Below are positions 1-64,000 of a DNA stretch of 64,000 bases, piece by piece. A model generated the notes under the pieces. It did not search any database and was not told the DNA's origin. It saw nothing but the letters and a program-made list of their open reading frames with translations. The stretch comes from Anaerofustis stercorihominis DSM 17244 (GTDB taxonomy: Bacteria; Bacillota; Clostridia; Eubacteriales; Anaerofustaceae): positions 459,052-523,051 of the forward strand of contig NZ_DS560015.1 in NCBI RefSeq assembly GCF_000154825.1, written 5' to 3'. Made by a program: the position numbers and the translations under genes. Position 1 is the stretch's first letter, and each line of letters opens with the position of its first letter.

Positions 1-558
1 AGATAATTCTTTATGACTTAGCTTATTGAGTTCACTTATAACTTCTTTTGCGTTATAAACTTTTTTATCATTTATTTTTACAATGATATCTCCCATTTTT
101 ATCCCCGCGTCTTTAGCGGGACAAACTTCATTGTCATTGACGTCGATAATAGACTGGAACTGAACGGCTATGGCACCTTTTGTATTCATGCTGACCCCGA
201 CCAATTTCCCCGACGGATGAAGCTTAACATTTGGGTAGACGTTAATGTTATAATTATTTATGGGAACTATTCCAAACAGCTTCGCCTTTAATTTGTATTT
301 ACCGGCAGAAGAAGAATAAACATCTATTTTGTCATTATCTACATTATAGTTTTTTTCACTTTTACCGTTTACCTTTAAATCCTCGTTTTCATTTTGAATA
401 CTGCAGTTTTTAGGTAAATTTAAAGAAACGCTTGTCGTTTGGCTGGATAAAACAGTTATTTCCTTTGTCGAAAAATTAAGATAAAGGATATAAGCTGATA
501 TAATTAATATTAATGATAGAAATCCTAAAAGAACTCTTTTCTTTTTTACTGCATTCAC
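1..558 (-). CDS. spoIVB: SpoIVB peptidase, N-terminal part (cut by window edge)
   Basis: SpoIVB is a serine peptidase secreted from the forespore; it triggers the SpoIVF/SpoIVFB pro-sigma-K checkpoint during sporulation. The visible 186 residues begin with a short basic stretch and one hydrophobic signal/anchor segment (about residues 8-24). They continue through the family-typical HPSGKLVGVSMNTKG stretch into a PDZ domain (GIKMGDIIVKINDKKV). The catalytic domain lies beyond base 1. The start is GTG at 556-558, preceded by GAGG at 567-570 with 8-nt spacing; no ATG fits. It lies 73 nt downstream of recN in the same orientation, as in Bacillus and Clostridium, and has its own sigma-F-like promoter. 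Its presence implies an endospore former. Confidence 0.9.
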   Translation of the reverse strand, partial: MNAVKKKRVLLGFLSLILIISAYILYLNFSTKEITVLSSQTTSVSLNLPKNCSIQNENEDLKVNGKSEKNYNVDNDKIDVYSSSAGKYKLKAKLFGIVPINNYNINVYPNVKLHPSGKLVGVSMNTKGAIAVQFQSIIDVNDNEVCPAKDAGIKMGDIIVKINDKKVYNAKEVISELNKLSHKELS

Positions 559-584
559 TTTTTATACCTCGTTTGTTTTTCATC

Positions 585-615
585 TATTTTCCCCAATGAA
601 AGGAAAAATATAAAC
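585..615 (-). promoter_or_regulatory. sigma-F/forespore-type promoter of spoIVB
   Basis: Read on the minus strand, GTTTA (611-615), a 16-nt spacer and GGGGAAAATA (585-594) match the sigma-F consensus GYWTA-N16-GGNRANAHTW at every defined position. The site lies in the 73-nt recN-spoIVB gap and would start transcription about 20 nt before the GTG. Forespore expression of spoIVB is established in Bacillus; that this site is used is inference. Confidence 0.6.
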
Positions 616-630
616 AAACTTTAAAAGTGA

Positions 631-2328
631 TTAGCTATTTTTTGATTTCTCAGCGTTTTCCAACATGTCTTTGGCATACATGAACGCATTATCACCGATA
701 CTCTCTCCGCTTATGATCCTAACAAGCTCATTTACTTTTTCTTCTTCATTCAATCTTACAAATGAAGTATATGTTTTTTCACCTTTTATTTCTTTTTTAA
801 TGAAATAATTCGTATCTCCCATTGCAGCTATCTGCGGAAGATGTGTGATTGCCATGATTTGATGATTTTTGGAAAGCTCCCACATTTGCTTTGCTACGAC
901 AAGTGCGGTCTGTCCGCTTATCCCTGTGTCAATTTCATCAAATATTAGTGAATCGATATTATCACTCTCCGATAATATCCTCTTGAATGAAAGCATTATT
1001 CTCGATATTTCACCCCCCGATGCGATTTTACTGAGAGGTTTCAAGCTCTCACCTTTGTTTGTTGATATTAAAAATGTAATATCGTCAATGCCTTTTTTAT
1101 TAAAACTCTCATTTTCCGTCAAATCTTTGAACCGAGCCGTAAAGACAGTCCCTTTCATCGACAGAAGTTCAAGGTTTTTACTGATCTTTTCACAAAAGTC
1201 TTTTGCGATTTTCTTTCTTTTATCCCTTAAAATATAAGAATGATCGAGATAATTTTCTCTTTTTTCCTTTAATTCTTTTTCTAATACTGAAATCCTTTCA
1301 TCATAATTATTTATAAGCTCCAATTCTTCGCTTATATTTTCTTTATACTCCAAGATTTCCTCAATGGTAGAACCGTATTTCTTTTTTAAATTATTTATTT
1401 TATTTAGCTTGCTTTCTATGTCGTTGAGTTCGGATGGATTAAAAGTGATAGAGTCTCTGTAATCCCTTAAAAAGAATATGACTTCATCTATCAAAGTTTT
1501 TCCTTCAGACAGCATTTCTATGCTTTCTTTCACACTGTCATCGAACCTTTCGACTTCCGAAAACATCTTCTCGGCTTCGGCAAGATTTATGGAAACATTA
1601 TTTTCATTCTTGTAAAGAAGAGAATAAGCTCCGTCGATATAATTGTAGATATTCTGAGAATTCAACAAAAGCTTTTCTCTTTTTGAAAGGGCTTCGTCTT
1701 CTCCGATCTCTAATTCCACTTCATCGATTTCTTTAAACTGCCTTGTGAGCAAATCTAAATTATCCTCATTTTCTTTGGCTTTGCTTTTTATGGATTTAAA
1801 ATCTTTTTCCGCTTTTTTGTATTCAAAATAAGACCTTTCGACATTTTCAAGATCGTCGTTTATTAAGTTATTTCCGTAAGCGTCAAGAAAAGATAAATGA
1901 GTATGCTGATTTAAAAGCTTTTGATGTTCATGCTGACCGTGAATATCAATCAGATGAGTACCTATTTCCTTAAGGGTGGAAACATTTACAAGAGAGTTAT
2001 TGACTCTGCATATATTCCTCCCTTTCGATGATATCTCTCTGTATAAAATAAGGGTACCGTCGCTGTAGTCGATAGAAAGGTCGTCCAAAACTTTTTTTAG
2101 CTCCAAACTATTATCGTCAACGGTAAAAAGTGCTTGGATATTCGCTTTATCCTGTCCCGTCCTTATATTTTCCAGTTTGGCATGTTCTCCGAGAACAAGT
2201 GAAAGGGCTCCTATGATAATGGACTTACCCGCACCGGTTTCCCCGGTTATGATATTGAGTCCTTCGTCAAAATCAATACTTAATTTATCTATGATCGCAT
2301 AGTTATTTATATTAAGTGATAAAAGCAT
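631..2328 (-). CDS. recN: DNA repair protein RecN
   Basis: RecN is an SMC-like ATPase acting early in double-strand-break repair by homologous recombination. At 565 aa it has the usual family length. The Walker A motif GETGAGKS sits at about residues 29-36. A long central coiled coil rich in Lys/Glu follows, then a C-terminal ATPase half with ASGGEISR and the Walker B stretch LIFDEIDTGISG near residue 465. The gene starts 4 nt after the argR stop and is part of the tlyA-nadK-argR-recN-spoIVB cluster. Confidence 0.96.
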   Translation of the reverse strand: MLLSLNINNYAIIDKLSIDFDEGLNIITGETGAGKSIIIGALSLVLGEHAKLENIRTGQDKANIQALFTVDDNSLELKKVLDDLSIDYSDGTLILYREISSKGRNICRVNNSLVNVSTLKEIGTHLIDIHGQHEHQKLLNQHTHLSFLDAYGNNLINDDLENVERSYFEYKKAEKDFKSIKSKAKENEDNLDLLTRQFKEIDEVELEIGEDEALSKREKLLLNSQNIYNYIDGAYSLLYKNENNVSINLAEAEKMFSEVERFDDSVKESIEMLSEGKTLIDEVIFFLRDYRDSITFNPSELNDIESKLNKINNLKKKYGSTIEEILEYKENISEELELINNYDERISVLEKELKEKRENYLDHSYILRDKRKKIAKDFCEKISKNLELLSMKGTVFTARFKDLTENESFNKKGIDDITFLISTNKGESLKPLSKIASGGEISRIMLSFKRILSESDNIDSLIFDEIDTGISGQTALVVAKQMWELSKNHQIMAITHLPQIAAMGDTNYFIKKEIKGEKTYTSFVRLNEEEKVNELVRIISGESIGDNAFMYAKDMLENAEKSKNS

Positions 2329-2332
2329 ATTT

Positions 2333-2788
2333 CTATCCTTTCTTTAATAATGATTCAAACTTTTTAACAAGCGCCTTTGCGTTATCTTCGGTCCTGACTA
2401 AAATGAATAATGTATCATCCCCTGCAACTGTCCCTATGATTTCATTCAATTTAAGTGCGTCAATAGCAACCCCCGCAGCCTGAGCCATACCCGTAATCGT
2501 ATGTAAGCATACGAAATTAGCTGCGTAATCTATGGTTAAGACCGCTTCACGGAATACATTCACTATCCTGTCGTCGAGTTCCGAACTCTGATTTGAATAA
2601 GCGGCGTATTTGTATTTACCGCTCTTTGTCATTACCTTTACAAGTTTCATTTGTCTTATGTCTCTTGAAACGGTAGCTTGAGTTACGTTTATTCCCGCCT
2701 CTCTTAAGTATTCCGTCAAATCTTCCTGAGTTTCAACTTCATATTTATTTAAAATTTCCAATATCTTAGAATGTCTGTCAATCTTCAT
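2333..2788 (-). CDS. argR: Arginine repressor ArgR/AhrC
   Basis: This is a transcriptional regulator of arginine metabolism that binds ARG boxes as an arginine-liganded hexamer. The 151 aa comprise an N-terminal winged helix-turn-helix (residues 1-70, with VTQATVSRDIRQMKLVK) and a C-terminal arginine-binding/oligomerisation domain. That domain contains GTVAGDDT at 119-126, the conserved ligand-binding Asp pair. The start codon overlaps the end of nadK by 11 nt and is preceded by a GGAG ribosome-binding site. ArgR next to recN is standard Firmicute synteny. Confidence 0.95.
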   Translation of the reverse strand: MKIDRHSKILEILNKYEVETQEDLTEYLREAGINVTQATVSRDIRQMKLVKVMTKSGKYKYAAYSNQSSELDDRIVNVFREAVLTIDYAANFVCLHTITGMAQAAGVAIDALKLNEIIGTVAGDDTLFILVRTEDNAKALVKKFESLLKKG

Positions 2789-3641
2789 TATCCAAATCTC
2801 CTTCCGCTATAGGATTTTTAATTTTATTTACAAGTAAAGAATAAAAGTTATAATCGTCAAATCTTATGAAATGTGCTTTCATGTCGCTCTTTTTAACGAT
2901 TATTTCATTATCCGTTATATCAGGCTGAGTGCTGTCTATGAATACACTGGTTATCTTGGGATTGAATTTGATTTTTACCACATCCTTTGAATTCACTATA
3001 ATGCTAGTGTTGTTCAAAGTGTGAGGACAAATAGGATTTATGATAAATAAATCGCAGTTAGGATTTACAACGGGACCGCCACTCGATAAATTATAAGCCG
3101 TAGACCCTGTAGGACCGGCGATTATTACTCCGTCCGCAAGATAATCCGCAAATACTTCGTCATTTATAAATACTTTGTACTCCGCAACTCCGTAATGATT
3201 TTTTCTGAACAGAACGGTATCATTCAGTGCAACTCCGAGTTTTAAACCATTTTTATCATATACATCGAGAAGCATCCTGTCGTCTATGGTATAATTCCCG
3301 TCGATTGCCTTATCAATATATTCTTTCCACTGATTTTTTTCTACATTTGCAAGAAATCCAACCGTGCCGAAATTTATACCAAGTATGGGTTTTTCGTATT
3401 TTCCAACTTGAGAAAGAGCTTTTAAAATGGTTCCGTCTCCCCCGATGATTATCAAAAATTCCACATTTTTGATAGTTTCTTCATTTAATATCGAGAAATT
3501 ATCTTTATCGGGGTCATTCAAAGGTTCTTCCAAATATATATGTATACCTTTTTCATATAGGTAATGTACGATTTGCTTTGTGAAGCTCATATATTTGTCT
3601 TTTTTATTATTAGTTATGATTCCAACATATCTTTCTTTCAT
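2778..3641 (-). CDS. nadK: NAD kinase
   Basis: NAD kinase phosphorylates NAD to NADP in the cytoplasm. The 287-aa product has the catalytic GGDGT motif at residues 67-71 and the family signature GPTGSTAYNLSSGGPVV in the C-terminal half. It starts 3 nt after the tlyA stop and overlaps argR by 11 nt, so the cluster is translationally tight. The tlyA-nadK-argR-recN order matches other Clostridia. Confidence 0.95.
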   Translation of the reverse strand: MKERYVGIITNNKKDKYMSFTKQIVHYLYEKGIHIYLEEPLNDPDKDNFSILNEETIKNVEFLIIIGGDGTILKALSQVGKYEKPILGINFGTVGFLANVEKNQWKEYIDKAIDGNYTIDDRMLLDVYDKNGLKLGVALNDTVLFRKNHYGVAEYKVFINDEVFADYLADGVIIAGPTGSTAYNLSSGGPVVNPNCDLFIINPICPHTLNNTSIIVNSKDVVKIKFNPKITSVFIDSTQPDITDNEIIVKKSDMKAHFIRFDDYNFYSLLVNKIKNPIAEGDLDNED

Positions 3642-3643
3642 GA

Positions 3644-4447
3644 TTACTTAAGCTCCTTATGTGCATTCTCAACACATTCTTCTACAGTCTTTTCTATATC
3701 TATCATATTATCCTCATTTTTGGTTACATATGCGATAAACTCTCTGTTCCCTTTGGGACCTTTTATCGGAGAATAATCAAGCTTTTCTACATACAGACCT
3801 TTATCTTTTAGTCCGTATATAACATCTTTGACCACTTTTTTATGGATATTTTTATCTTTTATTATGCCGTTACCTACCAAATCTTTTCCCGCTTCAAACT
3901 GCGGTTTTATAAGACAGATATAAAACCCGTCGTCTTTTAGGAAATTCAATAAGTTGTCAGCCAGTTTTAAAATTGAAATAAATGATACATCCATTACGAC
4001 TGTATCTATCATTTCTCCAACCTTTTCAAATTCCATATTCCTGAAATTTGTCTTCTCCAAGCAGACTACTCTTTCATCCTGTCTTAATTTATATGCAAAC
4101 TGTCCGTAACCGACATCGATACTGTATACTTTCTTTGCTCCGTTTTGAAGCAGACAGTCTGTAAAGCCTCCGCTGGAAGCTCCCACATCCATACAGGTCT
4201 TACCCGTTACGTCAGCATCAAATACTTTGAGTGCCTTATCAAGTTTAAAACCGCCCCTGCTTACAAAGGGGTTATCGTTTCCTTTTATTATTATATTGGA
4301 ATATATGTCTACCTTTGTTCCCGCTTTATCCACCCTTTGGTCGTTTACGAAAACAACTCCCGCCATTATAAGTCTCTTTGCCTTTTCTCTGCTTTCAGCC
4401 ATACCGCTTTCAAATAAAAGAACGTCTAATCTTTCTTTGCTTTTCAT
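3644..4447 (-). CDS. tlyA: TlyA family rRNA (cytidine-2'-O)-methyltransferase
   Basis: The 267-aa protein has an N-terminal S4 RNA-binding domain (about residues 5-65) and an FtsJ/RrmJ-type SAM-dependent methyltransferase domain with DVGASSGGFTDCLLQ as the SAM site. TlyA homologues methylate 16S/23S rRNA cytidines, and in some species activity confers capreomycin susceptibility; some family members were first described as hemolysins. It overlaps the upstream membrane-protein gene by 4 nt and is followed by nadK after 2 nt. Confidence 0.92.
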   Translation of the reverse strand: MKSKERLDVLLFESGMAESREKAKRLIMAGVVFVNDQRVDKAGTKVDIYSNIIIKGNDNPFVSRGGFKLDKALKVFDADVTGKTCMDVGASSGGFTDCLLQNGAKKVYSIDVGYGQFAYKLRQDERVVCLEKTNFRNMEFEKVGEMIDTVVMDVSFISILKLADNLLNFLKDDGFYICLIKPQFEAGKDLVGNGIIKDKNIHKKVVKDVIYGLKDKGLYVEKLDYSPIKGPKGNREFIAYVTKNEDNMIDIEKTVEECVENAHKELK

Positions 4448-4998
4448 TTTTCGCTTCTCCTTTTGAATGAAAACAGTTCTACAAAGACAGCCGCCTTTCT
4501 TACTATTTCCGTGGAATTCGCCATTGCGATATGTTTACCCAGAGCTTTTCCCCCAACGGTAAGCGCCGCAACGACGCCGTTTAAGATTATACTTATGACA
4601 AAAGTCTCCGATAAATTATAAATACCGGCTATTTTTACTATTATAATGGCAACCGTAGCACCACTGATGATACCGCAAATATCACCTATAACGTCATTAC
4701 AGATATTTGAAACCTGAGAAGCCTTGGAAACCAGATCCACTGCCTTTCTTGCTCCTTTTACTTTGTTTGCCGCCATTGCATTGAAAGGTGCCACCCCCTC
4801 GGTCGTGACCGCCGTACCGACCATATCGCATATGATACCGATAGCAATAATGGCTACAAGAACGAATAAAGCCCCCACCAGACCGGCGTTGCCGACAAGT
4901 GTTTCGCTTATAACATTAAAGGCCATTGATAAGCCAAAGGTCAAAAAGGTAATCTTTATTGCCCAGCTCCTGCCTTCGTTTTTTTTATCTTTTGACAT
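4444..4998 (-). CDS. Integral membrane protein, CNNM/CorB (DUF21)-like
   Basis: This is a 184-aa protein with three or four hydrophobic segments (about residues 15-35, 38-62, 107-130, 133-155). The stretch GVAPFNAMAANKVKGARKA between the second and third resembles the loop of DUF21/CNNM (CorB) magnesium-transporter domains. There is no CBS pair or CorC_HlyC domain, so it would be a stand-alone membrane domain. A good AGGAGG ribosome-binding site precedes the ATG. It is the first gene of the cluster running to spoIVB. The family call rests on resemblance only; transport function is unproven. Confidence 0.5.
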   Translation of the reverse strand: MSKDKKNEGRSWAIKITFLTFGLSMAFNVISETLVGNAGLVGALFVLVAIIAIGIICDMVGTAVTTEGVAPFNAMAANKVKGARKAVDLVSKASQVSNICNDVIGDICGIISGATVAIIIVKIAGIYNLSETFVISIILNGVVAALTVGGKALGKHIAMANSTEIVRKAAVFVELFSFKRRSEK

Positions 4999-5245
4999 CT
5001 TTCCTCCAATTTCACTATATTATAGCATATTTTTACATTTTTTTTATACTTATATTCAAATGGACAATTATATATCAAAAACAGGTCAATTTGACGTAAA
5101 TAATCACAAGATATAGTATCTTTTGTTTTATGAATATCATTATATAGTATATCACAAATACATCATCAAGTCCATTTTTATAGGTTGAAAACCCTTTGAA
5201 AACAGGCTTTTTCGACCATAAATCGACACGTGATTTTTCCTTTGT

Positions 5246-5452
5246 TTATCTGTAAAATCCGTTTGTATTATTCTTATCATTATCCGCTATTCTTTCCAAA
5301 TTTTTCGAAATATCTTTGATATCGCCGAAAAACCCGTCAAATTTTATTCTTAAATAACTTAAAAAAGAAATGATGGAAATAAAAACGACAAATAATAAAA
5401 CCGGATTTATAATATTAATTATTTTTGATAAACTTTCTAAAAAACCGCTCAT
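5246..5452 (-). CDS. Small single-pass membrane protein, unknown
   Basis: This is a 68-residue protein if translation starts at the ATG at 5450-5452, which has GGAGAG about 9 nt upstream. An in-frame ATG 10 codons earlier lies upstream of that site and is less likely. There is one hydrophobic segment (about residues 14-34), then a charged amphipathic tail (DGFFGDIKDISKNLERIAD) that could form a helix lying on the membrane. It is divergent from the DUF421 gene. I do not recognise a family. Confidence 0.45.
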   Translation of the reverse strand: MSGFLESLSKIINIINPVLLFVVFISIISFLSYLRIKFDGFFGDIKDISKNLERIADNDKNNTNGFYR

Positions 5453-5525
5453 ATTTATACTCTCCATGTTATAAAAATTCATTTATATCATATACTAAAA
5501 CTAAAAAAAAAGAAAGGTTTTAATT

Positions 5526-6158
5526 ATGTTAATTTGTTTTATCAGGGCAAGTGTAATTTACTTTTCCGTTCTTTTTGCCATTAGATTTCTCGGGAAAAGA
5601 CAAATAAGTGAATTCCAGCCATTTGAGCTCGTAATTACGATAATGATAGCGGATATAGTAACTCAGCCCATCGGAGATGTAAATGTACCGCTGTTAAACG
5701 GGATAATCCCTCTCGTCGTCCTAGTATTCCTTCAAACTTTAATTTCATTTATAACTTATAAAAACGAAAAGATGAGAGCATTTATCTGCGGTAAGCCCGA
5801 GTATTTGATTTACGACGGAGATATAATGCAAAAGCAAATGTCAAAAATGCTTATTGGAATAGACGATTTATGCGAACAGCTGAGAAATAACGATATAGTA
5901 GATTTAAACGAAGTATCGTATATGCTTTTGGAATCAAACGGACAGTCAAGCTTTATTAAAAAAATGGACAACGGTATACCCGTAAGTCTTATCAAATACG
6001 GAAAGAGGATGTATGAAAGCTTTAAGCTTGTAGGTTATACCGATGAAAGGCTTACGGAAGAGCTCAAACATCGCGATATAAAAGATGACAAAGATGTTTT
6101 TTGGGCATATATATACGATAACGTACTTTATATTATAAGAAAGGATAAATTAAAATAA
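5526..6158 (+). CDS. YetF-like DUF421 membrane protein
   Basis: The 210-aa protein has three N-terminal membrane helices containing the family stretch RFLGKRQISEFQPFELVITI, followed by two soluble DUF421 lobes. These carry the GKPEYLIYDG and LLESNGQSSFIKK motifs typical of Bacillus YetF/YdfS. Many spore formers carry several paralogues, and some relatives affect spore membrane resistance or germination; the molecular role is not settled. The stop codon overlaps the next start (TAATG), indicating translational coupling with the DUF4363 gene. Confidence 0.85.
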   Translation: MLICFIRASVIYFSVLFAIRFLGKRQISEFQPFELVITIMIADIVTQPIGDVNVPLLNGIIPLVVLVFLQTLISFITYKNEKMRAFICGKPEYLIYDGDIMQKQMSKMLIGIDDLCEQLRNNDIVDLNEVSYMLLESNGQSSFIKKMDNGIPVSLIKYGKRMYESFKLVGYTDERLTEELKHRDIKDDKDVFWAYIYDNVLYIIRKDKLK

Positions 6159-6538
6159 TGAGATCATTCAGTTTTGCGGCATTACTGCTTGCGGTCTTAC
6201 TCGGACTCAATATATTTTGTTATAATTTTATCAGGACAAGCGTCAGTGATATAGATTCCAGTATAGATAAAATCATTTCTCATGCGGATAAAAAAGACTT
6301 TAAAAAAGCAGAAAAAGAATTTCAGAAACTAAAAAGCAAATCGGAAGAAAGTAAAAAGATTTGGTTTATTATAATAAATCATCAGGAAATAGACAACGTG
6401 GATATTTCTATGAGACAAAGCGAAGCATATTTAAAAAAAGAAGCCGAAAGTGACCTTATAGCTTCTTTGAATACTCTTAAATATAATGTAAATAATGTTT
6501 ATGAAAGGGAAAAAGTAAATATAATCAACATTTTTTAG
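6158..6538 (+). CDS. DUF4363 family protein
   Basis: The 126-aa protein has one N-terminal membrane anchor (about residues 5-27) followed by an extracytoplasmic helical domain rich in Lys/Glu. Proteins of this type (DUF4363) commonly sit directly after DUF421 genes in Clostridia, as here with one overlapping base, suggesting they work as a pair. The last 14 bp overlap the end of convergent tyrA and no terminator separates them. Confidence 0.7.
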   Translation: MRSFSFAALLLAVLLGLNIFCYNFIRTSVSDIDSSIDKIISHADKKDFKKAEKEFQKLKSKSEESKKIWFIIINHQEIDNVDISMRQSEAYLKKEAESDLIASLNTLKYNVNNVYEREKVNIINIF

Positions 6539-7376
6539 AATGAGCTAAGTTACTTTTCTCCTTTAAAATACGACCTTCCTTGAGTAACTCTTCCATATAA
6601 TGAATATCGTCATTTTCAAGAGCTTCCCTGTATTTTTCAAGCTCCTTTATTATATTATCGACTTCGAACAATAAAGGCTCCTTATTCATGACGAAAAGCT
6701 CGCTCCACATATATTCGTTTAACTTGGCAACCCTTGTCAAATCTAAGAAACTTCCCGCAGAAAAGCCTTTTTCTTCAAGCAAAGAAGGGCTTTTTACATA
6801 AGCATTGCTGACTACATGAGCAAGCTGTGAAGTAAAAGCGATTATCTTATCATGCTCTTTCGGAGTTGTAATCACGCTTTCTTTAAATAACATCTCCTCA
6901 GCCAAATTTCTGAGAATTTTTACTTTTTCCATATTAGTATTTTCCGTCTTCGTTATTATGAAACTCGCACCTTTGAACAAATCATTGACCGCCGCGTCAT
7001 ATCCCCAAAGTTCTCTCCCCGCCATTGGATGAGTACCGATATAATCGACTTCGGCTTTTAATGCAAGAGGTTCTATCTTATCGACTATACTTCCTTTGAT
7101 ACCGCATAAATCTACCAAGGTTGAACCCCTTTTCATGGTTTTAAGCGCATCTGTGCAGACTTCTATTGTATTTACAGGATAGAGAGCAACTATGACCATG
7201 TCGAAATCACTTAAGTTATTCATAAGGACTATATCATCGATAGTCCCGTCTCTCTTAGCCTTTGTCAATGTTTCGTTATTAATATCAAACCCGTAGACCT
7301 TATTATTCGTATGCTGTTTTATCCCTTTTGCAAAAGAGGCACCTATAAGACCGAGCCCCACTACAGCTATATCCAT
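6525..7376 (-). CDS. tyrA: Prephenate dehydrogenase TyrA
   Basis: TyrA oxidatively decarboxylates prephenate to 4-hydroxyphenylpyruvate, the tyrosine branch. The 283-aa product has an N-terminal Rossmann NAD(P) site (GLGLIGASFAKG), the conserved GTHPMAG segment and the helical dimerisation domain with SQLAHVVSNAY. There is no C-terminal ACT domain, so feedback must come from elsewhere. It lies outside the aro operon, 14 nt downstream of the TraB-family gene, and overlaps the convergent DUF4363 gene by 14 bp. Confidence 0.92.
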   Translation of the reverse strand: MDIAVVGLGLIGASFAKGIKQHTNNKVYGFDINNETLTKAKRDGTIDDIVLMNNLSDFDMVIVALYPVNTIEVCTDALKTMKRGSTLVDLCGIKGSIVDKIEPLALKAEVDYIGTHPMAGRELWGYDAAVNDLFKGASFIITKTENTNMEKVKILRNLAEEMLFKESVITTPKEHDKIIAFTSQLAHVVSNAYVKSPSLLEEKGFSAGSFLDLTRVAKLNEYMWSELFVMNKEPLLFEVDNIIKELEKYREALENDDIHYMEELLKEGRILKEKSNLAHSKKC

Positions 7377-7390
7377 ATTTAACTCCTTAA

Positions 7391-8554
7391 TTAAAATATA
7401 CTTAGGAAACTTTTAAAAATATCGGCTCCCGCAACAAAAGTCCCTATCATACTTCCCAAATTTGCGAAAGTTACGACCAACAATATCTTGGTTATCCTGT
7501 TTTTCCATAATCCCTTAAAGCTATCCAAGTCACTGCTTAGATTTTCAAAATCAGATACCTTGGGTTTTCTTATATGAGCTTCCACAAGCCCGGCAAACCA
7601 GCCTGCCGCAAGAAGCGGATTAAGAGAAGTGAACGGTGCGGCTATAAACGCAGTTATGATAGAAGGGATACTTCCGAGAGCCAAAACTACGCCCAGTGCA
7701 CTGAGAGTCCCGTTAAAGAGGACCCAGCTTACTATCTGAGACATCCCCGTTGAAATGCTCTTAAAGAAACTTATAAGTATCATTGCAAGTATCAATATCG
7801 GTATACCAAAACCGATTATTTTCCCTGCTTTCCCGCCTTTGGGGATAGTATCTATTTCGCTTAAATCTATATCTTTTTCGATATTTTTTATTATCCCGTT
7901 CATATGTGCGGCCCCGACAACAGCAACTATTCTCTCGCCCTCAGCGTTTTTTATCTTTTGAGATAGATACTGATCTCTCTCATCCACGAGATATGTCTTT
8001 AAATCGGGAAAGTCCTCGCTGATTTCAAGAAGTGCATTTTCGATAAAATCCCCCTCTTTTATATTTTCAAGGTCTTCTTCTGTAAGTTCCTCATCTTCAA
8101 AGAAACTTAAGATAAGTCCCGACAGGAGTTTCATCTTTTCCCATAATGACATCTTTCTAAATATCCTTAAAAAAGTCGTCTTTATATCTCTGTCGGCAAG
8201 GGTGAGTTTACATCCTATCTCTTTGGATACCTTTATCGCATTTATCATTTCCTGTCCGGAGTTTATATCGAAGCTTTCCGCTATCCTCTTTTGATAAGAA
8301 CTTAAAATAAGATTTACCAAAAGTAAAGTAGTCTTTTTCTCCTTTATTACATTTACGATATCAGTATCCTGCCATGACTTATTGTTTTCAAGAGAAGAAT
8401 ATCTTCCTTCGTCCAGCTCTATACACACATTATCGGGCTTTATTTCCCTTATCAGATTTTCTACTTGAATGGCACTTTCCCTTGATACATGAGCAGTACC
8501 AATCAAAGTTATGTCTTTGCCATTTATAGTAATATTCCTTACCGTCTCAGACAT
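7391..8554 (-). CDS. TraB/PrgY (GumN-like) family protein
   Basis: The 387-aa protein has an N-terminal TraB domain with LIGTAHVSRESA at about residues 17-28, NVCIELDEGRYSSL, and AVVGAAHMNGI near 212. The C-terminal half contains about four membrane segments. TraB/Tiki-type domains are predicted metalloproteases; PrgY of Enterococcus blocks endogenous pheromone signalling. Whether this one degrades a peptide is unknown. It lies between the nrdJ terminator and tyrA and probably forms a two-gene unit with tyrA. Confidence 0.82.
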   Translation of the reverse strand: MSETVRNITINGKDITLIGTAHVSRESAIQVENLIREIKPDNVCIELDEGRYSSLENNKSWQDTDIVNVIKEKKTTLLLVNLILSSYQKRIAESFDINSGQEMINAIKVSKEIGCKLTLADRDIKTTFLRIFRKMSLWEKMKLLSGLILSFFEDEELTEEDLENIKEGDFIENALLEISEDFPDLKTYLVDERDQYLSQKIKNAEGERIVAVVGAAHMNGIIKNIEKDIDLSEIDTIPKGGKAGKIIGFGIPILILAMILISFFKSISTGMSQIVSWVLFNGTLSALGVVLALGSIPSIITAFIAAPFTSLNPLLAAGWFAGLVEAHIRKPKVSDFENLSSDLDSFKGLWKNRITKILLVVTFANLGSMIGTFVAGADIFKSFLSIF

Positions 8555-8584
8555 AATTCCTCCAAATCAAAATTAGATTAACAT

Positions 8585-8614
8585 AAAACCCTTTAAAATC
8601 AATTAAAGGGTTTT
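8585..8614 (-). terminator. Intrinsic terminator after nrdJ
   Basis: A perfect 12-bp stem (8585-8596 with 8603-8614, AAAACCCTTTAA) with a 6-nt loop lies 70 bp past the nrdJ stop. Its U-containing tail faces the minus direction. It separates nrdJ from the TraB-tyrA unit. Confidence 0.65.
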
Positions 8615-8682
8615 AAACTATCATATATTTTACCATTTTTATAATGATTTATAAAGGGTTTAACCATTTATTTACATTTATT

Positions 8683-11646
8683 TTAACTGCATCCCGTGGT
8701 TGAACCGCATTCTCTGCACACTTTGCATGTACCGTTGGTAAATAATTGTGTCGAAGAACAAACAGGACATACCTCTCCGTAAACTCTTTCCGTATCAGGG
8801 TCGTCTTTTATTTCATCGTAAGTAACATTTTTTGCTTCCGCTTTTTCTTCACTCGTTTTTATCGAACCGCTATATAGCTTTTCTTCCATATCTGTTGGCT
8901 TTATCTGAACTCTGGAATAATCTCCGAGTTCGATATCGATGATTTTACTTAGTAAATCAGCAATACTTGCGGCGTTCTTTATGTAAGGATGCCTTGACAC
9001 AAATCCGCTGGGCTCAAACTGCTGACCTCTGAGTAATCTTGAAATTTCCTTTGCGGGAATATTATACTGAAGCATATTTGATATGGATTTTGAAAGGGAG
9101 GCAAGAAGACCTTTTACAACAGTCCCCTCTTTATCCGTTGAAACGAACAGCTCTGACATCTTTCCGTTCTTATAAAATCCTATAGTCACATATAATTCAA
9201 TATCCCCTATTTTAGCCGCATGCGTCCTGCTCGTTCTCATTCCGTCGGGTTTAACTCTGTGAAGGCTTCCTTTTTTACAGTTTCTTGCATAATCCAAAAG
9301 TGCGTCATAAGTCAAGTTTTCCAGTGAATCGCTGTCTTCTGTCAAGGCGGTGTTAAGAGGCTGGCAAGCTTTTGAGCCGTCTCTGTATACGGAAATCGCT
9401 TTTACTCCCGTTATATAAGAAAGCTTATAAATATCGCTTATTTCCTTAACAGTAGCGTTAACAGGCATATTAACGGTCTTCGAAACCGAACCGCTTATCA
9501 TAGGAGTTACCGCAGCAACCATGAGAACATGTCCGCTTGGAGAAATATCGTTGGCAGTTTCGAATATCTTTTTATCTTCTTCTCTTAAGTACGGAGCATC
9601 GTTTAAATTAAAGTGAACGAACATCCCGTTTTCATCTTTTTCAAGTAAATAATCTTTGATTTTATCTACCTGTTCATCGGAATATCCCAAATTGATAAGA
9701 GCGTCTTCCAATACAGGATTTACCAGTTCCATCATTCCGCCCCCTGCAAGAGACTTATAAACGACGTTTGAATAGAACGGTTCAAGAGACGTAGCTCCGC
9801 AGTCCATAGCAAATGATATGGTTCCCGTAGGAGCGATAACGCTGACCTGAGCATTCCTCACACCGTAGCGGTTCGCACCTTCGATTGCTTTTATCCAAAG
9901 TATTTTTCCCGCATTCAAAACCTCTTCAAGACCCATTTCCGTCATCAAATCTTCGTCAAGACGAACCGGAGAATAATCAAGTCCTTCAAAATTATCATCT
10001 ATGGCAAGAGAACATCTTGCGGAATTTCTAAGTACTTTCAATAAATGTTCTTTGTTTATATCATACTTCGCAAAAGGACCGACTTCTTTTGCCATCAAAG
10101 AAGAAACGAGATAAGACTGAGCAGTCATTATGGAACATAATGAAGCCGACAGGTTCCTTCCTTCATCACTGTCGTAAGGATATCCGAGCACCATGAGAAG
10201 GGACGCCATATTGGCAAGCCCCAGACCTGTTGTCCTGAATAAATGACTCTTTCTTGCCACTTCTTTTGTAGGGAACTGTCCCCAATGTATGGAAGCTTCA
10301 AGAACCAATTGGATCAGTGAAATCAAGTGGATATAGTCATTTAATTTAAATTTGCCTTCTTCCTTTGAGAAAAATCTGTAAATATTTATGGAAGCAAGAT
10401 TACATGCAGTGTTATCCAAGAAAGCATATTCGCTGCAAGGATTGGTTGCATTTATCCTATTGTGTTTTGCACCGACTTTTCCGTCTTCTCCGGCAGGGCA
10501 GGTATGCCAGTCGTTGAATGTGTCGTCGAACTGAACAGCCGGATCCGCACAGTTCCATGTAGACTGACAAATCAAATCCCATAATTCTTTTACTTTTACT
10601 TTTCTGTTTACCTTATCGTCAACTCTTCCCTTAAGTTCAAAATCCGCATCGGGATCTTCATCCAAATGAAGGACTTTTTGCATGAATTCTTTATTAAGCC
10701 TTACGGAGTTGTTTCCGTTCTGTCCGCTGACAGTAGCGTAAGCCTCTCCGTCCATGGACATGTCATAGCCCATTTTCCCTAGGGCTCTGACTTTGTCTTC
10801 TTCCCTTGCTTTCCAAGTGATGAAATCTTCGATTTCGGGATGATCTATATCGGTAATTACCATTTTTGCGGCTCTTCTCGTAGTTCCGCCGCTTTTGATA
10901 GCTCCCGCATTCCTGTCAAAACCTTTAAGGAAACTCATAAGTCCGGAAGATTTTCCTCCGCTTGAAAGCCCTTCATTTATAGCTCTTAAATTAGAGAAGT
11001 TGGTTCCGACGCCGGATCCCCCTTTAAATAATTTAGTCTCTGTTATGTACTGTTCGGATATAGAGTTATCTCCTAAAAGAGTGTCTTTTATGGAAAGGAT
11101 AAAGCATGCAGAAGCCTGAGTCCTTGTATATCTGTCCTTACTTTCTTTAACTGTTCCGCTTTTTATATCATAATAATATAAATGATCGCTTTCGCCTGCG
11201 ATACCGTAGTTTCTCTTGATACCTGTGTTGAACCACTGAGGAGAGTTCGGAGCCCACATCTGATTTATAAGGGCATAAACAAGTTCATCATAGAATATGG
11301 AATACTGTTCTTTTGTTCTTATAAGCCCCTCATCAACGAGTGCATCAGCCCAAAATCCGACCATTCTGTCAGCAACCTGCTTCATGCTGGTTTCATGTCC
11401 GTCGGCAGAACCTACACCCGCACGTCTGAAATATTTGGAAGCGATTATATTACACGCATTTTTAGAATAGAATTCGGGAAATTCCAAATCCTTCATTTCA
11501 AATATATTTTTATTTGTTTTATAATCAAATATTTCCACGTCGACTCTTTTATACTCAAATAAATCAAAAACCGTCTTATTCGGCTCCCTTTCCAATTCTT
11601 TTGTAAATCGTCTGGTAAAAATATTATTAATACTCAAATTATCCAT
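8683..11646 (-). CDS. nrdJ: Adenosylcobalamin-dependent (class II) ribonucleotide reductase
   Basis: This enzyme reduces ribonucleotides to deoxyribonucleotides using a B12-derived thiyl radical and works with or without oxygen. At 987 aa it has the length of the monomeric vitamin-B12-dependent family. The active-site stretch NPCSEYAFLDNTACNLASINI lies near residue 400. ATN-rich barrel segments with VSVIAPTGTISFAMDC follow. The C-terminal tail carries four paired cysteines (CPVC, CKVCREC) for disulfide re-reduction. It implies cobalamin uptake or synthesis elsewhere. No cobalamin riboswitch is visible upstream. Confidence 0.95.
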   Translation of the reverse strand: MDNLSINNIFTRRFTKELEREPNKTVFDLFEYKRVDVEIFDYKTNKNIFEMKDLEFPEFYSKNACNIIASKYFRRAGVGSADGHETSMKQVADRMVGFWADALVDEGLIRTKEQYSIFYDELVYALINQMWAPNSPQWFNTGIKRNYGIAGESDHLYYYDIKSGTVKESKDRYTRTQASACFILSIKDTLLGDNSISEQYITETKLFKGGSGVGTNFSNLRAINEGLSSGGKSSGLMSFLKGFDRNAGAIKSGGTTRRAAKMVITDIDHPEIEDFITWKAREEDKVRALGKMGYDMSMDGEAYATVSGQNGNNSVRLNKEFMQKVLHLDEDPDADFELKGRVDDKVNRKVKVKELWDLICQSTWNCADPAVQFDDTFNDWHTCPAGEDGKVGAKHNRINATNPCSEYAFLDNTACNLASINIYRFFSKEEGKFKLNDYIHLISLIQLVLEASIHWGQFPTKEVARKSHLFRTTGLGLANMASLLMVLGYPYDSDEGRNLSASLCSIMTAQSYLVSSLMAKEVGPFAKYDINKEHLLKVLRNSARCSLAIDDNFEGLDYSPVRLDEDLMTEMGLEEVLNAGKILWIKAIEGANRYGVRNAQVSVIAPTGTISFAMDCGATSLEPFYSNVVYKSLAGGGMMELVNPVLEDALINLGYSDEQVDKIKDYLLEKDENGMFVHFNLNDAPYLREEDKKIFETANDISPSGHVLMVAAVTPMISGSVSKTVNMPVNATVKEISDIYKLSYITGVKAISVYRDGSKACQPLNTALTEDSDSLENLTYDALLDYARNCKKGSLHRVKPDGMRTSRTHAAKIGDIELYVTIGFYKNGKMSELFVSTDKEGTVVKGLLASLSKSISNMLQYNIPAKEISRLLRGQQFEPSGFVSRHPYIKNAASIADLLSKIIDIELGDYSRVQIKPTDMEEKLYSGSIKTSEEKAEAKNVTYDEIKDDPDTERVYGEVCPVCSSTQLFTNGTCKVCRECGSTTGCS

Positions 11647-11725
11647 TTACCGTTTCCACCTTTATTAATACTTATTATACCTAAAATACCATATATTGTA
11701 TGCTATTTAAAATCAGGTACAATTA

Positions 11726-11740
11726 TTAGTATATCACTAA
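11726..11740. promoter_or_regulatory. Dyad upstream of nrdJ, possible operator
   Basis: TTAGTATATCACTAA is a 5-bp inverted repeat around a 5-nt centre, about 80 bp before the nrdJ ATG. A weak promoter (TTGTAC, 16 nt, TACAAT, minus strand) and an NrdR-box-like ATACAATATATGGT lie between it and the gene. The spacing does not fit the usual pair of NrdR boxes, so the regulator is unknown. Confidence 0.3.
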
Positions 11741-11842
11741 TATTACTTTTTTCAATATATTTTTTATGCTCCAAAATGATAGATATTAAGTCAAATTTAA
11801 ACATTAACAAAACATAATTTTTTATGCTTGTATCAAATATCA

Positions 11843-11877
11843 AAAAAGCATGTATCAATTATGACACATGCTTTTTA
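11843..11877 (-). terminator. Terminator of the aro operon
   Basis: Inverted repeat AAAAGCATGT / ACATGCTTTTTT, read on the minus strand, ends in a run of T and lies 25 bp past the aroK stop. Confidence 0.75.
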
Positions 11878-11900
11878 TTTTATGATATTTTGTCGAAAAT

Positions 11901-12395
11901 TTATCTTATTTTTCTCATTATTTCTTCTACACAATTTTTAAAATATCCGTTATTGTCCACTTCAATATCTGCATATTTTTTATATAATCCGATCCTGTCG
12001 TTGTATAATTTATATATATGGTTTTCATTATCTTTGAGTAAAGGTCTGTTGGCTCCGAGATTTTTAGATTTAAGTAAGTTTTTAACGCTTCTGTTTATAA
12101 AAATAACAGTAGAAGTTTTCTTTAAAAAGTCCATATTCTCTTTTCTCAGGATTATTCCCCCTCCGGCAGAAATAAGCATATTTTCCATATTCGATATTTC
12201 TTTTGCACACTCGGTTTCGATATCCCTGAAATAGTCTTCACCTTTCTCAAAAAGTTCACTTATGGCTTTTCCCGTCTTTTTTTCGATATAGTCATCCATA
12301 TCAATATATTTCAAATCCATACTCTTTGATAAAGCCTTTCCGATACTGCTTTTACCGCAGCCAGGCATACCGATTAAGAGAATATTTTTCTTCAT
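11901..12395 (-). CDS. aroK: Shikimate kinase
   Basis: The enzyme phosphorylates shikimate to shikimate-3-phosphate. The 164-aa product has Walker A GMPGCGKSSIGKAL (residues 9-22), the shikimate-binding stretch DMDDYIEKKTGKAISELF and AGGGIILR. It is the last gene of the aro operon, starting 1 nt after the aroE stop and followed by an intrinsic terminator. Confidence 0.94.
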   Translation of the reverse strand: MKKNILLIGMPGCGKSSIGKALSKSMDLKYIDMDDYIEKKTGKAISELFEKGEDYFRDIETECAKEISNMENMLISAGGGIILRKENMDFLKKTSTVIFINRSVKNLLKSKNLGANRPLLKDNENHIYKLYNDRIGLYKKYADIEVDNNGYFKNCVEEIMRKIR

Positions 12396-12396
12396 A

Positions 12397-13200
12397 CTAT
12401 ATTTCCTTTTTTATTTTATTTTCTATCAAATCTATTTCTTGTTTTGTAAGTTTAAAATCATTCCAAATTTCTTCGGATTTAAGCCCCTGCATTATAAGCA
12501 TTGTAAGCCCCGAAAAGGAATTTTTGCCTAACTTATTTGCCGTCTTCATAAGTTTGGTCTCAAGGGGATTATATACTACATCCACTACATTATTGAAGTT
12601 ATTTATAATATCTTCACCTACCGGAGAAAAATCTACTTTCGGATACATTCCTACAGGAGTCGTATTTATAAGAACTTCCCCTTTTATATCCTCTAAATCC
12701 TTATAATCAATTAAAACTATCCCGTCTTTTGTCTCTTTGTCTGTTTTATTTCTGCTTACGAGATAAATACTTTTTGCATTCAAATCTTTTACACACTCTA
12801 TGACAGCTTTGCTTGCGCCTCCGCTGCCAAGTATTACAACCGTTTTATTATTTATATTTATATCATTACTTTTCAGAGTATATAAAAATCCATAGTAATC
12901 GGTATTATATCCGTAAAGCTTACCTTTTATATTTTTAATCGTATTTACCGCACCTATCTTCTTTGCTTCTTCGCTTATGCTGTCCAAGCTTTTAATTACG
13001 GTTTCTTTATAAGGAATGGTTACGTTTATCCCGTCAAGTTCATTATCTATCATAAATGACTTTATATCATATGCAGTATTCAAATCTATTTCATACAGCT
13101 CATATTCATAATCTAAGTTTAGGATTTCGAAAGCTATGCTATGGAGTATCTTTGAAAAGCTGTGAGGAAGCTTTTCTCCTATCAAACCGAATTTTTTCAT
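12397..13200 (-). CDS. aroE: Shikimate dehydrogenase
   Basis: AroE reduces 3-dehydroshikimate to shikimate with NADPH. I place the start at MKKFGLIGEKLPHSFS (13198-13200), which has AGAGG a few bases upstream and lies just past the pheA stop. An in-frame ATG 8 codons earlier would overlap pheA and has no comparable ribosome-binding site. The protein has the substrate-binding NVTIPYKE segment and the NADP site LGSGGASKAV, and ends in the helical C-terminus; 267 aa is normal. Confidence 0.94.
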   Translation of the reverse strand: MKKFGLIGEKLPHSFSKILHSIAFEILNLDYEYELYEIDLNTAYDIKSFMIDNELDGINVTIPYKETVIKSLDSISEEAKKIGAVNTIKNIKGKLYGYNTDYYGFLYTLKSNDININNKTVVILGSGGASKAVIECVKDLNAKSIYLVSRNKTDKETKDGIVLIDYKDLEDIKGEVLINTTPVGMYPKVDFSPVGEDIINNFNNVVDVVYNPLETKLMKTANKLGKNSFSGLTMLIMQGLKSEEIWNDFKLTKQEIDLIENKIKKEI

Positions 13201-13201
13201 C

Positions 13202-14119
13202 TTAACCTCTGTATGCTCCCACAAGTCTTAAATAATGAACATCTCCTTCAAGACCGGAAAGCATTTTCAAAATATTCTTATCTTCCAAGCTTCCGTCAAA
13301 ATTGATAAAAACACTGAAGTCTTTAACCGAACTGTCAGCTTCTCTGGAATCTATTTTATTTATATTGATATTGTAATTGGAGAAATATTTTACAAGATGT
13401 CCCAATGATTTAGGTTCGTTGTCTATCCTTACTATCAAATCAATTTTATTGCTGTCTTTTACGAACCTTTTATATTTACCGAGGATTATGAATTTATTGT
13501 AATTCTCGGTGTTAAGTCCGTGAATATCTTCCAATTTTATTCCGTCTTTATCCGTAACGAATTTGTCTTTTATGTAAATATCTTCGTATTTTTCAAGTAA
13601 ATCGTAAAGCTCTGCTATATGTCCGTCCATTGCATTATCTACAGCCAAAAGCACATAATCAAGACTTTCGTCTATCAACCCAGACATTATATCATCATAA
13701 GAATTGAATTCGATTTTTTTTGTTTTATCCCCGAAATATATTTCACAAACCTTTTTTGCAAGAGGATTTATCATCATACTGTATCCCGCTTTTGACGCTG
13801 TCTCGGTTATGTCAATAAATATACTTTTCTTAAGATTACTGACCATTTTCTTGGCTATGGCTTTTCTTTGGAAATTTTTACTTATATCCATCAAATGATT
13901 AAAGAAGTCAGCCACTTCCTCCGCATATTTTTTATCCTTTAGATTATTTATGGCTTTTTCAACTACTTCGGCTTCTCTGTTTTTATTTAAAACATCTATG
14001 TTATTTTCTTTTTTATACTTTGCAACATCTACGACAGTATTCATTCTCTCTTCAAAAAGTCTTACCAACTCTTTATCTATTTCGTCTATTCTTTTTCTGC
14101 TTTCTTCTAAACTTCTCAT
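13202..14119 (-). CDS. pheA: Chorismate mutase - degenerate prephenate dehydratase - ACT protein
   Basis: Residues 1-88 are an AroQ-type chorismate mutase (R9, D12, RLFEER, VAKYK). Residues 97-186 match only the first lobe of prephenate dehydratase: LLAVDNAMDG (157-166) takes the place of the usual PIEN-S-xxG motif. The second lobe, with the SHPQAL and STAAAA regions, is missing, and the catalytic TRF motif reads NKF at 208-210. Residues 227-300 form an ACT domain (SLGHLV, IDSRE) that normally binds phenylalanine. At 305 aa it is about 70 residues shorter than bifunctional PheA proteins. The mutase probably works and dehydratase activity is doubtful. It lies between aroC and aroE. Confidence 0.75.
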   Translation of the reverse strand: MRSLEESRKRIDEIDKELVRLFEERMNTVVDVAKYKKENNIDVLNKNREAEVVEKAINNLKDKKYAEEVADFFNHLMDISKNFQRKAIAKKMVSNLKKSIFIDITETASKAGYSMMINPLAKKVCEIYFGDKTKKIEFNSYDDIMSGLIDESLDYVLLAVDNAMDGHIAELYDLLEKYEDIYIKDKFVTDKDGIKLEDIHGLNTENYNKFIILGKYKRFVKDSNKIDLIVRIDNEPKSLGHLVKYFSNYNININKIDSREADSSVKDFSVFINFDGSLEDKNILKMLSGLEGDVHYLRLVGAYRG

Positions 14120-14127
14120 AAAACCAC

Positions 14128-15207
14128 CTACTCATTTAATAAAAAATCATATAAACATATTGCACTTACGGCTTCTATTACTGGAACAGCTCTTTTGACT
14201 ATTACCGGGTCATGTCTTCCAACGACCTCAAGCTTCGTATTTTCTTTTTTCCCCACGTCAATAGTACGCTGAAGTTTTGATATACTTGCCGTAGGTTTTA
14301 TAACCGCCGAAAAACAAATGGGCTGTCCGTTGGAAATTCCGCCGAGGACTCCTCCGTTGTGATTTTCATATGTTTTTACGTTTCCGTCTTTATCGTAGTA
14401 ATACTCGTCTTTTGCTTCGCTTCCCAGTAAATCCGCAAATCCGAAACCTTCTCCGAACTCTACGCCTTTTACTGCCGGAACGGAAAACAAAAGATGAGAT
14501 AATCTTGATTCTATACTGTCAAAGAAAGGAGAACCTACCCCTGCGGGAAATCCCAGCACGGCACATTCCACTATCCCTCCGACACTGTCATGGTCATTCC
14601 TAGCCTTTAAAATGACTTCTTCCATTTCGGATAATTTACTCTTATCCAGCAAAGGAAAAACTTCTTCTTTTAAAGAAATGAGTTCATCCTTACCTATATT
14701 CACCTTATCAAAAGATATATCTTCCACTTTGTTTATCTTTTTGATATGAGAACCGATATAAATCCCTTTTTCTTCCAAAAGCTGCTTAGCTACCGCTCCC
14801 GCAAAAGTAAGAGGTAAGGTAAGTCTTCCCGAGAAGTTTCCCCCGCCTCTGTAATCATTATTTCCGTTATGTTTTATGTATGCCGGATAATCAGCATGTG
14901 AAGGTCTCATTTTTACTTTAAGTTCGCTGTAATCCTTGCTTCTCGTATTGCCGTTTTCGAAGATGGCACAAAGAGGAGAACCTGCCGTCTTATCATCGAA
15001 ATAACCGCTTATGATTTTCGGTGTATCGGCTTCTTTTCTCGGAGTGGAAAATTTATCTCCCCCCTGCCTTCTTTTGAGTTCAAAATCTATTTTATCGAAG
15101 TCAAGTTTTATACCTGCGGGCAGACCGTCTATTACTACACCGATCGCCTCGCTGTGAGACTGTCCGAATATTGTAACTTTAAAATTATCTCCAAATGTCG
15201 CACTCAT
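14128..15207 (-). CDS. aroC: Chorismate synthase
   Basis: AroC converts EPSP to chorismate with reduced FMN. The likely start is the ATG at 15205-15207 (MSATFGDNFKVTIFGQSHS), which has GGAGG 8 nt upstream. The in-frame GTG three codons earlier abuts that site. Family signatures GQSHSEAIG, KMRPSHADY, DYRGGGNFSGRLT and GRHDP are present; 359 aa is typical. The 5' end overlaps the 3' end of aroA by 23 nt. Confidence 0.95.
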   Translation of the reverse strand: MSATFGDNFKVTIFGQSHSEAIGVVIDGLPAGIKLDFDKIDFELKRRQGGDKFSTPRKEADTPKIISGYFDDKTAGSPLCAIFENGNTRSKDYSELKVKMRPSHADYPAYIKHNGNNDYRGGGNFSGRLTLPLTFAGAVAKQLLEEKGIYIGSHIKKINKVEDISFDKVNIGKDELISLKEEVFPLLDKSKLSEMEEVILKARNDHDSVGGIVECAVLGFPAGVGSPFFDSIESRLSHLLFSVPAVKGVEFGEGFGFADLLGSEAKDEYYYDKDGNVKTYENHNGGVLGGISNGQPICFSAVIKPTASISKLQRTIDVGKKENTKLEVVGRHDPVIVKRAVPVIEAVSAICLYDFLLNE

Positions 15208-16423
15208 GAATTTCACCTCCCAAGCTTACAAAATCTTCAAAGAAAGTCGGGTATGATTTTCTTACACACATATAATCTTTTATTATTATATCATCTTTTG
15301 CCGCCGTTGACGCGATCGCCATACTCATGGAAATCCTATGATCCTTATGAGAATCAACTATCCCGCCCTTTAATGACTCTACACCTTCTATAACAAGATT
15401 ATCTTCGTTTTCGATTATCTTTGCACCAAGTTTACTTAGTTCCTTAGATATTGCATTAAGCCTGTCACATTCCTTTATCCTTAGCCTTCCCGCATTTATT
15501 ATCCTTGTTTCGCCCTTTGTAAGAGCTGCACATACGGTAAGCACGGGGATTATATCGGGGCAGTTTGCTGCGTCGATTACTTTTTCTTCGGAGCTATTTA
15601 AAACATCAATCCACTTGATGATTTCTTTATCTCCCTGAAGAGATGTATCATCAAGCCCTAAAACATCTATATCGCTTCCCAAATAGTTGGCGGATAAGAA
15701 GAATGCAGCCTGAGAGTAATCTCCCTCCACGGTGTAATCCATGGCTTTATATTCCTGATTTCCTTTTATGATGAATTCTTTATAATCATTATTTATGATT
15801 TTTATCCCGAACTTTTCTAACATCGATAAAGTCAAGTCAAGATAACTTTTGGATTCCAAATCAGTGGTGATGACTATTTTTGAATCTCCCTCAAGTAAAG
15901 GAAGAGTAAACAGTAATCCGGTTATGAACTGAGAACTTATATCTCCTCTTACTTCAAATGTATCCGCTTTTAATCTTCCGTCTACGGTAAGGTTTAAAAT
16001 GTCTTTTTCGTAATAATATTCTATTCCCTGCTTATCAAATATATTATAGAATACGTCGAGAGGTCTTTTTCCCAAGTTACCTTTACCTATAAAAGTCTTC
16101 TCCCCCTTTAAAAGCATTGTTATGGGAACAAAAAACCTTAATGTGGAACCGGATTCATTGCAGTCGACAGTGAAGTCAGACTCTTTCGGAGAATTTAAAA
16201 TCCCCTCTATGGTCACTTTCCTGTTATCTGTTGTAACCTTTGCCCCCATACTCTTTACTGCCGATATTGTTGCGATTATATCATCGGACAGTTCTATATT
16301 ATCTATTACGGATTTTCCTTTAGAAAGTGCCGCACATATTATTGCTCTGTGAGCCATACTCTTTGACGGAGGTATATTTACTTTTCCTTTGAGCTTATTT
16401 GGTGTGATTTTTATGTTATCCAT
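15185..16423 (-). CDS. aroA: EPSP synthase (3-phosphoshikimate 1-carboxyvinyltransferase)
   Basis: AroA joins phosphoenolpyruvate and shikimate-3-phosphate. The 412-aa product carries PPSKSMAHRAIICAA near the N-terminus, NESGSTLRFFVP (around residue 90), the GDISSQF segment, RIKECDRL and DHRISMSMA near the C-terminus, all family landmarks. It follows aroB directly (the ATG abuts the aroB stop) and overlaps aroC. Confidence 0.95.
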   Translation of the reverse strand: MDNIKITPNKLKGKVNIPPSKSMAHRAIICAALSKGKSVIDNIELSDDIIATISAVKSMGAKVTTDNRKVTIEGILNSPKESDFTVDCNESGSTLRFFVPITMLLKGEKTFIGKGNLGKRPLDVFYNIFDKQGIEYYYEKDILNLTVDGRLKADTFEVRGDISSQFITGLLFTLPLLEGDSKIVITTDLESKSYLDLTLSMLEKFGIKIINNDYKEFIIKGNQEYKAMDYTVEGDYSQAAFFLSANYLGSDIDVLGLDDTSLQGDKEIIKWIDVLNSSEEKVIDAANCPDIIPVLTVCAALTKGETRIINAGRLRIKECDRLNAISKELSKLGAKIIENEDNLVIEGVESLKGGIVDSHKDHRISMSMAIASTAAKDDIIIKDYMCVRKSYPTFFEDFVSLGGEIHECDIWR

Positions 16424-17485
16424 CTATTTGTCCTTAAAAAATTCTAAATTTGTTTTATAAATATAACAGCTTCCTATCTCATCTAAAAGTATCACATTTA
16501 AAATGCTGCCTTCATTTTTCTTATCAGAAGATATATGAGATAAAATATTTTCATTATGTACAGCGTTTATATCATAGTCCATACCGAAGTTTACAAGTAT
16601 ATCTCTGATTTTATCACTCGTACCTTTCTTCGTCAGTCCTTTTTTCTCACTCAGAGCGGTTATTTCATACATTCCTATGGCTACCGCTTCTCCGTGAGTA
16701 TACTTTTCATAATTATAATACGCTTCTATCCCGTGAGCAAGAGTATGACCGAAATTTAATTTCATTCTCTCTCCCGTATCCTTTTCATCTTCCTCAACCA
16801 CTTTTCTTTTTAAATCACAGCTTTTATATATTATATGTTCTATATGCTCCAGGATATCTTCCCTTGAATGCATTTTGTATAAGAGTTCAAAGAACTCTTT
16901 ATCGAATATACAGCCGTACTTTATGACTTCCATAAATCCATCGTTTACCGTCCTGTCATCTAAAGTTGCAAGTACGTTTGGGTCTATCAAAACCAGTTTG
17001 GGCTGATGAAAACTTCCCACAAGATTTTTGCCCTTAGCCAAGTCTATTGCAACTTTACCTCCTACGGAACTGTCTACCTGCGATAAAAGGGTCGTAGGGA
17101 TTTGTATAAAATCCACACCTCTTAAAAAAGTCGAAGCCACAAATCCTCCGAGGTCGCCTATAACACCTCCGCCGAGAGTTATGATAAGATCTTTTCTTGT
17201 CATCTTAAAATCTATCAAAGCATCGTATATCACTTCCAGCGAAGAAAGAGACTTTGTACTTTCTCCGTTTGGAAGAACGATATAATCCACTGAATATCCT
17301 CCTGATTTCAAATCTTGAGAAACTTTATCCAAATAGAAACTTGAAACTATATCGTCGGTTATTATAAATATTTTTTCGCCTTTATAGACCTTTTTTATCT
17401 CTTCACAGACATTCTTCAAGATACCTTTTTTTATTATGATATCATAAGAATTTTTTCCGAGATCAACATGAAGTGAATTACTCAT
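16424..17485 (-). CDS. aroB: 3-dehydroquinate synthase
   Basis: This NAD-dependent enzyme cyclises DAHP to 3-dehydroquinate. The 353-aa product has GGGVIGDLGGFVASTF as the nucleotide-binding loop, IPTTLLSQVDSSVGGKVAID, and LNFGHTLAHGIE with a metal-ligand histidine. It is the second gene of the aro operon, 9 nt after aroF. No separate 3-dehydroquinate dehydratase (aroD/aroQ) was found in the window, so that step must be encoded elsewhere. Confidence 0.95.
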   Translation of the reverse strand: MSNSLHVDLGKNSYDIIIKKGILKNVCEEIKKVYKGEKIFIITDDIVSSFYLDKVSQDLKSGGYSVDYIVLPNGESTKSLSSLEVIYDALIDFKMTRKDLIITLGGGVIGDLGGFVASTFLRGVDFIQIPTTLLSQVDSSVGGKVAIDLAKGKNLVGSFHQPKLVLIDPNVLATLDDRTVNDGFMEVIKYGCIFDKEFFELLYKMHSREDILEHIEHIIYKSCDLKRKVVEEDEKDTGERMKLNFGHTLAHGIEAYYNYEKYTHGEAVAIGMYEITALSEKKGLTKKGTSDKIRDILVNFGMDYDINAVHNENILSHISSDKKNEGSILNVILLDEIGSCYIYKTNLEFFKDK

Positions 17486-17494
17486 TTATTTCTC

Positions 17495-18508
17495 CTAAAC
17501 TGTTCTGTTTACGATTGGAGCAAGTTTTTTGATATCGGACATCAATTCATCGAATGCTTCGGGTTTAAGCGATTGCTGACCGTCACATAGTGCATTCAAA
17601 GGGTCGTTATGTACTTCTATGATAAGTCCGTCTGCACCGGCAACTACAGCGGCTTTTGCAAGAGACTCAACCATCCACCATTTTCCGGTAGCATGAGAAG
17701 GGTCGATTATGATAGGTAAATGACTTAATTTTTTGATTGCAGGTATAGCGCTTAAGTCAAGAGTGTTTCTTGTGTAATTTTCGAAAGTCCTTATACCTCT
17801 TTCACAAAGAATCACGTTTTCGTTGCCCCCTGCCATTATGTATTCGGCTGACATTAAAAGCTCTTCGATAGTTGCACTTAAACCTCTCTTAAGCAAAATA
17901 GGTTTTTTTATCCTTCCGAGTTCTTTTAATAAATCAAAGTTTTGCATATTTCTTGCACCGATTTGGATCACATCAACATCTTCTATGAATTTTTCAAGGT
18001 CGTTAGTTGACATCAATTCTGTTACTACCGGAAGCCCGGTTTCTTTTCTTGCTTCCTTTAAAAGTTCAAGTCCGTCGTATCCGAGTCCTTGGAAAGCGTA
18101 TGGCGAAGTTCTTGGTTTGAAAGCTCCTCCTCTTAAGAAATTTGCTCCCGAAGCCTTAACATCTTTTGCGACTTCCGTGATTTGTTCTCTGCTTTCTACC
18201 GAACAAGGTCCGGCAATTATTGCAAGCTTCTCTCCTCCGATTACCTGATCTCCGATTTTTATTTCACTGTTGTTTGGATGAAACAGTCTGTTGGCTTTTT
18301 TGTAAGGTTCTTCTACGTGAAGGACTCTTCTTACCACATCATTGGCTTCAAGGATTTTAGCATCTAAAATCGAGGTATCCCCGACCAGTCCGAGTATCGT
18401 AAGATCCTGTCCTTCGATAGGTTGGATCTTAAGGTTTTTGCTTTCGATCAAGGCAACTAATTTCGCCACTTCCATTTTGTCTGCATTCGGTTGTAATACT
18501 ACTATCAT
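17495..18508 (-). CDS. aroF: DAHP synthase (type I-beta) with N-terminal regulatory domain
   Basis: This enzyme makes DAHP from PEP and erythrose-4-phosphate, the first step of the aromatic pathway. Residues 1-70 form the ferredoxin-like domain that confers Tyr/Phe feedback in Thermotoga-type enzymes. The barrel from about residue 95 shows AGPCSVES, LRGGAFKPRTSPYAFQG, LLKRG and DPSHATGKW, which include the metal- and PEP-binding residues. The 337-aa length fits. It is the first gene of the aro operon and sits 33 nt behind an attenuator terminator. Confidence 0.95.
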   Translation of the reverse strand: MIVVLQPNADKMEVAKLVALIESKNLKIQPIEGQDLTILGLVGDTSILDAKILEANDVVRRVLHVEEPYKKANRLFHPNNSEIKIGDQVIGGEKLAIIAGPCSVESREQITEVAKDVKASGANFLRGGAFKPRTSPYAFQGLGYDGLELLKEARKETGLPVVTELMSTNDLEKFIEDVDVIQIGARNMQNFDLLKELGRIKKPILLKRGLSATIEELLMSAEYIMAGGNENVILCERGIRTFENYTRNTLDLSAIPAIKKLSHLPIIIDPSHATGKWWMVESLAKAAVVAGADGLIIEVHNDPLNALCDGQQSLKPEAFDELMSDIKKLAPIVNRTV

Positions 18509-18540
18509 TTTATTTTCTCCTTAAAATTGTGTATTTGTAA

Positions 18541-18574
18541 AATAAAAAAGGGAACTCCTTTTAATGAGTTCCCT
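18541..18574 (-). terminator. Attenuator terminator before aroF
   Basis: On the minus strand AGGGAACTC (18566-18574) pairs with GAGTTCCCT (18549-18557), a 9-bp stem with an 8-nt loop, followed by a run of T, 33 nt before the aroF ATG. The 5' arm AGGGAACT can instead pair with GGTTCTTT of the leader frame (18641-18648; 8 pairs, three G-U). That segment can in turn pair with AAAAGAAC at 18705-18712. The layout is that of classical amino-acid attenuation. Confidence 0.8.
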
Positions 18575-18624
18575 AATATTTTTACATAAATTTTTATACA
18601 TAAAAGTTGATACTCACTAAAAGG

Positions 18625-18724
18625 CTAAACTGTACATGAAAAAGAACCTGCAAAGAAATAATAGTTTGCAAAGCTAAAAAAGTTATAAAATTTAAAGCTG
18701 TTAAGTTCTTTTAAACCTTTCTAT
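18625..18724 (-). other. Phe/Tyr-rich leader-peptide frame, start codon apparently broken
   Basis: A frame ending in TAG at 18625-18627 encodes 31 residues with 8 Phe and 3 Tyr, the densest part being FYNFFSFANYYFFAGSF. AGGAG lies about 8 nt before the expected start, but the four bases 18721-18724 read ATAG instead of ATG, which puts a stop in front of the frame. Removing the second A would give ATG-AAA-GGT. It lies between the promoter and the terminator of the aro operon. The reading as a leader peptide is inference. Mutation, sequence error or a different mechanism are all possible. Confidence 0.6.
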
Positions 18725-18756
18725 TTTTTCTTCTCCTAATGTATATCTTGTTTGAT

Positions 18757-18785
18757 ATGATACACCTCATTTTCATAAATGTCAA
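18757..18785 (-). promoter_or_regulatory. sigma-A promoter of the aro operon
   Basis: TTGACA (18780-18785), a 17-nt spacer and TATCAT (18757-18762) on the minus strand. It would give an RNA leader of about 240 nt before aroF, containing the leader frame and attenuator. Confidence 0.75.
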
Positions 18786-18888
18786 GAAAATTTAGTAAAT
18801 TATTGAAAATTTTTCATTTAATTATTTCCTATGTTAATTTGAAACCAATTGATATATAATAATAAAAAAGAATAAGGAGGAGTAAATT

Positions 18889-19095
18889 ATGACAAAAATA
18901 ATATTAAATGTAAACGGAATGTCTTGTTCTCACTGCGAAAACAGAGTAATGGAAGCTTTAAAGAAGAACGAAGCGGTAAAAAAAGCTAAAGCAAGTGCTA
19001 AAAAGAACATCGTTGAAATCAAATATAATGAAGAAATGGCAAGCAAAGAAGATTTGGAAAAAATCATAACCGAAGAAGGCTATGAGGTTGTATAA
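18889..19095 (+). CDS. copZ: Heavy-metal-associated (CopZ-like) copper chaperone
   Basis: The 68-aa single HMA domain has the metal-binding motif GMSCSHC at residues 10-16. Stand-alone HMA proteins deliver Cu(I) to CopA-type ATPases. No copper ATPase or CsoR gene is adjacent, so the partner and metal are inferred. A strong AGGAGG ribosome-binding site precedes the ATG and a bidirectional terminator follows immediately. Confidence 0.85.
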   Translation: MTKIILNVNGMSCSHCENRVMEALKKNEAVKKAKASAKKNIVEIKYNEEMASKEDLEKIITEEGYEVV

Positions 19096-19124
19096 AAAAA
19101 GACTGCTTATGCAGTCTTTTTTTT
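19094..19124. terminator. Bidirectional terminator between copZ and the 511-aa membrane protein gene
   Basis: A 10-bp stem AAAAGACTGC / GCAGTCTTTT (19097-19106 with 19111-19120) with a TTAT loop and T runs on both sides serves the convergent genes. Confidence 0.85.
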
Positions 19125-20658
19125 ATTTATCATCTTCTTTACTCAAATCATCTTCTTTATCTATATTTTCTATATTTTCAGATTTAAGTGATTCATTATC
19201 GGATATTTCGCTTTCATCAGATACAATTTCTTTTTCTTCATTTAAAGTAAGTTCTTCATTTTCTTTATCACATACTTCTTTTTTATTTTTCTTTTTAAAT
19301 AATCCTTTTTTACTAGATTTATTATCATTTTCTATTTCTGACGTATCTTCTACGAAAGCCCCTTGAGCTCTTAACTTATCCTCACGTTCTTTCCTTCTTT
19401 TATCTCTTTGTGATTTCGTTTCGGTTATATATCTGTAGTCTTTTTCTTCTTCCAAATAATTTGAAGTGACCTTGCTGAATACGTCAAGTCCGTTATAAAC
19501 AATGGTATCATCAATTAAAACATTATTGATATCACTACCTTCTATTTTAAGCAAAGCAGCATTTCTTTTCTTCAAATAAATCAAATCTTTATCTTTCTTT
19601 TCATCTAAATCAAAATCAGACAATTTATCATATAAATCATTAGCTTTTTTATAGTCTTTTCTTTTAATAAAATAAGCTATGATATGGTGACAAACAACTA
19701 AATATTCTTTGATATCATCTTTTAAAGAAGATATTTTATTTACTGCAATATCATCAAAATTTTCATATAAAAAGTTTATATATTTGCTGAATCCTACATT
19801 CAATCTTCCGAATTTTACATCTAGATAATCTCTTAAAACGAAGTCAACAGTATACATATCTTCGAAATCTAAGTCTTTTAAATCAAAATCTTTGTTTAAA
19901 TAATCTGAGATTTTTTTAAGCAGATAGTTTCTTTTAACATCTCTATTTTTAAGGTTATAACTTCCGTAAAGAAGGAATTTAGATGCTACCAGGTAATCGT
20001 ACTGTTCTTCAGTAAATGAATTTTTAACAATGTGATGTCCTTCTTCATCCTTCTCTCCCGTATCTATTTTATCATTCGGGATATCCAAGCATTTATCACC
20101 TTCAAGAAGTATAAATAAAATTTGTGTTGATGTAAACAAAATCAAAAAAATCAAAGCCACATCAATAAAAAACAATATTATATCAGAAAATATATAAACG
20201 AAAAGGAAATATACTGATATGCAAGCCAAAACAAGCAGAAGTAAAGTCCCTGCTATATTTTCAAAAGTAGTAAAAGTAAAATCACCTTTCAACTTATTAA
20301 ATTCTTCATCATTTTGAGGATATTTGAATTTCGGAACCGTAACTCCAAGTGAAAAATAGTGTTTATTATGAAGTCTTCCTCTGTATTTCTTATCGGGATC
20401 TCTATATAGAGTATAAAAAGGGTCAATATACAGCATCGTAGTATCATAACCTTTTTTATTATATATGATGCTATACGATTTATATTTAAAATATAATGAT
20501 AAGTAATACATAAGGATTATGAGTATCGGACAAATTGGTGCTACCCAATATAACTTATGACCGATAGCAAAAGAAATCAATATCCCGCCGCTTATAAGAC
20601 CGAATAAAAGTATTACCAACCAAATTATTTTTAAATTTTTCTTAGAACTTTTTCTCAT
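19123..20658 (-). CDS. Unrecognised membrane protein with charged C-terminal tail
   Basis: The protein has 511 aa. Two membrane segments near the N-terminus (about 9-30, 36-54) and two more at about 135-185 surround a short outside or inside loop. A soluble helical region (about 215-410) follows, rich in Asp/Lys/Tyr and perhaps repeat-like (SKYINFLYENFDDIAV, KKANDLYDKLSDFDL), resembling tetratricopeptide helices. The last 100 residues are a low-complexity Lys/Glu/Asp/Ser tail. It is upstream of, and convergent with, copZ, and 34 nt downstream of plsY. I do not recognise a family. Confidence 0.7.
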   Translation of the reverse strand: MRKSSKKNLKIIWLVILLFGLISGGILISFAIGHKLYWVAPICPILIILMYYLSLYFKYKSYSIIYNKKGYDTTMLYIDPFYTLYRDPDKKYRGRLHNKHYFSLGVTVPKFKYPQNDEEFNKLKGDFTFTTFENIAGTLLLLVLACISVYFLFVYIFSDIILFFIDVALIFLILFTSTQILFILLEGDKCLDIPNDKIDTGEKDEEGHHIVKNSFTEEQYDYLVASKFLLYGSYNLKNRDVKRNYLLKKISDYLNKDFDLKDLDFEDMYTVDFVLRDYLDVKFGRLNVGFSKYINFLYENFDDIAVNKISSLKDDIKEYLVVCHHIIAYFIKRKDYKKANDLYDKLSDFDLDEKKDKDLIYLKKRNAALLKIEGSDINNVLIDDTIVYNGLDVFSKVTSNYLEEEKDYRYITETKSQRDKRRKEREDKLRAQGAFVEDTSEIENDNKSSKKGLFKKKNKKEVCDKENEELTLNEEKEIVSDESEISDNESLKSENIENIDKEDDLSKEDDK

Positions 20659-20691
20659 AAATAAATCCTCAAATCTATTATTTTATATAAA

Positions 20692-21309
20692 TTATTTATC
20701 TTTTTTACCAAAGCTTAATTTATTTTCATTTCCGTTAATTATTCTTTTTATATTAAGTCTATGCTGATATATGCTTAAAATGCAAAGAATGCAAGATAAA
20801 ATAATGTAAAAAATATCTACTTTAAATACAATAAAAAATACTGCACTTAGCGTAAGGGCTGTAAGAGAACCCACAGATACCATTCTGGTAATAATCGCCA
20901 ATATAAATCCGATCAAAATAGCCATAAGAGCCAATCGGTAGTCTACCATTACAAGAATACCCGCACTGGCAGAAACACCTTTGCCGCCTCTGAACCCCAT
21001 AAATATAGGCCAGTTATGTCCTGCAACACATGCAAGTGACGAAAGCAGTATAACAAAGGGACTTTGCTTGAAGATATAACACAGTCCGACAGCAAGCATT
21101 CCCTTAAAAAAATCTATCAAAAAAACTAAAAGTCCGGAAAAAAAGCCATAAGTCCTAAGAGCATTGGTAGCCCCAGCATTACCGCTTCCGTAAGTTCTTA
21201 TATCCTCTTTTTTTACACTTTTTGAAAATATATATGCACCATTTATACACCCTATAAAATAAGATGCAATAATAATTATCAAACTTAAAAAAGTAAATTC
21301 TATATTCAT
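20692..21309 (-). CDS. plsY: Glycerol-3-phosphate acyltransferase PlsY
   Basis: PlsY is a membrane enzyme that acylates glycerol-3-phosphate with acyl-phosphate, the first step of phospholipid synthesis. The 205-aa product has five membrane segments and all three conserved motifs: YGSGNAGATNALRTYG, GHNWPIFMGFRGGKGVS and the C-terminal QHRLNIKRIINGNE. It may share a transcript with the unknown gene downstream. Confidence 0.95.
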   Translation of the reverse strand: MNIEFTFLSLIIIIASYFIGCINGAYIFSKSVKKEDIRTYGSGNAGATNALRTYGFFSGLLVFLIDFFKGMLAVGLCYIFKQSPFVILLSSLACVAGHNWPIFMGFRGGKGVSASAGILVMVDYRLALMAILIGFILAIITRMVSVGSLTALTLSAVFFIVFKVDIFYIILSCILCILSIYQHRLNIKRIINGNENKLSFGKKDK

Positions 21310-21440
21310 AAAAACTCCTAGTATAAGTAAACATTTTACTTTTAGTATTATAGCATAATAAAAGTTAAATAAAAGTATGTTTGATTAAAAATATGTAAAA
21401 TATTACAAAATTTTCATTAATTCTTAATAATTAAAATCTT

Positions 21441-22145
21441 CTATATTTTAACATCTATCTTTTTACTTGCTTTTATCTCATTTTTGGTTATATCACAGTC
21501 AAAAGCAAGGATATTCACACCATTTTCTCTAGCTTTTTTAAGTGCGTTTATAAAATCATCATGTACGGGATTAGGTGTAAAATACTTTGCTCCTTTAAAC
21601 TGGATTATAAAAATTATATATGCTTCATAACCGTCTTTATGAGCTTTTACAAGTTCATTGATATGCTTTATTCCTCTAAGTGTAGGTGCATCGGGAAACA
21701 TAGCTATCCCCTCTTCTTCTAATGTTACCCCTTTTATCTCTATATATGCTTTATGCTCTTTACTTTCCACATAAAAATCAAATCTTGAATTTCCGTAAGT
21801 GCTTTCGCTCTTTATAAATAATTCCCCTTCAAATCCTTCAAGGTTTATAATTTTATTTTCAAGTGCTTCCTTAAATACTTTATTTGGGATTTGGCTGTCC
21901 ATATTAAACAGTATATCCTTTTTATATACACTTATTAAGTCATACTTTGTCTTTCTGTTCGGATTATCCGATTTTTCAAGATAGACAACTGCACCCTTTT
22001 TTAATAATTCTCTGCACCTTCCGGTGTTCTTTACGTGTACAGTTTCAACCGTATCTCCTATTTTACAATTAGCAATAAATCTGTTGGGTCTTTCTATAAA
22101 AGTCGCCTTAACTATATTTTTATATTTCATACTATCCTCTTTCAC
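21441..22145 (-). CDS. sfsA: SfsA family protein (sugar fermentation stimulation homologue)
   Basis: The 234-aa product has an N-terminal OB-like part (FIERPNRFIANCKI, HVKNTGRCRELL) and a PD-(D/E)XK-like C-terminal part with the TYGNSRFDFYVE, AYIEIKGVTLEE and FPDAPTLRGIKHI motifs of SfsA. The family binds DNA and may be a nuclease; the old name comes from a maltose phenotype in E. coli. It is divergent from the cysteine-rich/HAD gene. Confidence 0.93.
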   Translation of the reverse strand: MKEDSMKYKNIVKATFIERPNRFIANCKIGDTVETVHVKNTGRCRELLKKGAVVYLEKSDNPNRKTKYDLISVYKKDILFNMDSQIPNKVFKEALENKIINLEGFEGELFIKSESTYGNSRFDFYVESKEHKAYIEIKGVTLEEEGIAMFPDAPTLRGIKHINELVKAHKDGYEAYIIFIIQFKGAKYFTPNPVHDDFINALKKARENGVNILAFDCDITKNEIKASKKIDVKI

Positions 22146-22204
22146 TATCAGGTATTATACAAGACAAGCTTGAAAAAATAAAGGATTTGATTTAAAATTG
22201 TTTT

Positions 22205-23308
22205 ATGGAAAATTATAAATTTATAAATCATGAAAAATGCGAGTTCTTCCCTTGCCACAAAACCGATGACAAAAAAAATTTTAATTGCTTGTTTTGCTAC
22301 TGCCCCCTCTATTTAATGGAAGATAAATGCGGAGGTAATTTTACTTACACAAAGAATGGAGTAAAAGACTGTTCAAATTGTCTCATTCCTCATAGAAGAG
22401 AAAATTACGATTATATAAATAATAAATTATATGAATTTACACTGTCTCAAAACAAGGAACGATTCAATAAAATTAAAGCAGTCGCAACGGATCTTGACCA
22501 TACGCTTATAAAAGATGAATTCGCAATAGATGATATTTCTATTGAAACTTTTAAAAAATTAAAAGAAAAGGGATATAAAACCATAGTAGCTACAGCAAGA
22601 GGGTTCTATCAAGCATATTATTTCACAAAGAAATTAAATCCTGATTATGTCATTAGTGACAACGGAGCACTTGTTACTAAATTTATTGACGGAAATAAGG
22701 AAATAATATATAAAGTTGAAATCCCAAAGGATATAAAGCTGGATATAATATCTTCAATCGAGAATTTTGATAATCTTATTTTCATGCTTGAATCCAGAGA
22801 TGATTTATATGTAAATCCTTGCGAAGCGGAACCGGATTTTTGTGATAAACATGTAGAAATATTTAAGAAAGTACAACAATTCGACAAAGACTTGCGAGTA
22901 AATATAATGAGAAATTTAAAAGATTTTCCTAAAGACAAACCGCTGACTAGGATATGTATTTTTGACTTTCTTCAAACAGATGAAGTACAAAATAAATTAA
23001 AAAAAATCGCAGAAAAATATAAAGGAAGAGTAAATTATATCCAGTCATTTCAGACAGTCTTTGAATTCGGATGTTCATCAAAGGGACAGGCTATGGATTT
23101 TTTGATGGATTATGCAGATATAAAAAAAGAAGAACTTATGAGTTTCGGTGACAGTCTGGCAGATATACCTCTTTTAGATAAATCGGGCATACCTGTAGCG
23201 GTTGATAATGCAAGAGAAGAATTAAAAGAACATGCAATGTATATCACTGACAGCGTATTTGAAAACGGAACGGATAAATTTATAAGGGAAAACTTATTAA
23301 ATGAATAA
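22205..23308 (+). CDS. Cysteine-rich small domain fused to Cof-type HAD hydrolase
   Basis: Residues 1-75 match the cysteine-rich small domain (CEFFPCHK, CLFCYCPLY, CGGNF, KDCSNCLIPHRREN), a probable metal-binding module often found with cobalamin-biosynthesis genes. From about residue 92 it is a HAD-IIB/Cof hydrolase with motif I ATDLDHTLI (DxD nucleophile), motif II VATARG, Lys in SSKGQA, and motif IV GDSLADIPLL. The 367 aa thus combine two usually separate modules. The substrate is unknown. It overlaps the following methyltransferase by 8 nt. Confidence 0.85.
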   Translation: MENYKFINHEKCEFFPCHKTDDKKNFNCLFCYCPLYLMEDKCGGNFTYTKNGVKDCSNCLIPHRRENYDYINNKLYEFTLSQNKERFNKIKAVATDLDHTLIKDEFAIDDISIETFKKLKEKGYKTIVATARGFYQAYYFTKKLNPDYVISDNGALVTKFIDGNKEIIYKVEIPKDIKLDIISSIENFDNLIFMLESRDDLYVNPCEAEPDFCDKHVEIFKKVQQFDKDLRVNIMRNLKDFPKDKPLTRICIFDFLQTDEVQNKLKKIAEKYKGRVNYIQSFQTVFEFGCSSKGQAMDFLMDYADIKKEELMSFGDSLADIPLLDKSGIPVAVDNAREELKEHAMYITDSVFENGTDKFIRENLLNE

Positions 23309-24017
23309 CAATTACGATAAATTCAGCGAATACTATGATATATATACTTCTTTTGTAGACTATGAGTTATGGAGCAAATATATATACTCTCTTGCGGGTA
23401 AAAATTTAAATAATAAAAATATTTTGGATTTGGGCTGCGGCAGCGGAGAAATGCTTCTATGTATCGATGAAATGACAAATGCTAACTTATACGGAGTTGA
23501 TATAAGCGAAGAAATGCTAAGCATTGCCGACCAGAACGCCTTTTTTGAAAATAAACATCTAAACTTAATAAAATGTGATATGTCTAAATTTACATGTGAT
23601 ATAAAATTCGATTTGATTTATTCCGCATGCGACAGTATGAACTATCTTTTAAATGAAGATGATTTTACAGATACTTTAAATAATGCTTATGAAATGCTGA
23701 ATGAAAATTCTATTTTTACTTTTGATATCATAAATAAAGATTATTTAGAAACGAATGATGATTTCTCATGTGAAAATATTGATTTTATTATAAAAAGGAA
23801 AAAAGAGGAAAATTATCTTTATACAAATATAAAAATATACGAAGATAAAAAAGAAACAGAAAATATCAGACATATGCAGAGATTATATTCCGCTGAAGAA
23901 ATAATTGATATATATGATAAAACTAAATTTGACGATATATCGTTCCATGATTTCCTAACCACAAAAGAGATAAAAAAAACAAGCGACAAAATTCAAATTA
24001 TTTTAAAAAAATATTGA
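23301..24017 (+). CDS. Class I SAM-dependent methyltransferase
   Basis: The 238-aa product begins with a short YDKFSEYYDIYTSFVDYELW lead typical of YqeM/UbiE-like methyltransferases. The SAM motif LDLGCGSGEML lies near residues 40-50 and GVDISEEML thereafter. The substrate is unknown. It is translationally coupled to the cysteine-rich/HAD gene (8-nt overlap), and its 3' end overlaps the promoter of the tRNA pair. Confidence 0.85.
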   Translation: MNNNYDKFSEYYDIYTSFVDYELWSKYIYSLAGKNLNNKNILDLGCGSGEMLLCIDEMTNANLYGVDISEEMLSIADQNAFFENKHLNLIKCDMSKFTCDIKFDLIYSACDSMNYLLNEDDFTDTLNNAYEMLNENSIFTFDIINKDYLETNDDFSCENIDFIIKRKKEENYLYTNIKIYEDKKETENIRHMQRLYSAEEIIDIYDKTKFDDISFHDFLTTKEIKKTSDKIQIILKKY

Positions 24018-24042
24018 CAAATTTTATATTTTACTTTATACT
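24014..24042 (+). promoter_or_regulatory. Promoter of the tRNA-Val/tRNA-Gly pair
   Basis: TTGACA (24014-24019), 17 nt, TATACT (24037-24042), ending 11 nt before the first tRNA base. The -35 box overlaps the stop codon of the methyltransferase. Confidence 0.7.
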
Positions 24043-24053
24043 ATAACGTGCTT

Positions 24054-24129
24054 GGTCGCATAGCTCAGCTGGGAGAGCACCTGCCTTACAAGCAGGGGGT
24101 CATAGGTTCGAGCCCTATTGCGACCACCA
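24054..24129 (+). tRNA. tRNA-Val (UAC)
   Basis: 76 nt with acceptor stem GGTCGCA/TGCGACC, a D-arm, anticodon loop CTTACAA (anticodon TAC), a T-arm with GGTTCGAGCC and encoded CCA. It is followed by tRNA-Gly after 6 nt. Confidence 0.96.
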
Positions 24130-24135
24130 TTTTAT

Positions 24136-24210
24136 GCGAAAGTGGCTCAGTGGTAGAGCATCGCCTTGCCAAGGCGAGGGTCGCGAGTTCGAATCTCGTC
24201 TTTCGCTCCA
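24136..24210 (+). tRNA. tRNA-Gly (GCC)
   Basis: 75 nt with acceptor stem GCGAAAG/CTTTCGC, anticodon loop containing TTGCCAA (anticodon GCC), T-loop GTTCGAATC and encoded CCA. It is co-transcribed with tRNA-Val. Confidence 0.96.
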
Positions 24211-24223
24211 ATAAGACAAATTC

Positions 24224-24253
24224 AAATCAATCTGAAATATGATTGATTTTTTT
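24224..24253 (+). terminator. Terminator of the tRNA pair
   Basis: AAATCAATC / GATTGATTT (24224-24232 with 24241-24249) with an 8-nt loop and a T run lies 14 nt past tRNA-Gly. Confidence 0.8.
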
Positions 24254-24389
24254 ATATAAAAAAACATCTGACAAATCATAATAAAAATTTTTGCTTAATA
24301 AATGCCATAAACTATTTTAACTTATTCTAATAGATTTTATAGACATCATACAAGAACTTTTAATTTTTATTGCAGAAAAATAAAAATAT

Positions 24390-24809
24390 TTACCTTAGTA
24401 ACCCCATACTTCCGGTCAATTTATTTATAAGTTTCTTGTTCCCGTAAAGAGCTAAGCCAAAATAATTCATTTCACCCAAATTTACTTTACTGATTTTTTC
24501 TATATATTCATCGTAAATATTACAGGACTGAGCTACATCTGAAAAATCGGCAACCACGATATCTTTATATTTTTCATCACTTAATTTATTTATTAAATCC
24601 ATTAATACATCTTTATTCCCCTTTAAAATAGGAATAGGTATACTTATGATACCCATATGCTCATTCCCCTCTTTATCCGATACATCTGCCCCTACCAAAT
24701 CAGGATAATGACTCCCCATAGTATTACCGAGTATTGCCGCAGTATTTGCAATCAATCCGAGAGGCAAATTTTCATCAATTACCATTACACATTTTTTTTC
24801 TTCATTCAT
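24390..24809 (-). CDS. DUF2000 family protein
   Basis: The 139-aa protein resembles DUF2000 throughout (VMVIDENLPLGLIANTAAILGNTMG at the start, YFGLALYGNKKLINKLTG at the end). The family has a peptidyl-tRNA-hydrolase-like fold by structural genomics and no known function. It is monocistronic; downstream lies the convergent tRNA terminator. Confidence 0.75.
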   Translation of the reverse strand: MNEEKKCVMVIDENLPLGLIANTAAILGNTMGSHYPDLVGADVSDKEGNEHMGIISIPIPILKGNKDVLMDLINKLSDEKYKDIVVADFSDVAQSCNIYDEYIEKISKVNLGEMNYFGLALYGNKKLINKLTGSMGLLR

Positions 24810-25072
24810 TTTTTATGTCCTTTCCAAACAATATTTATTAAGGGAAAAAATTTTAAATTAAATTAAAATGTCATACGACTCCCCTTTTAATGATTTATAA
24901 AAAATAATATCATTTAATAAAATTTTTTTATTGTACAAAATTGATAATAATTTATTTAAATCGATTTATAATCTAATTTAAAATTCTTAAAAAATATCCT
25001 AATGTTGATTACATTTGAGAAAATTATGTTTCATTTTACTTAAAATATCAAATAAAATTATGCCTTAAATAT
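24810..25072. other. AT-rich intergenic region, nothing recognised
   Basis: About 260 bases between the DUF2000 gene and the MGMT-pair terminator. They must carry the DUF2000 promoter on the minus strand. I see no gene, tRNA or convincing structure. Confidence 0.5.
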
Positions 25073-25108
25073 AATAAAAACACATGGCTATAATATGCCG
25101 ATGTGTTT
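25073..25108 (-). terminator. Terminator after the MGMT pair
   Basis: On the minus strand AAACACAT-C-GGC and GCC-ATGTGTTT pair with one bulge around an 8-nt loop, followed by TTTTTATT, 25 bp past the stop. Confidence 0.7.
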
Positions 25109-25133
25109 CATTTTTTATCAACTTATATATTTA

Positions 25134-25442
25134 TTATATAATCCATTTATGTTTTTTTAAATCAACATGTTCATCATTTTTGAATTTTATGCCTTCACTT
25201 TCCAGCTTTTCTTTTTGAGTATGGAAATTAGGTGCAAGCCTTCCGTTATGATTAACGACTCTATGACAAGGATATTCACCGTAGTATTCAGACATACCGA
25301 GGATTTTACCCACTAATCTCGCATTATTCGGTCTGTCTGCCAGTCCTGCGATTTGCCCATAAGTTGCAACTTTTCCTTCAGGGATTTCTTCAACTATGGA
25401 AAGAACAAGAAAAATCAAATCGTCATCCAATACTTTTCCCAT
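25134..25442 (-). CDS. MGMT-family (alkyltransferase-like) DNA repair protein, stand-alone domain
   Basis: The 102-aa product is a single winged-helix MGMT domain with IPEGKVATYGQIAGLA and EYPCHRVVNHNGRL. Unlike alkyltransferase-like proteins, where the motif is PWHR, it keeps the acceptor cysteine (PCHR). It may therefore either accept alkyl groups or flag lesions. It shares one base with the upstream full-length MGMT gene, so the two are co-translated. Confidence 0.85.
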   Translation of the reverse strand: MGKVLDDDLIFLVLSIVEEIPEGKVATYGQIAGLADRPNNARLVGKILGMSEYYGEYPCHRVVNHNGRLAPNFHTQKEKLESEGIKFKNDEHVDLKKHKWII

Positions 25443-25981
25443 TATAATGCAGTACCTTTCCTCGGAATAAATAAATTTGACATATCAACCTTTTCATGTT
25501 CCAGTAGTTTTATCTTTTTATCGATCCCTCCCGCATATCCTGTAAGACTGCCCTTAGAACCTACTACTCTGTGACAAGGTATGATTATAGATATCGGATT
25601 ATGAGATACTGCTCCTCCAACCGCCTGTGCAGACATATGTTCAATACCTTTTTGATTAGCTATCTCTTTTGCGATATCATTATATGTAATAACTTTTCCA
25701 TAAGGTATTTCACAAAGTATTTTCCATATACTTTTTCTAAAATCACTCCCCCTTGGAGAAATAGGTAAATCGGAAATCAAAGGTTTTTCTCCACTGAAAT
25801 ATTTATCAAGCCATTTACTCGTTTCATTAAATATATTTAAATCATCTTTCTGTACAGTATCTTCTTTAATGCTATCTAAAAAATATTTTTGGTCTTTAAA
25901 CCACAATCCTATCAAATTTTCTCCATCACTTCCAAGAACGATATCCCCAACAGGAGAAGCGTAATTACCTAAATAAACCAT
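25442..25981 (-). CDS. ogt: Methylated-DNA--[protein]-cysteine S-methyltransferase
   Basis: This suicide enzyme removes alkyl groups from O6-alkylguanine and O4-alkylthymine. The 179-aa product has an N-terminal ribonuclease-H-like domain (residues 1-80) and the active-site domain with IPYGKVITYNDIA, AVGGAVSHNP and IIPCHRVVGS (acceptor Cys). It is the first gene of a two-gene alkylation-repair unit. Confidence 0.93.
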   Translation of the reverse strand: MVYLGNYASPVGDIVLGSDGENLIGLWFKDQKYFLDSIKEDTVQKDDLNIFNETSKWLDKYFSGEKPLISDLPISPRGSDFRKSIWKILCEIPYGKVITYNDIAKEIANQKGIEHMSAQAVGGAVSHNPISIIIPCHRVVGSKGSLTGYAGGIDKKIKLLEHEKVDMSNLFIPRKGTAL

Positions 25982-26242
25982 TTTATCTCCTTTTATATAA
26001 TTTCAAGTATTTTGATAAATCTTTATTTTAATCAATTATAACACTATATAGCTACAAATTATTTAACTTTTAATAATTATATAAACAATAGCTGACTAAC
26101 AGACTAATATAATAAACTCATAATATAATATTTTTTCACTTTTTTTTGACAAACTATTGTAATATCGGAAACATTTGATATAATAAGTTAGTAATTGATC
26201 CAATCAGTTCTAAGGTGTTATCTGTAAGATAATTTCCACTAT

Positions 26243-26331
26243 GCCGAAGTGGCGGAACTGGCAGACGCACAGGACTTAAAATCCTGCGATCCTTACCGAT
26301 CGTACCGGTTCGATTCCGGTCTTCGGCACCA
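26243..26331 (+). tRNA. tRNA-Leu (UAA)
   Basis: 89 nt, class II, with acceptor stem GCCGAAG/CTTCGGC, anticodon loop CTTAAAA (anticodon TAA), a long variable arm (GCGATCCTTACCGATCGT) and encoded CCA. TATAAT about 60 nt upstream is a probable -10 box. A short hairpin with a T run (26339-26361) ends the transcript. Confidence 0.96.
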
Positions 26332-26338
26332 TTAAAAT

Positions 26339-26361
26339 TAGAAGGTAATACTTCTTTTTTT
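26339..26361 (+). terminator. Terminator of tRNA-Leu
   Basis: AGAAG / CTTCT hairpin followed by seven T, 8 nt past the tRNA. Confidence 0.6.
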
Positions 26362-26421
26362 ATTATTTAACGCCTTAAACTTGTAAATTCTTAACCGACT
26401 ACCCTTTTAAGAAATGCAAGG

Positions 26422-26452
26422 AAAAAGACATCTTTAAGATGTCTTTTTTATT
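26422..26452. terminator. Bidirectional terminator, glycerate kinase side
   Basis: AAAGACATCTT / AAGATGTCTTT is a near-continuous palindrome with flanking A and T runs. It lies 25 bp past the glycerate kinase stop and also backs up the tRNA-Leu terminator. Confidence 0.8.
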
Positions 26453-26475
26453 TATTATAAATATAAATTTAATAA

Positions 26476-27615
26476 TTATATTGAGTTTCTATTCGCATTT
26501 ATTATACGAGAAATGTTTTCACTTGCTCTTTGCAAATTGACATATCCCATCTCCAGCGCTTCTTTCAAACTTACAACCTCAGATAAAATCGGAACGACCG
26601 ACGTTATTCCATTATCATAAAGAGTATTCAAATCGTCTTTTATCTTCCCTGCAAAACATATAACAGGAACATTATATTTTTTACTTATTAAACCAATACC
26701 ATAAGGAGTCTTACCTAAGGAAGTTTGTCCGTCTACACACCCCTCTCCGGTAAAAACATAATCACTAGTGCTGATTTCATATTCTAAATTGTTATACTTA
26801 GATATTAAATCCACGCCTAAATTAAATTTACCATTTAAGAAGAATAAAACCGAAGCACCCATACCGCCCGCAGCACCGCTTCCTTGGATATATCTTATAT
26901 CTTTTCCGAATTGTTTAAGGATTACTTTTCCGAAATGATTTAAACTATCATCTAAAAACTCAATTTCATCAAGGCTTGCACCCTTTTGCGGTCCAAACAC
27001 ATATGAAGCTCCGTTTTTACCTATAAGCGGGTTATTTACATCACATGCGATATTAAAAGAAGTTTCTTTTATCCTTTCATCTAAATTAGATAAATCGATC
27101 CTGCTGATATCACATATCTCTTCTGCCCCTAACTTTATTTCATTACCTACACTATTTAAAAATTTGACTCCGAGAGCACACATCATTCCTATGCCGCCAT
27201 CATTGGTACCGCTGCCTCCGAGTCCGATGATTATATCTCTAAATCCTAAATCAAGAACTTTCTTAATAAGCACACCCGTACCATAAGAACTGGCTTTTAA
27301 AATATTTCTTTCTTCTTTAATAAGATAAAGCCCACAGGCAGAGGACATTTCGATTACCGCAGTTTTTTCATCTTTTAAAATACCTATAGAAGCACTTATT
27401 TTTCTGCCAAAGGGATCTACCGTATCCAAATCGATTTTTTTACCGCCGTTTCCTATAACGAAAGCATCTACGATACCTTCGCCTCCGTCCGCCATAGGTA
27501 TTTTAATTATATTGGCATCACTCGATACTTTCTTTATCCCTTTTTCCATTGCACTGCATGCATAAACGGAACTCATGCTTCCTTTGAAAGAATCGGGAGC
27601 TAAAACAAACTTCAT
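26476..27615 (-). CDS. glxK: Glycerate kinase (GarK/GlxK family)
   Basis: The enzyme phosphorylates glycerate using ATP. Translation most likely starts at MKFVLAPDSFKGS (ATG at 27613-27615), which has GGAGG 7-8 nt upstream. An in-frame ATG five codons earlier overlaps that site. The 379-aa product has the family landmarks APDSFKGSMS, PMADGGEG, GLGGSGTNDGGIGMM and GEGCVDGQTSLGKTP. It is monocistronic. Whether it yields 2- or 3-phosphoglycerate cannot be read from sequence. Confidence 0.94.
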   Translation of the reverse strand: MKFVLAPDSFKGSMSSVYACSAMEKGIKKVSSDANIIKIPMADGGEGIVDAFVIGNGGKKIDLDTVDPFGRKISASIGILKDEKTAVIEMSSACGLYLIKEERNILKASSYGTGVLIKKVLDLGFRDIIIGLGGSGTNDGGIGMMCALGVKFLNSVGNEIKLGAEEICDISRIDLSNLDERIKETSFNIACDVNNPLIGKNGASYVFGPQKGASLDEIEFLDDSLNHFGKVILKQFGKDIRYIQGSGAAGGMGASVLFFLNGKFNLGVDLISKYNNLEYEISTSDYVFTGEGCVDGQTSLGKTPYGIGLISKKYNVPVICFAGKIKDDLNTLYDNGITSVVPILSEVVSLKEALEMGYVNLQRASENISRIINANRNSI

Positions 27616-27709
27616 AAATATACCCTCCAAAAGATATTACATAGATAACTTATATATTTTTAATATCATTGACATTTAAATTCTTAATGTCCTATAGTAT
27701 AACACAGCT

Positions 27710-27915
27710 CTATTTTCTATGCCTTTTATACATTATATCAAAGTTTTTATCATTAATGGATATATCTTTAAAAGAAGTCAGCAAATCCATATATTTAAAA
27801 AAATTGTTTTATAATATTTATCGTATTCAACCCCGGTTCTTCTTCGTTATGAAAACCATCAGATGAATGTTTGAATATTTTTTCCCTTATCTAAAAAATG
27901 TTCTATATTATGATT
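27710..27915 (-). pseudogene. Decayed coding fragment, family unknown
   Basis: Minus-strand frames join into a protein-like tail if single-base shifts are allowed: a short lead (NIEHFLDKGKN), then KHSSDGFHNEEEPGLNT with INIIKQFF, then YMDLLTSFKDISI and NFDIMYKRHRK-stop. The last shift sits in a run of seven T. No start or intact frame is present. The composition is more protein-like than its surroundings. I cannot assign a family, and chance cannot be excluded. Confidence 0.35.
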
Positions 27916-28518
27916 ATTAGCATATTTTAATTAAGATAGCTAAAATCACATAAATTGATGTTAAGAGCGGGATAAAGAGAATTATCGTATTTAAAATCCA
28001 TAATTATTATGGTACCGAAGTAAAGTGAAAATCAACAGGAACTACCAAAACAACTTATATTCTTGCTGATAGTACTGAATTTAATGTATTATGTTTAGCA
28101 AAGTGCATAGAACTGAAAAAAGTAATTATATATCCGATATGAGTTGTTATTTTGATTATTCGATTAGAAATCCAAACATAATTTCAGAGGTAAACAAAAG
28201 ATAAGGATATATAGTAAGCACAATTTTATTACAAATATTTATTATTTATCCCATTTATCGTATTAAAAACCAAAATTATTCTATATTTATCTATAATATG
28301 TTTCATATATTACATAATTTAGCTTGTTTATAAATTATTTATTTAAAAATAATAAAGAATATATAACAATCATTCTTCATTAATATTTGATTAAAAATAT
28401 CCGAATTTCGGGATAAATGTTTGCTTTTAACCATAATAAGTGTTATCCTAGTAAAGAATATTGTATCCCTTGAGATTTATACTTATTAAAACTTATAAAA
28501 TACAATATTTTTTCCCTT
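27916..28518. other. Gene-poor AT-rich region
   Basis: About 600 bases without a convincing gene. A plus-strand frame at about 27980-28135 (TGTTKTTYILADS) hints at decayed coding sequence but is interrupted by stops. Confidence 0.4.
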
Positions 28519-28546
28519 CATGTAAGGTATTCATTTACCTTACATG
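28519..28546. terminator. Perfect hairpin, probable terminator
   Basis: CATGTAAGGT / ACCTTACATG (28519-28528 with 28537-28546) with an 8-nt loop and T-rich flanks. A second hairpin (AAAGGTATCAA / TTGGTACCTTT, about 28573-28602) follows. What they terminate is unclear because no intact gene lies immediately upstream on either strand. Confidence 0.5.
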
Positions 28547-28703
28547 TTTTTATTTTAAATATAAATAACTCTAAAAGGTATCAATTTTATTATTGGTACC
28601 TTTAATTATTGACCAAAAAGTAAACTTCACGATATGACATAAAATAAACATAGCTTATTATTGTATAATCAGATTTAAACAGTTCTGTGTAAAGGAGGAT
28701 TAT

Positions 28704-28991
28704 ATGGACGATAAAAGGAAAAGAAGTATAATTCACAATGTAATGAATGATATAAGTAACATCATAGGGCTTAATAATTTATTGATACTTGAAGACAATA
28801 AATCCGACCAAAAGAGAATAAAGAAAAAAATAAAGTTATATTATGAATTTATATATAAGGAATGCAGACCTATCATAGATAATAAAGAAGATATAAATGA
28901 AATTTCCACTGCATTTGAAGGCGAGTATTTAAGAGTATTTAAAAAGGCTATAGAAAATAATATCTCTAACACTGAAAATTACAAAGAGTAA
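28704..28991 (+). CDS. Small charged protein, unknown
   Basis: The 95-aa soluble protein is rich in Lys/Glu/Asp/Asn and probably helical (KKKIKLYYEFIYKECRPII, FKKAIENNI). It has a strong AGGAGG ribosome-binding site, a TATAAT box about 35 bp upstream and a terminator downstream, so it looks like a real monocistronic gene. I recognise no family; it may be lineage specific. Confidence 0.6.
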   Translation: MDDKRKRSIIHNVMNDISNIIGLNNLLILEDNKSDQKRIKKKIKLYYEFIYKECRPIIDNKEDINEISTAFEGEYLRVFKKAIENNISNTENYKE

Positions 28992-29050
28992 TGTTGGATT
29001 GGCGTTTTATTTTGTAATTAACATCTAATATTTTCAGTTTTCCAAAAATA

Positions 29051-29076
29051 AAAAGGAATGGTTTTCCATTCCTTTT
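29051..29076. terminator. Bidirectional terminator between the 95-aa gene and feoB
   Basis: AAAAGGAATGG / CCATTCCTTTT, an 11-bp perfect stem with a 4-nt loop and T runs on both strands. Confidence 0.85.
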
Positions 29077-29080
29077 TTGT

Positions 29081-31225
29081 CTATATAATTATATGATAAA
29101 TAAGATTTGTAAACATACAAAGTCCTATACCGCATACTGTCGGGAGAACAAATGCCAAAGCCGTCCATTTTAAGCTTTTGGTCTCGCTTTTAATGGTCAT
29201 TAAAGTCGTGGCACATGGAAAATGCAACAAAGTAAATATCATTACATTGACCGCAGTTAAAATAGTCCAGCCGTTTGCTATAAGTACCTTCCCTATTTCC
29301 ATAGTATTTTCTATATCCACCATAGTTCCCTTACCTAAATAACACATCAGTATTATAGGAAGCACTATTTCATTTGCGGGAAGCCCCAAAATAAACGCAG
29401 TCAGGATATAACCGTCGAGTCCCATCAGCTGAGCAAAAGGATTTAAAAATGTGGCTATATGAGTTAGTATACTTGCATTTCCTATGCCTATATTTGCCAT
29501 AAGCCATATAACTATCCCCGCAGGAGCGGCAAATACCATTGCACGCCCGAGAACGTATAATGTCCTGTCAAATATCGACCTAACCAAAATCCTTCCTATC
29601 TGAGGTTTTCTGTAAGGAGGAAGCTCCAAAGTCAATGTACTTGGCATTCCCTTTAAAACAGTCTTGGATAAAAATTTGGAAATAAACAAAGTCAGTAGTA
29701 TTCCAAGAATTATTACGAAAAGAACCGCTAAGGTAGATAGGATAGAATTCCCAAAACTAAATCCTACACCGCCTATAAATATGGAAGCTACCGCTATCAA
29801 AAACGGAAATCTGCCGTTACATGGAACAAAAGCGTTCGTTAAAATCGCTATTAGTCTTTCTCTCGTTGAATTTATTATCCTGCATCCGATCACTCCTGCA
29901 GCATTACAGCCAAATCCCATGCACATGGTGAGTGCCTGTTTACCCGACGCACAGGCCTTTTTAAAGTAATGGTCGAGATTGAATGCAATTCTCGGAAGAT
30001 ATCCGAGGTCTTCAAGAATAGTAAACAGTGGAAAGAATATTGCCATAGGAGGAAGCATAACGCTTATGACCCATGAAAGAGTATTATACATACCATCTAT
30101 CAGAACTCCTTTTAAAAAGGCGGGAGCATGAAGATAATCAAACAGTGCATACAATTTATCCCCGACATAACCGAAGAAAACGGAAAGCATTTCTGAAGGA
30201 TAATTTGCCCCGGTGATCGTTAGCCAAAATATCACTCCGAGGAACAATATCATCAGCGGGATACCAAAAGTCTTAGACGTTAGGATTTTATCAACTTTTC
30301 TGTCCCTGTCATTATAATCCCTTACTTCATATTCCAAAACATCTTCACATATTTCCTCATCGTTTTGAAGTATTTCTTCAACTACCCTGTCTCTAAAATT
30401 ATTTTTTGTTATATTATTGGTCATCAGTTTTATTTTGACCTTTTCGACTGTAGATATTATGCTTTTATTACCAAGCAAATCTATTTCAAGATAATTTTCA
30501 AGAGATTTGAGTATTTTTTCATCACCGTCTATGAGTTTAAGTGCTATCCATCTGTGCAAATATGTATTTTTGATACTTGTCTGTTTTAATTTTTCCGTTA
30601 TTTTTTCAATAGCGTCTTCTATGTGCTCGTTATATTTTATACATTTTGGATTAACTTTTATTTTATTGGTACAAACACTGTAAATAGCACTTAGTAATCT
30701 GTTTAAAGTCTTTGGACGCCTTGCGGTAACTCCTACCACAGGAACGCCCAAATACTCGCTTAACAGTTCCAGATTGATTTTTATACCTTTTTTCTTTGCT
30801 TCATCAAGCAAATTTACGCATACTATTACATTATTGGTTATTTCAAAAGTCTGAAATACCAAATTTAAATTTCTCTCCAAAGCAGTTGAGTCAACGACTA
30901 TGACCGTGACGTCTGCCTGCCCGAAACATATATAATTTCTTGCTATCTCTTCTTCTTCGGAATTAGACATCAATGAATATGTACCAGGTATATCTACGAA
31001 TAATAAGTCTTTGTCTTTGTATCTGCATTTTCCTACAGCATTGCTAACGGTCTTACCGGGCCAGTTTCCTGTGTGCTGGTGCATTCCCGTAAGAGCATTA
31101 AAGACAGTGGATTTACCTACATTCGGATTTCCAGCAAGACCTATCGTGAAATCGCAGCCTATGGCCTTTTCAAAAACATCTGCTTCCAAAACCTTAGCTC
31201 CGGTTGAGCTTGAAGTGAGCCCCAT
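29081..31225 (-). CDS. feoB: Ferrous iron transporter FeoB
   Basis: FeoB is a GTP-dependent Fe(II) uptake protein of the inner membrane. Residues 28-190 are the G domain with G1 GNPNVGKS (32-39), G3 DIPGTYSL and the Feo switch region. A helical spacer follows, then two Gate domains with about eight membrane segments (LPPMAIFFPLFTILEDLGYLPR, GCNAAGVIGCR). The 714-aa length is normal. FeoA lies 65 nt upstream in the same operon. An anaerobe would use this as its main iron importer. Confidence 0.96.
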   Translation of the reverse strand: MGLTSSSTGAKVLEADVFEKAIGCDFTIGLAGNPNVGKSTVFNALTGMHQHTGNWPGKTVSNAVGKCRYKDKDLLFVDIPGTYSLMSNSEEEEIARNYICFGQADVTVIVVDSTALERNLNLVFQTFEITNNVIVCVNLLDEAKKKGIKINLELLSEYLGVPVVGVTARRPKTLNRLLSAIYSVCTNKIKVNPKCIKYNEHIEDAIEKITEKLKQTSIKNTYLHRWIALKLIDGDEKILKSLENYLEIDLLGNKSIISTVEKVKIKLMTNNITKNNFRDRVVEEILQNDEEICEDVLEYEVRDYNDRDRKVDKILTSKTFGIPLMILFLGVIFWLTITGANYPSEMLSVFFGYVGDKLYALFDYLHAPAFLKGVLIDGMYNTLSWVISVMLPPMAIFFPLFTILEDLGYLPRIAFNLDHYFKKACASGKQALTMCMGFGCNAAGVIGCRIINSTRERLIAILTNAFVPCNGRFPFLIAVASIFIGGVGFSFGNSILSTLAVLFVIILGILLTLFISKFLSKTVLKGMPSTLTLELPPYRKPQIGRILVRSIFDRTLYVLGRAMVFAAPAGIVIWLMANIGIGNASILTHIATFLNPFAQLMGLDGYILTAFILGLPANEIVLPIILMCYLGKGTMVDIENTMEIGKVLIANGWTILTAVNVMIFTLLHFPCATTLMTIKSETKSLKWTALAFVLPTVCGIGLCMFTNLIYHIII

Positions 31226-31290
31226 AATTTCCTCCCTTTTACATTATTTAATATCATAATATGTAAAAAGCAAAAAATATGTTACAAGAA

Positions 31291-31527
31291 TTATACTTCA
31301 AATACCTCTATTTTATCAGCATCTTCTTTTCTGAATGCTATTATACTTCCTCTTATTTCGTATGCTCTGGGGTCTCCCAAAGGGCTTATGAGCACAGGTT
31401 TGATTTTGGTACCTTTTACTACACCCAAATCTAAAAATCGTCTTCTGTCGTCTCCCTCACAATTAATATCCAGAACTTTACCTAAATTTCCTATTTCAAC
31501 TTTACTTAGTACCTTTCGTTTTTCCAT
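31291..31527 (-). CDS. feoA: Ferrous iron transport protein FeoA
   Basis: The 78-aa SH3-like protein has RRRFLDLGVVKGTKIKPVLISPLGDPRAYEIRG features of FeoA, which stimulates FeoB through contact with its G domain. It is the first gene of the feoAB operon and has a good GGAGG site before the ATG. The upstream region contains the hairpin cluster at 31590-31751. Confidence 0.92.
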   Translation of the reverse strand: MEKRKVLSKVEIGNLGKVLDINCEGDDRRRFLDLGVVKGTKIKPVLISPLGDPRAYEIRGSIIAFRKEDADKIEVFEV

Positions 31528-31589
31528 TTTGCCCTCCTAGTACTTTCCATTACTATAGTATGAAACATTACTTTTTTTCGTTACAATTC

Positions 31590-31751
31590 AAGGGGAGCTA
31601 CCCCTTTCACCCTTTATAAGGGACTCTGTCCCTTAAGAACCCTGCGAATATTTTTCCGAAGCAAAAAATATTCGATAAAATGCTTTCACTCAATCGCCGT
31701 GACGGCTCTTAACGCAGTCAAATTTTCTAAAAATCTCTGCCCGAGATTTTT
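31590..31751. repeat. Cluster of five consecutive hairpins (possible intergenic repeat)
   Basis: Within 160 bp lie AAGGGG/CCCCTT (31590-31606), AAGGGAC/GTCCCTT (31618-31634), CGAATATTTTT/AAAAATATTCG (31645-31674), GCCGT/ACGGC (31696-31706) and AAAAATCTC/GAGATTTTT (31729-31751). The local GC content is higher than in the neighbouring intergenic DNA. The style resembles dispersed structured repeats in some Clostridia, but no second copy occurs in this window. Confidence 0.55.
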
Positions 31752-32125
31752 GAAATGACCGCTACCCCTACCCTTTTATACAAAAATTATATCGTTTATT
31801 AAAATTAATAGCCTTTATTAGATAATATACATGTGAATGACTTAGTACGTTTAATATCCCTTTAATCAAAGCTTTTAAGCACCGCACCCAGCGGGGTCAA
31901 TTCCATTATGTGACTATTAAAATACTTCGAAGAAAGCTTACTAAAATTTACTAAAGTAAATTTTAAATGTGTTAAACTCAATTAATAACACGAGAAGATT
32001 TGCATCATCAATATTTTCGAGTCGAACAAGCAAAATATGGCATGTTGTAAGGTGGAAATCCTACAGAAGCTATTTAAGGGAAAAAGCCCCTTAATTGTTT
32101 GTTTCTTTAAAAAGAAAACTTATAG
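31752..32125. other. Intergenic DNA with further small hairpins, no gene
   Basis: About 370 bases between the hairpin cluster and the ABC-F promoter. They contain AAAATTTACT/AGTAAATTTT (31943-31964) and TTAAGGG/CCCTTAA (32074-32094) followed by a T-rich tract. I see no coding frame with a ribosome-binding site. An untranslated RNA is possible but unsupported. Confidence 0.4.
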
Positions 32126-32154
32126 TTGACAAAAAGTAGCAATAATGATATATT
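32126..32154 (+). promoter_or_regulatory. sigma-A promoter of the ABC-F leader
   Basis: TTGACA (32126-32131), 17 nt, TATATT (32149-32154). The start point would be near 32161, giving a leader of about 250 nt before the ABC-F ATG. Confidence 0.75.
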
Positions 32155-32188
32155 CACTTTAGAAATAAAAAAGATTGGAGATGAAAGG

Positions 32189-32209
32189 ATGTTTAATTTT
32201 TCTTGCTAG
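32189..32209 (+). CDS. Six-codon leader peptide MFNFSC
   Basis: The ATG at 32189-32191 has GGAG at 32177-32180, 8 nt upstream, and the frame ends at TAG 32207-32209. The Phe-Ser-Cys-stop codons lie inside the 5' arm (32198-32207) of the leader hairpin, so a ribosome paused here would open it. Short upstream frames of this kind control several ABC-F and erm genes through antibiotic-induced stalling. That this one is translated is inference. A competing ATG at 32181 (40 codons) abuts the GGAG and is less likely. Confidence 0.6.
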   Translation: MFNFSC

Positions 32210-32385
32210 TAAAAAAGAAAACATACAAAATAATTTTATTATTGATATCTTTATTTTCGTATGTAAAAAGCAAGAAAATCATATATTCTTTCAAATCTAT
32301 TAGTCGCATATAAAATATAGGTATGATATATTTATTAAATGCCTACCTGCTATTAGACCGCAAGAATCGATTTTCTTGCGGTTTT
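32198..32385 (+). promoter_or_regulatory. Ribosome-mediated transcription attenuator of the ABC-F gene
   Basis: Hairpin A: TTTTCTTGCT (32198-32207) pairs with AGCAAGAAAA (32269-32278), and inside it ACATAC-AAAATAA (32221-32233) pairs with TTATTTT-GTATGT (32251-32264, one bulge). Terminator: ACCGCAAGAA (32357-32366) pairs with TTCTTGCGGT (32373-32382), followed by TTT. Antiterminator: GCAAGAAAATC (32270-32280) is a perfect 11-nt complement of GATTTTCTTGC (32369-32379) in the terminator. Freeing the 3' arm of hairpin A would therefore prevent termination. Confidence 0.75.
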
Positions 32386-32408
32386 ATTGATTTAAAGGAG
32401 GTAAATAT

Positions 32409-33890
32409 ATGTCACTTATAAATATAAATAATCTAACTTTCGCTTATGAAGGCACTTATGAAAATATATTCGAAAATGTAAACTTAAATATAGATTCTTC
32501 ATGGAAATTAGGACTTATAGGAAGAAACGGAAGAGGAAAAACCACTCTCTTAAATCTGCTTTTAGGTAAGTATGAATATAAAGGAACAATAAACACAAAG
32601 GTAAATTTCGAATATTTTCCCTTTGAAATAAATGATTTAAATAAACTTACAATAGAAATAGTCGAAGATATAAACCCTAACTATGAATACTGGCAGATAG
32701 CAAAGGAACTTAATTTACTCAGCGTAGATGAAGAAGTTTTATACAGACCGTTTTATACTTTAAGTAATGGTGAGAGAATAAAGATAATGCTAGCTTCATT
32801 GTTTACAAAGGAAAACAGCTTTTTACTGATCGATGAACCCACAAACCACTTGGATATGGAAGCAAGAGAAAAGCTTACCGAATATCTAAATTCCAAAAGC
32901 GGTTTTATTCTCGTATCTCACGACAGAACACTCTTGGATAACTCTGTAGACCACATAATATCCATAAATAAAAATAAGATAGATTTACAAAAAGGAAACT
33001 TTTCTTCTTATTTTACAAATAAAGAAAGAGAAGATAAATTTGAACTTACACAAAACGAAAAACTAAAAAGTGAGATATCAGAGCTTACAGAGGCCTCAAA
33101 AAGAACAACGGGTTGGTCTAATGAAGTTGAAAAAACAAAATATAATAAAAGAAACTCGGGGCTTAGACCGGACAGAGGGTTTATCGGTCATAAATCCGCA
33201 AAGATGATGCAAAGAGCAAAAGCTATAGAAAAAAGGAGAAATGCTTCAATAGAAGAAAAATCAAAGCTTCTTAAAAATATAGAGAAACAAGAAGATTTAA
33301 AAATAGTGGGAAGTGAATATCATACAAAGCTTCTTTTAAGACTTAATCATTTAAATATATATTATGATGATAAAGAAGCGGTTCATGATGTTACTTTTAA
33401 TATAAATAAAGGCGACAGAGTTATCTTAAAAGGTAAAAACGGTTCCGGTAAATCAAGTATCCTAAAACTGATTTTAGGTAAGGATATAAAATACTCGGGA
33501 GACTTATATAAAGGAAGCAGCTTAAAAATATCTTACATTTCTCAGGATACATCTTTTTTAAAGGGCACTTTCAAAGACTTCTGTTTCGATAATGGGATTG
33601 ATGAAACGATTTTTAAGACAAATCTTAGGAAATTAGATTTTGAAAGGTCGGAATTTGAAAAGAATTTGGAAGATTTAAGCTCCGGACAGAAGAAAAAGAT
33701 CCTTATAGCAAAGAGTCTTACAGAGAGAGCAAATCTTTATATATGGGATGAACCGCTGAATTTCATAGATGTGTTTTCAAGGATTCAGATTGAAGAAGTT
33801 ATCTTAAAGTACAAACCTACCATGATCATAGTTGAACACGACAAGGCTTTTATTGATAAGGTCGGAAGTAAGGTGGTTGAACTGGATTAA
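32409..33890 (+). CDS. ABC-F ribosomal protection protein, Lsa-like
   Basis: The 493-aa protein has two ABC ATPase domains and no membrane segments. Walker A1 GRNGRGKTT (38-46), signature LSNGERIKI, Walker B1 LLIDEPTNHLD; Walker A2 GKNGSGKSS (about 342), signature LSSGQKKKI, Walker B2 LYIWDEPLNFIDVFS. The N-terminus (MSLININNLTFAYEGTYENI) and linker resemble the Lsa family, whose members dislodge lincosamides, streptogramin A and pleuromutilins from the ribosome. It has a strong AGGAGG site and sits directly behind the attenuator. Resistance is likely but untested. Confidence 0.9.
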   Translation: MSLININNLTFAYEGTYENIFENVNLNIDSSWKLGLIGRNGRGKTTLLNLLLGKYEYKGTINTKVNFEYFPFEINDLNKLTIEIVEDINPNYEYWQIAKELNLLSVDEEVLYRPFYTLSNGERIKIMLASLFTKENSFLLIDEPTNHLDMEAREKLTEYLNSKSGFILVSHDRTLLDNSVDHIISINKNKIDLQKGNFSSYFTNKEREDKFELTQNEKLKSEISELTEASKRTTGWSNEVEKTKYNKRNSGLRPDRGFIGHKSAKMMQRAKAIEKRRNASIEEKSKLLKNIEKQEDLKIVGSEYHTKLLLRLNHLNIYYDDKEAVHDVTFNINKGDRVILKGKNGSGKSSILKLILGKDIKYSGDLYKGSSLKISYISQDTSFLKGTFKDFCFDNGIDETIFKTNLRKLDFERSEFEKNLEDLSSGQKKKILIAKSLTERANLYIWDEPLNFIDVFSRIQIEEVILKYKPTMIIVEHDKAFIDKVGSKVVELD

Positions 33891-33918
33891 ATAAAATAAC
33901 CATTTAATATGAATTAAA

Positions 33919-33947
33919 AAAAGCAGTAAGCATAGCTTACTGCTTTT
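33919..33947. terminator. Bidirectional terminator between ABC-F gene and ylbF
   Basis: A 13-bp stem AAAAGCAGTAAGC / GCTTACTGCTTTT with a 3-nt loop serves both convergent genes. Confidence 0.9.
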
Positions 33948-33949
33948 GA

Positions 33950-34309
33950 TTATTTACCTACCAATTCATTCAAGAACGCAAGCCCGGTATCACTTGCTTC
34001 CGCAACCGTCTTTTGGATATCTTCCATCAACCTTGCGAAATACATCTGAGCTTCCATGAATTCTTTGATATCGGTTATGTTCGAGATAGTGCTGTAAAGT
34101 ACATTGAATTCTTCCACTCTTTTTTCATCCGGCTGTTCGCCTTTCATCTGAGCAAGATAGAACTCATATTGAAAATCCATAAAATTCTTTATCATCTTTT
34201 TATGTTCTTCATTTTGGTCTACTTTTACGGCAGCATCCTTATACCTTTTGAATTCATCGCTTTCTTTGATTGCTTTTGCTAAATCATTAGCTTTGTCATA
34301 AACATTCAT
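33950..34309 (-). CDS. ylbF: YlbF/YmcA family regulator
   Basis: The 119-aa helical protein belongs to the Com_YlbF family (NVYDKANDLAKAIKESDEFKRY start; GLAFLNELVGK end). In Bacillus, YlbF with YmcA and YaaT forms a complex that directs RNase Y to mRNAs and affects competence and sporulation. Here it ends an operon that also encodes RNase J, which fits a role in RNA turnover. No YmcA or YaaT gene is in the window. Confidence 0.88.
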   Translation of the reverse strand: MNVYDKANDLAKAIKESDEFKRYKDAAVKVDQNEEHKKMIKNFMDFQYEFYLAQMKGEQPDEKRVEEFNVLYSTISNITDIKEFMEAQMYFARLMEDIQKTVAEASDTGLAFLNELVGK

Positions 34310-34327
34310 TATAATTCCTCCTATAAA

Positions 34328-36193
34328 TTAATCTATTTTAACATACATAAGTATAGGTAAAATCATAGGTCTACGCTTAGTATTATCATATAAATACTTT
34401 TCAAGTTCGTATTTCATATCAGCTTTAATGCTGTTATAGTCAAATAATCTGTCTTTATACTTATTTAATACTTTCTTAGCAATGTCTTTAGCACCGTTTA
34501 AAAGCTCTTCGCTTTCTCGCATATACACAAATCCACGAGATACAATACCCGGACCGCTCACTACTCTCTCTTTTGTAAGAGAAACAACTACGACGAAAAG
34601 ACCGTCTTCGCTTAGTTTCTTTCTGTCTTTTAGGACGATATTACCGACGTCTCCGATACCCAGACCGTCAATCATTATTAGTCCGTTTGGAGCTTCTCCG
34701 TTTACCTTAGCTTTATCGCCTATTTCAAGTATATCCCCGTTTTTCATAACGAAAATATTTTCTTCTTTCATACCAAGTTCCATAGCTAAATCTTTATGCT
34801 TAGAAAGCATTTTGTATTCACCGTGGGCAGGCATGAAATATTTAGGTTTGATAATGGAATGCATCAATTTTAATTCTTCTTTTTGAGCATGTCCGGAAAC
34901 GTGTATACCTTCTGCACCTTGATATACCACATCAGCGCCAAGCTCAAATAAATTATTGATTACATCCGCAACTGTTTTTTCATTACCCGGTATAGGTGTA
35001 GCGGAGATTATTACATAATCTTCGTTTGTGATTTTAAACTGTCTGTGTTCACCGTTAGCCATCCTGCTAAGTGCAGCCATAGGCTCTCCCTGTGAACCCG
35101 TGGTTAAAATCACTACCTGTTCGGGAGCATAATTATCTACATCATTAAGTTCTATCATTATATTATCGTTGAATTTAAGATACTTAAGTTCTTTTGCAAC
35201 TCCGATAACATTGACCATACTTCTTCCGCTTATCGCTACTTTTCTTTTGAATTTTTTAGCAGCATCGAATACCTGCTGAACTCTATGAACATTTGTAGCA
35301 AAAGTAGCAAGGATTATCCTCTTATTTGCACCTTCTTTAAAAAGTGTATTAAAAGTCTTCCCTACGCTTGCTTCAGATTTTGCATGTCCTTCTCTTTCCG
35401 CATTGGTACTGTCGGCGATAAGCAGATCCACACCTTCCGCACCTATTGCAGCCATCCTTTGAAGGTCTATCTGTTGATTATCTACGGGAGTATAATCTAC
35501 TTTGAAGTCCCCTGTGTGGAAAACCGTTCCGCAGTTTGATTTTATATAAAGTGCACAGCTGTCAGGTATTGAATGGTTTGAAGTTACAAATTCAACACTG
35601 AATCCTTTTATCTTAACGATATGACCTTGTTTAACTATATGAAGCTTGGCACTTTCGTCAAGCCCATGTTCTGTAAGCTTCCTTTTCAGTAAACCTATTG
35701 TAAGCTTTGTACCGTAGATAGGGATATTGATTTGTTTTAATAAATACGGAATAGCTCCTATATGGTCTTCATGACCATGTGTTATGAACAGACCTCTTAT
35801 TTTATGTCTGTTTTCGATAAGATAAGTAAATTCAGGTATTACTATATCGATACCGTACATATCTTCATCGGGGAATTTAAGACCGCAGTCAACGATCACT
35901 ATATCGTCTTCGGTTTCAAAAACCGTAAGGTTCTTGCCGATTTCTCCAAGTCCCCCCAATGGAATGACTTTTAACTTTTTAGCCGGCTGATTATTGTTTG
36001 TCTTCTTATTATCATCTTTTTTAACCGGTCTTGATGTTCTTCTCTGGTTAGTATTTCTTCTTGTTCTGGACTTAGTTTCTTTATTAGTGTTAGTTTCTTT
36101 TTTTTGTTTCGGAAGCAATGGTTTTTCTTCCGTTTCTATTTGTTTTACATTTGTTAAAGGTGTTGCTTCAAAATTATTTTTTCTAAATGCCAT
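34328..36193 (-). CDS. rnj: Ribonuclease J
   Basis: RNase J is a metallo-beta-lactamase/beta-CASP ribonuclease with endo- and 5'-exonuclease activity in mRNA decay and rRNA maturation. At 621 aa, residues 1-72 are a low-complexity Lys/Thr/Asn/Arg-rich extension. The enzyme proper starts at KVIPLGGLGEIGKN, has the zinc motif HGHEDHIG near residue 135-142 and ends with the C-terminal dimer domain. Only one RNase J gene is visible. It lies between the DUF1292 and ylbF genes. Confidence 0.94.
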   Translation of the reverse strand: MAFRKNNFEATPLTNVKQIETEEKPLLPKQKKETNTNKETKSRTRRNTNQRRTSRPVKKDDNKKTNNNQPAKKLKVIPLGGLGEIGKNLTVFETEDDIVIVDCGLKFPDEDMYGIDIVIPEFTYLIENRHKIRGLFITHGHEDHIGAIPYLLKQINIPIYGTKLTIGLLKRKLTEHGLDESAKLHIVKQGHIVKIKGFSVEFVTSNHSIPDSCALYIKSNCGTVFHTGDFKVDYTPVDNQQIDLQRMAAIGAEGVDLLIADSTNAEREGHAKSEASVGKTFNTLFKEGANKRIILATFATNVHRVQQVFDAAKKFKRKVAISGRSMVNVIGVAKELKYLKFNDNIMIELNDVDNYAPEQVVILTTGSQGEPMAALSRMANGEHRQFKITNEDYVIISATPIPGNEKTVADVINNLFELGADVVYQGAEGIHVSGHAQKEELKLMHSIIKPKYFMPAHGEYKMLSKHKDLAMELGMKEENIFVMKNGDILEIGDKAKVNGEAPNGLIMIDGLGIGDVGNIVLKDRKKLSEDGLFVVVVSLTKERVVSGPGIVSRGFVYMRESEELLNGAKDIAKKVLNKYKDRLFDYNSIKADMKYELEKYLYDNTKRRPMILPILMYVKID

Positions 36194-36201
36194 TTTTTAC
36201 C

Positions 36202-36447
36202 TTACTCGCTGTAGTAAAACTCACTAACTCTATTAAATTCATCCTCGTCCGTAACTTCTTTAACCACTAAATTGTCTTCATCTTCTTCTTCGATAATGAA
36301 TAGATACGCATCCTCATCATTATCTTCTTCATATAAAACTAAATATGACTTATCTTCAAATTCAAATTCATCTTCCACTAAAAAAGAAATTTCTTCCCCT
36401 TCTTCGTTCTTTAGAACGATCACATCAACTTGTTGTTCTTCACTCAT
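36202..36447 (-). CDS. DUF1292 family protein (YrzB-like)
   Basis: The 81-aa, strongly acidic protein (many Glu/Asp; EEGEEISFLVEDEFEFEDKSYLVLY) fits DUF1292. The family is typically found between ruvX and downstream genes in Firmicutes, as here (starts 1 nt past ruvX). Function unknown. Confidence 0.85.
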   Translation of the reverse strand: MSEEQQVDVIVLKNEEGEEISFLVEDEFEFEDKSYLVLYEEDNDEDAYLFIIEEEDEDNLVVKEVTDEDEFNRVSEFYYSE

Positions 36448-36885
36448 TTAAAAACCTCCTAAATTATTATTATAATCAAGATATGATGATAAAATAATCT
36501 GTGCAGCCATCATATCAATTACTTCTCTTTTTTTTCTCCAGTTGACTCCGCCGGCTTCCAAAGCTCTCTCTGCTTCTTTTGTAGAAAGCCTTTCATCCCA
36601 GAGTTCAACGGGAATATCTATTTTTTCTTTTAAAATATCACAAAATTCTTCGGTTACTAAGGCTCTTGTGCCTCTCTCTCCGCTTAAATTCAAAGGATGA
36701 CCCAAGATAACAAGTCCTGTGTCATATTCTTTTATGTATTTTTTTATTTTTTCAATGTCTTCTTCTATGTTCTTGGTCCTCTTTATTACGCATATGCCCT
36801 GAGCCGTAATATGCAGTGCATCGCTTACGGCAACGCCTATACGGCTGTCTCCGTAATCAAGAGCTAATATTCTTTTCTTCAACAA
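36448..36885 (-). CDS. ruvX: YqgF/RuvX family pre-16S rRNA nuclease
   Basis: The 145-aa RNase-H-fold protein has ILALDYGDSRIGVAVSD at the N-terminus, LGHPLNLSGERG in the middle and LWDERLSTKEAE with the catalytic acidic residue. YqgF was named a putative Holliday junction resolvase; E. coli and Bacillus data support a role in 5' processing of 16S rRNA. It follows ireB in the conserved alaS-ireB-ruvX order, separated by a hairpin. Confidence 0.93.
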   Translation of the reverse strand: MLKKRILALDYGDSRIGVAVSDALHITAQGICVIKRTKNIEEDIEKIKKYIKEYDTGLVILGHPLNLSGERGTRALVTEEFCDILKEKIDIPVELWDERLSTKEAERALEAGGVNWRKKREVIDMMAAQIILSSYLDYNNNLGGF

Positions 36886-36910
36886 TTTCTCCTTATTTTT
36901 ATAAATAGCA

Positions 36911-36949
36911 ACTAAAACCTACTTATGTTTTAAATAAGTAGGTTTTAGT
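36911..36949. terminator. Perfect 16-bp inverted repeat between ireB and ruvX
   Basis: ACTAAAACCTACTTAT (36911-36926) and its exact complement (36934-36949) are separated by 7 nt. The T tract on the minus strand is short (TTTTAGT). It could act as a weak terminator or an mRNA stabiliser in the alaS-rnj operon. Confidence 0.5.
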
Positions 36950-36984
36950 ATAAAAATTTTCAGTTTTATTTAAACGTACTTTTA

Positions 36985-37254
36985 CTATTCACAATCCATT
37001 AAATACTTACACAAAACGAGTTCCAAGATTTCATCTCTCTCGATTTGTCTTATAAGCTTTCTCGCATCTTTATAAGAGGTAATATATGTTGGGTCCCCAC
37101 TCATTATATAACCTACTAATTGATTGACAGGATTGTATCCTTTTTCTTCCAATGCCGCTTTCACTTTTTTAATAGTTTCTTCAATCAGTTTCGAACGATC
37201 GTTATCCACGCTAAACTGCATTGTATAATTACTATTACTGTTACTTGTTCCCAT
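36985..37254 (-). CDS. ireB: IreB family regulatory phosphoprotein
   Basis: The 89-aa protein (DUF965/YrzL) has the typical NPVNQLVGYIMSGDPTYITSYKDARKLIRQIERDE core. In Enterococcus IreB is phosphorylated by the Ser/Thr kinase IreK near the N-terminus and restrains cephalosporin resistance; this copy has Thr/Ser residues there (MGTSNSNSNYTMQFS). It lies between alaS and ruvX as in other Firmicutes. Confidence 0.93.
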   Translation of the reverse strand: MGTSNSNSNYTMQFSVDNDRSKLIEETIKKVKAALEEKGYNPVNQLVGYIMSGDPTYITSYKDARKLIRQIERDEILELVLCKYLMDCE

Positions 37255-37328
37255 AATATCACCTACCTATAATAAATTTTACATTATAAATTATAATTAT
37301 TCAAGTTTTTTATTGTTTTCTTAACAAT

Positions 37329-39953
37329 TTATAATCTTTCTTTAATAAATCCTTTTGCGTTTTCCAACGCCATATCCGCTTTTGAAATGTCTTTTATCCC
37401 TGCCTGAGCCATATCGGGTCTGCCGCCGCCGCCGCTTCCGATACTTACCGCAACGTCTTTGATGAATTTACCGCAGTTAAATCCGTCTTTGACCGCTTCT
37501 TTACTTGCGGAAGCGATCATAAAGCCCTTTTCTCCAGCTACACTTACCAAGAACACGATCACGTTTTCGACCTTATCTTTTACTTTATCACTAAGTTCTC
37601 TAAGATCATTCACATTAAGACCGTCTACTTTTGCAAATACACATTTTGTTCCATTTACATCAAAAGCATTATCTATAATTCCCGAAACAACATCTTTGTT
37701 TGCTTCTTTTCTGAATGCTTCAAGTTCTTTTAATAAAGATTTGTTCTTATTTAGTAGTTCATCTACTTTTTCTATTATATTATTATTATTTAGTCTTAAT
37801 TTGTCTTTTATTGTCTGAAGCTCATGATATTTTTCCAAACTTTCTTCTATGGCACATTTTCCGGTTATGGCTTCTATCCTTCTTACTCCGCTGGCAACGG
37901 AACTTTCGGAAAGTATTTTAAACATGCTTATATCATTTGTATTATTTACATGACAGCCTCCGCATAGCTCGATGGAATAATCCCCCATTTTTACTACTCT
38001 GACATTACTTCCGTACTTTTCTCCGAATAAAGCCGTAGCACCGAGCTTTCTTGCTTCATCTATACTTGTTTCAAAGTAATTTACTTCATCTTTATTTAAG
38101 ATTTCGGCATTTACTCTTTTTTCGATTTCATCAAGTTCTTCATTAGTAACTTTTTCAAAGTGAGAAAAGTCAAATCTAAGTCTTTCGCTGTCTACATAAG
38201 AACCCGCCTGATTTACATGTTCGCCCAACACTTCTTTGAGGGCTTTATGAAGAAGATGAGTTGCAGAGTGGTTTCTCTCGGTATTGAGTCTGTTTTGTTT
38301 ATCTACCGTCATACTGTACTCTTTATCTGCTTCAAGACTTCCTGAAATGATTTCCACTTCATGAACGAATTTATCTCCGCTCTTTGTTACACTTTTGACT
38401 TTTGCGTTTACTTTATCATCCTCTATCTTGCCAATATCGTGAACCTGTCCGCCGCTTGTAGCGTAAAACGGTGTCCTGTTAAATATTACAAGACCGATTT
38501 CACCTTCGTTTAAGATATCTATAGCTTCATTATCTTTAATAATCTCGATTACCTTACCTTTATCTGAAAGGCTTTCATATCCGCTGAATTCGGTGCTTGG
38601 AAGATTTGCTATAAAGTTTGTAAGATCACCTTTATAGCTGACGATTTCTTTATTGTTCCTTGCACTTCTGGCTTTGTCTTTTTGCTCCTGCATCGCCTTT
38701 TCAAAACCATTTTTATCTACTTTAAGACCTTTTTCTTCAAGTATCTCTTCCGTTAGTTCAAGAGGAAAACCATAAGTATCATATAATTTGAAAGCATCCA
38801 AACCACCTAAAGTATCTCCCTTTAGATTTGCGATAAGTTCGTCAATCATGCTTAAACCCTGATTGACTGTTTCATTAAACTTTTCTTCTTCTATATTTAT
38901 AAGTTTAAGTATAGTGGTTTCTTTTTCTCTTAAAGCAGGATAAGCTTCTCCGGAAATTTCTATTACCTTTTTGGCAACGCCTTCCATAAAATGACCTTCG
39001 ATACCGAGGAGTTTTCCGTGTCTCATTGCTCTTCTTAAAATCCTTTTAAGGACATATCCTCTTCCTTCATTGGAGGTTAAGATACCGTCACTCGCCATGA
39101 ATACACTACTTCTGATATGGTCGGTGATAACTCTTATCGAAACATCGTCATTTTCGTTTACACCATATTTCTTACCTGATATTTCGCATATATAATCAAG
39201 GATATATCTGATAGTATCGACTTCAAAGATATTATCCACTTCCTGAACGTATGCGGCAAGTCTTTCAAGTCCCATACCCGTATCGATATTCGGATGTTCA
39301 AGCTTATTGTAATTACCTTCTTTATCCTTATCGAACTGAGTGAACACAAGGTTCCAAACTTCCATATATCTGTCACAGTCACAGCCTACACCGCATGTAG
39401 GGCGGTCACAGCCATATTCTTCTCCCCTGTCTACATATATCTCACTGCAAGGTCCGCATGGTCCCAGACCAATTTCCCAAAAGTTATCTTCTTTACCTAG
39501 TCTGGTTATCCTATTATCTGTGAGACCTATATCATTCTTCCAGATTTCAGCGGCTTCATCATCATTTTCATAAACCGAAACATAAAGCTTGTCCTTATCT
39601 AAACCGATTTTTTCAGTTAAAAACTCCCATGCAAAAGCTATGGCTTCTTTTTTAAAATAGTCCCCGAATGAAAAATTACCGAGCATTTCAAAGAACGTAC
39701 CATGTCTGGCAGTTTTACCTACATTGTCTATATCAGGTGTTCTTATACACTTTTGACATGTAGTTACCCTTTTTTTCGGAGGAACTTCTTCACCTATAAA
39801 ATATGGTTTTAAAGGAGCCATTCCCGAATTTATAAGAAGCAAGCTTTTATCGTTATGAGGTACCAAAGAAAAGCTTTCAAGTCTTAAATGTCCTTTGCTT
39901 TCATAGAATTCCAAAAACATTTTTCTAAGTTCGTTTAATGAATATTTTTCCAT
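37329..39953 (-). CDS. alaS: Alanyl-tRNA synthetase
   Basis: AlaS charges tRNA-Ala with alanine. The 874-aa product has the class II catalytic core at the N-terminus (LRKMFLEFYESKGH, QKCIRTPDIDNVGKTARHGTFFEMLGNFSFGDYFK), and the editing domain with HSATHLLH (about 563) and CGGCHVNNT (about 662). The C-terminal C-Ala domain ends in GGGGRPDMAQAG. No T-box precedes it; it starts 15 nt after the antiporter stop and must depend on an upstream promoter. Confidence 0.97.
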   Translation of the reverse strand: MEKYSLNELRKMFLEFYESKGHLRLESFSLVPHNDKSLLLINSGMAPLKPYFIGEEVPPKKRVTTCQKCIRTPDIDNVGKTARHGTFFEMLGNFSFGDYFKKEAIAFAWEFLTEKIGLDKDKLYVSVYENDDEAAEIWKNDIGLTDNRITRLGKEDNFWEIGLGPCGPCSEIYVDRGEEYGCDRPTCGVGCDCDRYMEVWNLVFTQFDKDKEGNYNKLEHPNIDTGMGLERLAAYVQEVDNIFEVDTIRYILDYICEISGKKYGVNENDDVSIRVITDHIRSSVFMASDGILTSNEGRGYVLKRILRRAMRHGKLLGIEGHFMEGVAKKVIEISGEAYPALREKETTILKLINIEEEKFNETVNQGLSMIDELIANLKGDTLGGLDAFKLYDTYGFPLELTEEILEEKGLKVDKNGFEKAMQEQKDKARSARNNKEIVSYKGDLTNFIANLPSTEFSGYESLSDKGKVIEIIKDNEAIDILNEGEIGLVIFNRTPFYATSGGQVHDIGKIEDDKVNAKVKSVTKSGDKFVHEVEIISGSLEADKEYSMTVDKQNRLNTERNHSATHLLHKALKEVLGEHVNQAGSYVDSERLRFDFSHFEKVTNEELDEIEKRVNAEILNKDEVNYFETSIDEARKLGATALFGEKYGSNVRVVKMGDYSIELCGGCHVNNTNDISMFKILSESSVASGVRRIEAITGKCAIEESLEKYHELQTIKDKLRLNNNNIIEKVDELLNKNKSLLKELEAFRKEANKDVVSGIIDNAFDVNGTKCVFAKVDGLNVNDLRELSDKVKDKVENVIVFLVSVAGEKGFMIASASKEAVKDGFNCGKFIKDVAVSIGSGGGGRPDMAQAGIKDISKADMALENAKGFIKERL

Positions 39954-39967
39954 ACATTTCTCCCAAA

Positions 39968-41137
39968 TTATTTAATACTAATATCACCGGATTTTTTAAG
40001 TCCTTTTGCCGTAAGGATAGGACCTGTGATTTCAAAAATAAATGTTGCACCCATTATTATATTTAAAAATAACGGGCCGTAATCAGGCATCATACGAGCA
40101 GCCGCAACAGCCAGTCCGACGCCGACTCCCGCCATAGGCATCAAACCCATACCGAGATAATTTCTTGTAACTTTATCGGTCCTTGCCATTTCACACCCGA
40201 GGAATGCCCCCAGTATCTTGCCTATAAACCTTGAAACGACAAATGCCAAGCCTATAAGCCCAAGACTGAGGACGACCTTTAAATCAAGGCTGTAACCTGC
40301 AAGAACAAAGAAAATCACATATATAGGATTTACAGCTTCTTCGGTCAAAGCAAATACTCTGTCATATCTTGAACAGTAGTTTGCAATGACACTTCCTACA
40401 GCCATACAAATCAAAATTGAAGATAATTCAAAATAAATACCGAGCCCAGTTCCTACAAGAACCGAAGCACAGCTTATAATCAGTACCTGTGACTTATCTC
40501 TTCTGATTTTCCTTTCAACAAAACAGAATGCTATACCTATAACGGCACCTATACCAAGAGATAATACAATCTCTATAAGAGGCGAAATAAGTGCACTGTA
40601 CATATTAAAATGTCCGTTTATCATCGATTCGGAAACCGCACAGGCAATACTGAAAAGGAACAAACAAACCGCATCATCGAGTGCTACAACGGTAAGTATG
40701 GTATTTGTCAGTTTCCCCTTAGCTTTATACTGTTTGATTACATTTACCGTTGCGGCAGGAGCCGTAGCGGCAGAAAGTGCACCAAACACTATTGATAAAG
40801 GTAAATCAGAGGTAGCTAAATATACCCCGAGAGTAACAACGATAATCGTAACACTTGCCTGAACGATGGTTATAAGCACTACTCCCCCGCCAAGGCTTTT
40901 TATTTTATCTATATTGAAACTCTCTCCTATATTAAAGGCTATAAACCCAAGAGCTATATCCTGCAGGAAATTAAGCTCTGTAAGTATATCTTTCGGAACT
41001 ACGCTAAAAAACGATACTCCCAGAATAAGCCCGGCCAATAAATATCCGGTTACGGCGGGAAGCCTGAACTTTCCGCAAATCTTGCTGGCAATAAAACCAC
41101 ATGCAATAAATACTCCGAGAGTTAATAATTCATCCAT
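39968..41137 (-). CDS. Cation:proton antiporter, CPA2/Kef-like membrane domain
   Basis: The 389-aa protein has about 12 hydrophobic segments, the LPAVTGYLLAGLILG N-terminal family stretch and VVALDDAVCL, containing the paired acidic residues of the ion-binding site (usually DD in this family). No TrkA-N domain follows. The ion (Na+ or K+) cannot be decided. It lies between pepP and alaS in one operon (32 and 15 nt gaps). Confidence 0.85.
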   Translation of the reverse strand: MDELLTLGVFIACGFIASKICGKFRLPAVTGYLLAGLILGVSFFSVVPKDILTELNFLQDIALGFIAFNIGESFNIDKIKSLGGGVVLITIVQASVTIIVVTLGVYLATSDLPLSIVFGALSAATAPAATVNVIKQYKAKGKLTNTILTVVALDDAVCLFLFSIACAVSESMINGHFNMYSALISPLIEIVLSLGIGAVIGIAFCFVERKIRRDKSQVLIISCASVLVGTGLGIYFELSSILICMAVGSVIANYCSRYDRVFALTEEAVNPIYVIFFVLAGYSLDLKVVLSLGLIGLAFVVSRFIGKILGAFLGCEMARTDKVTRNYLGMGLMPMAGVGVGLAVAAARMMPDYGPLFLNIIMGATFIFEITGPILTAKGLKKSGDISIK

Positions 41138-41168
41138 TTCTACACCCCAGTTAACAACTTTCCTTTGT

Positions 41169-42404
41169 TTAATTCATAAAGGCTTCTATATCTTCTGCTT
41201 CTTTGATTATATCCTTTGTTAAAAGAGCATATCCGTCATTTGTAACAAGAACATTATCTTCTATCCTAATCCCAATACCTTCTTTTTCAAAATAAAGTCC
41301 GGGTTCAACTGTGATAACATTACCGGGAACCAGCGGTTTATCTTTTTCAAAAGGGTCATGACAGTTAAGTCCGATAAAATGAGATACGAAGTGATAATAA
41401 TAATCATTGACTTCTTCTCTCGTTTTTATAACTCCCAGCTCCCTAAGACCGTCTTCATAAATATCTATAACTATATCATTTAACTTTGACAGTGTCACTC
41501 CCGGCTTAACATTTTCTATAACGGCTTTATTGGCTCTTAAAACCAAATCGTACAATACTTTTTGAAGCTTTGTAAATTTACCGCTTACGGGATAAGTCCT
41601 GCTTACGTCGGCACTGTATTTATCTACACCGCTGCCGCAGTCCAATAAGACCAAATCCCCCTCTTTGAGTTTGTCTATACATTTTATATAATGAAGGGTA
41701 GTCGCATTTTTACCGCCTGCTACTATAGTAGGGAAAGGAATCGTGTCCCCGTTTTTCCTGGATACGTAATCTATTGTAGCTGCAATTTCAGCTTCTTTGA
41801 TACCTGGCTTTGTTATTTTCATAGCCATGTTTATAGCTGTTTTTAAATTTTTTGCACCTTCATAAATACATTTTACTTCATATTGGTTCTTGACTTCTCT
41901 AAGCTCATTTAAACATCTCTTCAGATTATAAAATTCTACGTTATCAAAAACTTTATACATTTGTTTAAACATTCTGAGATTTAAATTATAATTTTCATCA
42001 CTGTTTGTTTCATCTATCAATGAATAAATCCTATGAAGGTCTTCTCTGTTTCCGATATCATTGATATATTTTTCAAATTCTTCAAGGTATAAGACTTTTT
42101 CGATACCGCTTATCGCCATTGCTTCGGGAGCACTTAACTTGATCCCAGTCCATTTTGAAGATTTTTCGTTATTCTTCGGAATAAAAAGTTTTTCTTCAGT
42201 ATGTTCATTATCTTTATACAAAAGAAGGATGGAATCTTCTTCATCAATCCCGGTAAGATAATAAAAATCCCTGTTTACTTCAAACTCATAATCATTACCG
42301 TTTTCGCTTTTTATTAATTCTCCGGAAAAAATTATCGCAGCTGAATTATTTTCCATATACTCGAGAACTTTTTTCCTTCTGTTTTTTAAATCTATATTAT
42401 TCAT
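41169..42404 (-). CDS. pepP: Xaa-Pro aminopeptidase (M24B)
   Basis: This cytoplasmic dimetal peptidase removes N-terminal residues before proline. The 411-aa product has an N-terminal creatinase-like domain (residues 1-150) and a pita-bread domain with metal ligands in LLDCGSGVDKYSADVSRTYP, HFIGLNCHD, TVEPGLYFE and GIRIEDN. It is the first gene of the alaS-rnj operon; a promoter lies 37 bp upstream. Confidence 0.93.
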   Translation of the reverse strand: MNNIDLKNRRKKVLEYMENNSAAIIFSGELIKSENGNDYEFEVNRDFYYLTGIDEEDSILLLYKDNEHTEEKLFIPKNNEKSSKWTGIKLSAPEAMAISGIEKVLYLEEFEKYINDIGNREDLHRIYSLIDETNSDENYNLNLRMFKQMYKVFDNVEFYNLKRCLNELREVKNQYEVKCIYEGAKNLKTAINMAMKITKPGIKEAEIAATIDYVSRKNGDTIPFPTIVAGGKNATTLHYIKCIDKLKEGDLVLLDCGSGVDKYSADVSRTYPVSGKFTKLQKVLYDLVLRANKAVIENVKPGVTLSKLNDIVIDIYEDGLRELGVIKTREEVNDYYYHFVSHFIGLNCHDPFEKDKPLVPGNVITVEPGLYFEKEGIGIRIEDNVLVTNDGYALLTKDIIKEAEDIEAFMN

Positions 42405-42440
42405 AAAATGCCTCTTTTTTCCTTTGTAATTAACTTATTT

Positions 42441-42469
42441 ATTTTACCATAGTAAAGTTTTTTTATCAA
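42441..42469 (-). promoter_or_regulatory. sigma-A promoter of the pepP-antiporter-alaS operon
   Basis: TTGATA (42464-42469), 17 nt, TAAAAT (42441-42446) on the minus strand. Confidence 0.6.
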
Positions 42470-42500
42470 GAATATAAAATTATTAATCGTATGTATAAAT

Positions 42501-42530
42501 AAAAAAGAGAAGATATTTCTTCTCTTTTTT
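42501..42530 (-). terminator. Terminator of the gtrB-gtrA/yfhO locus
   Basis: A 13-bp stem AAAAAAGAGAAGA / TCTTCTCTTTTTT with a 4-nt loop lies directly past the YfhO stop codon. Confidence 0.85.
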
Positions 42531-42531
42531 G

Positions 42532-44703
42532 TTAACTTATTTTTATTTTATACTTTTTAAATTTTACATATAATAATGTTAGAAGTATTGTTATTAAAGA
42601 AATAATTGCACCTTCTCTAAGACCCGGTGTTGTATATTTAAACACTATACTATTGTTACCTTTTTCAAGTTTAACTCCCATAAATGCTGTATTGGCTCTA
42701 AGAACTTCGGTTTCTTGACCATTAACATAAGCTTTCCATCCGGGGCTGTACGGTATTGCAAGAACCCCTATTTTATCTTCTTTAGTAGTTATATTAGCTT
42801 CAACATAGTTACCGTCAATAGTCAATTTATTTAACTTGTCCTCTTTTAACTTATCGATATGATTACTAAAATCATTCATAGACTGTCTAACAAGCTTCAT
42901 ATCGGAAAATGAATACTCACCTTTTTTTGATAATTTTATTAAAATACAATCACTTTTTTTATCATATCTTCCTAAATTATATAATAAATTTAATTTTCCA
43001 AAATAATTTGGATGGTTTGATGTTTTAAGAGAAACAATATTATCGTCTCTTTTACTTTTTGAAAAATTTATCTTAACATTTGAACCAGTATAATAAGAAG
43101 GAAATAATGAATTATTATTATTTTTATAAGATAAAGATTTAAATATTAAGTAATATTCATTATTTTCATCCCCTTTAAAAGGTATTTTCAATTCCGTATT
43201 ATCTTCTTTAGCAATAATTTTATTTTTTGATATCATAATAGAATTATTTTTATTTAAAATATTATAAATATCTTCATTGTTTAATACAGTTTCATCATTA
43301 AATTTTAATTTAGTCTTTCTATATTTTATTTCATTATCCAAAACAACGCCTTGTAACATAGAACTTTCTTTTTTATTCAACTCCAATTGTTCATAATCTT
43401 TTCTACTTATGAAAGAATTATAAGTATAAAATAAGGGAAGGTCATTGTTGTTTTTATAAATTAATTCATTTTCTTTTAATTTCGTATAACCATAAGGGAT
43501 AGTTGATTTATTTTCTTTTTCAGCTAAAATATAATATTTTATACCAAACAAAGAATTAAATACTTCCCTATTATTAAAACCAGTTAAATTTGACAAGTTT
43601 TTAAGTCCTATATTTCCTGTTTCATTATATAACTCTGTTAAATTTTTATTAATCAAGGAATAATAAGAAGACGTACCTGGAATATTATTTGCCATACCAT
43701 AATTATAAGTATATTTAGATGAAGTGCCTACATTTGAAATTCCTATTCTATAAATACTTTGATCATTCTTTTTTACATATTTGATATTTTTATCTTTTAA
43801 AGTAGAATATGCATACTCTCTACTCAGAAAAGAATCCACATAATTTCCGCCTGAAGTACTTAAATATAAATAAGCTGGAATACAAAGATTTAAAAAGACA
43901 ATTATTAAAATTATATTATTATAAATAATCTTATTTTTACATTTTTGAGATGCAATATATATTAGAAGTATTGATATATTTAAAAATACAAAACTTATAT
44001 AATAATAATAATATGGCAAAAGATTTTCTGCATCATTCTTTTTAGTTATAAATATTAAAATAATTGAAGATACTAAAATCAAAAAACCGTATATACATGA
44101 AGTTTTCATAATGCTCTTTTTGTATTTCAACAGATAAATTTTAAAATTATTAAAAATAAATACAGTTATAAAAGAAACAACAAACGAAAAAACAAACGAC
44201 CACCTATTTGAAATATAACTTCCACCATTCATAACAAGACCAATTATAGGTAAAAAAGATGATATAATTAAAATAAATAAAATATATTTTAAATATTTAC
44301 TAATTTTATCTTGTAAATTAACCAACATAATACAACTGAGAAACGTTACAATAGTAATATTAAATGATTGATAATTTCCTACTTCTTTAACCTGAAATAA
44401 TTGAGATATAAAGGATAAGTAATAATTACAATGATATAATAACAAATTCACACCAGTATCCTTTGATATCCTGGAACAATATAAAAAACCATAAATTACA
44501 GGAATAAACAAAACAGACACTAATAAAATACTAAGTAAGTAATATCCTCCCAAAACAAAAAGATATTTAAAAAACATCTTTATAAAGAGGCCTTTATCTT
44601 TATAAAGATATAAAACTCTAACTATAGCATAAAATACAACAGCAATTGTTAACATATATAAAAAATAAAAGTTACTTATAGCACTTATTCCAATCATTAC
44701 CAT
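42532..44703 (-). pseudogene. YfhO-like membrane glycosyltransferase, C-terminal fragment of a broken gene
   Basis: The 723-aa frame lacks a ribosome-binding site and opens in the middle of a YfhO protein (MVMIGISAISNFYFLYMLT). It contains about eight membrane segments, an extracytoplasmic domain and the typical C-terminus (PYSPGWKAYVNGQE, NTAFMGVKLEKGNNSIVFKY, last TM). YfhO proteins are multi-pass glycosyltransferases that transfer lipid-linked sugars to lipoteichoic acid or other polymers outside the membrane. It continues the upstream GtrA-YfhO frame after three single-base indels at about 44710-44781. Codon use is more AT-rich than in the housekeeping neighbours. Confidence 0.8.
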
Positions 44704-44725
44704 AAATAAATAGGGTTTTTACCTT

Positions 44726-45721
44726 TTAAAATATTTTCAATTCCAAATTAAAATTAATGGTAAATATAACATTGGATTTAATAAAAAAAGGATGTCTTAT
44801 AGACGAAAATATTACGTACCCACAAAAAACATAACATAAAGTTCCAACTAAAGTTGAATATTTACTTTGTTTCATTTTAAAACAATATAAAGAAAAACAA
44901 ATACCCGACAAAAACATCCTAAATAGAATCAAAAAAACATACATATATGATGAAAATTTAATTGGAGTTAATACAAATAGTATATCCAGAACATCTCCAA
45001 TAGAATAATAATTTAAAGATGTTAATATATCTTGTCCAAAACCTACAGATAAATCCCACATAGGTATAATTAATTGATGATTTAACAATAAATTTTTTAT
45101 AATAGATCTAATATACTTCCCAAAATAAACCAGTGAATTATAATGTTGACTTACTCCATCATAATTATAAAAAAAAGATTTACCTTCAAAAATAAAAGGC
45201 AAGTAGATAATAAAGCATGCTATTATAAATATTATTGTATAAATAAGATAATAATTTTTATACCAAATTCTCTTCTCAGTTTTTTTACCAACTATTTTTA
45301 TATCTTGAATATTATTTTTAAAAACGAACTTAGTAAAAACGTAATTTAATATAACGACAATAACAGCAATTGCAATTTTAACAATTCCATTATTTAGTTT
45401 TAAAAGTTCCACACCTAAAAATAATAGTAATGTCTCAATAAAAAAAGTAAATGCTCTGGAACCGGTAAACAGTATAAATTCTTTAAACACATTACCCAGT
45501 TCATTATTTTTAGACTCAAATACATAAATTTTATTGGTATAAAACGCAAAAATAACAGCCCCTATCCATGCGATACAGTTGCTTATAAGATAATTAACAC
45601 TAAATAAATTTACAAATAAAAAATATAAAACAAAATTAATTACTGTAGTGAGTATACCAAAAATACCATATAAAATAATTCCTTTATATTTTTCGTATAA
45701 ATTTATAATTTTATCAAACAT
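44726..45721 (-). pseudogene. GtrA flippase domain fused to N-terminal YfhO, frameshifted
   Basis: Translation should start at MFDKIINLYEKYKG (ATG at 45719-45721), behind GGGAGG. Residues 1-125 are a four-helix GtrA/GtcA domain (FGILTTVINFVLYF, NKIYVFES, NYVFTKFVF), thought to flip undecaprenyl-phosphate-sugars. From about residue 140 it becomes YfhO (NYDGVSQHYNSLVYFGKYIR, SVGFGQDILTSLNYY, FCGYVIFSSIRHPFF). After that conserved stretch the frame leaves the family and stops. The rest is in other frames and in the downstream fragment. Intact, the fusion would have about 1060 residues. Confidence 0.8.
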
Positions 45722-45732
45722 ATATCCTCCCA

Positions 45733-46665
45733 TTATTTCTCTGTTTTTTCACCGGCTGTTTTAGAAATAATATATCGAGGTCTCCTCTTTACCTCTTCAT
45801 ATATCTTCGAAATATAATATCCTATAATTCCAAGACTAAGCATAGTTACTGCGCCTATTATTAAAAGTAATAGAATAACAGTCGTAAATCCACCAAGAGC
45901 AGATCCGACAATATATTGATAAATGGCTCGCACTCCAATAATAATAGCAAAAAAGAAGAAAATTATGCCACATCCTGTAACTATTTGCATTGGTGCAGTT
46001 GAAAATGATGTAATATTTCTAATTGCGTATTTCACTAAAGATAAAAATGACCATTTTGATTTCCCTTCAAATCTTTCCTGAACTTCAAACTCCACAGAAG
46101 TAGCTTTATATCCTACCCATGAAGAAATAGCTCTGAAAAACATATGTCTTTCGGGAAGCTCAATAATGGTATTTATAACTTTTCTATCCATTAATTTAAA
46201 ATCTGAAGACGTAGACATATTTATCCCAGTAGCGCTTGAAATAATTTTATAAAAAGATTTAGCACCCAGTTTATAAATTAAACTTTCCTTACCTCTGGAA
46301 GATTTTATACCTTCAATTACTTCATATCCTTGAAGCCATAAATTATACATTTGTATTAAAATTTCCGGTGGATGCTGTAAGTCTGCATCCATTACAACAA
46401 CACAATCTCCTTTTGCATATTGAAGACCTGCAAAAATAGCAGACTCTTTACCGAAGTTTCGAGAAAAACAAACACCGTTAACATAACTTTTTTCTTTAGA
46501 TAATTTGCAAATTTCCTGCCAAGTACTATCTTTTGACCCATCATTCACAAAAACTATATCAAAAGGAATATTTTCTTTATTTAAAACTTCATTAATAGTC
46601 TCAGCAACCCTACAAATAGATTTTTCTTCATTATATGCAGGTATTACTACTGACATATTTTTCAT
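45733..46665 (-). CDS. Family 2 glycosyltransferase, GtrB/CsbB-like (polyprenyl-phosphate glycosyltransferase)
   Basis: The 310-aa product has a GT2 domain (VVIPAYNEEKSICRV, FVNDGSKDSTW, MDADLQHPPEI near residue 92, FSRNFGKESAIFAG) and two C-terminal membrane helices (about 225-290). This is the GtrB/CsbB/DPM1-like plan that loads a sugar onto undecaprenyl phosphate. It overlaps the GtrA-YfhO frame at TAATG. In Bacillus and Staphylococcus CsbB, GtcA and YfhO together add GlcNAc to lipoteichoic acid; the same role is inferred here. Confidence 0.88.
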   Translation of the reverse strand: MKNMSVVIPAYNEEKSICRVAETINEVLNKENIPFDIVFVNDGSKDSTWQEICKLSKEKSYVNGVCFSRNFGKESAIFAGLQYAKGDCVVVMDADLQHPPEILIQMYNLWLQGYEVIEGIKSSRGKESLIYKLGAKSFYKIISSATGINMSTSSDFKLMDRKVINTIIELPERHMFFRAISSWVGYKATSVEFEVQERFEGKSKWSFLSLVKYAIRNITSFSTAPMQIVTGCGIIFFFFAIIIGVRAIYQYIVGSALGGFTTVILLLLIIGAVTMLSLGIIGYYISKIYEEVKRRPRYIISKTAGEKTEK

Positions 46666-46888
46666 ATTTTACCCCACAATTTTAAATTCATTATTAACTT
46701 AACTGATTAATTCTATACATATTATAATTTTACATATTATCTAATATTAAATGATAATTCATTTTAAAACAAATAAGACTTATAATCGTATTATTATCAA
46801 TAAATATGTTACATTAAAATAAAAAATATATATATAATTAATATATAGTATATTAACATATTTCAACCAAAAAGTACAGGTTTTGACA
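46666..46888. other. AT-rich intergenic region, nothing recognised
   Basis: These 220 bases precede gtrB (minus) and the Asn/Gln-rich gene (plus). They should hold the gtrB promoter, but I could not single one out. Confidence 0.4.
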
Positions 46889-46897
46889 TGTTATAAT
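46889..46897 (+). promoter_or_regulatory. Extended -10 promoter before the Asn/Gln-rich gene
   Basis: TGTTATAAT (TG-n-TATAAT) lies 97 bp before the ATG. No good -35 box is present, as is usual for extended -10 promoters. Confidence 0.45.
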
Positions 46898-46993
46898 CTT
46901 TGAAAATCAAAAAATAACCTAAAATTTCCTACTATATAATTTTCATTTCAGGAAATAATATTATTAGAAAATTAAGAAAAGGAGATTATTAAA

Positions 46994-47128
46994 ATGAGTA
47001 ATAAAAATAAAAACAATCAAAATCAATCTAATCAAAATAACCAAAACCAATCTAACAAAAACAATCAAAATCAATCTAATCAAAATAATCAAAACCAATC
47101 TAACAAAAATAACAAAGAATGCAGATAG
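46994..47128 (+). CDS. Asn/Gln-rich repeat mini-protein
   Basis: The 44-aa product is made almost only of Asn, Gln, Ser and Lys, with the unit NNQNQSNQNNQNQSNK occurring twice. The DNA is a 48-bp tandem repeat with a single C/T difference, and each copy contains two 24-bp half-repeats. It ends in KECR with the only cysteine. AGGAGA lies 9 nt before the ATG and a terminator follows, so it looks expressed. There is no signal peptide. The family is unknown; short Asn/Gln-rich proteins occur in spore coats, but nothing here proves that. Confidence 0.6.
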   Translation: MSNKNKNNQNQSNQNNQNQSNKNNQNQSNQNNQNQSNKNNKECR

Positions 47129-47151
47129 TTTAAATTTAATTTAAATTAAAT

Positions 47152-47184
47152 AAAAAAGAACCCTTTTAAAAAGGGTCTTTTTAA
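47152..47184 (+). terminator. Terminator after the Asn/Gln-rich gene (also faces hppA)
   Basis: AAGAACCCTTTT / AAAAGGGTCTTT hairpin with a short loop and T runs on both strands. Confidence 0.7.
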
Positions 47185-47211
47185 ATTCAGTATTATTTTA
47201 TTAATAATTTA

Positions 47212-49191
47212 TTACATAAATAGTGGAGCAAATACCAAAGCTACGATAGTCATTAACTTAATCAAAATATTAAGTGATGGACCTGATGTATCTTTGAATG
47301 GATCCCCTACTGTATCTCCTACAACCGCAGCAGCATGTGCATCACTGCCTTTTCCGCCGTGAGCTCCGCCTTCGATGTATTTCTTGGCATTATCCCAAGC
47401 ACCGCCTGAGTTAGCCATTTGAATAGCCATTAATACACCTGTTACAAGTGCACCTGCAAGAAGTCCGCCTAAAGCAGTAGCGCCTAGGAAGTAACCTACA
47501 GCTAGTGGAACGATAACTGCAAGAAGTCCTGGGATTATCATTTCTTTTAGGGCAGCTTGAGTAGAAATTTCTACACATGTAGAATATTCAGGTTTGCCTT
47601 TACCTTCCATGATACCCGGAATTTCTCTGAATTGTCTTCTAACTTCTTCAATCATTTTGTTAGCTGCATTACCAACAGCTTCCATTGTTAAAGAAGAGAA
47701 TACATAAGGAAGCATACCACCGATGAATAAACCGGCGATAACTTTTACATCAAGTAAGTCGATTGCTTTGATACCAACTGCTGTTGAATAAGAAGCAAAT
47801 AATGCTAAAGCAGTTAGAGCAGCTGAACCGATAGCGAAACCTTTACCGATAGCAGCTGTTGTGTTACCAACACTGTCAAGTTTATCAGTAATGTTTCTTA
47901 CAGAATCATCAAGTTCTGCCATTTCAGCAATACCGCCTGCATTATCGGCTATTGGACCATAAGCATCTACAGCGATAGTCATACCTGCTGTTGAAAGCAT
48001 ACCTACAGCAGCAAGAGCGATACCGTATAAACCTTCTGTTGCTAAATTATAAGAAAGTAAGATAGCAGCAACGATTAAAATAATAGGAATAGCTGTTGAC
48101 ATCATACCTACGGCAAGACCGCTGATGATAGTGGTAGCTGCACCTGTTTCACTTTGCTGAGCAATTTTCTTTACTGATTTATATTGGTCAGAAGTATAAA
48201 CTTCAGTAACTTTACCGATTAAGATACCACAAGCAAGACCTGAGATGATTGCATAGAAATATGTAATATCGTTAAGTAAGCTTGTTGTTAAGAAATAAGC
48301 AGCAATCAAAACTAAAATACCGCTTACATATGTACCCATGTTTAAGCTTTTATGAGGGTCGGAATTTTCTCCGCCTTTAACGAATAAAGAACCGATAATA
48401 GAAGAGATGATACCAACCGCAGCAAGAGCTAGAGGGAACATGATTGATTCTACGGAACCAAGTAATAATCCGCCAAGAGTCATAGCTGAGATGATAGAAC
48501 CTACGTAAGATTCGAATAAGTCAGAACCCATACCTGCAACGTCCCCTACATTATCACCTACGTTATCTGCGATAACAGCAGGGTTTCTAGGGTCATCTTC
48601 GGGAATACCGGCTTCAACTTTACCAACAAGGTCAGCACCAACGTCAGCAGCTTTTGTATAAATACCACCGCCAACTCTACCGAATAATGCGATAGAAGAA
48701 GCACCGAGTCCGAAACCTGTGATTATGTTTACATTACCGAAAATCATGTAAACTATACTTACACCGAGAGCACCTAGACCTACAACACATAGACCCATAA
48801 CGCTGCCGCCGTTAAAAGCAACTTTTAATGCAGCACCCATGCCTTTATCTTTAGCTTGTGCCGCTGTTCTAGAGTTAGCTTTAGTAGCAACCTGCATACC
48901 AAAGAATCCCGCTAAAACAGAGAAAAGTGCACCGACAACGAAACAAACAGCTGTTTCCCATCCGATTAAAGCAAATAATACTACAAATAATACTACAGCA
49001 AATACAACTATATATTTATATTCGCTTGTTAAGAATGCCATTGCACCTTCGTGAATGTGAGATGAAATTTCTTTCATCCTGTCAGTTCCTTCATCAACCT
49101 TTTTGATTGAAGAAGCAAGATATAACGCAAATAAAAGCGCTATAATACCCGCAACAGGGGCAAAAAACTTTAAAGTTTCTACACTGAACAT
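47212..49191 (-). CDS. hppA: Membrane-bound ion-translocating pyrophosphatase
   Basis: This enzyme hydrolyses pyrophosphate and pumps H+ and/or Na+ out of the cytoplasm. The 659 aa form about 16 membrane helices with [32 protein letters not shown] as the active-site region and a second acidic cluster near the C-terminus ([19 protein letters not shown]). [10 protein letters not shown] near residue 443 has Ala where K+-independent enzymes carry Lys, so it should be K+-dependent. The pumped ion is not decided. It follows secG. Confidence 0.96.
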
Positions 49192-49228
49192 TTTTTTCCT
49201 CCGAAATTGTTATTTTAAATATTGTTTG

Positions 49229-49462
49229 TTATTTTGCTAGAAGGTTAAAAACAAAAATTGAAATAAAGAATACTACAGCTGATACTAAAGTTATTTTATT
49301 AAGTAAACCTTGCATGCCATGAGCTTTCTTTTTACCGAATAATCCTTCCGCACCACCTGAAATAGCACTTCCCATTCCGGCTGAAGAGCCTTCTTGTAAA
49401 AGGACGCTACCTATTAGTGTAATGCTTGAGATTACCATGAATACTAATAATACTGTTGTCAT
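49229..49462 (-). CDS. secG: Preprotein translocase subunit SecG
   Basis: The 77-aa protein has two membrane helices flanking the conserved LLQEGSSAGMGSAISGGAEGLFGKKK loop, typical of SecG, which assists the SecYEG channel. A dyad, TTTCATAT / ATATGAAA (49491-49512), overlaps the likely -10 box (TATAAT). Usually secG is followed by rnr and smpB; here hppA follows after 38 nt. Confidence 0.94.
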   Translation of the reverse strand: MTTVLLVFMVISSITLIGSVLLQEGSSAGMGSAISGGAEGLFGKKKAHGMQGLLNKITLVSAVVFFISIFVFNLLAK

Positions 49463-49490
49463 TTTATCCTCCTAAATATAAATCTTGCAG

Positions 49491-49512
49491 TTTCATATTA
49501 TATCATATGAAA
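49491..49512. promoter_or_regulatory. Dyad over the secG promoter
   Basis: An 8-bp inverted repeat with a 6-nt centre overlaps the putative -10 TATAAT of secG on the minus strand (-35 TTGTTT, 16 nt). It could be an operator; no regulator is assigned. Confidence 0.35.
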
Positions 49513-49647
49513 CCGCTAAAACAAAGAAATTTTTGATTTTTTTGAAAGATTTTGTTCTATTCTTTGATTAATGTGACAAAATCTCGGTTTTCATTTAATT
49601 ATTCAATATTTAAATTATTATATAATTATTTTCCTGATTTTCTTTTG

Positions 49648-49950
49648 TTACACTCTTTCTTTACCATTTATAAGTCCTCTATGCCGATATTGTCTATGAG
49701 TTCTTAAAGCCTCTACCTTCGAACTTAAATCACCACTATGAGTTTGTCCTGTAATTTCCAAACTGCACAGGGTTATATTTATCCATAAAGATTATAGGAA
49801 CACCCATTGCATCATAATAATTACAGGAGATTCCCGTCGTTTTGTCTGCATTTATAGCACTATAATTATCATACTTGGGATACTTTCTTCAATATATTTT
49901 TGACATAAAATCAAATCTTCATAATTGCAAAGAATTATTTTATTTTTTAA
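49648..49950 (-). pseudogene. Remnant of an EcoRI-like adenine-specific DNA methyltransferase
   Basis: Three minus-strand pieces in different frames line up with the C-terminal part of EcoRI-type N6-adenine methyltransferases. They are KNKIILCNYEDLILCQKYIEE; then KYPKYDNYSAINADK with MGVPIIFMDKYNPVQFGNY; then LINGKERV-stop. The family hallmark MGVPI-FLDKYNP is clear. The start and SAM/NPPF region are gone, and at least two frameshifts separate the pieces. No matching endonuclease is present nearby. It is a decayed gene, so this strain has probably lost the system. Confidence 0.7.
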
Positions 49951-50136
49951 TCTTATTTGTAATGTCTTAATTCTTTTTATATATCAGATAACTATGTATA
50001 AAATTCATTATTTTTTTGTATTTCTTAAATTTTCATTTTTCAACATAATCAAATCACCTTTAGAAATACCTAAAAAATTACAGGTTTTGTAATGCATAAA
50101 ATATTTAATACTTATTAAGCCATAATTTATGTCTAA
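49951..50136. other. Intergenic region, nothing recognised
   Basis: AT-rich DNA between the methyltransferase remnant and the MATE promoter. It may contain further eroded parts of the remnant, but I could not align any. Confidence 0.35.
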
Positions 50137-50165
50137 TTGACATTTATGAAATAAATTTATATCAT
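50137..50165 (+). promoter_or_regulatory. sigma-A promoter of the MATE exporter
   Basis: TTGACA (50137-50142), 17 nt, TATCAT (50160-50165), 28 bp before the ATG. The short leader leaves no room for an attenuator. Confidence 0.7.
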
Positions 50166-50193
50166 AGTAAAAAAGACTTCAAGGGATACTATT

Positions 50194-51546
50194 ATGCTGA
50201 TTGATTTAACAAACGGAAATATAACAAAGAAAATGATGTTGTTTGCTGTACCAATGATAATAGGAAATCTTCTTCAGCAAATTTATAATATTGCGGATAC
50301 GATAATCGTCGGGAAATTTATCGGTCCCGATGCACTGGCTGCTGTAGGGTCATCATATACATTAATGATTTTTTTAACTTCCATATTACTGGGACTATGT
50401 ATGGGCAGCGGTGCTGTTTTTTCCATCAGGTACGGAGAAAATGATATATCAAAACTTAAGAAAAGTATTGGGATTTCTTTTGTTATAATACTCTCTGTTA
50501 CCATTATTTTAAACATGGCAGTATTTGTATTTATAGACCCGATAATGCATTTTTTAAATATCCCCTCTTCGATTTATCAAATGATGAAAAGTTATTTATG
50601 GATAATATTTCTAGGTATCACCGCAACTTTTTTATATAATTTCTACTCTTCCGTACTAAGGTCTGTGGGGAATTCCCTGTCACCTCTTATTTATCTTGGA
50701 GTATCTGTGGTTTTAAATATAGTCCTTGATTTGATATTTGTTTTATCTTTTGACATGGGTGTCGAAGGGGCTGCTGTGGCAACGGTTATATCCCAGTTTG
50801 TATCGGGTATAGGGATAGCATTATACACTTTTTTCAAATTCCCCGAGTTTAGGTTCGATATCTGGAAATTAAAATTCGAAAGAGATATTATAAAGGATAT
50901 ATTCAAATTTTCCTTTCTTACATGTATACAGCAGTCTATAATGAACTTCGGGATATTAATGGTTCAAGGGCTTATAAATTCCTTTGGAACCATCGTCATG
51001 GCAGCATTTGCCGCAGCCGTAAAAATAGACTCTTTTGCATACATGCCCGTCCAGGACTTCGGAAATGCTTTCTCCACGTTCATTGCCCAAAACTACGGAG
51101 CAAAAAAGAAAGAGAGAATAAAAGAAGGAATTAAAAGTGCGGTTAAATATACTATTATATTCTGTCTTTTAATATCTCTAATCGTTTGTATATTCGCAAA
51201 GCAATTTATGCTTATATTTGTAGATCCTTCAAAAGCGGAAATCATAAATCATGGTATCGATTATTTAAAGATAGAAGGAGCTTTTTATTTCGGGATAGGG
51301 TGTCTTTTCTTACTCTACGGATTTTTCAGAGCAGTGGAAAAACCTTTTATATCGGTAATACTGACGGTAGTATCCCTGGGAACCAGGGTATTTCTCGCAT
51401 ATACATTATCTAAAATACCAAGCATAGGGGTTATGGGGATATGGGTAAGTGTGCCTATAGGATGGATATTGGCGGATTTGATAGGATTTACATACTATAA
51501 ATCAAAAAAGAAAGAAATAGATGAAAAGCTGATGATATCAACATAA
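50194..51546 (+). CDS. MATE family multidrug/toxin exporter
   Basis: The 450-aa protein has 12 membrane segments in two MatE halves. It begins IDLTNGNITKKMMLFAVPMIIGNLLQQIYNIADTIIVGKFIG, the typical N-terminus of the DinF/NorM-like Firmicute subgroup. These Na+- or H+-driven antiporters extrude drugs or metabolites. It is monocistronic between its own promoter and a bidirectional terminator. Confidence 0.92.
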   Translation: MLIDLTNGNITKKMMLFAVPMIIGNLLQQIYNIADTIIVGKFIGPDALAAVGSSYTLMIFLTSILLGLCMGSGAVFSIRYGENDISKLKKSIGISFVIILSVTIILNMAVFVFIDPIMHFLNIPSSIYQMMKSYLWIIFLGITATFLYNFYSSVLRSVGNSLSPLIYLGVSVVLNIVLDLIFVLSFDMGVEGAAVATVISQFVSGIGIALYTFFKFPEFRFDIWKLKFERDIIKDIFKFSFLTCIQQSIMNFGILMVQGLINSFGTIVMAAFAAAVKIDSFAYMPVQDFGNAFSTFIAQNYGAKKKERIKEGIKSAVKYTIIFCLLISLIVCIFAKQFMLIFVDPSKAEIINHGIDYLKIEGAFYFGIGCLFLLYGFFRAVEKPFISVILTVVSLGTRVFLAYTLSKIPSIGVMGIWVSVPIGWILADLIGFTYYKSKKKEIDEKLMIST

Positions 51547-51551
51547 AATAA

Positions 51552-51574
51552 AAAAGACCGCTTGACGGTCTTTT
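51552..51574. terminator. Bidirectional terminator after the MATE gene
   Basis: AAAAGACCG / CGGTCTTTT with a 5-nt loop and T runs on both strands. Confidence 0.85.
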
Positions 51575-51577
51575 TTA

Positions 51578-52201
51578 TTAATACTTTATTACAGCTCCTG
51601 CGGGACATACACTGTAGCAGTTCCCGCATTCCAAGCAATTATCTTCAGTTATCTTATATTTTTCCTCAGCTTCTTCTATTGCATTAAATGAGCATACTTT
51701 AATACATTTTCCGCATAGGAAACAATCATCGGTTATTTCATAACCTCTCTTTTCAACATTTTCCCCTCCAAATGAAAATGTCCTTTTTATCATGGGTTTG
51801 ACGGAAAGATCTACATATTCCCCGACTCCCTGATAAATTTTAAATACCGCGAGCGCCATTTTACTCTCTTCGCTGGTATAGATTTCATTTATATATGTAT
51901 TCTTTTCAAATATCTCATCCAGTTTTTCTTTACCTATACAACAAACCTTTCCTTTCACGCTCACTGCTTTTGTAGACATGGTATCAAGTCCTTTCATTCC
52001 CGACAAAGAAACGAATTTCCTCTTGATAAGCCTGTCATAAAAGCCTTTGCCTTTGGCGGTAAGAAAATATAGTGCTTCATCATCACAAAGCATTAAATCT
52101 ATTACGCAGGTTTCCGGCAGTCCGTTATCGTCTACCGTTGCGAAAGTAGTGGAATGTATTTCTTCTACTAAAAATTTAAAGTAATCTTTAGCTTCCTTCA
52201 T
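51578..52201 (-). CDS. Pyridoxamine-phosphate-oxidase-like flavin protein with two [4Fe-4S] clusters
   Basis: In this 207-aa protein, residues 1-135 have the split-barrel PNPOx-like fold (HSTTFATVDDNGLPETCVIDL, LYFLTAKGKGFYDRL), which binds FMN. The C-terminus is a 2x[4Fe-4S] ferredoxin with CFLCGKCIKVCS and CLECGNCYSVCP. Such proteins are probable redox enzymes of anaerobes. It starts 3 nt after ribU under the FMN riboswitch, consistent with flavin use. The substrate is unknown. Confidence 0.85.
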   Translation of the reverse strand: MKEAKDYFKFLVEEIHSTTFATVDDNGLPETCVIDLMLCDDEALYFLTAKGKGFYDRLIKRKFVSLSGMKGLDTMSTKAVSVKGKVCCIGKEKLDEIFEKNTYINEIYTSEESKMALAVFKIYQGVGEYVDLSVKPMIKRTFSFGGENVEKRGYEITDDCFLCGKCIKVCSFNAIEEAEEKYKITEDNCLECGNCYSVCPAGAVIKY

Positions 52202-52204
52202 TGA

Positions 52205-52825
52205 TTATTTTTCTCCTTTGAGTATAGGACTTACTCCTTTATAAATAAGCATTGTAAAAACCGAAATCATAAGTCCCTTTATAATATTTGCGGGAATTGC
52301 GCTGAATAAAATCACTTCCAGTTTTGTCTTTATAAACGGTATTATTTCTCCGAATGCAGCAATCACCTGGTCTATCGGCATGAACACGCTGTACATCGGA
52401 AGAAGCACAAAATAGTTAAGAAGTCCCGCAACTACCGCCATGACCACGCTTGCGGCTATACAAGCAATCAGAGCGGTTTTCTTGGTCTTTCTTCTTTTAT
52501 AAATAATCCCCGCAGTGAATACAAAAGACGCTCCCATCAAAAAGTTTGCCAGTTCTCCTATTCCTCCGGTGTTGGTACTGAACAATTGAAGGCCGTTTTT
52601 AATAAGCTCTATAACTACTCCCGTTACGGGACCGAAAGCGAATGCGCCGATAAGAGCGGGTAAATCGGATAGATCCATCATAGCAAATGACGGAGACAGC
52701 GGCATAGGGATTTCCAAAAATGCCAAAAGGAATGATACCGCACTTAACATTGCGGTAACCACCATGACTCTTACGTTTAAGTTTGACCTTGTCTTTTGTG
52801 TTGTTTTTTCAGTAATGTTCTCCAT
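52205..52825 (-). CDS. ribU: Riboflavin ECF transporter S component RibU
   Basis: This substrate-binding membrane subunit takes up riboflavin together with the shared ECF energy module encoded elsewhere. The start is MENITEKTTQK (ATG at 52823-52825) behind AAGGAG. A longer in-frame extension upstream reads through the riboswitch and its terminator and is not coding. The 206 aa include six hydrophobic segments with SFLLAFLEIPMPL, DLSDLPALIGAFAFGP and NTGGIGELANFLMGA typical of ECF S components. Confidence 0.9.
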   Translation of the reverse strand: MENITEKTTQKTRSNLNVRVMVVTAMLSAVSFLLAFLEIPMPLSPSFAMMDLSDLPALIGAFAFGPVTGVVIELIKNGLQLFSTNTGGIGELANFLMGASFVFTAGIIYKRRKTKKTALIACIAASVVMAVVAGLLNYFVLLPMYSVFMPIDQVIAAFGEIIPFIKTKLEVILFSAIPANIIKGLMISVFTMLIYKGVSPILKGEK

Positions 52826-52858
52826 AATTCTCCTTATAAACAGATATGAGGTGAATTT

Positions 52859-52891
52859 AAAAAACGCCCTGAGTACTAAAACAACAGGGCG
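52859..52891 (-). terminator. FMN-riboswitch expression-platform terminator
   Basis: On the minus strand CGCCCTG (52885-52891) and CAGGGCG (52865-52871), followed by six T, lie between the riboswitch and ribU. Confidence 0.8.
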
Positions 52892-52903
52892 ATTTCTTAT
52901 CAT

Positions 52904-53008
52904 ATCTTCTTTCATCCGGACTTTACCGTCGGTTATGGAATTTCACCATATCAGCCATTAGCTCGCAGACTTTACTGCCGGTCAGGAATTGCACCTTGCC
53001 CTGAAGAT
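52904..53008 (-). promoter_or_regulatory. FMN riboswitch (RFN element)
   Basis: The minus strand shows the RFN consensus blocks in order: ATCTTC-GGGC closing stem, AGGTGCAATTCC, TGACCGGCAGTAAAGTC, TGGTGAAATTCC, ACCGACGGTAAAGTC, GGATGAAAGAAGAT. FMN binding should favour the downstream terminator and shut off ribU and the flavin/ferredoxin gene. Confidence 0.95.
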
Positions 53009-53631
53009 AAATTTCTTAAGGTATTAAATTTATGTAATCTAAATTTAGATAACTGGAGGATCAAGCTAAATCTTCGATTACTTTTATATTATACAATTTT
53101 TTTTATTGGTTGTAAATATTTTACAGGGATATAGTTAGAGAGAAACATATATAAATTTTTATTTATTATTTGATAACCATTTTAACCTTAATAAAATGAT
53201 TAATAAATAATCCAAGATATATCATTAATTCTCTAACCGTAATAATACTTCGTTAAATAAATATACCATTAAGATAATAACCGTAAAGATAGTTATTTAA
53301 CGACTAAGATATACATTATACATGAGTATATTACCTTCTTTGTAAAAATTATTAATATTAAATACATCCCACAAATCTTAAGATAAAAATAATATTATTA
53401 AATTTCAAATATATAAATCAATTGATTGTAAAAATGTGAATAAAATCAACATTAATAAACTCTATTTTATCTATAATCCCGACTTATCTTTTAGAAATTA
53501 TATAAATAACTTAAAATCCCAAGTTTCGACTCATTATAAAGTTAAAATGTCTATTACATTCATTGTAGCTTCGCTATTTTATTTCTTATATATAAAATAA
53601 AATTTAACCTCAAATAAAAACAAATTGACAA
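53009..53631. other. Long AT-rich intergenic region with nested inverted repeats
   Basis: About 620 bases upstream of the FMN riboswitch and downstream of eno. I see no gene. GTTAGAGA / TCTCTAAC (53134-53141 with 53230-53237) and CGTTAAATAA / TTATTTAACG (53251-53260 with 53293-53302) are exact complements. They may be chance in such AT-rich DNA. Confidence 0.4.
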
Positions 53632-53663
53632 ACAAAAAAACAGCACAGATACACTATGCTGTT
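53632..53663 (-). terminator. Terminator of eno
   Basis: AACAGCA / TGCTGTT with an 11-nt loop and a run of seven T on the minus strand, 12 bp past the eno stop. Confidence 0.75.
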
Positions 53664-53674
53664 TTATAATTATA

Positions 53675-55000
<1,326 letters not shown>

Positions 55001-55246
55001 TTAAATTTTAGTTTTAGCAAAAATAGGGATAATATACACTTTGAACCAATGTATGTTTTAATTATAATGATTTATATTATCAAAAATTAGTACATACTAT
55101 ATTAGCTATAACTAACATAGTATTAAAAAAATATAAATTGCTATTAATTTCCTACCTTTTTACTGGATTATAATACAAATAAAGAAAAAAAACACTAATT
55201 TAAATTTATTTTATGGGATAAAATAAATATATCTCAACAGTAAAAA

Positions 55247-55267
55247 AACTACCAAATATGGTAGTTT
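55247..55267 (-). terminator. Terminator of the restriction-modification operon
   Basis: AAACTACCA / TGGTAGTTT (55247-55255 with 55259-55267) overlaps the endonuclease stop codon and is followed by T on the minus strand. Confidence 0.7.
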
Positions 55268-56396
55268 ACTTTATGAAACGTATTTGTAAATTTAAATTTA
55301 TAAAATAATCGTTATTGATTTTATAAACTTTAGCAAAGTCATGCCTGCTTGCACTCGCTCTTTCAAATCTTGTATTATTTAATAAATAATCTTCAAACTC
55401 ATTTCTATTATATAAATGATAACAAAGAACATCACCGTCCTCTTTTACCACAATATATCCACCTGTTGCATTTGCCTTTCCCGTCCAAACAGTACCGGGA
55501 AGCATACCTAATGCAGATTCAGTTATAAATTTTTTAAATTTATAACTATAAAAAGGATGGTTTTCAGATAAATCAAAATTTAACGGATTTTCTTCTATAA
55601 TTTTATCCAATAATATTTTAATATTGCTTACTCCCGTAGAATAATATTCTAATAGCATATTTGAAATGATATTTGGCAACATTGTATCAATTAAAATGAG
55701 ATTATTTTTAAAATTTTTACCAGAAATATCGAAATGTGTTAATTTTATATCTTTCGATAAAATATAACTTAATCTTTCGCCGATTGCTGTTTCGACTTTC
55801 TCTCCTTTTTTAGTTTTCTTTATATGTACCATAGAGTTCACTTTATTCATATCATCATCAGTAAAATTGCCATTTAATTTATAAATAAAATTAGTATTTT
55901 TACCTGCATTAAGAAGAGTCGATGGTTTACCCAATCTTGACTTTATACTAAACCCCAAAGTCGGATCAATTCCTGTATGAAAATCATGAACTTTTAAAGT
56001 TATATCGGATTTATCTTTAGACGGTGCTTTTAATTTAAAGCAATTAATTTTATTCAAAAAATCAGTAATTTCAGGTACTTCAAATGCTCCCGCAGTTTTT
56101 TGATTAATTATTTTATTAAGTAAAAGGTTTGCTTTTTTATCAAACTCAGACATTTGCAATGTAATTAAATGATTATCATTACCATCAACTATTTCTATAT
56201 CTTTTTCATTTTCCGATACGATAAAATTTAAAACACCTTTTTTTTCATGTCTTATAATTTTTATAATATCATAAAAAACATCTTCCAATCGATTTAATTC
56301 ACTATCTGCACCGTATAGCCTTCCTTTTGACAATAAATACAAAAACGTATATACTTCAGACCATTCACCTTTATTACCGCTATTTTTATCAGTCAT
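55266..56396 (-). CDS. HpaII-like type II restriction endonuclease
   Basis: The 376-aa product begins with GNKGEWSEVYTFLYLLSKGRLYGAD, the N-terminal signature of the HpaII restriction endonuclease family, and has DPTLGFSIKSRLGKPSTLLNAG (a PD-(D/E)XK-like D...SxK segment). HpaII cuts CCGG; the same or a related target is inferred here. It overlaps the methyltransferase gene by 8 nt and is last in the vsr-dcm-endonuclease operon, so the methylase is made first. Confidence 0.85.
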   Translation of the reverse strand: MTDKNSGNKGEWSEVYTFLYLLSKGRLYGADSELNRLEDVFYDIIKIIRHEKKGVLNFIVSENEKDIEIVDGNDNHLITLQMSEFDKKANLLLNKIINQKTAGAFEVPEITDFLNKINCFKLKAPSKDKSDITLKVHDFHTGIDPTLGFSIKSRLGKPSTLLNAGKNTNFIYKLNGNFTDDDMNKVNSMVHIKKTKKGEKVETAIGERLSYILSKDIKLTHFDISGKNFKNNLILIDTMLPNIISNMLLEYYSTGVSNIKILLDKIIEENPLNFDLSENHPFYSYKFKKFITESALGMLPGTVWTGKANATGGYIVVKEDGDVLCYHLYNRNEFEDYLLNNTRFERASASRHDFAKVYKINNDYFINLNLQIRFIK

Positions 56397-57402
56397 ATTT
56401 TAATAATACCTCTTTTATTTTCTTTGCTATCTCTTCTATTACGGGAACAGTTACGCTGTTTCCAAGCTGTTTATATAAATGAACATCAGCCAAAGGGAGT
56501 TTAAAAGACTCAGGAAAACCCTGAAGTCTTGCCCATTCTCGGGGTGTCATCTTTCTTATTCCCTCTTTGTTTATTTCTCCTTTTATATGAGTTACGGGAA
56601 TTAAATTTTTTTGTCTGAAATCAATAAGTAAATTTCGTTCTCTACCCATACCTCCGCAAACAATTGCCCCCGCAATTCCTTCAATATCCCTTATTTCATA
56701 CCCGAAACCATTTCCTTTTGCTTCATGACGAGCTTTATGTTTTCTAAGCGTTTCCAAGTAAACGTCACTTAAATAATACTTTGGTGACACCGGTTTTTCT
56801 TCCATTATATCTTTTATTTTTTTATTTTCATCTATGGGTGTAGGAAAAATAAAATCCTTTGGTGCAATATCATTTCTAAAAGCAACTATATAAATTCTTT
56901 CTCTATTTTGAGGGACTCCAAAATTTCTACTGTTAAGTATTTCATAAAAAACACTATATCCCAACTTTTTAAAAGTACTACATATTACCTTAAAAGTTCT
57001 TCCTCTATCATGATTTACTAATCCTTTTACATTTTCACAAAAAATCACTTTCGGTTTATGATATTCGCAAATTCTGGCTACATCAAGGAAAAGGGTACCG
57101 CGACATGTACCTTTATAATCATCATCAAATCCTTTACGTTTACCAGCCAAGCTAAAAGCTTGACAAGGAAAACCCGCAAGACATATATCAAAATTAGGAA
57201 TTGAAGTTTCATCAATCTCTGTAATATCTCCCGCAATTTCAAAATCATCATTAAAATTTTCCATATATGTTTTTTTTGCGTATTTATCCCATTCAGAAAC
57301 AAAAACCGTTTCAATATTATCTTTAAATACATTCTCAAATCCCAGTCTTATTCCGCCGATACCCGCAAATAAGTCTATTGATCTAATTTTACTTTTTACC
57401 AT
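56389..57402 (-). CDS. DNA (cytosine-5-)-methyltransferase
   Basis: The 337-aa C5 methylase has motif I DLFAGIGGIRLGFE, the catalytic GFPCQAFSLAG (Cys about 80), motif VI ENVKGL, motif VIII QNRERIYIVAF, and the C-terminal LGNSVTVPVIEEIAKKI. It protects the host against the neighbouring HpaII-like enzyme, so the target is probably CCGG. It overlaps vsr by 14 nt and the endonuclease by 8 nt. Confidence 0.93.
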   Translation of the reverse strand: MVKSKIRSIDLFAGIGGIRLGFENVFKDNIETVFVSEWDKYAKKTYMENFNDDFEIAGDITEIDETSIPNFDICLAGFPCQAFSLAGKRKGFDDDYKGTCRGTLFLDVARICEYHKPKVIFCENVKGLVNHDRGRTFKVICSTFKKLGYSVFYEILNSRNFGVPQNRERIYIVAFRNDIAPKDFIFPTPIDENKKIKDIMEEKPVSPKYYLSDVYLETLRKHKARHEAKGNGFGYEIRDIEGIAGAIVCGGMGRERNLLIDFRQKNLIPVTHIKGEINKEGIRKMTPREWARLQGFPESFKLPLADVHLYKQLGNSVTVPVIEEIAKKIKEVLLKYD

Positions 57403-57805
57403 TTCTAACTGTCCGTTCTATAATATCTGCACACTTATTCAAGTTATTTTTTATTTCTTTACCCCAAAATCTTAAAACAATCCAACCATGTTCTTCCAAA
57501 TGTTTAGTAACCTCAATATCTCTTTCTATGTTTCTCTCAATTTTTGGAATCCAGAAATCTTGATTACTTTTAAAATCTCTTTTACGATTTTCCCAATCAA
57601 ACCCATGCCAAAATTCACTGTCACAAAAAACAGCTATTTTTTTGCCTTTAAAAACTATATCAGGTTTACCGAATATATCTTTAACATTTTTTTGATATCT
57701 AAGCCCTCGAGACCATAACTCTTTTCTTAAAATTAATTCTATTTTAGAGTCTTTATTTTTGACTCTGGACATATTATAATGAATTTGTTCCTTTGTCTTT
57801 TTCAT
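57389..57805 (-). CDS. vsr: Very short patch repair endonuclease Vsr
   Basis: Vsr nicks at T:G mismatches produced by deamination of 5-methylcytosine. The start is MKKTKEQIHYNMSRVKNKDSK, with GGAG about 6 nt before the ATG; a TTG four codons earlier is less likely. SKIELILRKELWSRGLRYQKN, GKPDIVF and AVFCDSEFWHGFDW carry the family's catalytic Asp and zinc/His residues. 138 aa is typical. It leads the operon with the C5 methylase. Confidence 0.92.
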   Translation of the reverse strand: MKKTKEQIHYNMSRVKNKDSKIELILRKELWSRGLRYQKNVKDIFGKPDIVFKGKKIAVFCDSEFWHGFDWENRKRDFKSNQDFWIPKIERNIERDIEVTKHLEEHGWIVLRFWGKEIKNNLNKCADIIERTVRNGKK

Positions 57806-57904
57806 AAAATTCTCCAAATTTAAATATAAAAGTATAGTCTATTTTAACATATAACTACTTATAACAAACAAAAAATGTTGTAAATTTAAAAATTTATTTT
57901 TATT

Positions 57905-58543
57905 TTACAAGCATAAATTTATAACTTTCATTTTCTCACAAACCAAAACACACTCCGAAAGCAACTTTCCTTGAACTAAATACTTTTCTTTTATTTTAAA
58001 ACCATTATCCTCAATAAAATTCATATACTCTTGAGATTTCCATTTATGAAAAGTCTTAAAACCTGCTTTCTCCATAAACCATAAACGAATTTTATTTACT
58101 TTTCCGTCATATACAAACGTAGGTGCTATTAAAAGACCGTCAGTCTTTAATACACGTTTGATTTCATCAAGTGCCTTATTTGGATTTGGCATTATATGCA
58201 GAGCATTGGCGATAAGTACGACATCAAAAACGTCATCTTTATAACCAAGAGCCGTCGCATCCTGAACTTCATAAATGACATTTTGATTATTAAGGCGCTT
58301 TTCTGTTTCAAAAACCATTTTCTCAGAAAAATCCGTAGCAGTCCAGCTATCTGTTTCATCAGAAAGCAAACGCGTAAGCTGTCCCGTCCCGCATGCCAAC
58401 TCGAGAACACGTTGTTCTTTATAAAAAAAAGGTTTTATTTTTTCATAAATAGTTTTATATAATTCTTCGTTTCCTTTTTCCTGAAAATATGTATAGAGTT
58501 TCGCTGTCCTTTCCCAAAACTTCTTGTTTGATTTATCAGCCAT
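57905..58543 (-). CDS. Class I SAM-dependent methyltransferase
   Basis: The 212-aa product has the SAM motif VLELACGTGQLTRLL near residues 46-60, then TATDFSEKMV and VFDVVLIANALHIMPNP. It resembles UbiE/COQ5-like small-molecule methyltransferases often annotated without substrate. It is monocistronic, upstream of the restriction-modification operon but with an 88-nt gap, so a link to it is not implied. Confidence 0.8.
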   Translation of the reverse strand: MADKSNKKFWERTAKLYTYFQEKGNEELYKTIYEKIKPFFYKEQRVLELACGTGQLTRLLSDETDSWTATDFSEKMVFETEKRLNNQNVIYEVQDATALGYKDDVFDVVLIANALHIMPNPNKALDEIKRVLKTDGLLIAPTFVYDGKVNKIRLWFMEKAGFKTFHKWKSQEYMNFIEDNGFKIKEKYLVQGKLLSECVLVCEKMKVINLCL

Positions 58544-58834
58544 AAAGCAAAATACCTACCTAATTATTGATTTCTTTAATCTTCTATCGAATATAATAAT
58601 AAATTTATATTATTATATTTATATCTGACTCCTAAAGTATAATCAGAACAATACACAAAAAATGATTTTATAAAAATAAGTAAGATTATTTTTATGAACA
58701 CTATATATAAATATAAAAATCGCTCTGATTTATATAAGATATTTACTATCATACTTTAAAGCTCAATATAAAAAACACTATCCTTAAAAGATTTAGGTAT
58801 ATAAATAACGATTCACATTATATAACGTAAAAAG
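58544..58834. other. AT-rich intergenic region, nothing recognised
   Basis: About 290 bases between the methyltransferase and the DUF5684 gene. Only very short frames without ribosome-binding sites occur. Confidence 0.4.
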
Positions 58835-59179
58835 TTAACTGTTCAAATACTCACTGCTTCCGTAACCTAAGATGAGCATAAAAATATTACTTAAAAAAAT
58901 CAGTCCCAAAGTAAAACCTATACCTTTCCCAAAAGACCTGGCAAGTCCCATACACATTAATATATAAACCGCAATATTTACAAAAGGTATCATAAGAAGT
59001 ATAAAATACCAACCCGAACCCATGCTTATTTTATATAGAATATAAGTATTATATAAAGGTATCAAAGCTTTCCATCCCGCTTCCCCCGCTTTTTCGAATA
59101 TCCTCCACCATGCAATTATAAGTAAAACAGTTATTATAAAAAGTCCGCTGATATAAGGTGAATCAAAGTAAAAATCCAT
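58835..59179 (-). CDS. DUF5684-like small membrane protein
   Basis: The product has 114 aa if translation starts at MDFYFDSPYIS (ATG at 59177-59179), which has GAGGG upstream; an ATG six codons earlier lacks one. There are three membrane segments and the AGEAGWKALIPLYNTYILYKI motif, seen in DUF5684 and in proteins near signal peptidase genes. Function unknown. Monocistronic. Confidence 0.75.
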   Translation of the reverse strand: MDFYFDSPYISGLFIITVLLIIAWWRIFEKAGEAGWKALIPLYNTYILYKISMGSGWYFILLMIPFVNIAVYILMCMGLARSFGKGIGFTLGLIFLSNIFMLILGYGSSEYLNS

Positions 59180-59437
59180 AACAATCCCTCTTTTCATTTT
59201 ATATAAATATATTACGACACTTTTATTAATTATAACTTAGATTAAAATTAAAATTACATATAAATAAACATTTCTGATACGAATAATTTTATATATTAAA
59301 AATCAAAATCAAAAATATTATATAAATTTTCAGCTTTTTATCAAATAAAATATACCAATCTTGAAACTATCTTCTAATTATTCATATTTTAAAATAAGCG
59401 ACCATACTCACTATATAATAAAAAATCATTATAACAA
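59180..59437. other. Intergenic region, nothing recognised
   Basis: About 260 AT-rich bases upstream of the DUF5684 gene (its promoter should be here) and downstream of the glycolytic terminator. Confidence 0.4.
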
Positions 59438-59465
59438 AAAAAGCCCCTATAAGGAGCTTTTTTAT
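59438..59465 (-). terminator. Terminator of the glycolytic cluster
   Basis: On the minus strand AAAGCTCCT / AGGGGCTTT, with one wobble pair, is followed by seven T, about 40 bp past the gpmI stop. Confidence 0.75.
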
Positions 59466-59503
59466 ATTCATATTAGTCACGATAAACCATAATGACTTTT
59501 GGA

Positions 59504-61015
59504 TTATTTTAATACGAATGATTTTCCGGTCATATCTTCCGGCTGTTTTACGTCCATTAAATCAAGTACCGTAGGAGATACATCACATAAAGCTGCTTCT
59601 TCAACTACGCCTTTGATTAATTTACTTTCAACTATACACTTAACTTTATTTGTAGTATGAGCTGTAAATGGTTTTCCGTCTTCAGACATAAGTTCCGCAT
59701 TACCATGGTCAGCTGTGATAATAATGCTGTAGTCGTTATTAACAGCAGCACTTTCAACTTCGCCTACACATTCATCAACCGCTTCAACAGCAGCTTTTGC
59801 AGCTTCAAATACGCCTGTGTGACCTACCATGTCACAGTTAGCAAAGTTTACTGCGATAAAATCATAATCTTTATTGTTTATAGCATCAACAAGCTTGTCT
59901 TTTACTTCATAAGCACTCATTTCCGGTTTTAAATCGTAAGTAGCTACTTTAGGAGACGGAACGAGTATCCTGTCTTCCCCTTTGTATTCTTTTTCGATAC
60001 CGCCGTTGAAGAAATAAGTCACATGAGCATATTTTTCAGTTTCGGCGATCCTTAGCTGAGTATATCCGTTATCGCTTAAATATTCACCCAAAGTATTTGT
60101 TATGACTTGAGGTTTGAATGCGATAAGTACATTTTTAAAGCTTGCGTCATAATTTGTAAATGTCACAAATGTCAAATTCAAGTCTTCTTCCCTGTCAAAT
60201 CCGTCAAAATCAGCTTCTACAAGAGCTCTTGTGATTTGTCTTGCTCTGTCGGGTCTGAAGTTAAAGAATATTACGCTGTCATTCTTAGATATCTTAGCGC
60301 CTTCACCAACGATTGTAGGAAGAACGAATTCGTCTGTGGTATCGGCGTCATAAGAAGCCTGCATAGCATCAGCAGCACTGTCTGCTTTTTCTCCGATACC
60401 ATAAACCAAAGCATCATATGCTTTTTTTGTTCTTTCCCATCTAGTATCTCTGTCCATTGCGTAGTATCTTCCCGATACCGTAGCGATTTTACCTACACCT
60501 ATTTCCTTGATTTTTTCTTCAAGTTCTTCGATATATCCTTTACCGCTCTTTGGAGGAGTATCTCTTCCGTCCATGTAGCAGTGAACATATACTTCTTTAA
60601 GTCCTTGTTTTTTAGCAAGTTCCAGCAAAGCATATAAATGTTCGTTTGAAGAATGGACTCCGCCGTCTGATACAAGGCCCATCAAATGAAGAGCCGAGTT
60701 ATTCTTCTTAACATTTTCGACAGCTTTCAAGAATTCTTCGTTAGTAAAGAAATCTCCGTCCTGGATTGATTTTGTGATCCTTGTAAGTTCCTGATATACG
60801 ACTCTTCCAGCACCTAAGTTTAAATGACCTACTTCACTGTTACCCATTTGTCCTTGAGGTAAACCAACACTTAAACCGCTGCAGTTTAAGAATAAGTGAG
60901 GATTGTTTTCCCATAGTTTATCTAAATTCGGTGTTGAAGCACTATATACTGCATTACCTTCATGACTTTCAGAATAGCCATAGCCGTCTAATATCATTAA
61001 TAATACTTTATTCAT
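59504..61015 (-). CDS. gpmI: 2,3-bisphosphoglycerate-independent phosphoglycerate mutase
   Basis: This Mn-dependent enzyme interconverts 3- and 2-phosphoglycerate. The 503-aa product has MILDGYGYSESHEGNAV with the first metal Asp, GQMGNSEVGHLNLGAGR with the phospho-Ser, MDGRDTPPKSG, NFANCDMVGHTGV and TADHGNAE. It lies 10 nt after tpiA in the gap-pgk-tpiA-gpmI cluster. Confidence 0.97.
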   Translation of the reverse strand: MNKVLLMILDGYGYSESHEGNAVYSASTPNLDKLWENNPHLFLNCSGLSVGLPQGQMGNSEVGHLNLGAGRVVYQELTRITKSIQDGDFFTNEEFLKAVENVKKNNSALHLMGLVSDGGVHSSNEHLYALLELAKKQGLKEVYVHCYMDGRDTPPKSGKGYIEELEEKIKEIGVGKIATVSGRYYAMDRDTRWERTKKAYDALVYGIGEKADSAADAMQASYDADTTDEFVLPTIVGEGAKISKNDSVIFFNFRPDRARQITRALVEADFDGFDREEDLNLTFVTFTNYDASFKNVLIAFKPQVITNTLGEYLSDNGYTQLRIAETEKYAHVTYFFNGGIEKEYKGEDRILVPSPKVATYDLKPEMSAYEVKDKLVDAINNKDYDFIAVNFANCDMVGHTGVFEAAKAAVEAVDECVGEVESAAVNNDYSIIITADHGNAELMSEDGKPFTAHTTNKVKCIVESKLIKGVVEEAALCDVSPTVLDLMDVKQPEDMTGKSFVLK

Positions 61016-61025
61016 GTTCCACCTA

Positions 61026-61781
61026 TTAAGCTTCTTTAAAATTTACTAAAGTAACAAAATCAGCTTTCAAGCTTGCTCCGCCAACTAAAGCACCGTCGAT
61101 GTCGCTCATTGACATCAATGCTTTTACATTACCAGCATTAACGCTTCCGCCGTAAAGGATTCTCATTGCATCGGCAACTTCTTCGCCAAGAAGTTCTTTA
61201 ACAAGTTTTCTGATGTATCCGCAAGCTTCGTTTGCTTGTTCGTCAGTAGCTGTTTTGCCTGTTCCGATAGCCCATACAGGTTCGTATGCAAGGATTATTT
61301 TCTTAGCGTCTTCTTTAGAGATACCTTCAAGCATTTTTGTAGTTTGTTCTTTTAATACGTCAAAAGCTTTTCCGCTTTCTCTTTCTTCTAAAGTTTCTCC
61401 GACACAAGGGATTGGTATCAAACCTTTTTCCAAAGCTTTTTTAGTCTTTAAGTTTACGCCTTCATCGGTTTCGTTGAAGTATTGTCTTCTTTCACTGTGA
61501 CCGATGATTACATATTTACAGCCTGCTTCTATTATCATATCTGCTGTTACTTCGCCTGTGTAAGCACCGCTTTCTTCGAAGTACATATTTTGTGCACCGA
61601 TACCAACATTAGTGCCTTTTACAGCTTCCACAGCCGCAGGGATAGTCATATAAGTCGGACAAATAACCACTTCAGGGTCTGCCACATTGATTTTATCTAA
61701 AAATTCATTAAAAAATTCTTTTGCTTCAGCAGCTGTTTTATTCATTTTCCAGTTGCCGGCTATTACTTTTGTTCTTGCCAT
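61026..61781 (-). CDS. tpiA: Triosephosphate isomerase
   Basis: The enzyme interconverts DHAP and glyceraldehyde-3-phosphate. The 251-aa product has AGNWKMNKT (Lys), [12 protein letters not shown] (His), [12 protein letters not shown] (catalytic Glu) and [11 protein letters not shown] phosphate-binding segments. It lies 30 nt after pgk. Confidence 0.97.
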
Positions 61782-61811
61782 TTATACTCTCCTTTTACTT
61801 ATCTGTAATGT

Positions 61812-63017
61812 TTATTTATCGTTTGCTGCAACTACACCCGGAAGGTCTTTTCCTTCAAGGAATTCAAGACTTGCACCGCCGCCTGTAGAGATATGAGTCA
61901 TCTTATCTCCGAAACCAAGTTGGTTAACGGCTGCTGCAGAGTCTCCGCCGCCGATGATAGTTGTAGCGTCTGTTTCAGCTAAAGCTTCTGCTACAGAGAT
62001 CGTACCTTTTGCAAGTATCGGATTTTCGAATACGCCCATAGGTCCGTTCCAAACTACTGTCTTAGCTGATTTTACTGCGTCAGCAAATAATTTTGCAGTT
62101 TCGGTTCCGATATCAAGTCCCATCATATCAGCAGGGATTGCATCTGAAGATACTACTTTTATTTCGATTTCAGCATCGATTGGGTTTGGGAAATCCTTTG
62201 TTATTGTAGTATCTATAGGAAGTAAAAGTTTTTTACCAAGCTTTTCGGCTTTTTCCATCATTTCTTTACAGTAATCTAATTTTTCATCATCTACCAAAGA
62301 AGTACCGATTTCGTATCCTTTAGCTTTTAAGAATGTATAAGCCATTCCACCGCCGATGATCAAAGTATCGCATTTTTCAAGAAGGTTAGCGATAACATTT
62401 AATTTATCCGCAACTTTAGCTCCTCCGAGAATTGCTACGAAAGGTCTTTCAGGATTGTTTACGGCATTACCTAAAAAGTCGATTTCTTTTTGCATTAAAT
62501 AACCTACAACGGCTGTGTCAACAAACTCAGTAACACCAACATTAGAACAGTGAGCTCTGTGAGCTGTACCGAAAGCGTCGTTTACGAAAATATCGCAAAG
62601 TGAAGCTAAGTCTTTGCTTAATGCTTCTCCGTTTTTGGTTTCTTCAGCTCTGTAACGTGTATTTTGAAGAAGGACTACATCTCCTTCTTTCATTTCAGCA
62701 ACTGCTTTTTTTGCATTTTCGCCTACTACGTTGTCATCAGCCGCAAAAACAACTTCTTTACCTAATTTTTCCGATAATCTCTTTGCAACGGGTGCAAGTG
62801 ATAATTCAGGTTTAGCTTCTCCCTTTGGTTTACCTAGGTGAGAACATAAAATAACTTTTCCGCCGTCTTTCATAACCTTTTCGATTGTAGGAAGTGCAGC
62901 GTTTATTCTGTTTTCATCTGTGATTTCTCCGTCCTTTAAAGGTACGTTGAAGTCACATCTTATTAATACTTTTTTTCCTTTAACATTTATATCATCTACT
63001 GATTTTTTATTTAGCAT
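61812..63017 (-). CDS. pgk: Phosphoglycerate kinase
   Basis: The enzyme transfers phosphate from 1,3-bisphosphoglycerate to ADP. The 401-aa product has [19 protein letters not shown] at the N-terminus, [23 protein letters not shown] and [13 protein letters not shown] in the nucleotide-binding domain. A GGAG site precedes the ATG. A strong hairpin lies between it and gap. Confidence 0.97.
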
Positions 63018-63048
63018 CTAAAAGTGCTCCTTTCAAAATTTTGTAAAT

Positions 63049-63080
63049 AAAAAGGTCCGGGCCAGTAACGATCCCGGACC
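63049..63080 (-). terminator. GC-rich hairpin between gap and pgk
   Basis: On the minus strand GGTCCGGG (63073-63080 complement) and CCCGGACC (63054-63061) form an 8-bp GC-rich stem with an 11-nt loop followed by five T. It may terminate part of the gap transcripts, so that gap is made in excess over pgk, or stabilise the gap mRNA end. Confidence 0.8.
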
Positions 63081-63115
63081 CATTTTGGATCTTTGTAAAT
63101 TGTACTTTAAATTAA

Positions 63116-64000
63116 TTAAGCTAATTCTGAGAAGTATTTGATTGTTCTTACCATTTGGCTTGTGTAAGAATTTTCATTATCATACCAAGATACTACTTGA
63201 ACTTGTGTATCGCCGTTTTCCATTGGAGATACCATTGTTTGTGTAGCGTCGAATAATGAACCGTATCTCATACCTACGATATCGCTTGATACTAATTCTT
63301 CTTCTGTGTAACCGAATGATTCTGTTTGAGCTTTTTTCATAGCTTCGTTGATTTGTTCAACTGTTACGTTACCTTTAACAACAGCTACTAAGATTGTTGT
63401 AGAACCTGTTGGTGTAGGAACTCTTTGTGCAGAACCGATTAATTTACCGTTAAGTTCAGGAATAACAAGACCGATAGCTTTTGCAGCACCTGTTGAGTTA
63501 GGAACGATGTTAACTGCAGCAGCTCTTGCTCTTCTGAAGTCACCTTTTCTTTGTGGTCCGTCAAGAGTCATTTGATCTCCTGTGTAAGCATGAATTGTGC
63601 TCATGATACCTGATTGGATTGGAGCTAAGTCGTTAAGAGCTTTAGCCATTGGAGCTAAACAGTTTGTTGTACAAGAAGCTGCAGAGATTACTGTATCTTC
63701 TGGTGTTAATGTTTTTTCGTTTACGTTATAAACGATTGTTGGAAGGTCATTACCTGCTGGAGCAGAGATAACAACTTTTCTGGCACCTGCTTTAACGTGA
63801 GCTTCTGCTTTAGCTTTAGATGTATAGAAACCTGTACATTCTAATACTACGTCTACACCGATTTCTCCCCATGGAAGTTTTGCAGCGTCAGCTTCTGCAT
63901 AGATTTTGATTTCTTTGCCGTCGATGATGATTGAATCATCTGTAGCTGAAACCTTATCAGCAAGAGCGTATGTTCCTTGTGATGAGTCATATTTTAATAA
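63116..64000 (-). CDS. gapA: Glyceraldehyde-3-phosphate dehydrogenase, partial (5' end beyond window)
   Basis: The enzyme oxidises glyceraldehyde-3-phosphate with NAD. About 295 C-terminal residues are visible, reading without interruption to the window edge ([17 protein letters not shown]...). The catalytic motif [12 protein letters not shown], the [13 protein letters not shown] and [13 protein letters not shown] segments are present. The N-terminal NAD-binding start is outside. A preceding regulator gene (cggR or gapR) cannot be judged. Codon use is markedly biased, as expected for a highly expressed gene. Confidence 0.97.

Follow-up and report, generated by a model that had tools for sequence, protein, structure and literature searches.

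The Lsa-like ABC-F gene of Anaerofustis stercorihominis DSM 17244 is very probably controlled by a ribosome-mediated transcription attenuator, in which a ribosome stalled by a drug on a short upstream open reading frame (uORF) would permit read-through into the gene. The leader that carries this switch is a member of a large, widespread and apparently undescribed family. An earlier note, made from the DNA letters alone, had proposed an attenuator at this position, and our analysis largely supports that interpretation with three corrections: the uORFs of relatives, some of only two codons and some with the start codon directly before the stop codon, indicate that the six-codon peptide is not needed and would place the stalling at or next to the start codon; the terminator still wins at equilibrium in our folding calculations, so the antiterminator would act by forming first; and the outer stem of the leader hairpin is predicted to also occlude the uORF's own ribosome-binding site.

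Components of the leader and the gene it precedes

The window that we analyzed is a 64,000-nt stretch of A. stercorihominis contig NZ_DS560015.1. The leader and its gene comprise the following features, given in positions of the window:

32126..32154, + strand: promoter, with TTGACA at 32126-32131, a 17-nt spacer, and TG plus TATATT at 32149-32154 (11/12 match)
near 32161, + strand: transcription start, as inferred from the promoter
32177..32180, + strand: Shine-Dalgarno (SD) sequence GGAG of the uORF, 8 nt before its ATG and also on the 5' side of outer stem P1
32189..32209, + strand: uORF ATG TTT AAT TTT TCT TGC TAG (MFNFSC), by direct reading; its position is the same in 89 leaders
32198..32207, + strand: region 1, TTTTCTTGCT, the 5' arm of the anti-antiterminator, within the uORF (folding, P2 covariation)
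32270..32280, + strand: region 2, GCAAGAAAATC, the partner of region 1 (off) or region 4 (on)
32284..32302, + strand: 3' side of outer stem P1, TATTCTTTCAAATCT, which covers the uORF ribosome-binding site
32355..32367, + strand: region 3, the 5' arm of the intrinsic terminator
32369..32384, + strand: region 4, the terminator loop GATT and 3' arm, followed by a T-rich tail
32369..32379, + strand: antiterminator partner of region 2, GATTTTCTTGC, within region 4
32394..32401, + strand: ribosome-binding site of the ABC-F gene, AAAGGAGG, outside the terminator stem
32409..33890, + strand: Lsa-like ABC-F ribosome-protection gene, 493 aa (family models, PDB match)

Direct reading of 31700-32700 recovered every part that the earlier note had named, namely the promoter, the MFNFSC uORF with its ribosome-binding site, the hairpin, the terminator (32355-32384 overall) and the Lsa-like ABC-F gene. 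Region 1 pairs with AGCAAGAAAA (32269-32278) in the leader hairpin, and reading and folding both bear out that this 5' arm lies within the coding part of the uORF. The outer stem of the same hairpin takes in the uORF SD, whose GGAG belongs to a strongly conserved block, GATTGGAG-TGAAAAGATG. Promoter-like sites just 5' of the uORF are enriched across 88 leaders, with a mean score of 9.6/12 compared to 7.9 in shuffles.

The protein encoded by the ABC-F gene finds its best family in the Lsa model NF000167, which it matches with 716.5 bits over its full length. Because this score lies just under the strict NCBIfam cut-off of 750 bits and that of the general ribosomal-protection ABC-F model NF000355 exceeds its cut-off (467.7 bits versus 380), we refer to the gene as Lsa-like. 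Its closest PDB match is Lsa(A) (7nhk), and no other gene in the A. stercorihominis genome comes near it in likeness. The record of A. stercorihominis DSM 28733 holds a 91% identical gene behind the same leader (L009). A 13-bp bidirectional terminator is located at 33919-33947, between the ABC-F gene and a convergent gene at 33950-34309.

Extent of the leader family and covariation of its pairings

The same sequence blocks are found 5' of Lsa genes in Sporomusa, Ruminiclostridium, Pelotomaculum, Oscillibacter and others: GATTGGAG-TGAAAAG-ATG, followed by TTTCTTGC or TTTCCTGC in the uORF and then by GCAAGAAA or GCAGGAAA, with TTTCTTGC repeated in the terminator 3' arm of the relatives' leaders. 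A covariance model, R1, matches the leader in 39 of 58 sources kept out of model building and, at E < 1e-4, in 26 of 398 genomes across Bacillota, nearly always before an Lsa-type gene. A second model, R2, was built from one Paenibacillus-like family only, with the A. stercorihominis leader and its relatives excluded; it detects the A. stercorihominis leader at E 4.8e-6 and has matches in 224 of 396 genomes of the Paenibacillus-like family, which are mostly genomes of 5-7 Mb. R2 also matches a Paenibacillus urinalis plasmid leader (L182, 4e-9) whose uORF reads ATG-TGA. No family in Rfam 15 reaches its gathering cut-off for the leader, with chance matches below the cut-off only, and no relative of the leader was found in the viral contigs searched. 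We left out one chance match (L130) and two opposite-strand images of true matches (L201 and L203), the hairpin being nearly self-complementary. Paenibacillus-like genomes (G934, G881, G940, G877 and others) hold up to four leader-model matches each, and at one locus (L029:1307-2000) an Lsa gene is preceded by three tandem, near-identical copies of the attenuator's terminator part.

Central to the switch is the 11-nt perfect complement between GCAAGAAAATC (32270-32280) and GATTTTCTTGC (32369-32379), which is present as the earlier note had reported. Taken alone it is weak evidence: an equal or longer distant complement (at least 60 nt) arose in 51 of 1000 dinucleotide shuffles, since long distant complements are to be expected now and then in a leader so rich in A+T. 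What establishes the complement is the comparison of leaders. An automated scan, which replaced a first automated search for regions 1, 2 and 4 that had mis-picked several terminators, finds the match to region 2 preserved in the terminator 3' arm of 83 of the 89 leaders, and homologous leaders have therefore not lost the complementarity. Regions 1, 2 and 4 also covary across leaders. Among 99 distinct sequences, the P2 stem formed by regions 1 and 2 is 97.6% paired, with 24 double-changed cells compared to 8 in shuffles, and at the fourth core position the three regions change together (T-A-T in 49 leaders, C-G-C in 19 and T-G-C in 9), a three-way state that is broken in only 2 of 83 leaders.

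Past the core, the pairing of region 2 extends into its own terminator loop, an example being GTTAC with GTAAC. This loop extension of the 2:4 pairing is favored over permuted partners (z 10 across all leaders and 7.5 in the 47 that remain after dereplication, with 0 of 10000 permutations reaching the observed value), as is outer stem P1 (z -5.6, dereplicated), with all z values being upper bounds because the leaders are related by descent and permutation statistics overstate their independence. The outer stem was assessed by own-versus-permuted pairing as RNAalifold recovered the 7-bp core only, a consequence of the outer stem shifting by one base between sequences. Judging from these patterns, the 1:2 and 2:4 pairings and the outer stem are all under selection.

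Thermodynamic folding gave a consistent picture. For the leader as a whole the folding energy is -63.4 kcal/mol (z -5.6), lower than in 200 of 200 shuffles, and in its free form p(1:2) is 0.98 and p(terminator) is 0.99. Once a ribosome occupies the start codon, p(2:4) climbs through 0.44, 0.71 and 0.90 to 1.00 as the 3' end of the transcript moves from 32374 to 32380, standing at 0.90-1.00 for 3' ends 32378 to 32380, and the terminator is at 0. From 3' end 32382 onwards the terminator is the better fold, and it beats the antiterminator at equilibrium once 32384 has emerged, so the model needs kinetics; as the terminator loop emerges before the 3' arm, the loop pairing of 2:4 would give the antiterminator a head start. 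Among the 47 dereplicated leaders, the free form folds into the terminator in 46 and the antiterminator in one, and the stalled form folds into the antiterminator in 43, with the antiterminator preceding the terminator in 41. Mean p(2:4) is 0.86 with the footprint on the start codon versus 0.05 and 0.11 when it is shifted, values that speak for consistency rather than proof given that masking region 1 frees region 2 by construction. Folding and covariation together describe a mutually exclusive anti-antiterminator, antiterminator and intrinsic terminator, as in ABC-F attenuators. The short uORF with an SD at the leader 5' end that also marks such attenuators can be read in A. stercorihominis and in all 89 leaders.

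We propose the following mechanism, in which drug class, actual stalling and actual antitermination are what we infer. When no drug is present, the uORF would be translated quickly, regions 1 and 2 would pair with the outer stem closing over the SD, and the 3:4 terminator would form and halt transcription before the ABC-F gene. A drug of the pleuromutilin, lincosamide or streptogramin A type would hold a ribosome at the uORF start codon, where its footprint, reaching to about +16, would cover region 1. Region 2 would then be free to capture the emerging terminator loop and 3' arm before the terminator hairpin closes, allowing RNA polymerase to read into the ABC-F gene, whose product would clear the drug from ribosomes.

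Predicted position of the stalled ribosome and the role of the uORF peptide

Irrespective of uORF length, the start codon precedes the pairing core by 11 nt in 82 of 89 leaders; the uORF has six codons in 64, seven in 12, two (MK, MR or VK) in nine and one in two. By the 30S toeprint (PMC9226507), the footprint of a ribosome that holds the start codon in its P site extends some 16 nt downstream, meaning that region 1 would be covered by a ribosome at the uORF start codon. In the Paenibacillus-like family the uORF is reduced further, with the start codon directly before a stop codon in 90 of the 98 leaders examined (ATG-TAA 50, ATG-TAG 26, ATG-TGA 9, GTG-TAG 5); of the other ATG or GTG triplets in the same leaders, 20 of 328 are followed by a stop. 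With each of the three stop codons and two different start codons in use, it is the start-stop pair itself that is kept. These forms fit drugs that halt ribosomes at the start codon, as retapamulin does (PMC13410324), and lincosamides and streptogramin A would be assigned because of the PLSA class of Lsa. Many start-stop leaders have an in-frame upstream TTG or ATG, and in most the SD stands 12-14 nt from the start codon, an unusually wide spacing. We considered a longer reading frame beginning at those codons and judge it unlikely, though not for every leader: where such a codon is found 12 nt upstream it usually abuts GGAG, leaving zero spacing, eight leaders are without any in-frame upstream start, and sister leaders with the same long spacing encode MDFSC from the same start codon.

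These forms bear directly on whether the peptide itself could be the sensor, through a sequence-specific elongation arrest that requires both the drug and a nascent MxxxSC peptide. Macrolides act in concert with the nascent peptide on the ermC and msrD leaders, and in our family most six-codon uORFs conserve Ser-Cys at the C terminus. In addition, codon 2 encodes Arg or Lys in 68 of 89 leaders by way of CGT, CGC, CGA, AGA, AGG, AAA and AAG, and is never a Ser or Asn codon of the AGY/AAY type in the 89, which looks like amino-acid selection at that position. We nonetheless consider peptide-directed arrest very unlikely, as the whole RNA switch is kept with the two-codon MK, MR and VK uORFs, as no peptide bond is made in the start-stop uORFs, which excludes nascent-peptide arrest there, and as TCTTGC, which encodes Ser-Cys, is kept out of frame or untranslated in these leaders, so that pairing explains it. 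Comparison of relatives thus indicates that the peptide is dispensable in them: the attenuator reading of the earlier note gains from the competing pairings and the covariation, and the six-codon peptide encoded by the short frame that it described is not needed. Residue 2, mostly Arg or Lys in the longer uORFs, may still tune the response.

The switch might instead mainly hide and expose the ribosome-binding site of the ABC-F gene. In cplR the SD of the gene is masked by the terminator, and the published account calls the regulation translational attenuation (PMC10201436); moreover, a further leader ORF adjoins the gene in lsa(E), lsa(B), a Priestia lsa and the Cfr genes. In A. stercorihominis, however, the gene SD at 32394-32401 lies outside the terminator and we saw no stable alternative structure that hides it, and the terminator has a T-rich tail and is targeted by the 2:4 pairing on its own arm and loop, making control at the level of translation a highly improbable main function. 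We regard as similarly doubtful, and only faintly probable, that the leader senses translation trouble in general or an amino acid such as cysteine rather than PLSA drugs. Region 2 would become free whatever the cause of a ribosome's halt on the uORF, and the sole Cys codon is the last codon, but the start-stop and MK forms lack a Cys codon and the downstream genes almost all confer PLSA resistance, being Lsa-type ABC-F genes and in some cases Cfr. Finally, hairpins and terminators are common in A+T-rich leaders and the 11-nt complement occurs in 5% of shuffles, but a plain terminator and hairpin that do not switch can be dismissed almost entirely given the covariation of regions 1, 2, 4 and the terminator loop, the fixed spacing of the start codon and the recurrence of the leader before the same genes across Bacillota.

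Genes behind the leader and comparison with known systems

The mobile lsa(E) gene is preceded by the same leader, with the uORF MYNFSC (R1 75 bits, E 3e-15). At least 80% of the lsa(E) leader and gene junction is held by 102 plasmid records, nearly all at 99% identity or more, with plasmids from Enterococcus, Staphylococcus, Listeria and others. In NZ_KT448817.1 (L181, 839-1200), lsa(E) has two tandem leader modules, first the MYNFSC attenuator and behind it another leader ORF (GTG ATA GAC AAT GAT ...) that resembles the leader ORF regions in front of lsa(B) (L184) and the Priestia lsa (L183). A chromosomal lsa (L112/L205; G358 contig 1, about 977800-979700) shares 96% protein identity with Lsa(E) and 93% DNA identity over 2 kb including the leader, and is absent from the two other genomes of its genus, placing it either near the origin of lsa(E) or among its recipients.

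At several Paenibacillus-like loci the leader precedes a Cfr-family rRNA methyltransferase gene; of three Cfr-like genes tested, two exceed the TIGR04432 cut-off and the third is incomplete in the stretch examined. One of these loci, L196, retains a C-terminal lsa remnant between leader and Cfr gene, which suggests that the switch passed from one resistance gene to another. Cfr-like genes stand behind the start-stop attenuator at L196, L235, L259, L282, L284, L298, L300, L304, L310 and L313, where another leader ORF, some 36 codons long, precedes the gene (L196: MFEVVNVHVNRSLSVGTVHDQTKRMPEHYPSIDRCT). Elsewhere, a leader with a 12-nt match between regions 2 and 4 precedes an ECF-type sigma factor gene rather than an ABC-F gene (L132:1501-2441), and a weaker leader of the same type, with the uORF MIITIC, precedes a gene with a SnoaL-like domain (L133:1501-3032).

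We moderately favor the view that the A. stercorihominis leader belongs to an undescribed and very widespread, peptide-free RNA sensor of drug-blocked peptidyl-transferase centres, whose sensor ORF in the Paenibacillus-like relatives is reduced to AUG-UAA, AUG-UAG, AUG-UGA or GUG-UAG. The ribosome would be read out solely by its footprint on a fixed downstream sequence, the terminator loop would serve the antiterminator as a toehold, and the one switch would drive two unrelated resistance mechanisms, ABC-F ribosome protection and Cfr rRNA methylation. With such natural start-stop uORFs, the minimum that an antibiotic sensor requires could be tested sharply, as they rule out nascent-peptide arrest and predict induction only by drugs that stop the first ribosome step, and they bear on why leaders of this kind use short, differing uORFs. 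The family would also provide a single explanation for inducible resistance before many Bacillota Lsa-type genes and before lsa(E), a clinically important mobile gene on about 100 plasmids. In practice, tests run without induction may underrate lsa(E) and some Cfr genes.

The logic of the switch is already known from vmlR, a proven leader (PMC9226507), and cplR (PMC10201436), which belong to the same resistance class and are induced via stalling on a short uORF. According to the literature that we searched, the leader family, its extent, the uORF doubling as a pairing arm, the loop toehold, the start-stop forms and the presence before lsa(E) and cfr-like genes are new, with an earlier mention in Dar et al. 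2016 (Term-seq) being possible; the search found no description of lsa(E) regulation. Mobile lsa(E) on plasmids of Enterococcus, Staphylococcus and Listeria has the very same leader as A. stercorihominis, but with its second leader ORF between terminator and gene. The lsa(A) leader of Enterococcus faecalis also regulates an Lsa gene of the same ABC-F subfamily; it differs in its uORF, MAGN, which the paper gives as a computed consensus and for which it reports no leader mechanism (PMC10201436).

The cplR leader of Clostridioides difficile likewise has a short uORF in a 5' hairpin, a terminator and a gene of the PLSA class, and its uORF, MR[I/M], shares the second-residue Arg of most leaders described here (PMC10201436); the uORF of VmlR2 is MK[L/Q] (PMC10201436). 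By contrast, the cplR uORF has three codons and the gene SD is hidden in the terminator stem, whereas in A. stercorihominis the SD (32394-32401) is downstream of the terminator (32355-32384). R1 matched none of four CplR-like loci, a weak comparison as these loci fall below the CplR cut-off.

A close parallel in mechanism is the vmlR leader of Bacillus subtilis, in which a very short uORF lies inside an anti-antiterminator hairpin, a drug-stalled ribosome frees an antiterminator that blocks an intrinsic terminator, induction is by drugs that stop initiating ribosomes, and an inner hairpin can sit at the antiterminator apex (PMC9226507); for the present leader we propose the same antitermination and the same type of inducing drug. 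VmlR belongs to another ABC-F subfamily than Lsa, and its uORF, MIN (or MDN, MDK, MRK), has three codons located in a bulge of SL-1 (PMC9226507), whereas the A. stercorihominis uORF has six codons, the second half of which is the paired arm. Compared with vmlR as published, the leader described here places a pairing arm in the uORF itself, copies that arm in the terminator 3' arm and matches region 2 to the terminator loop.
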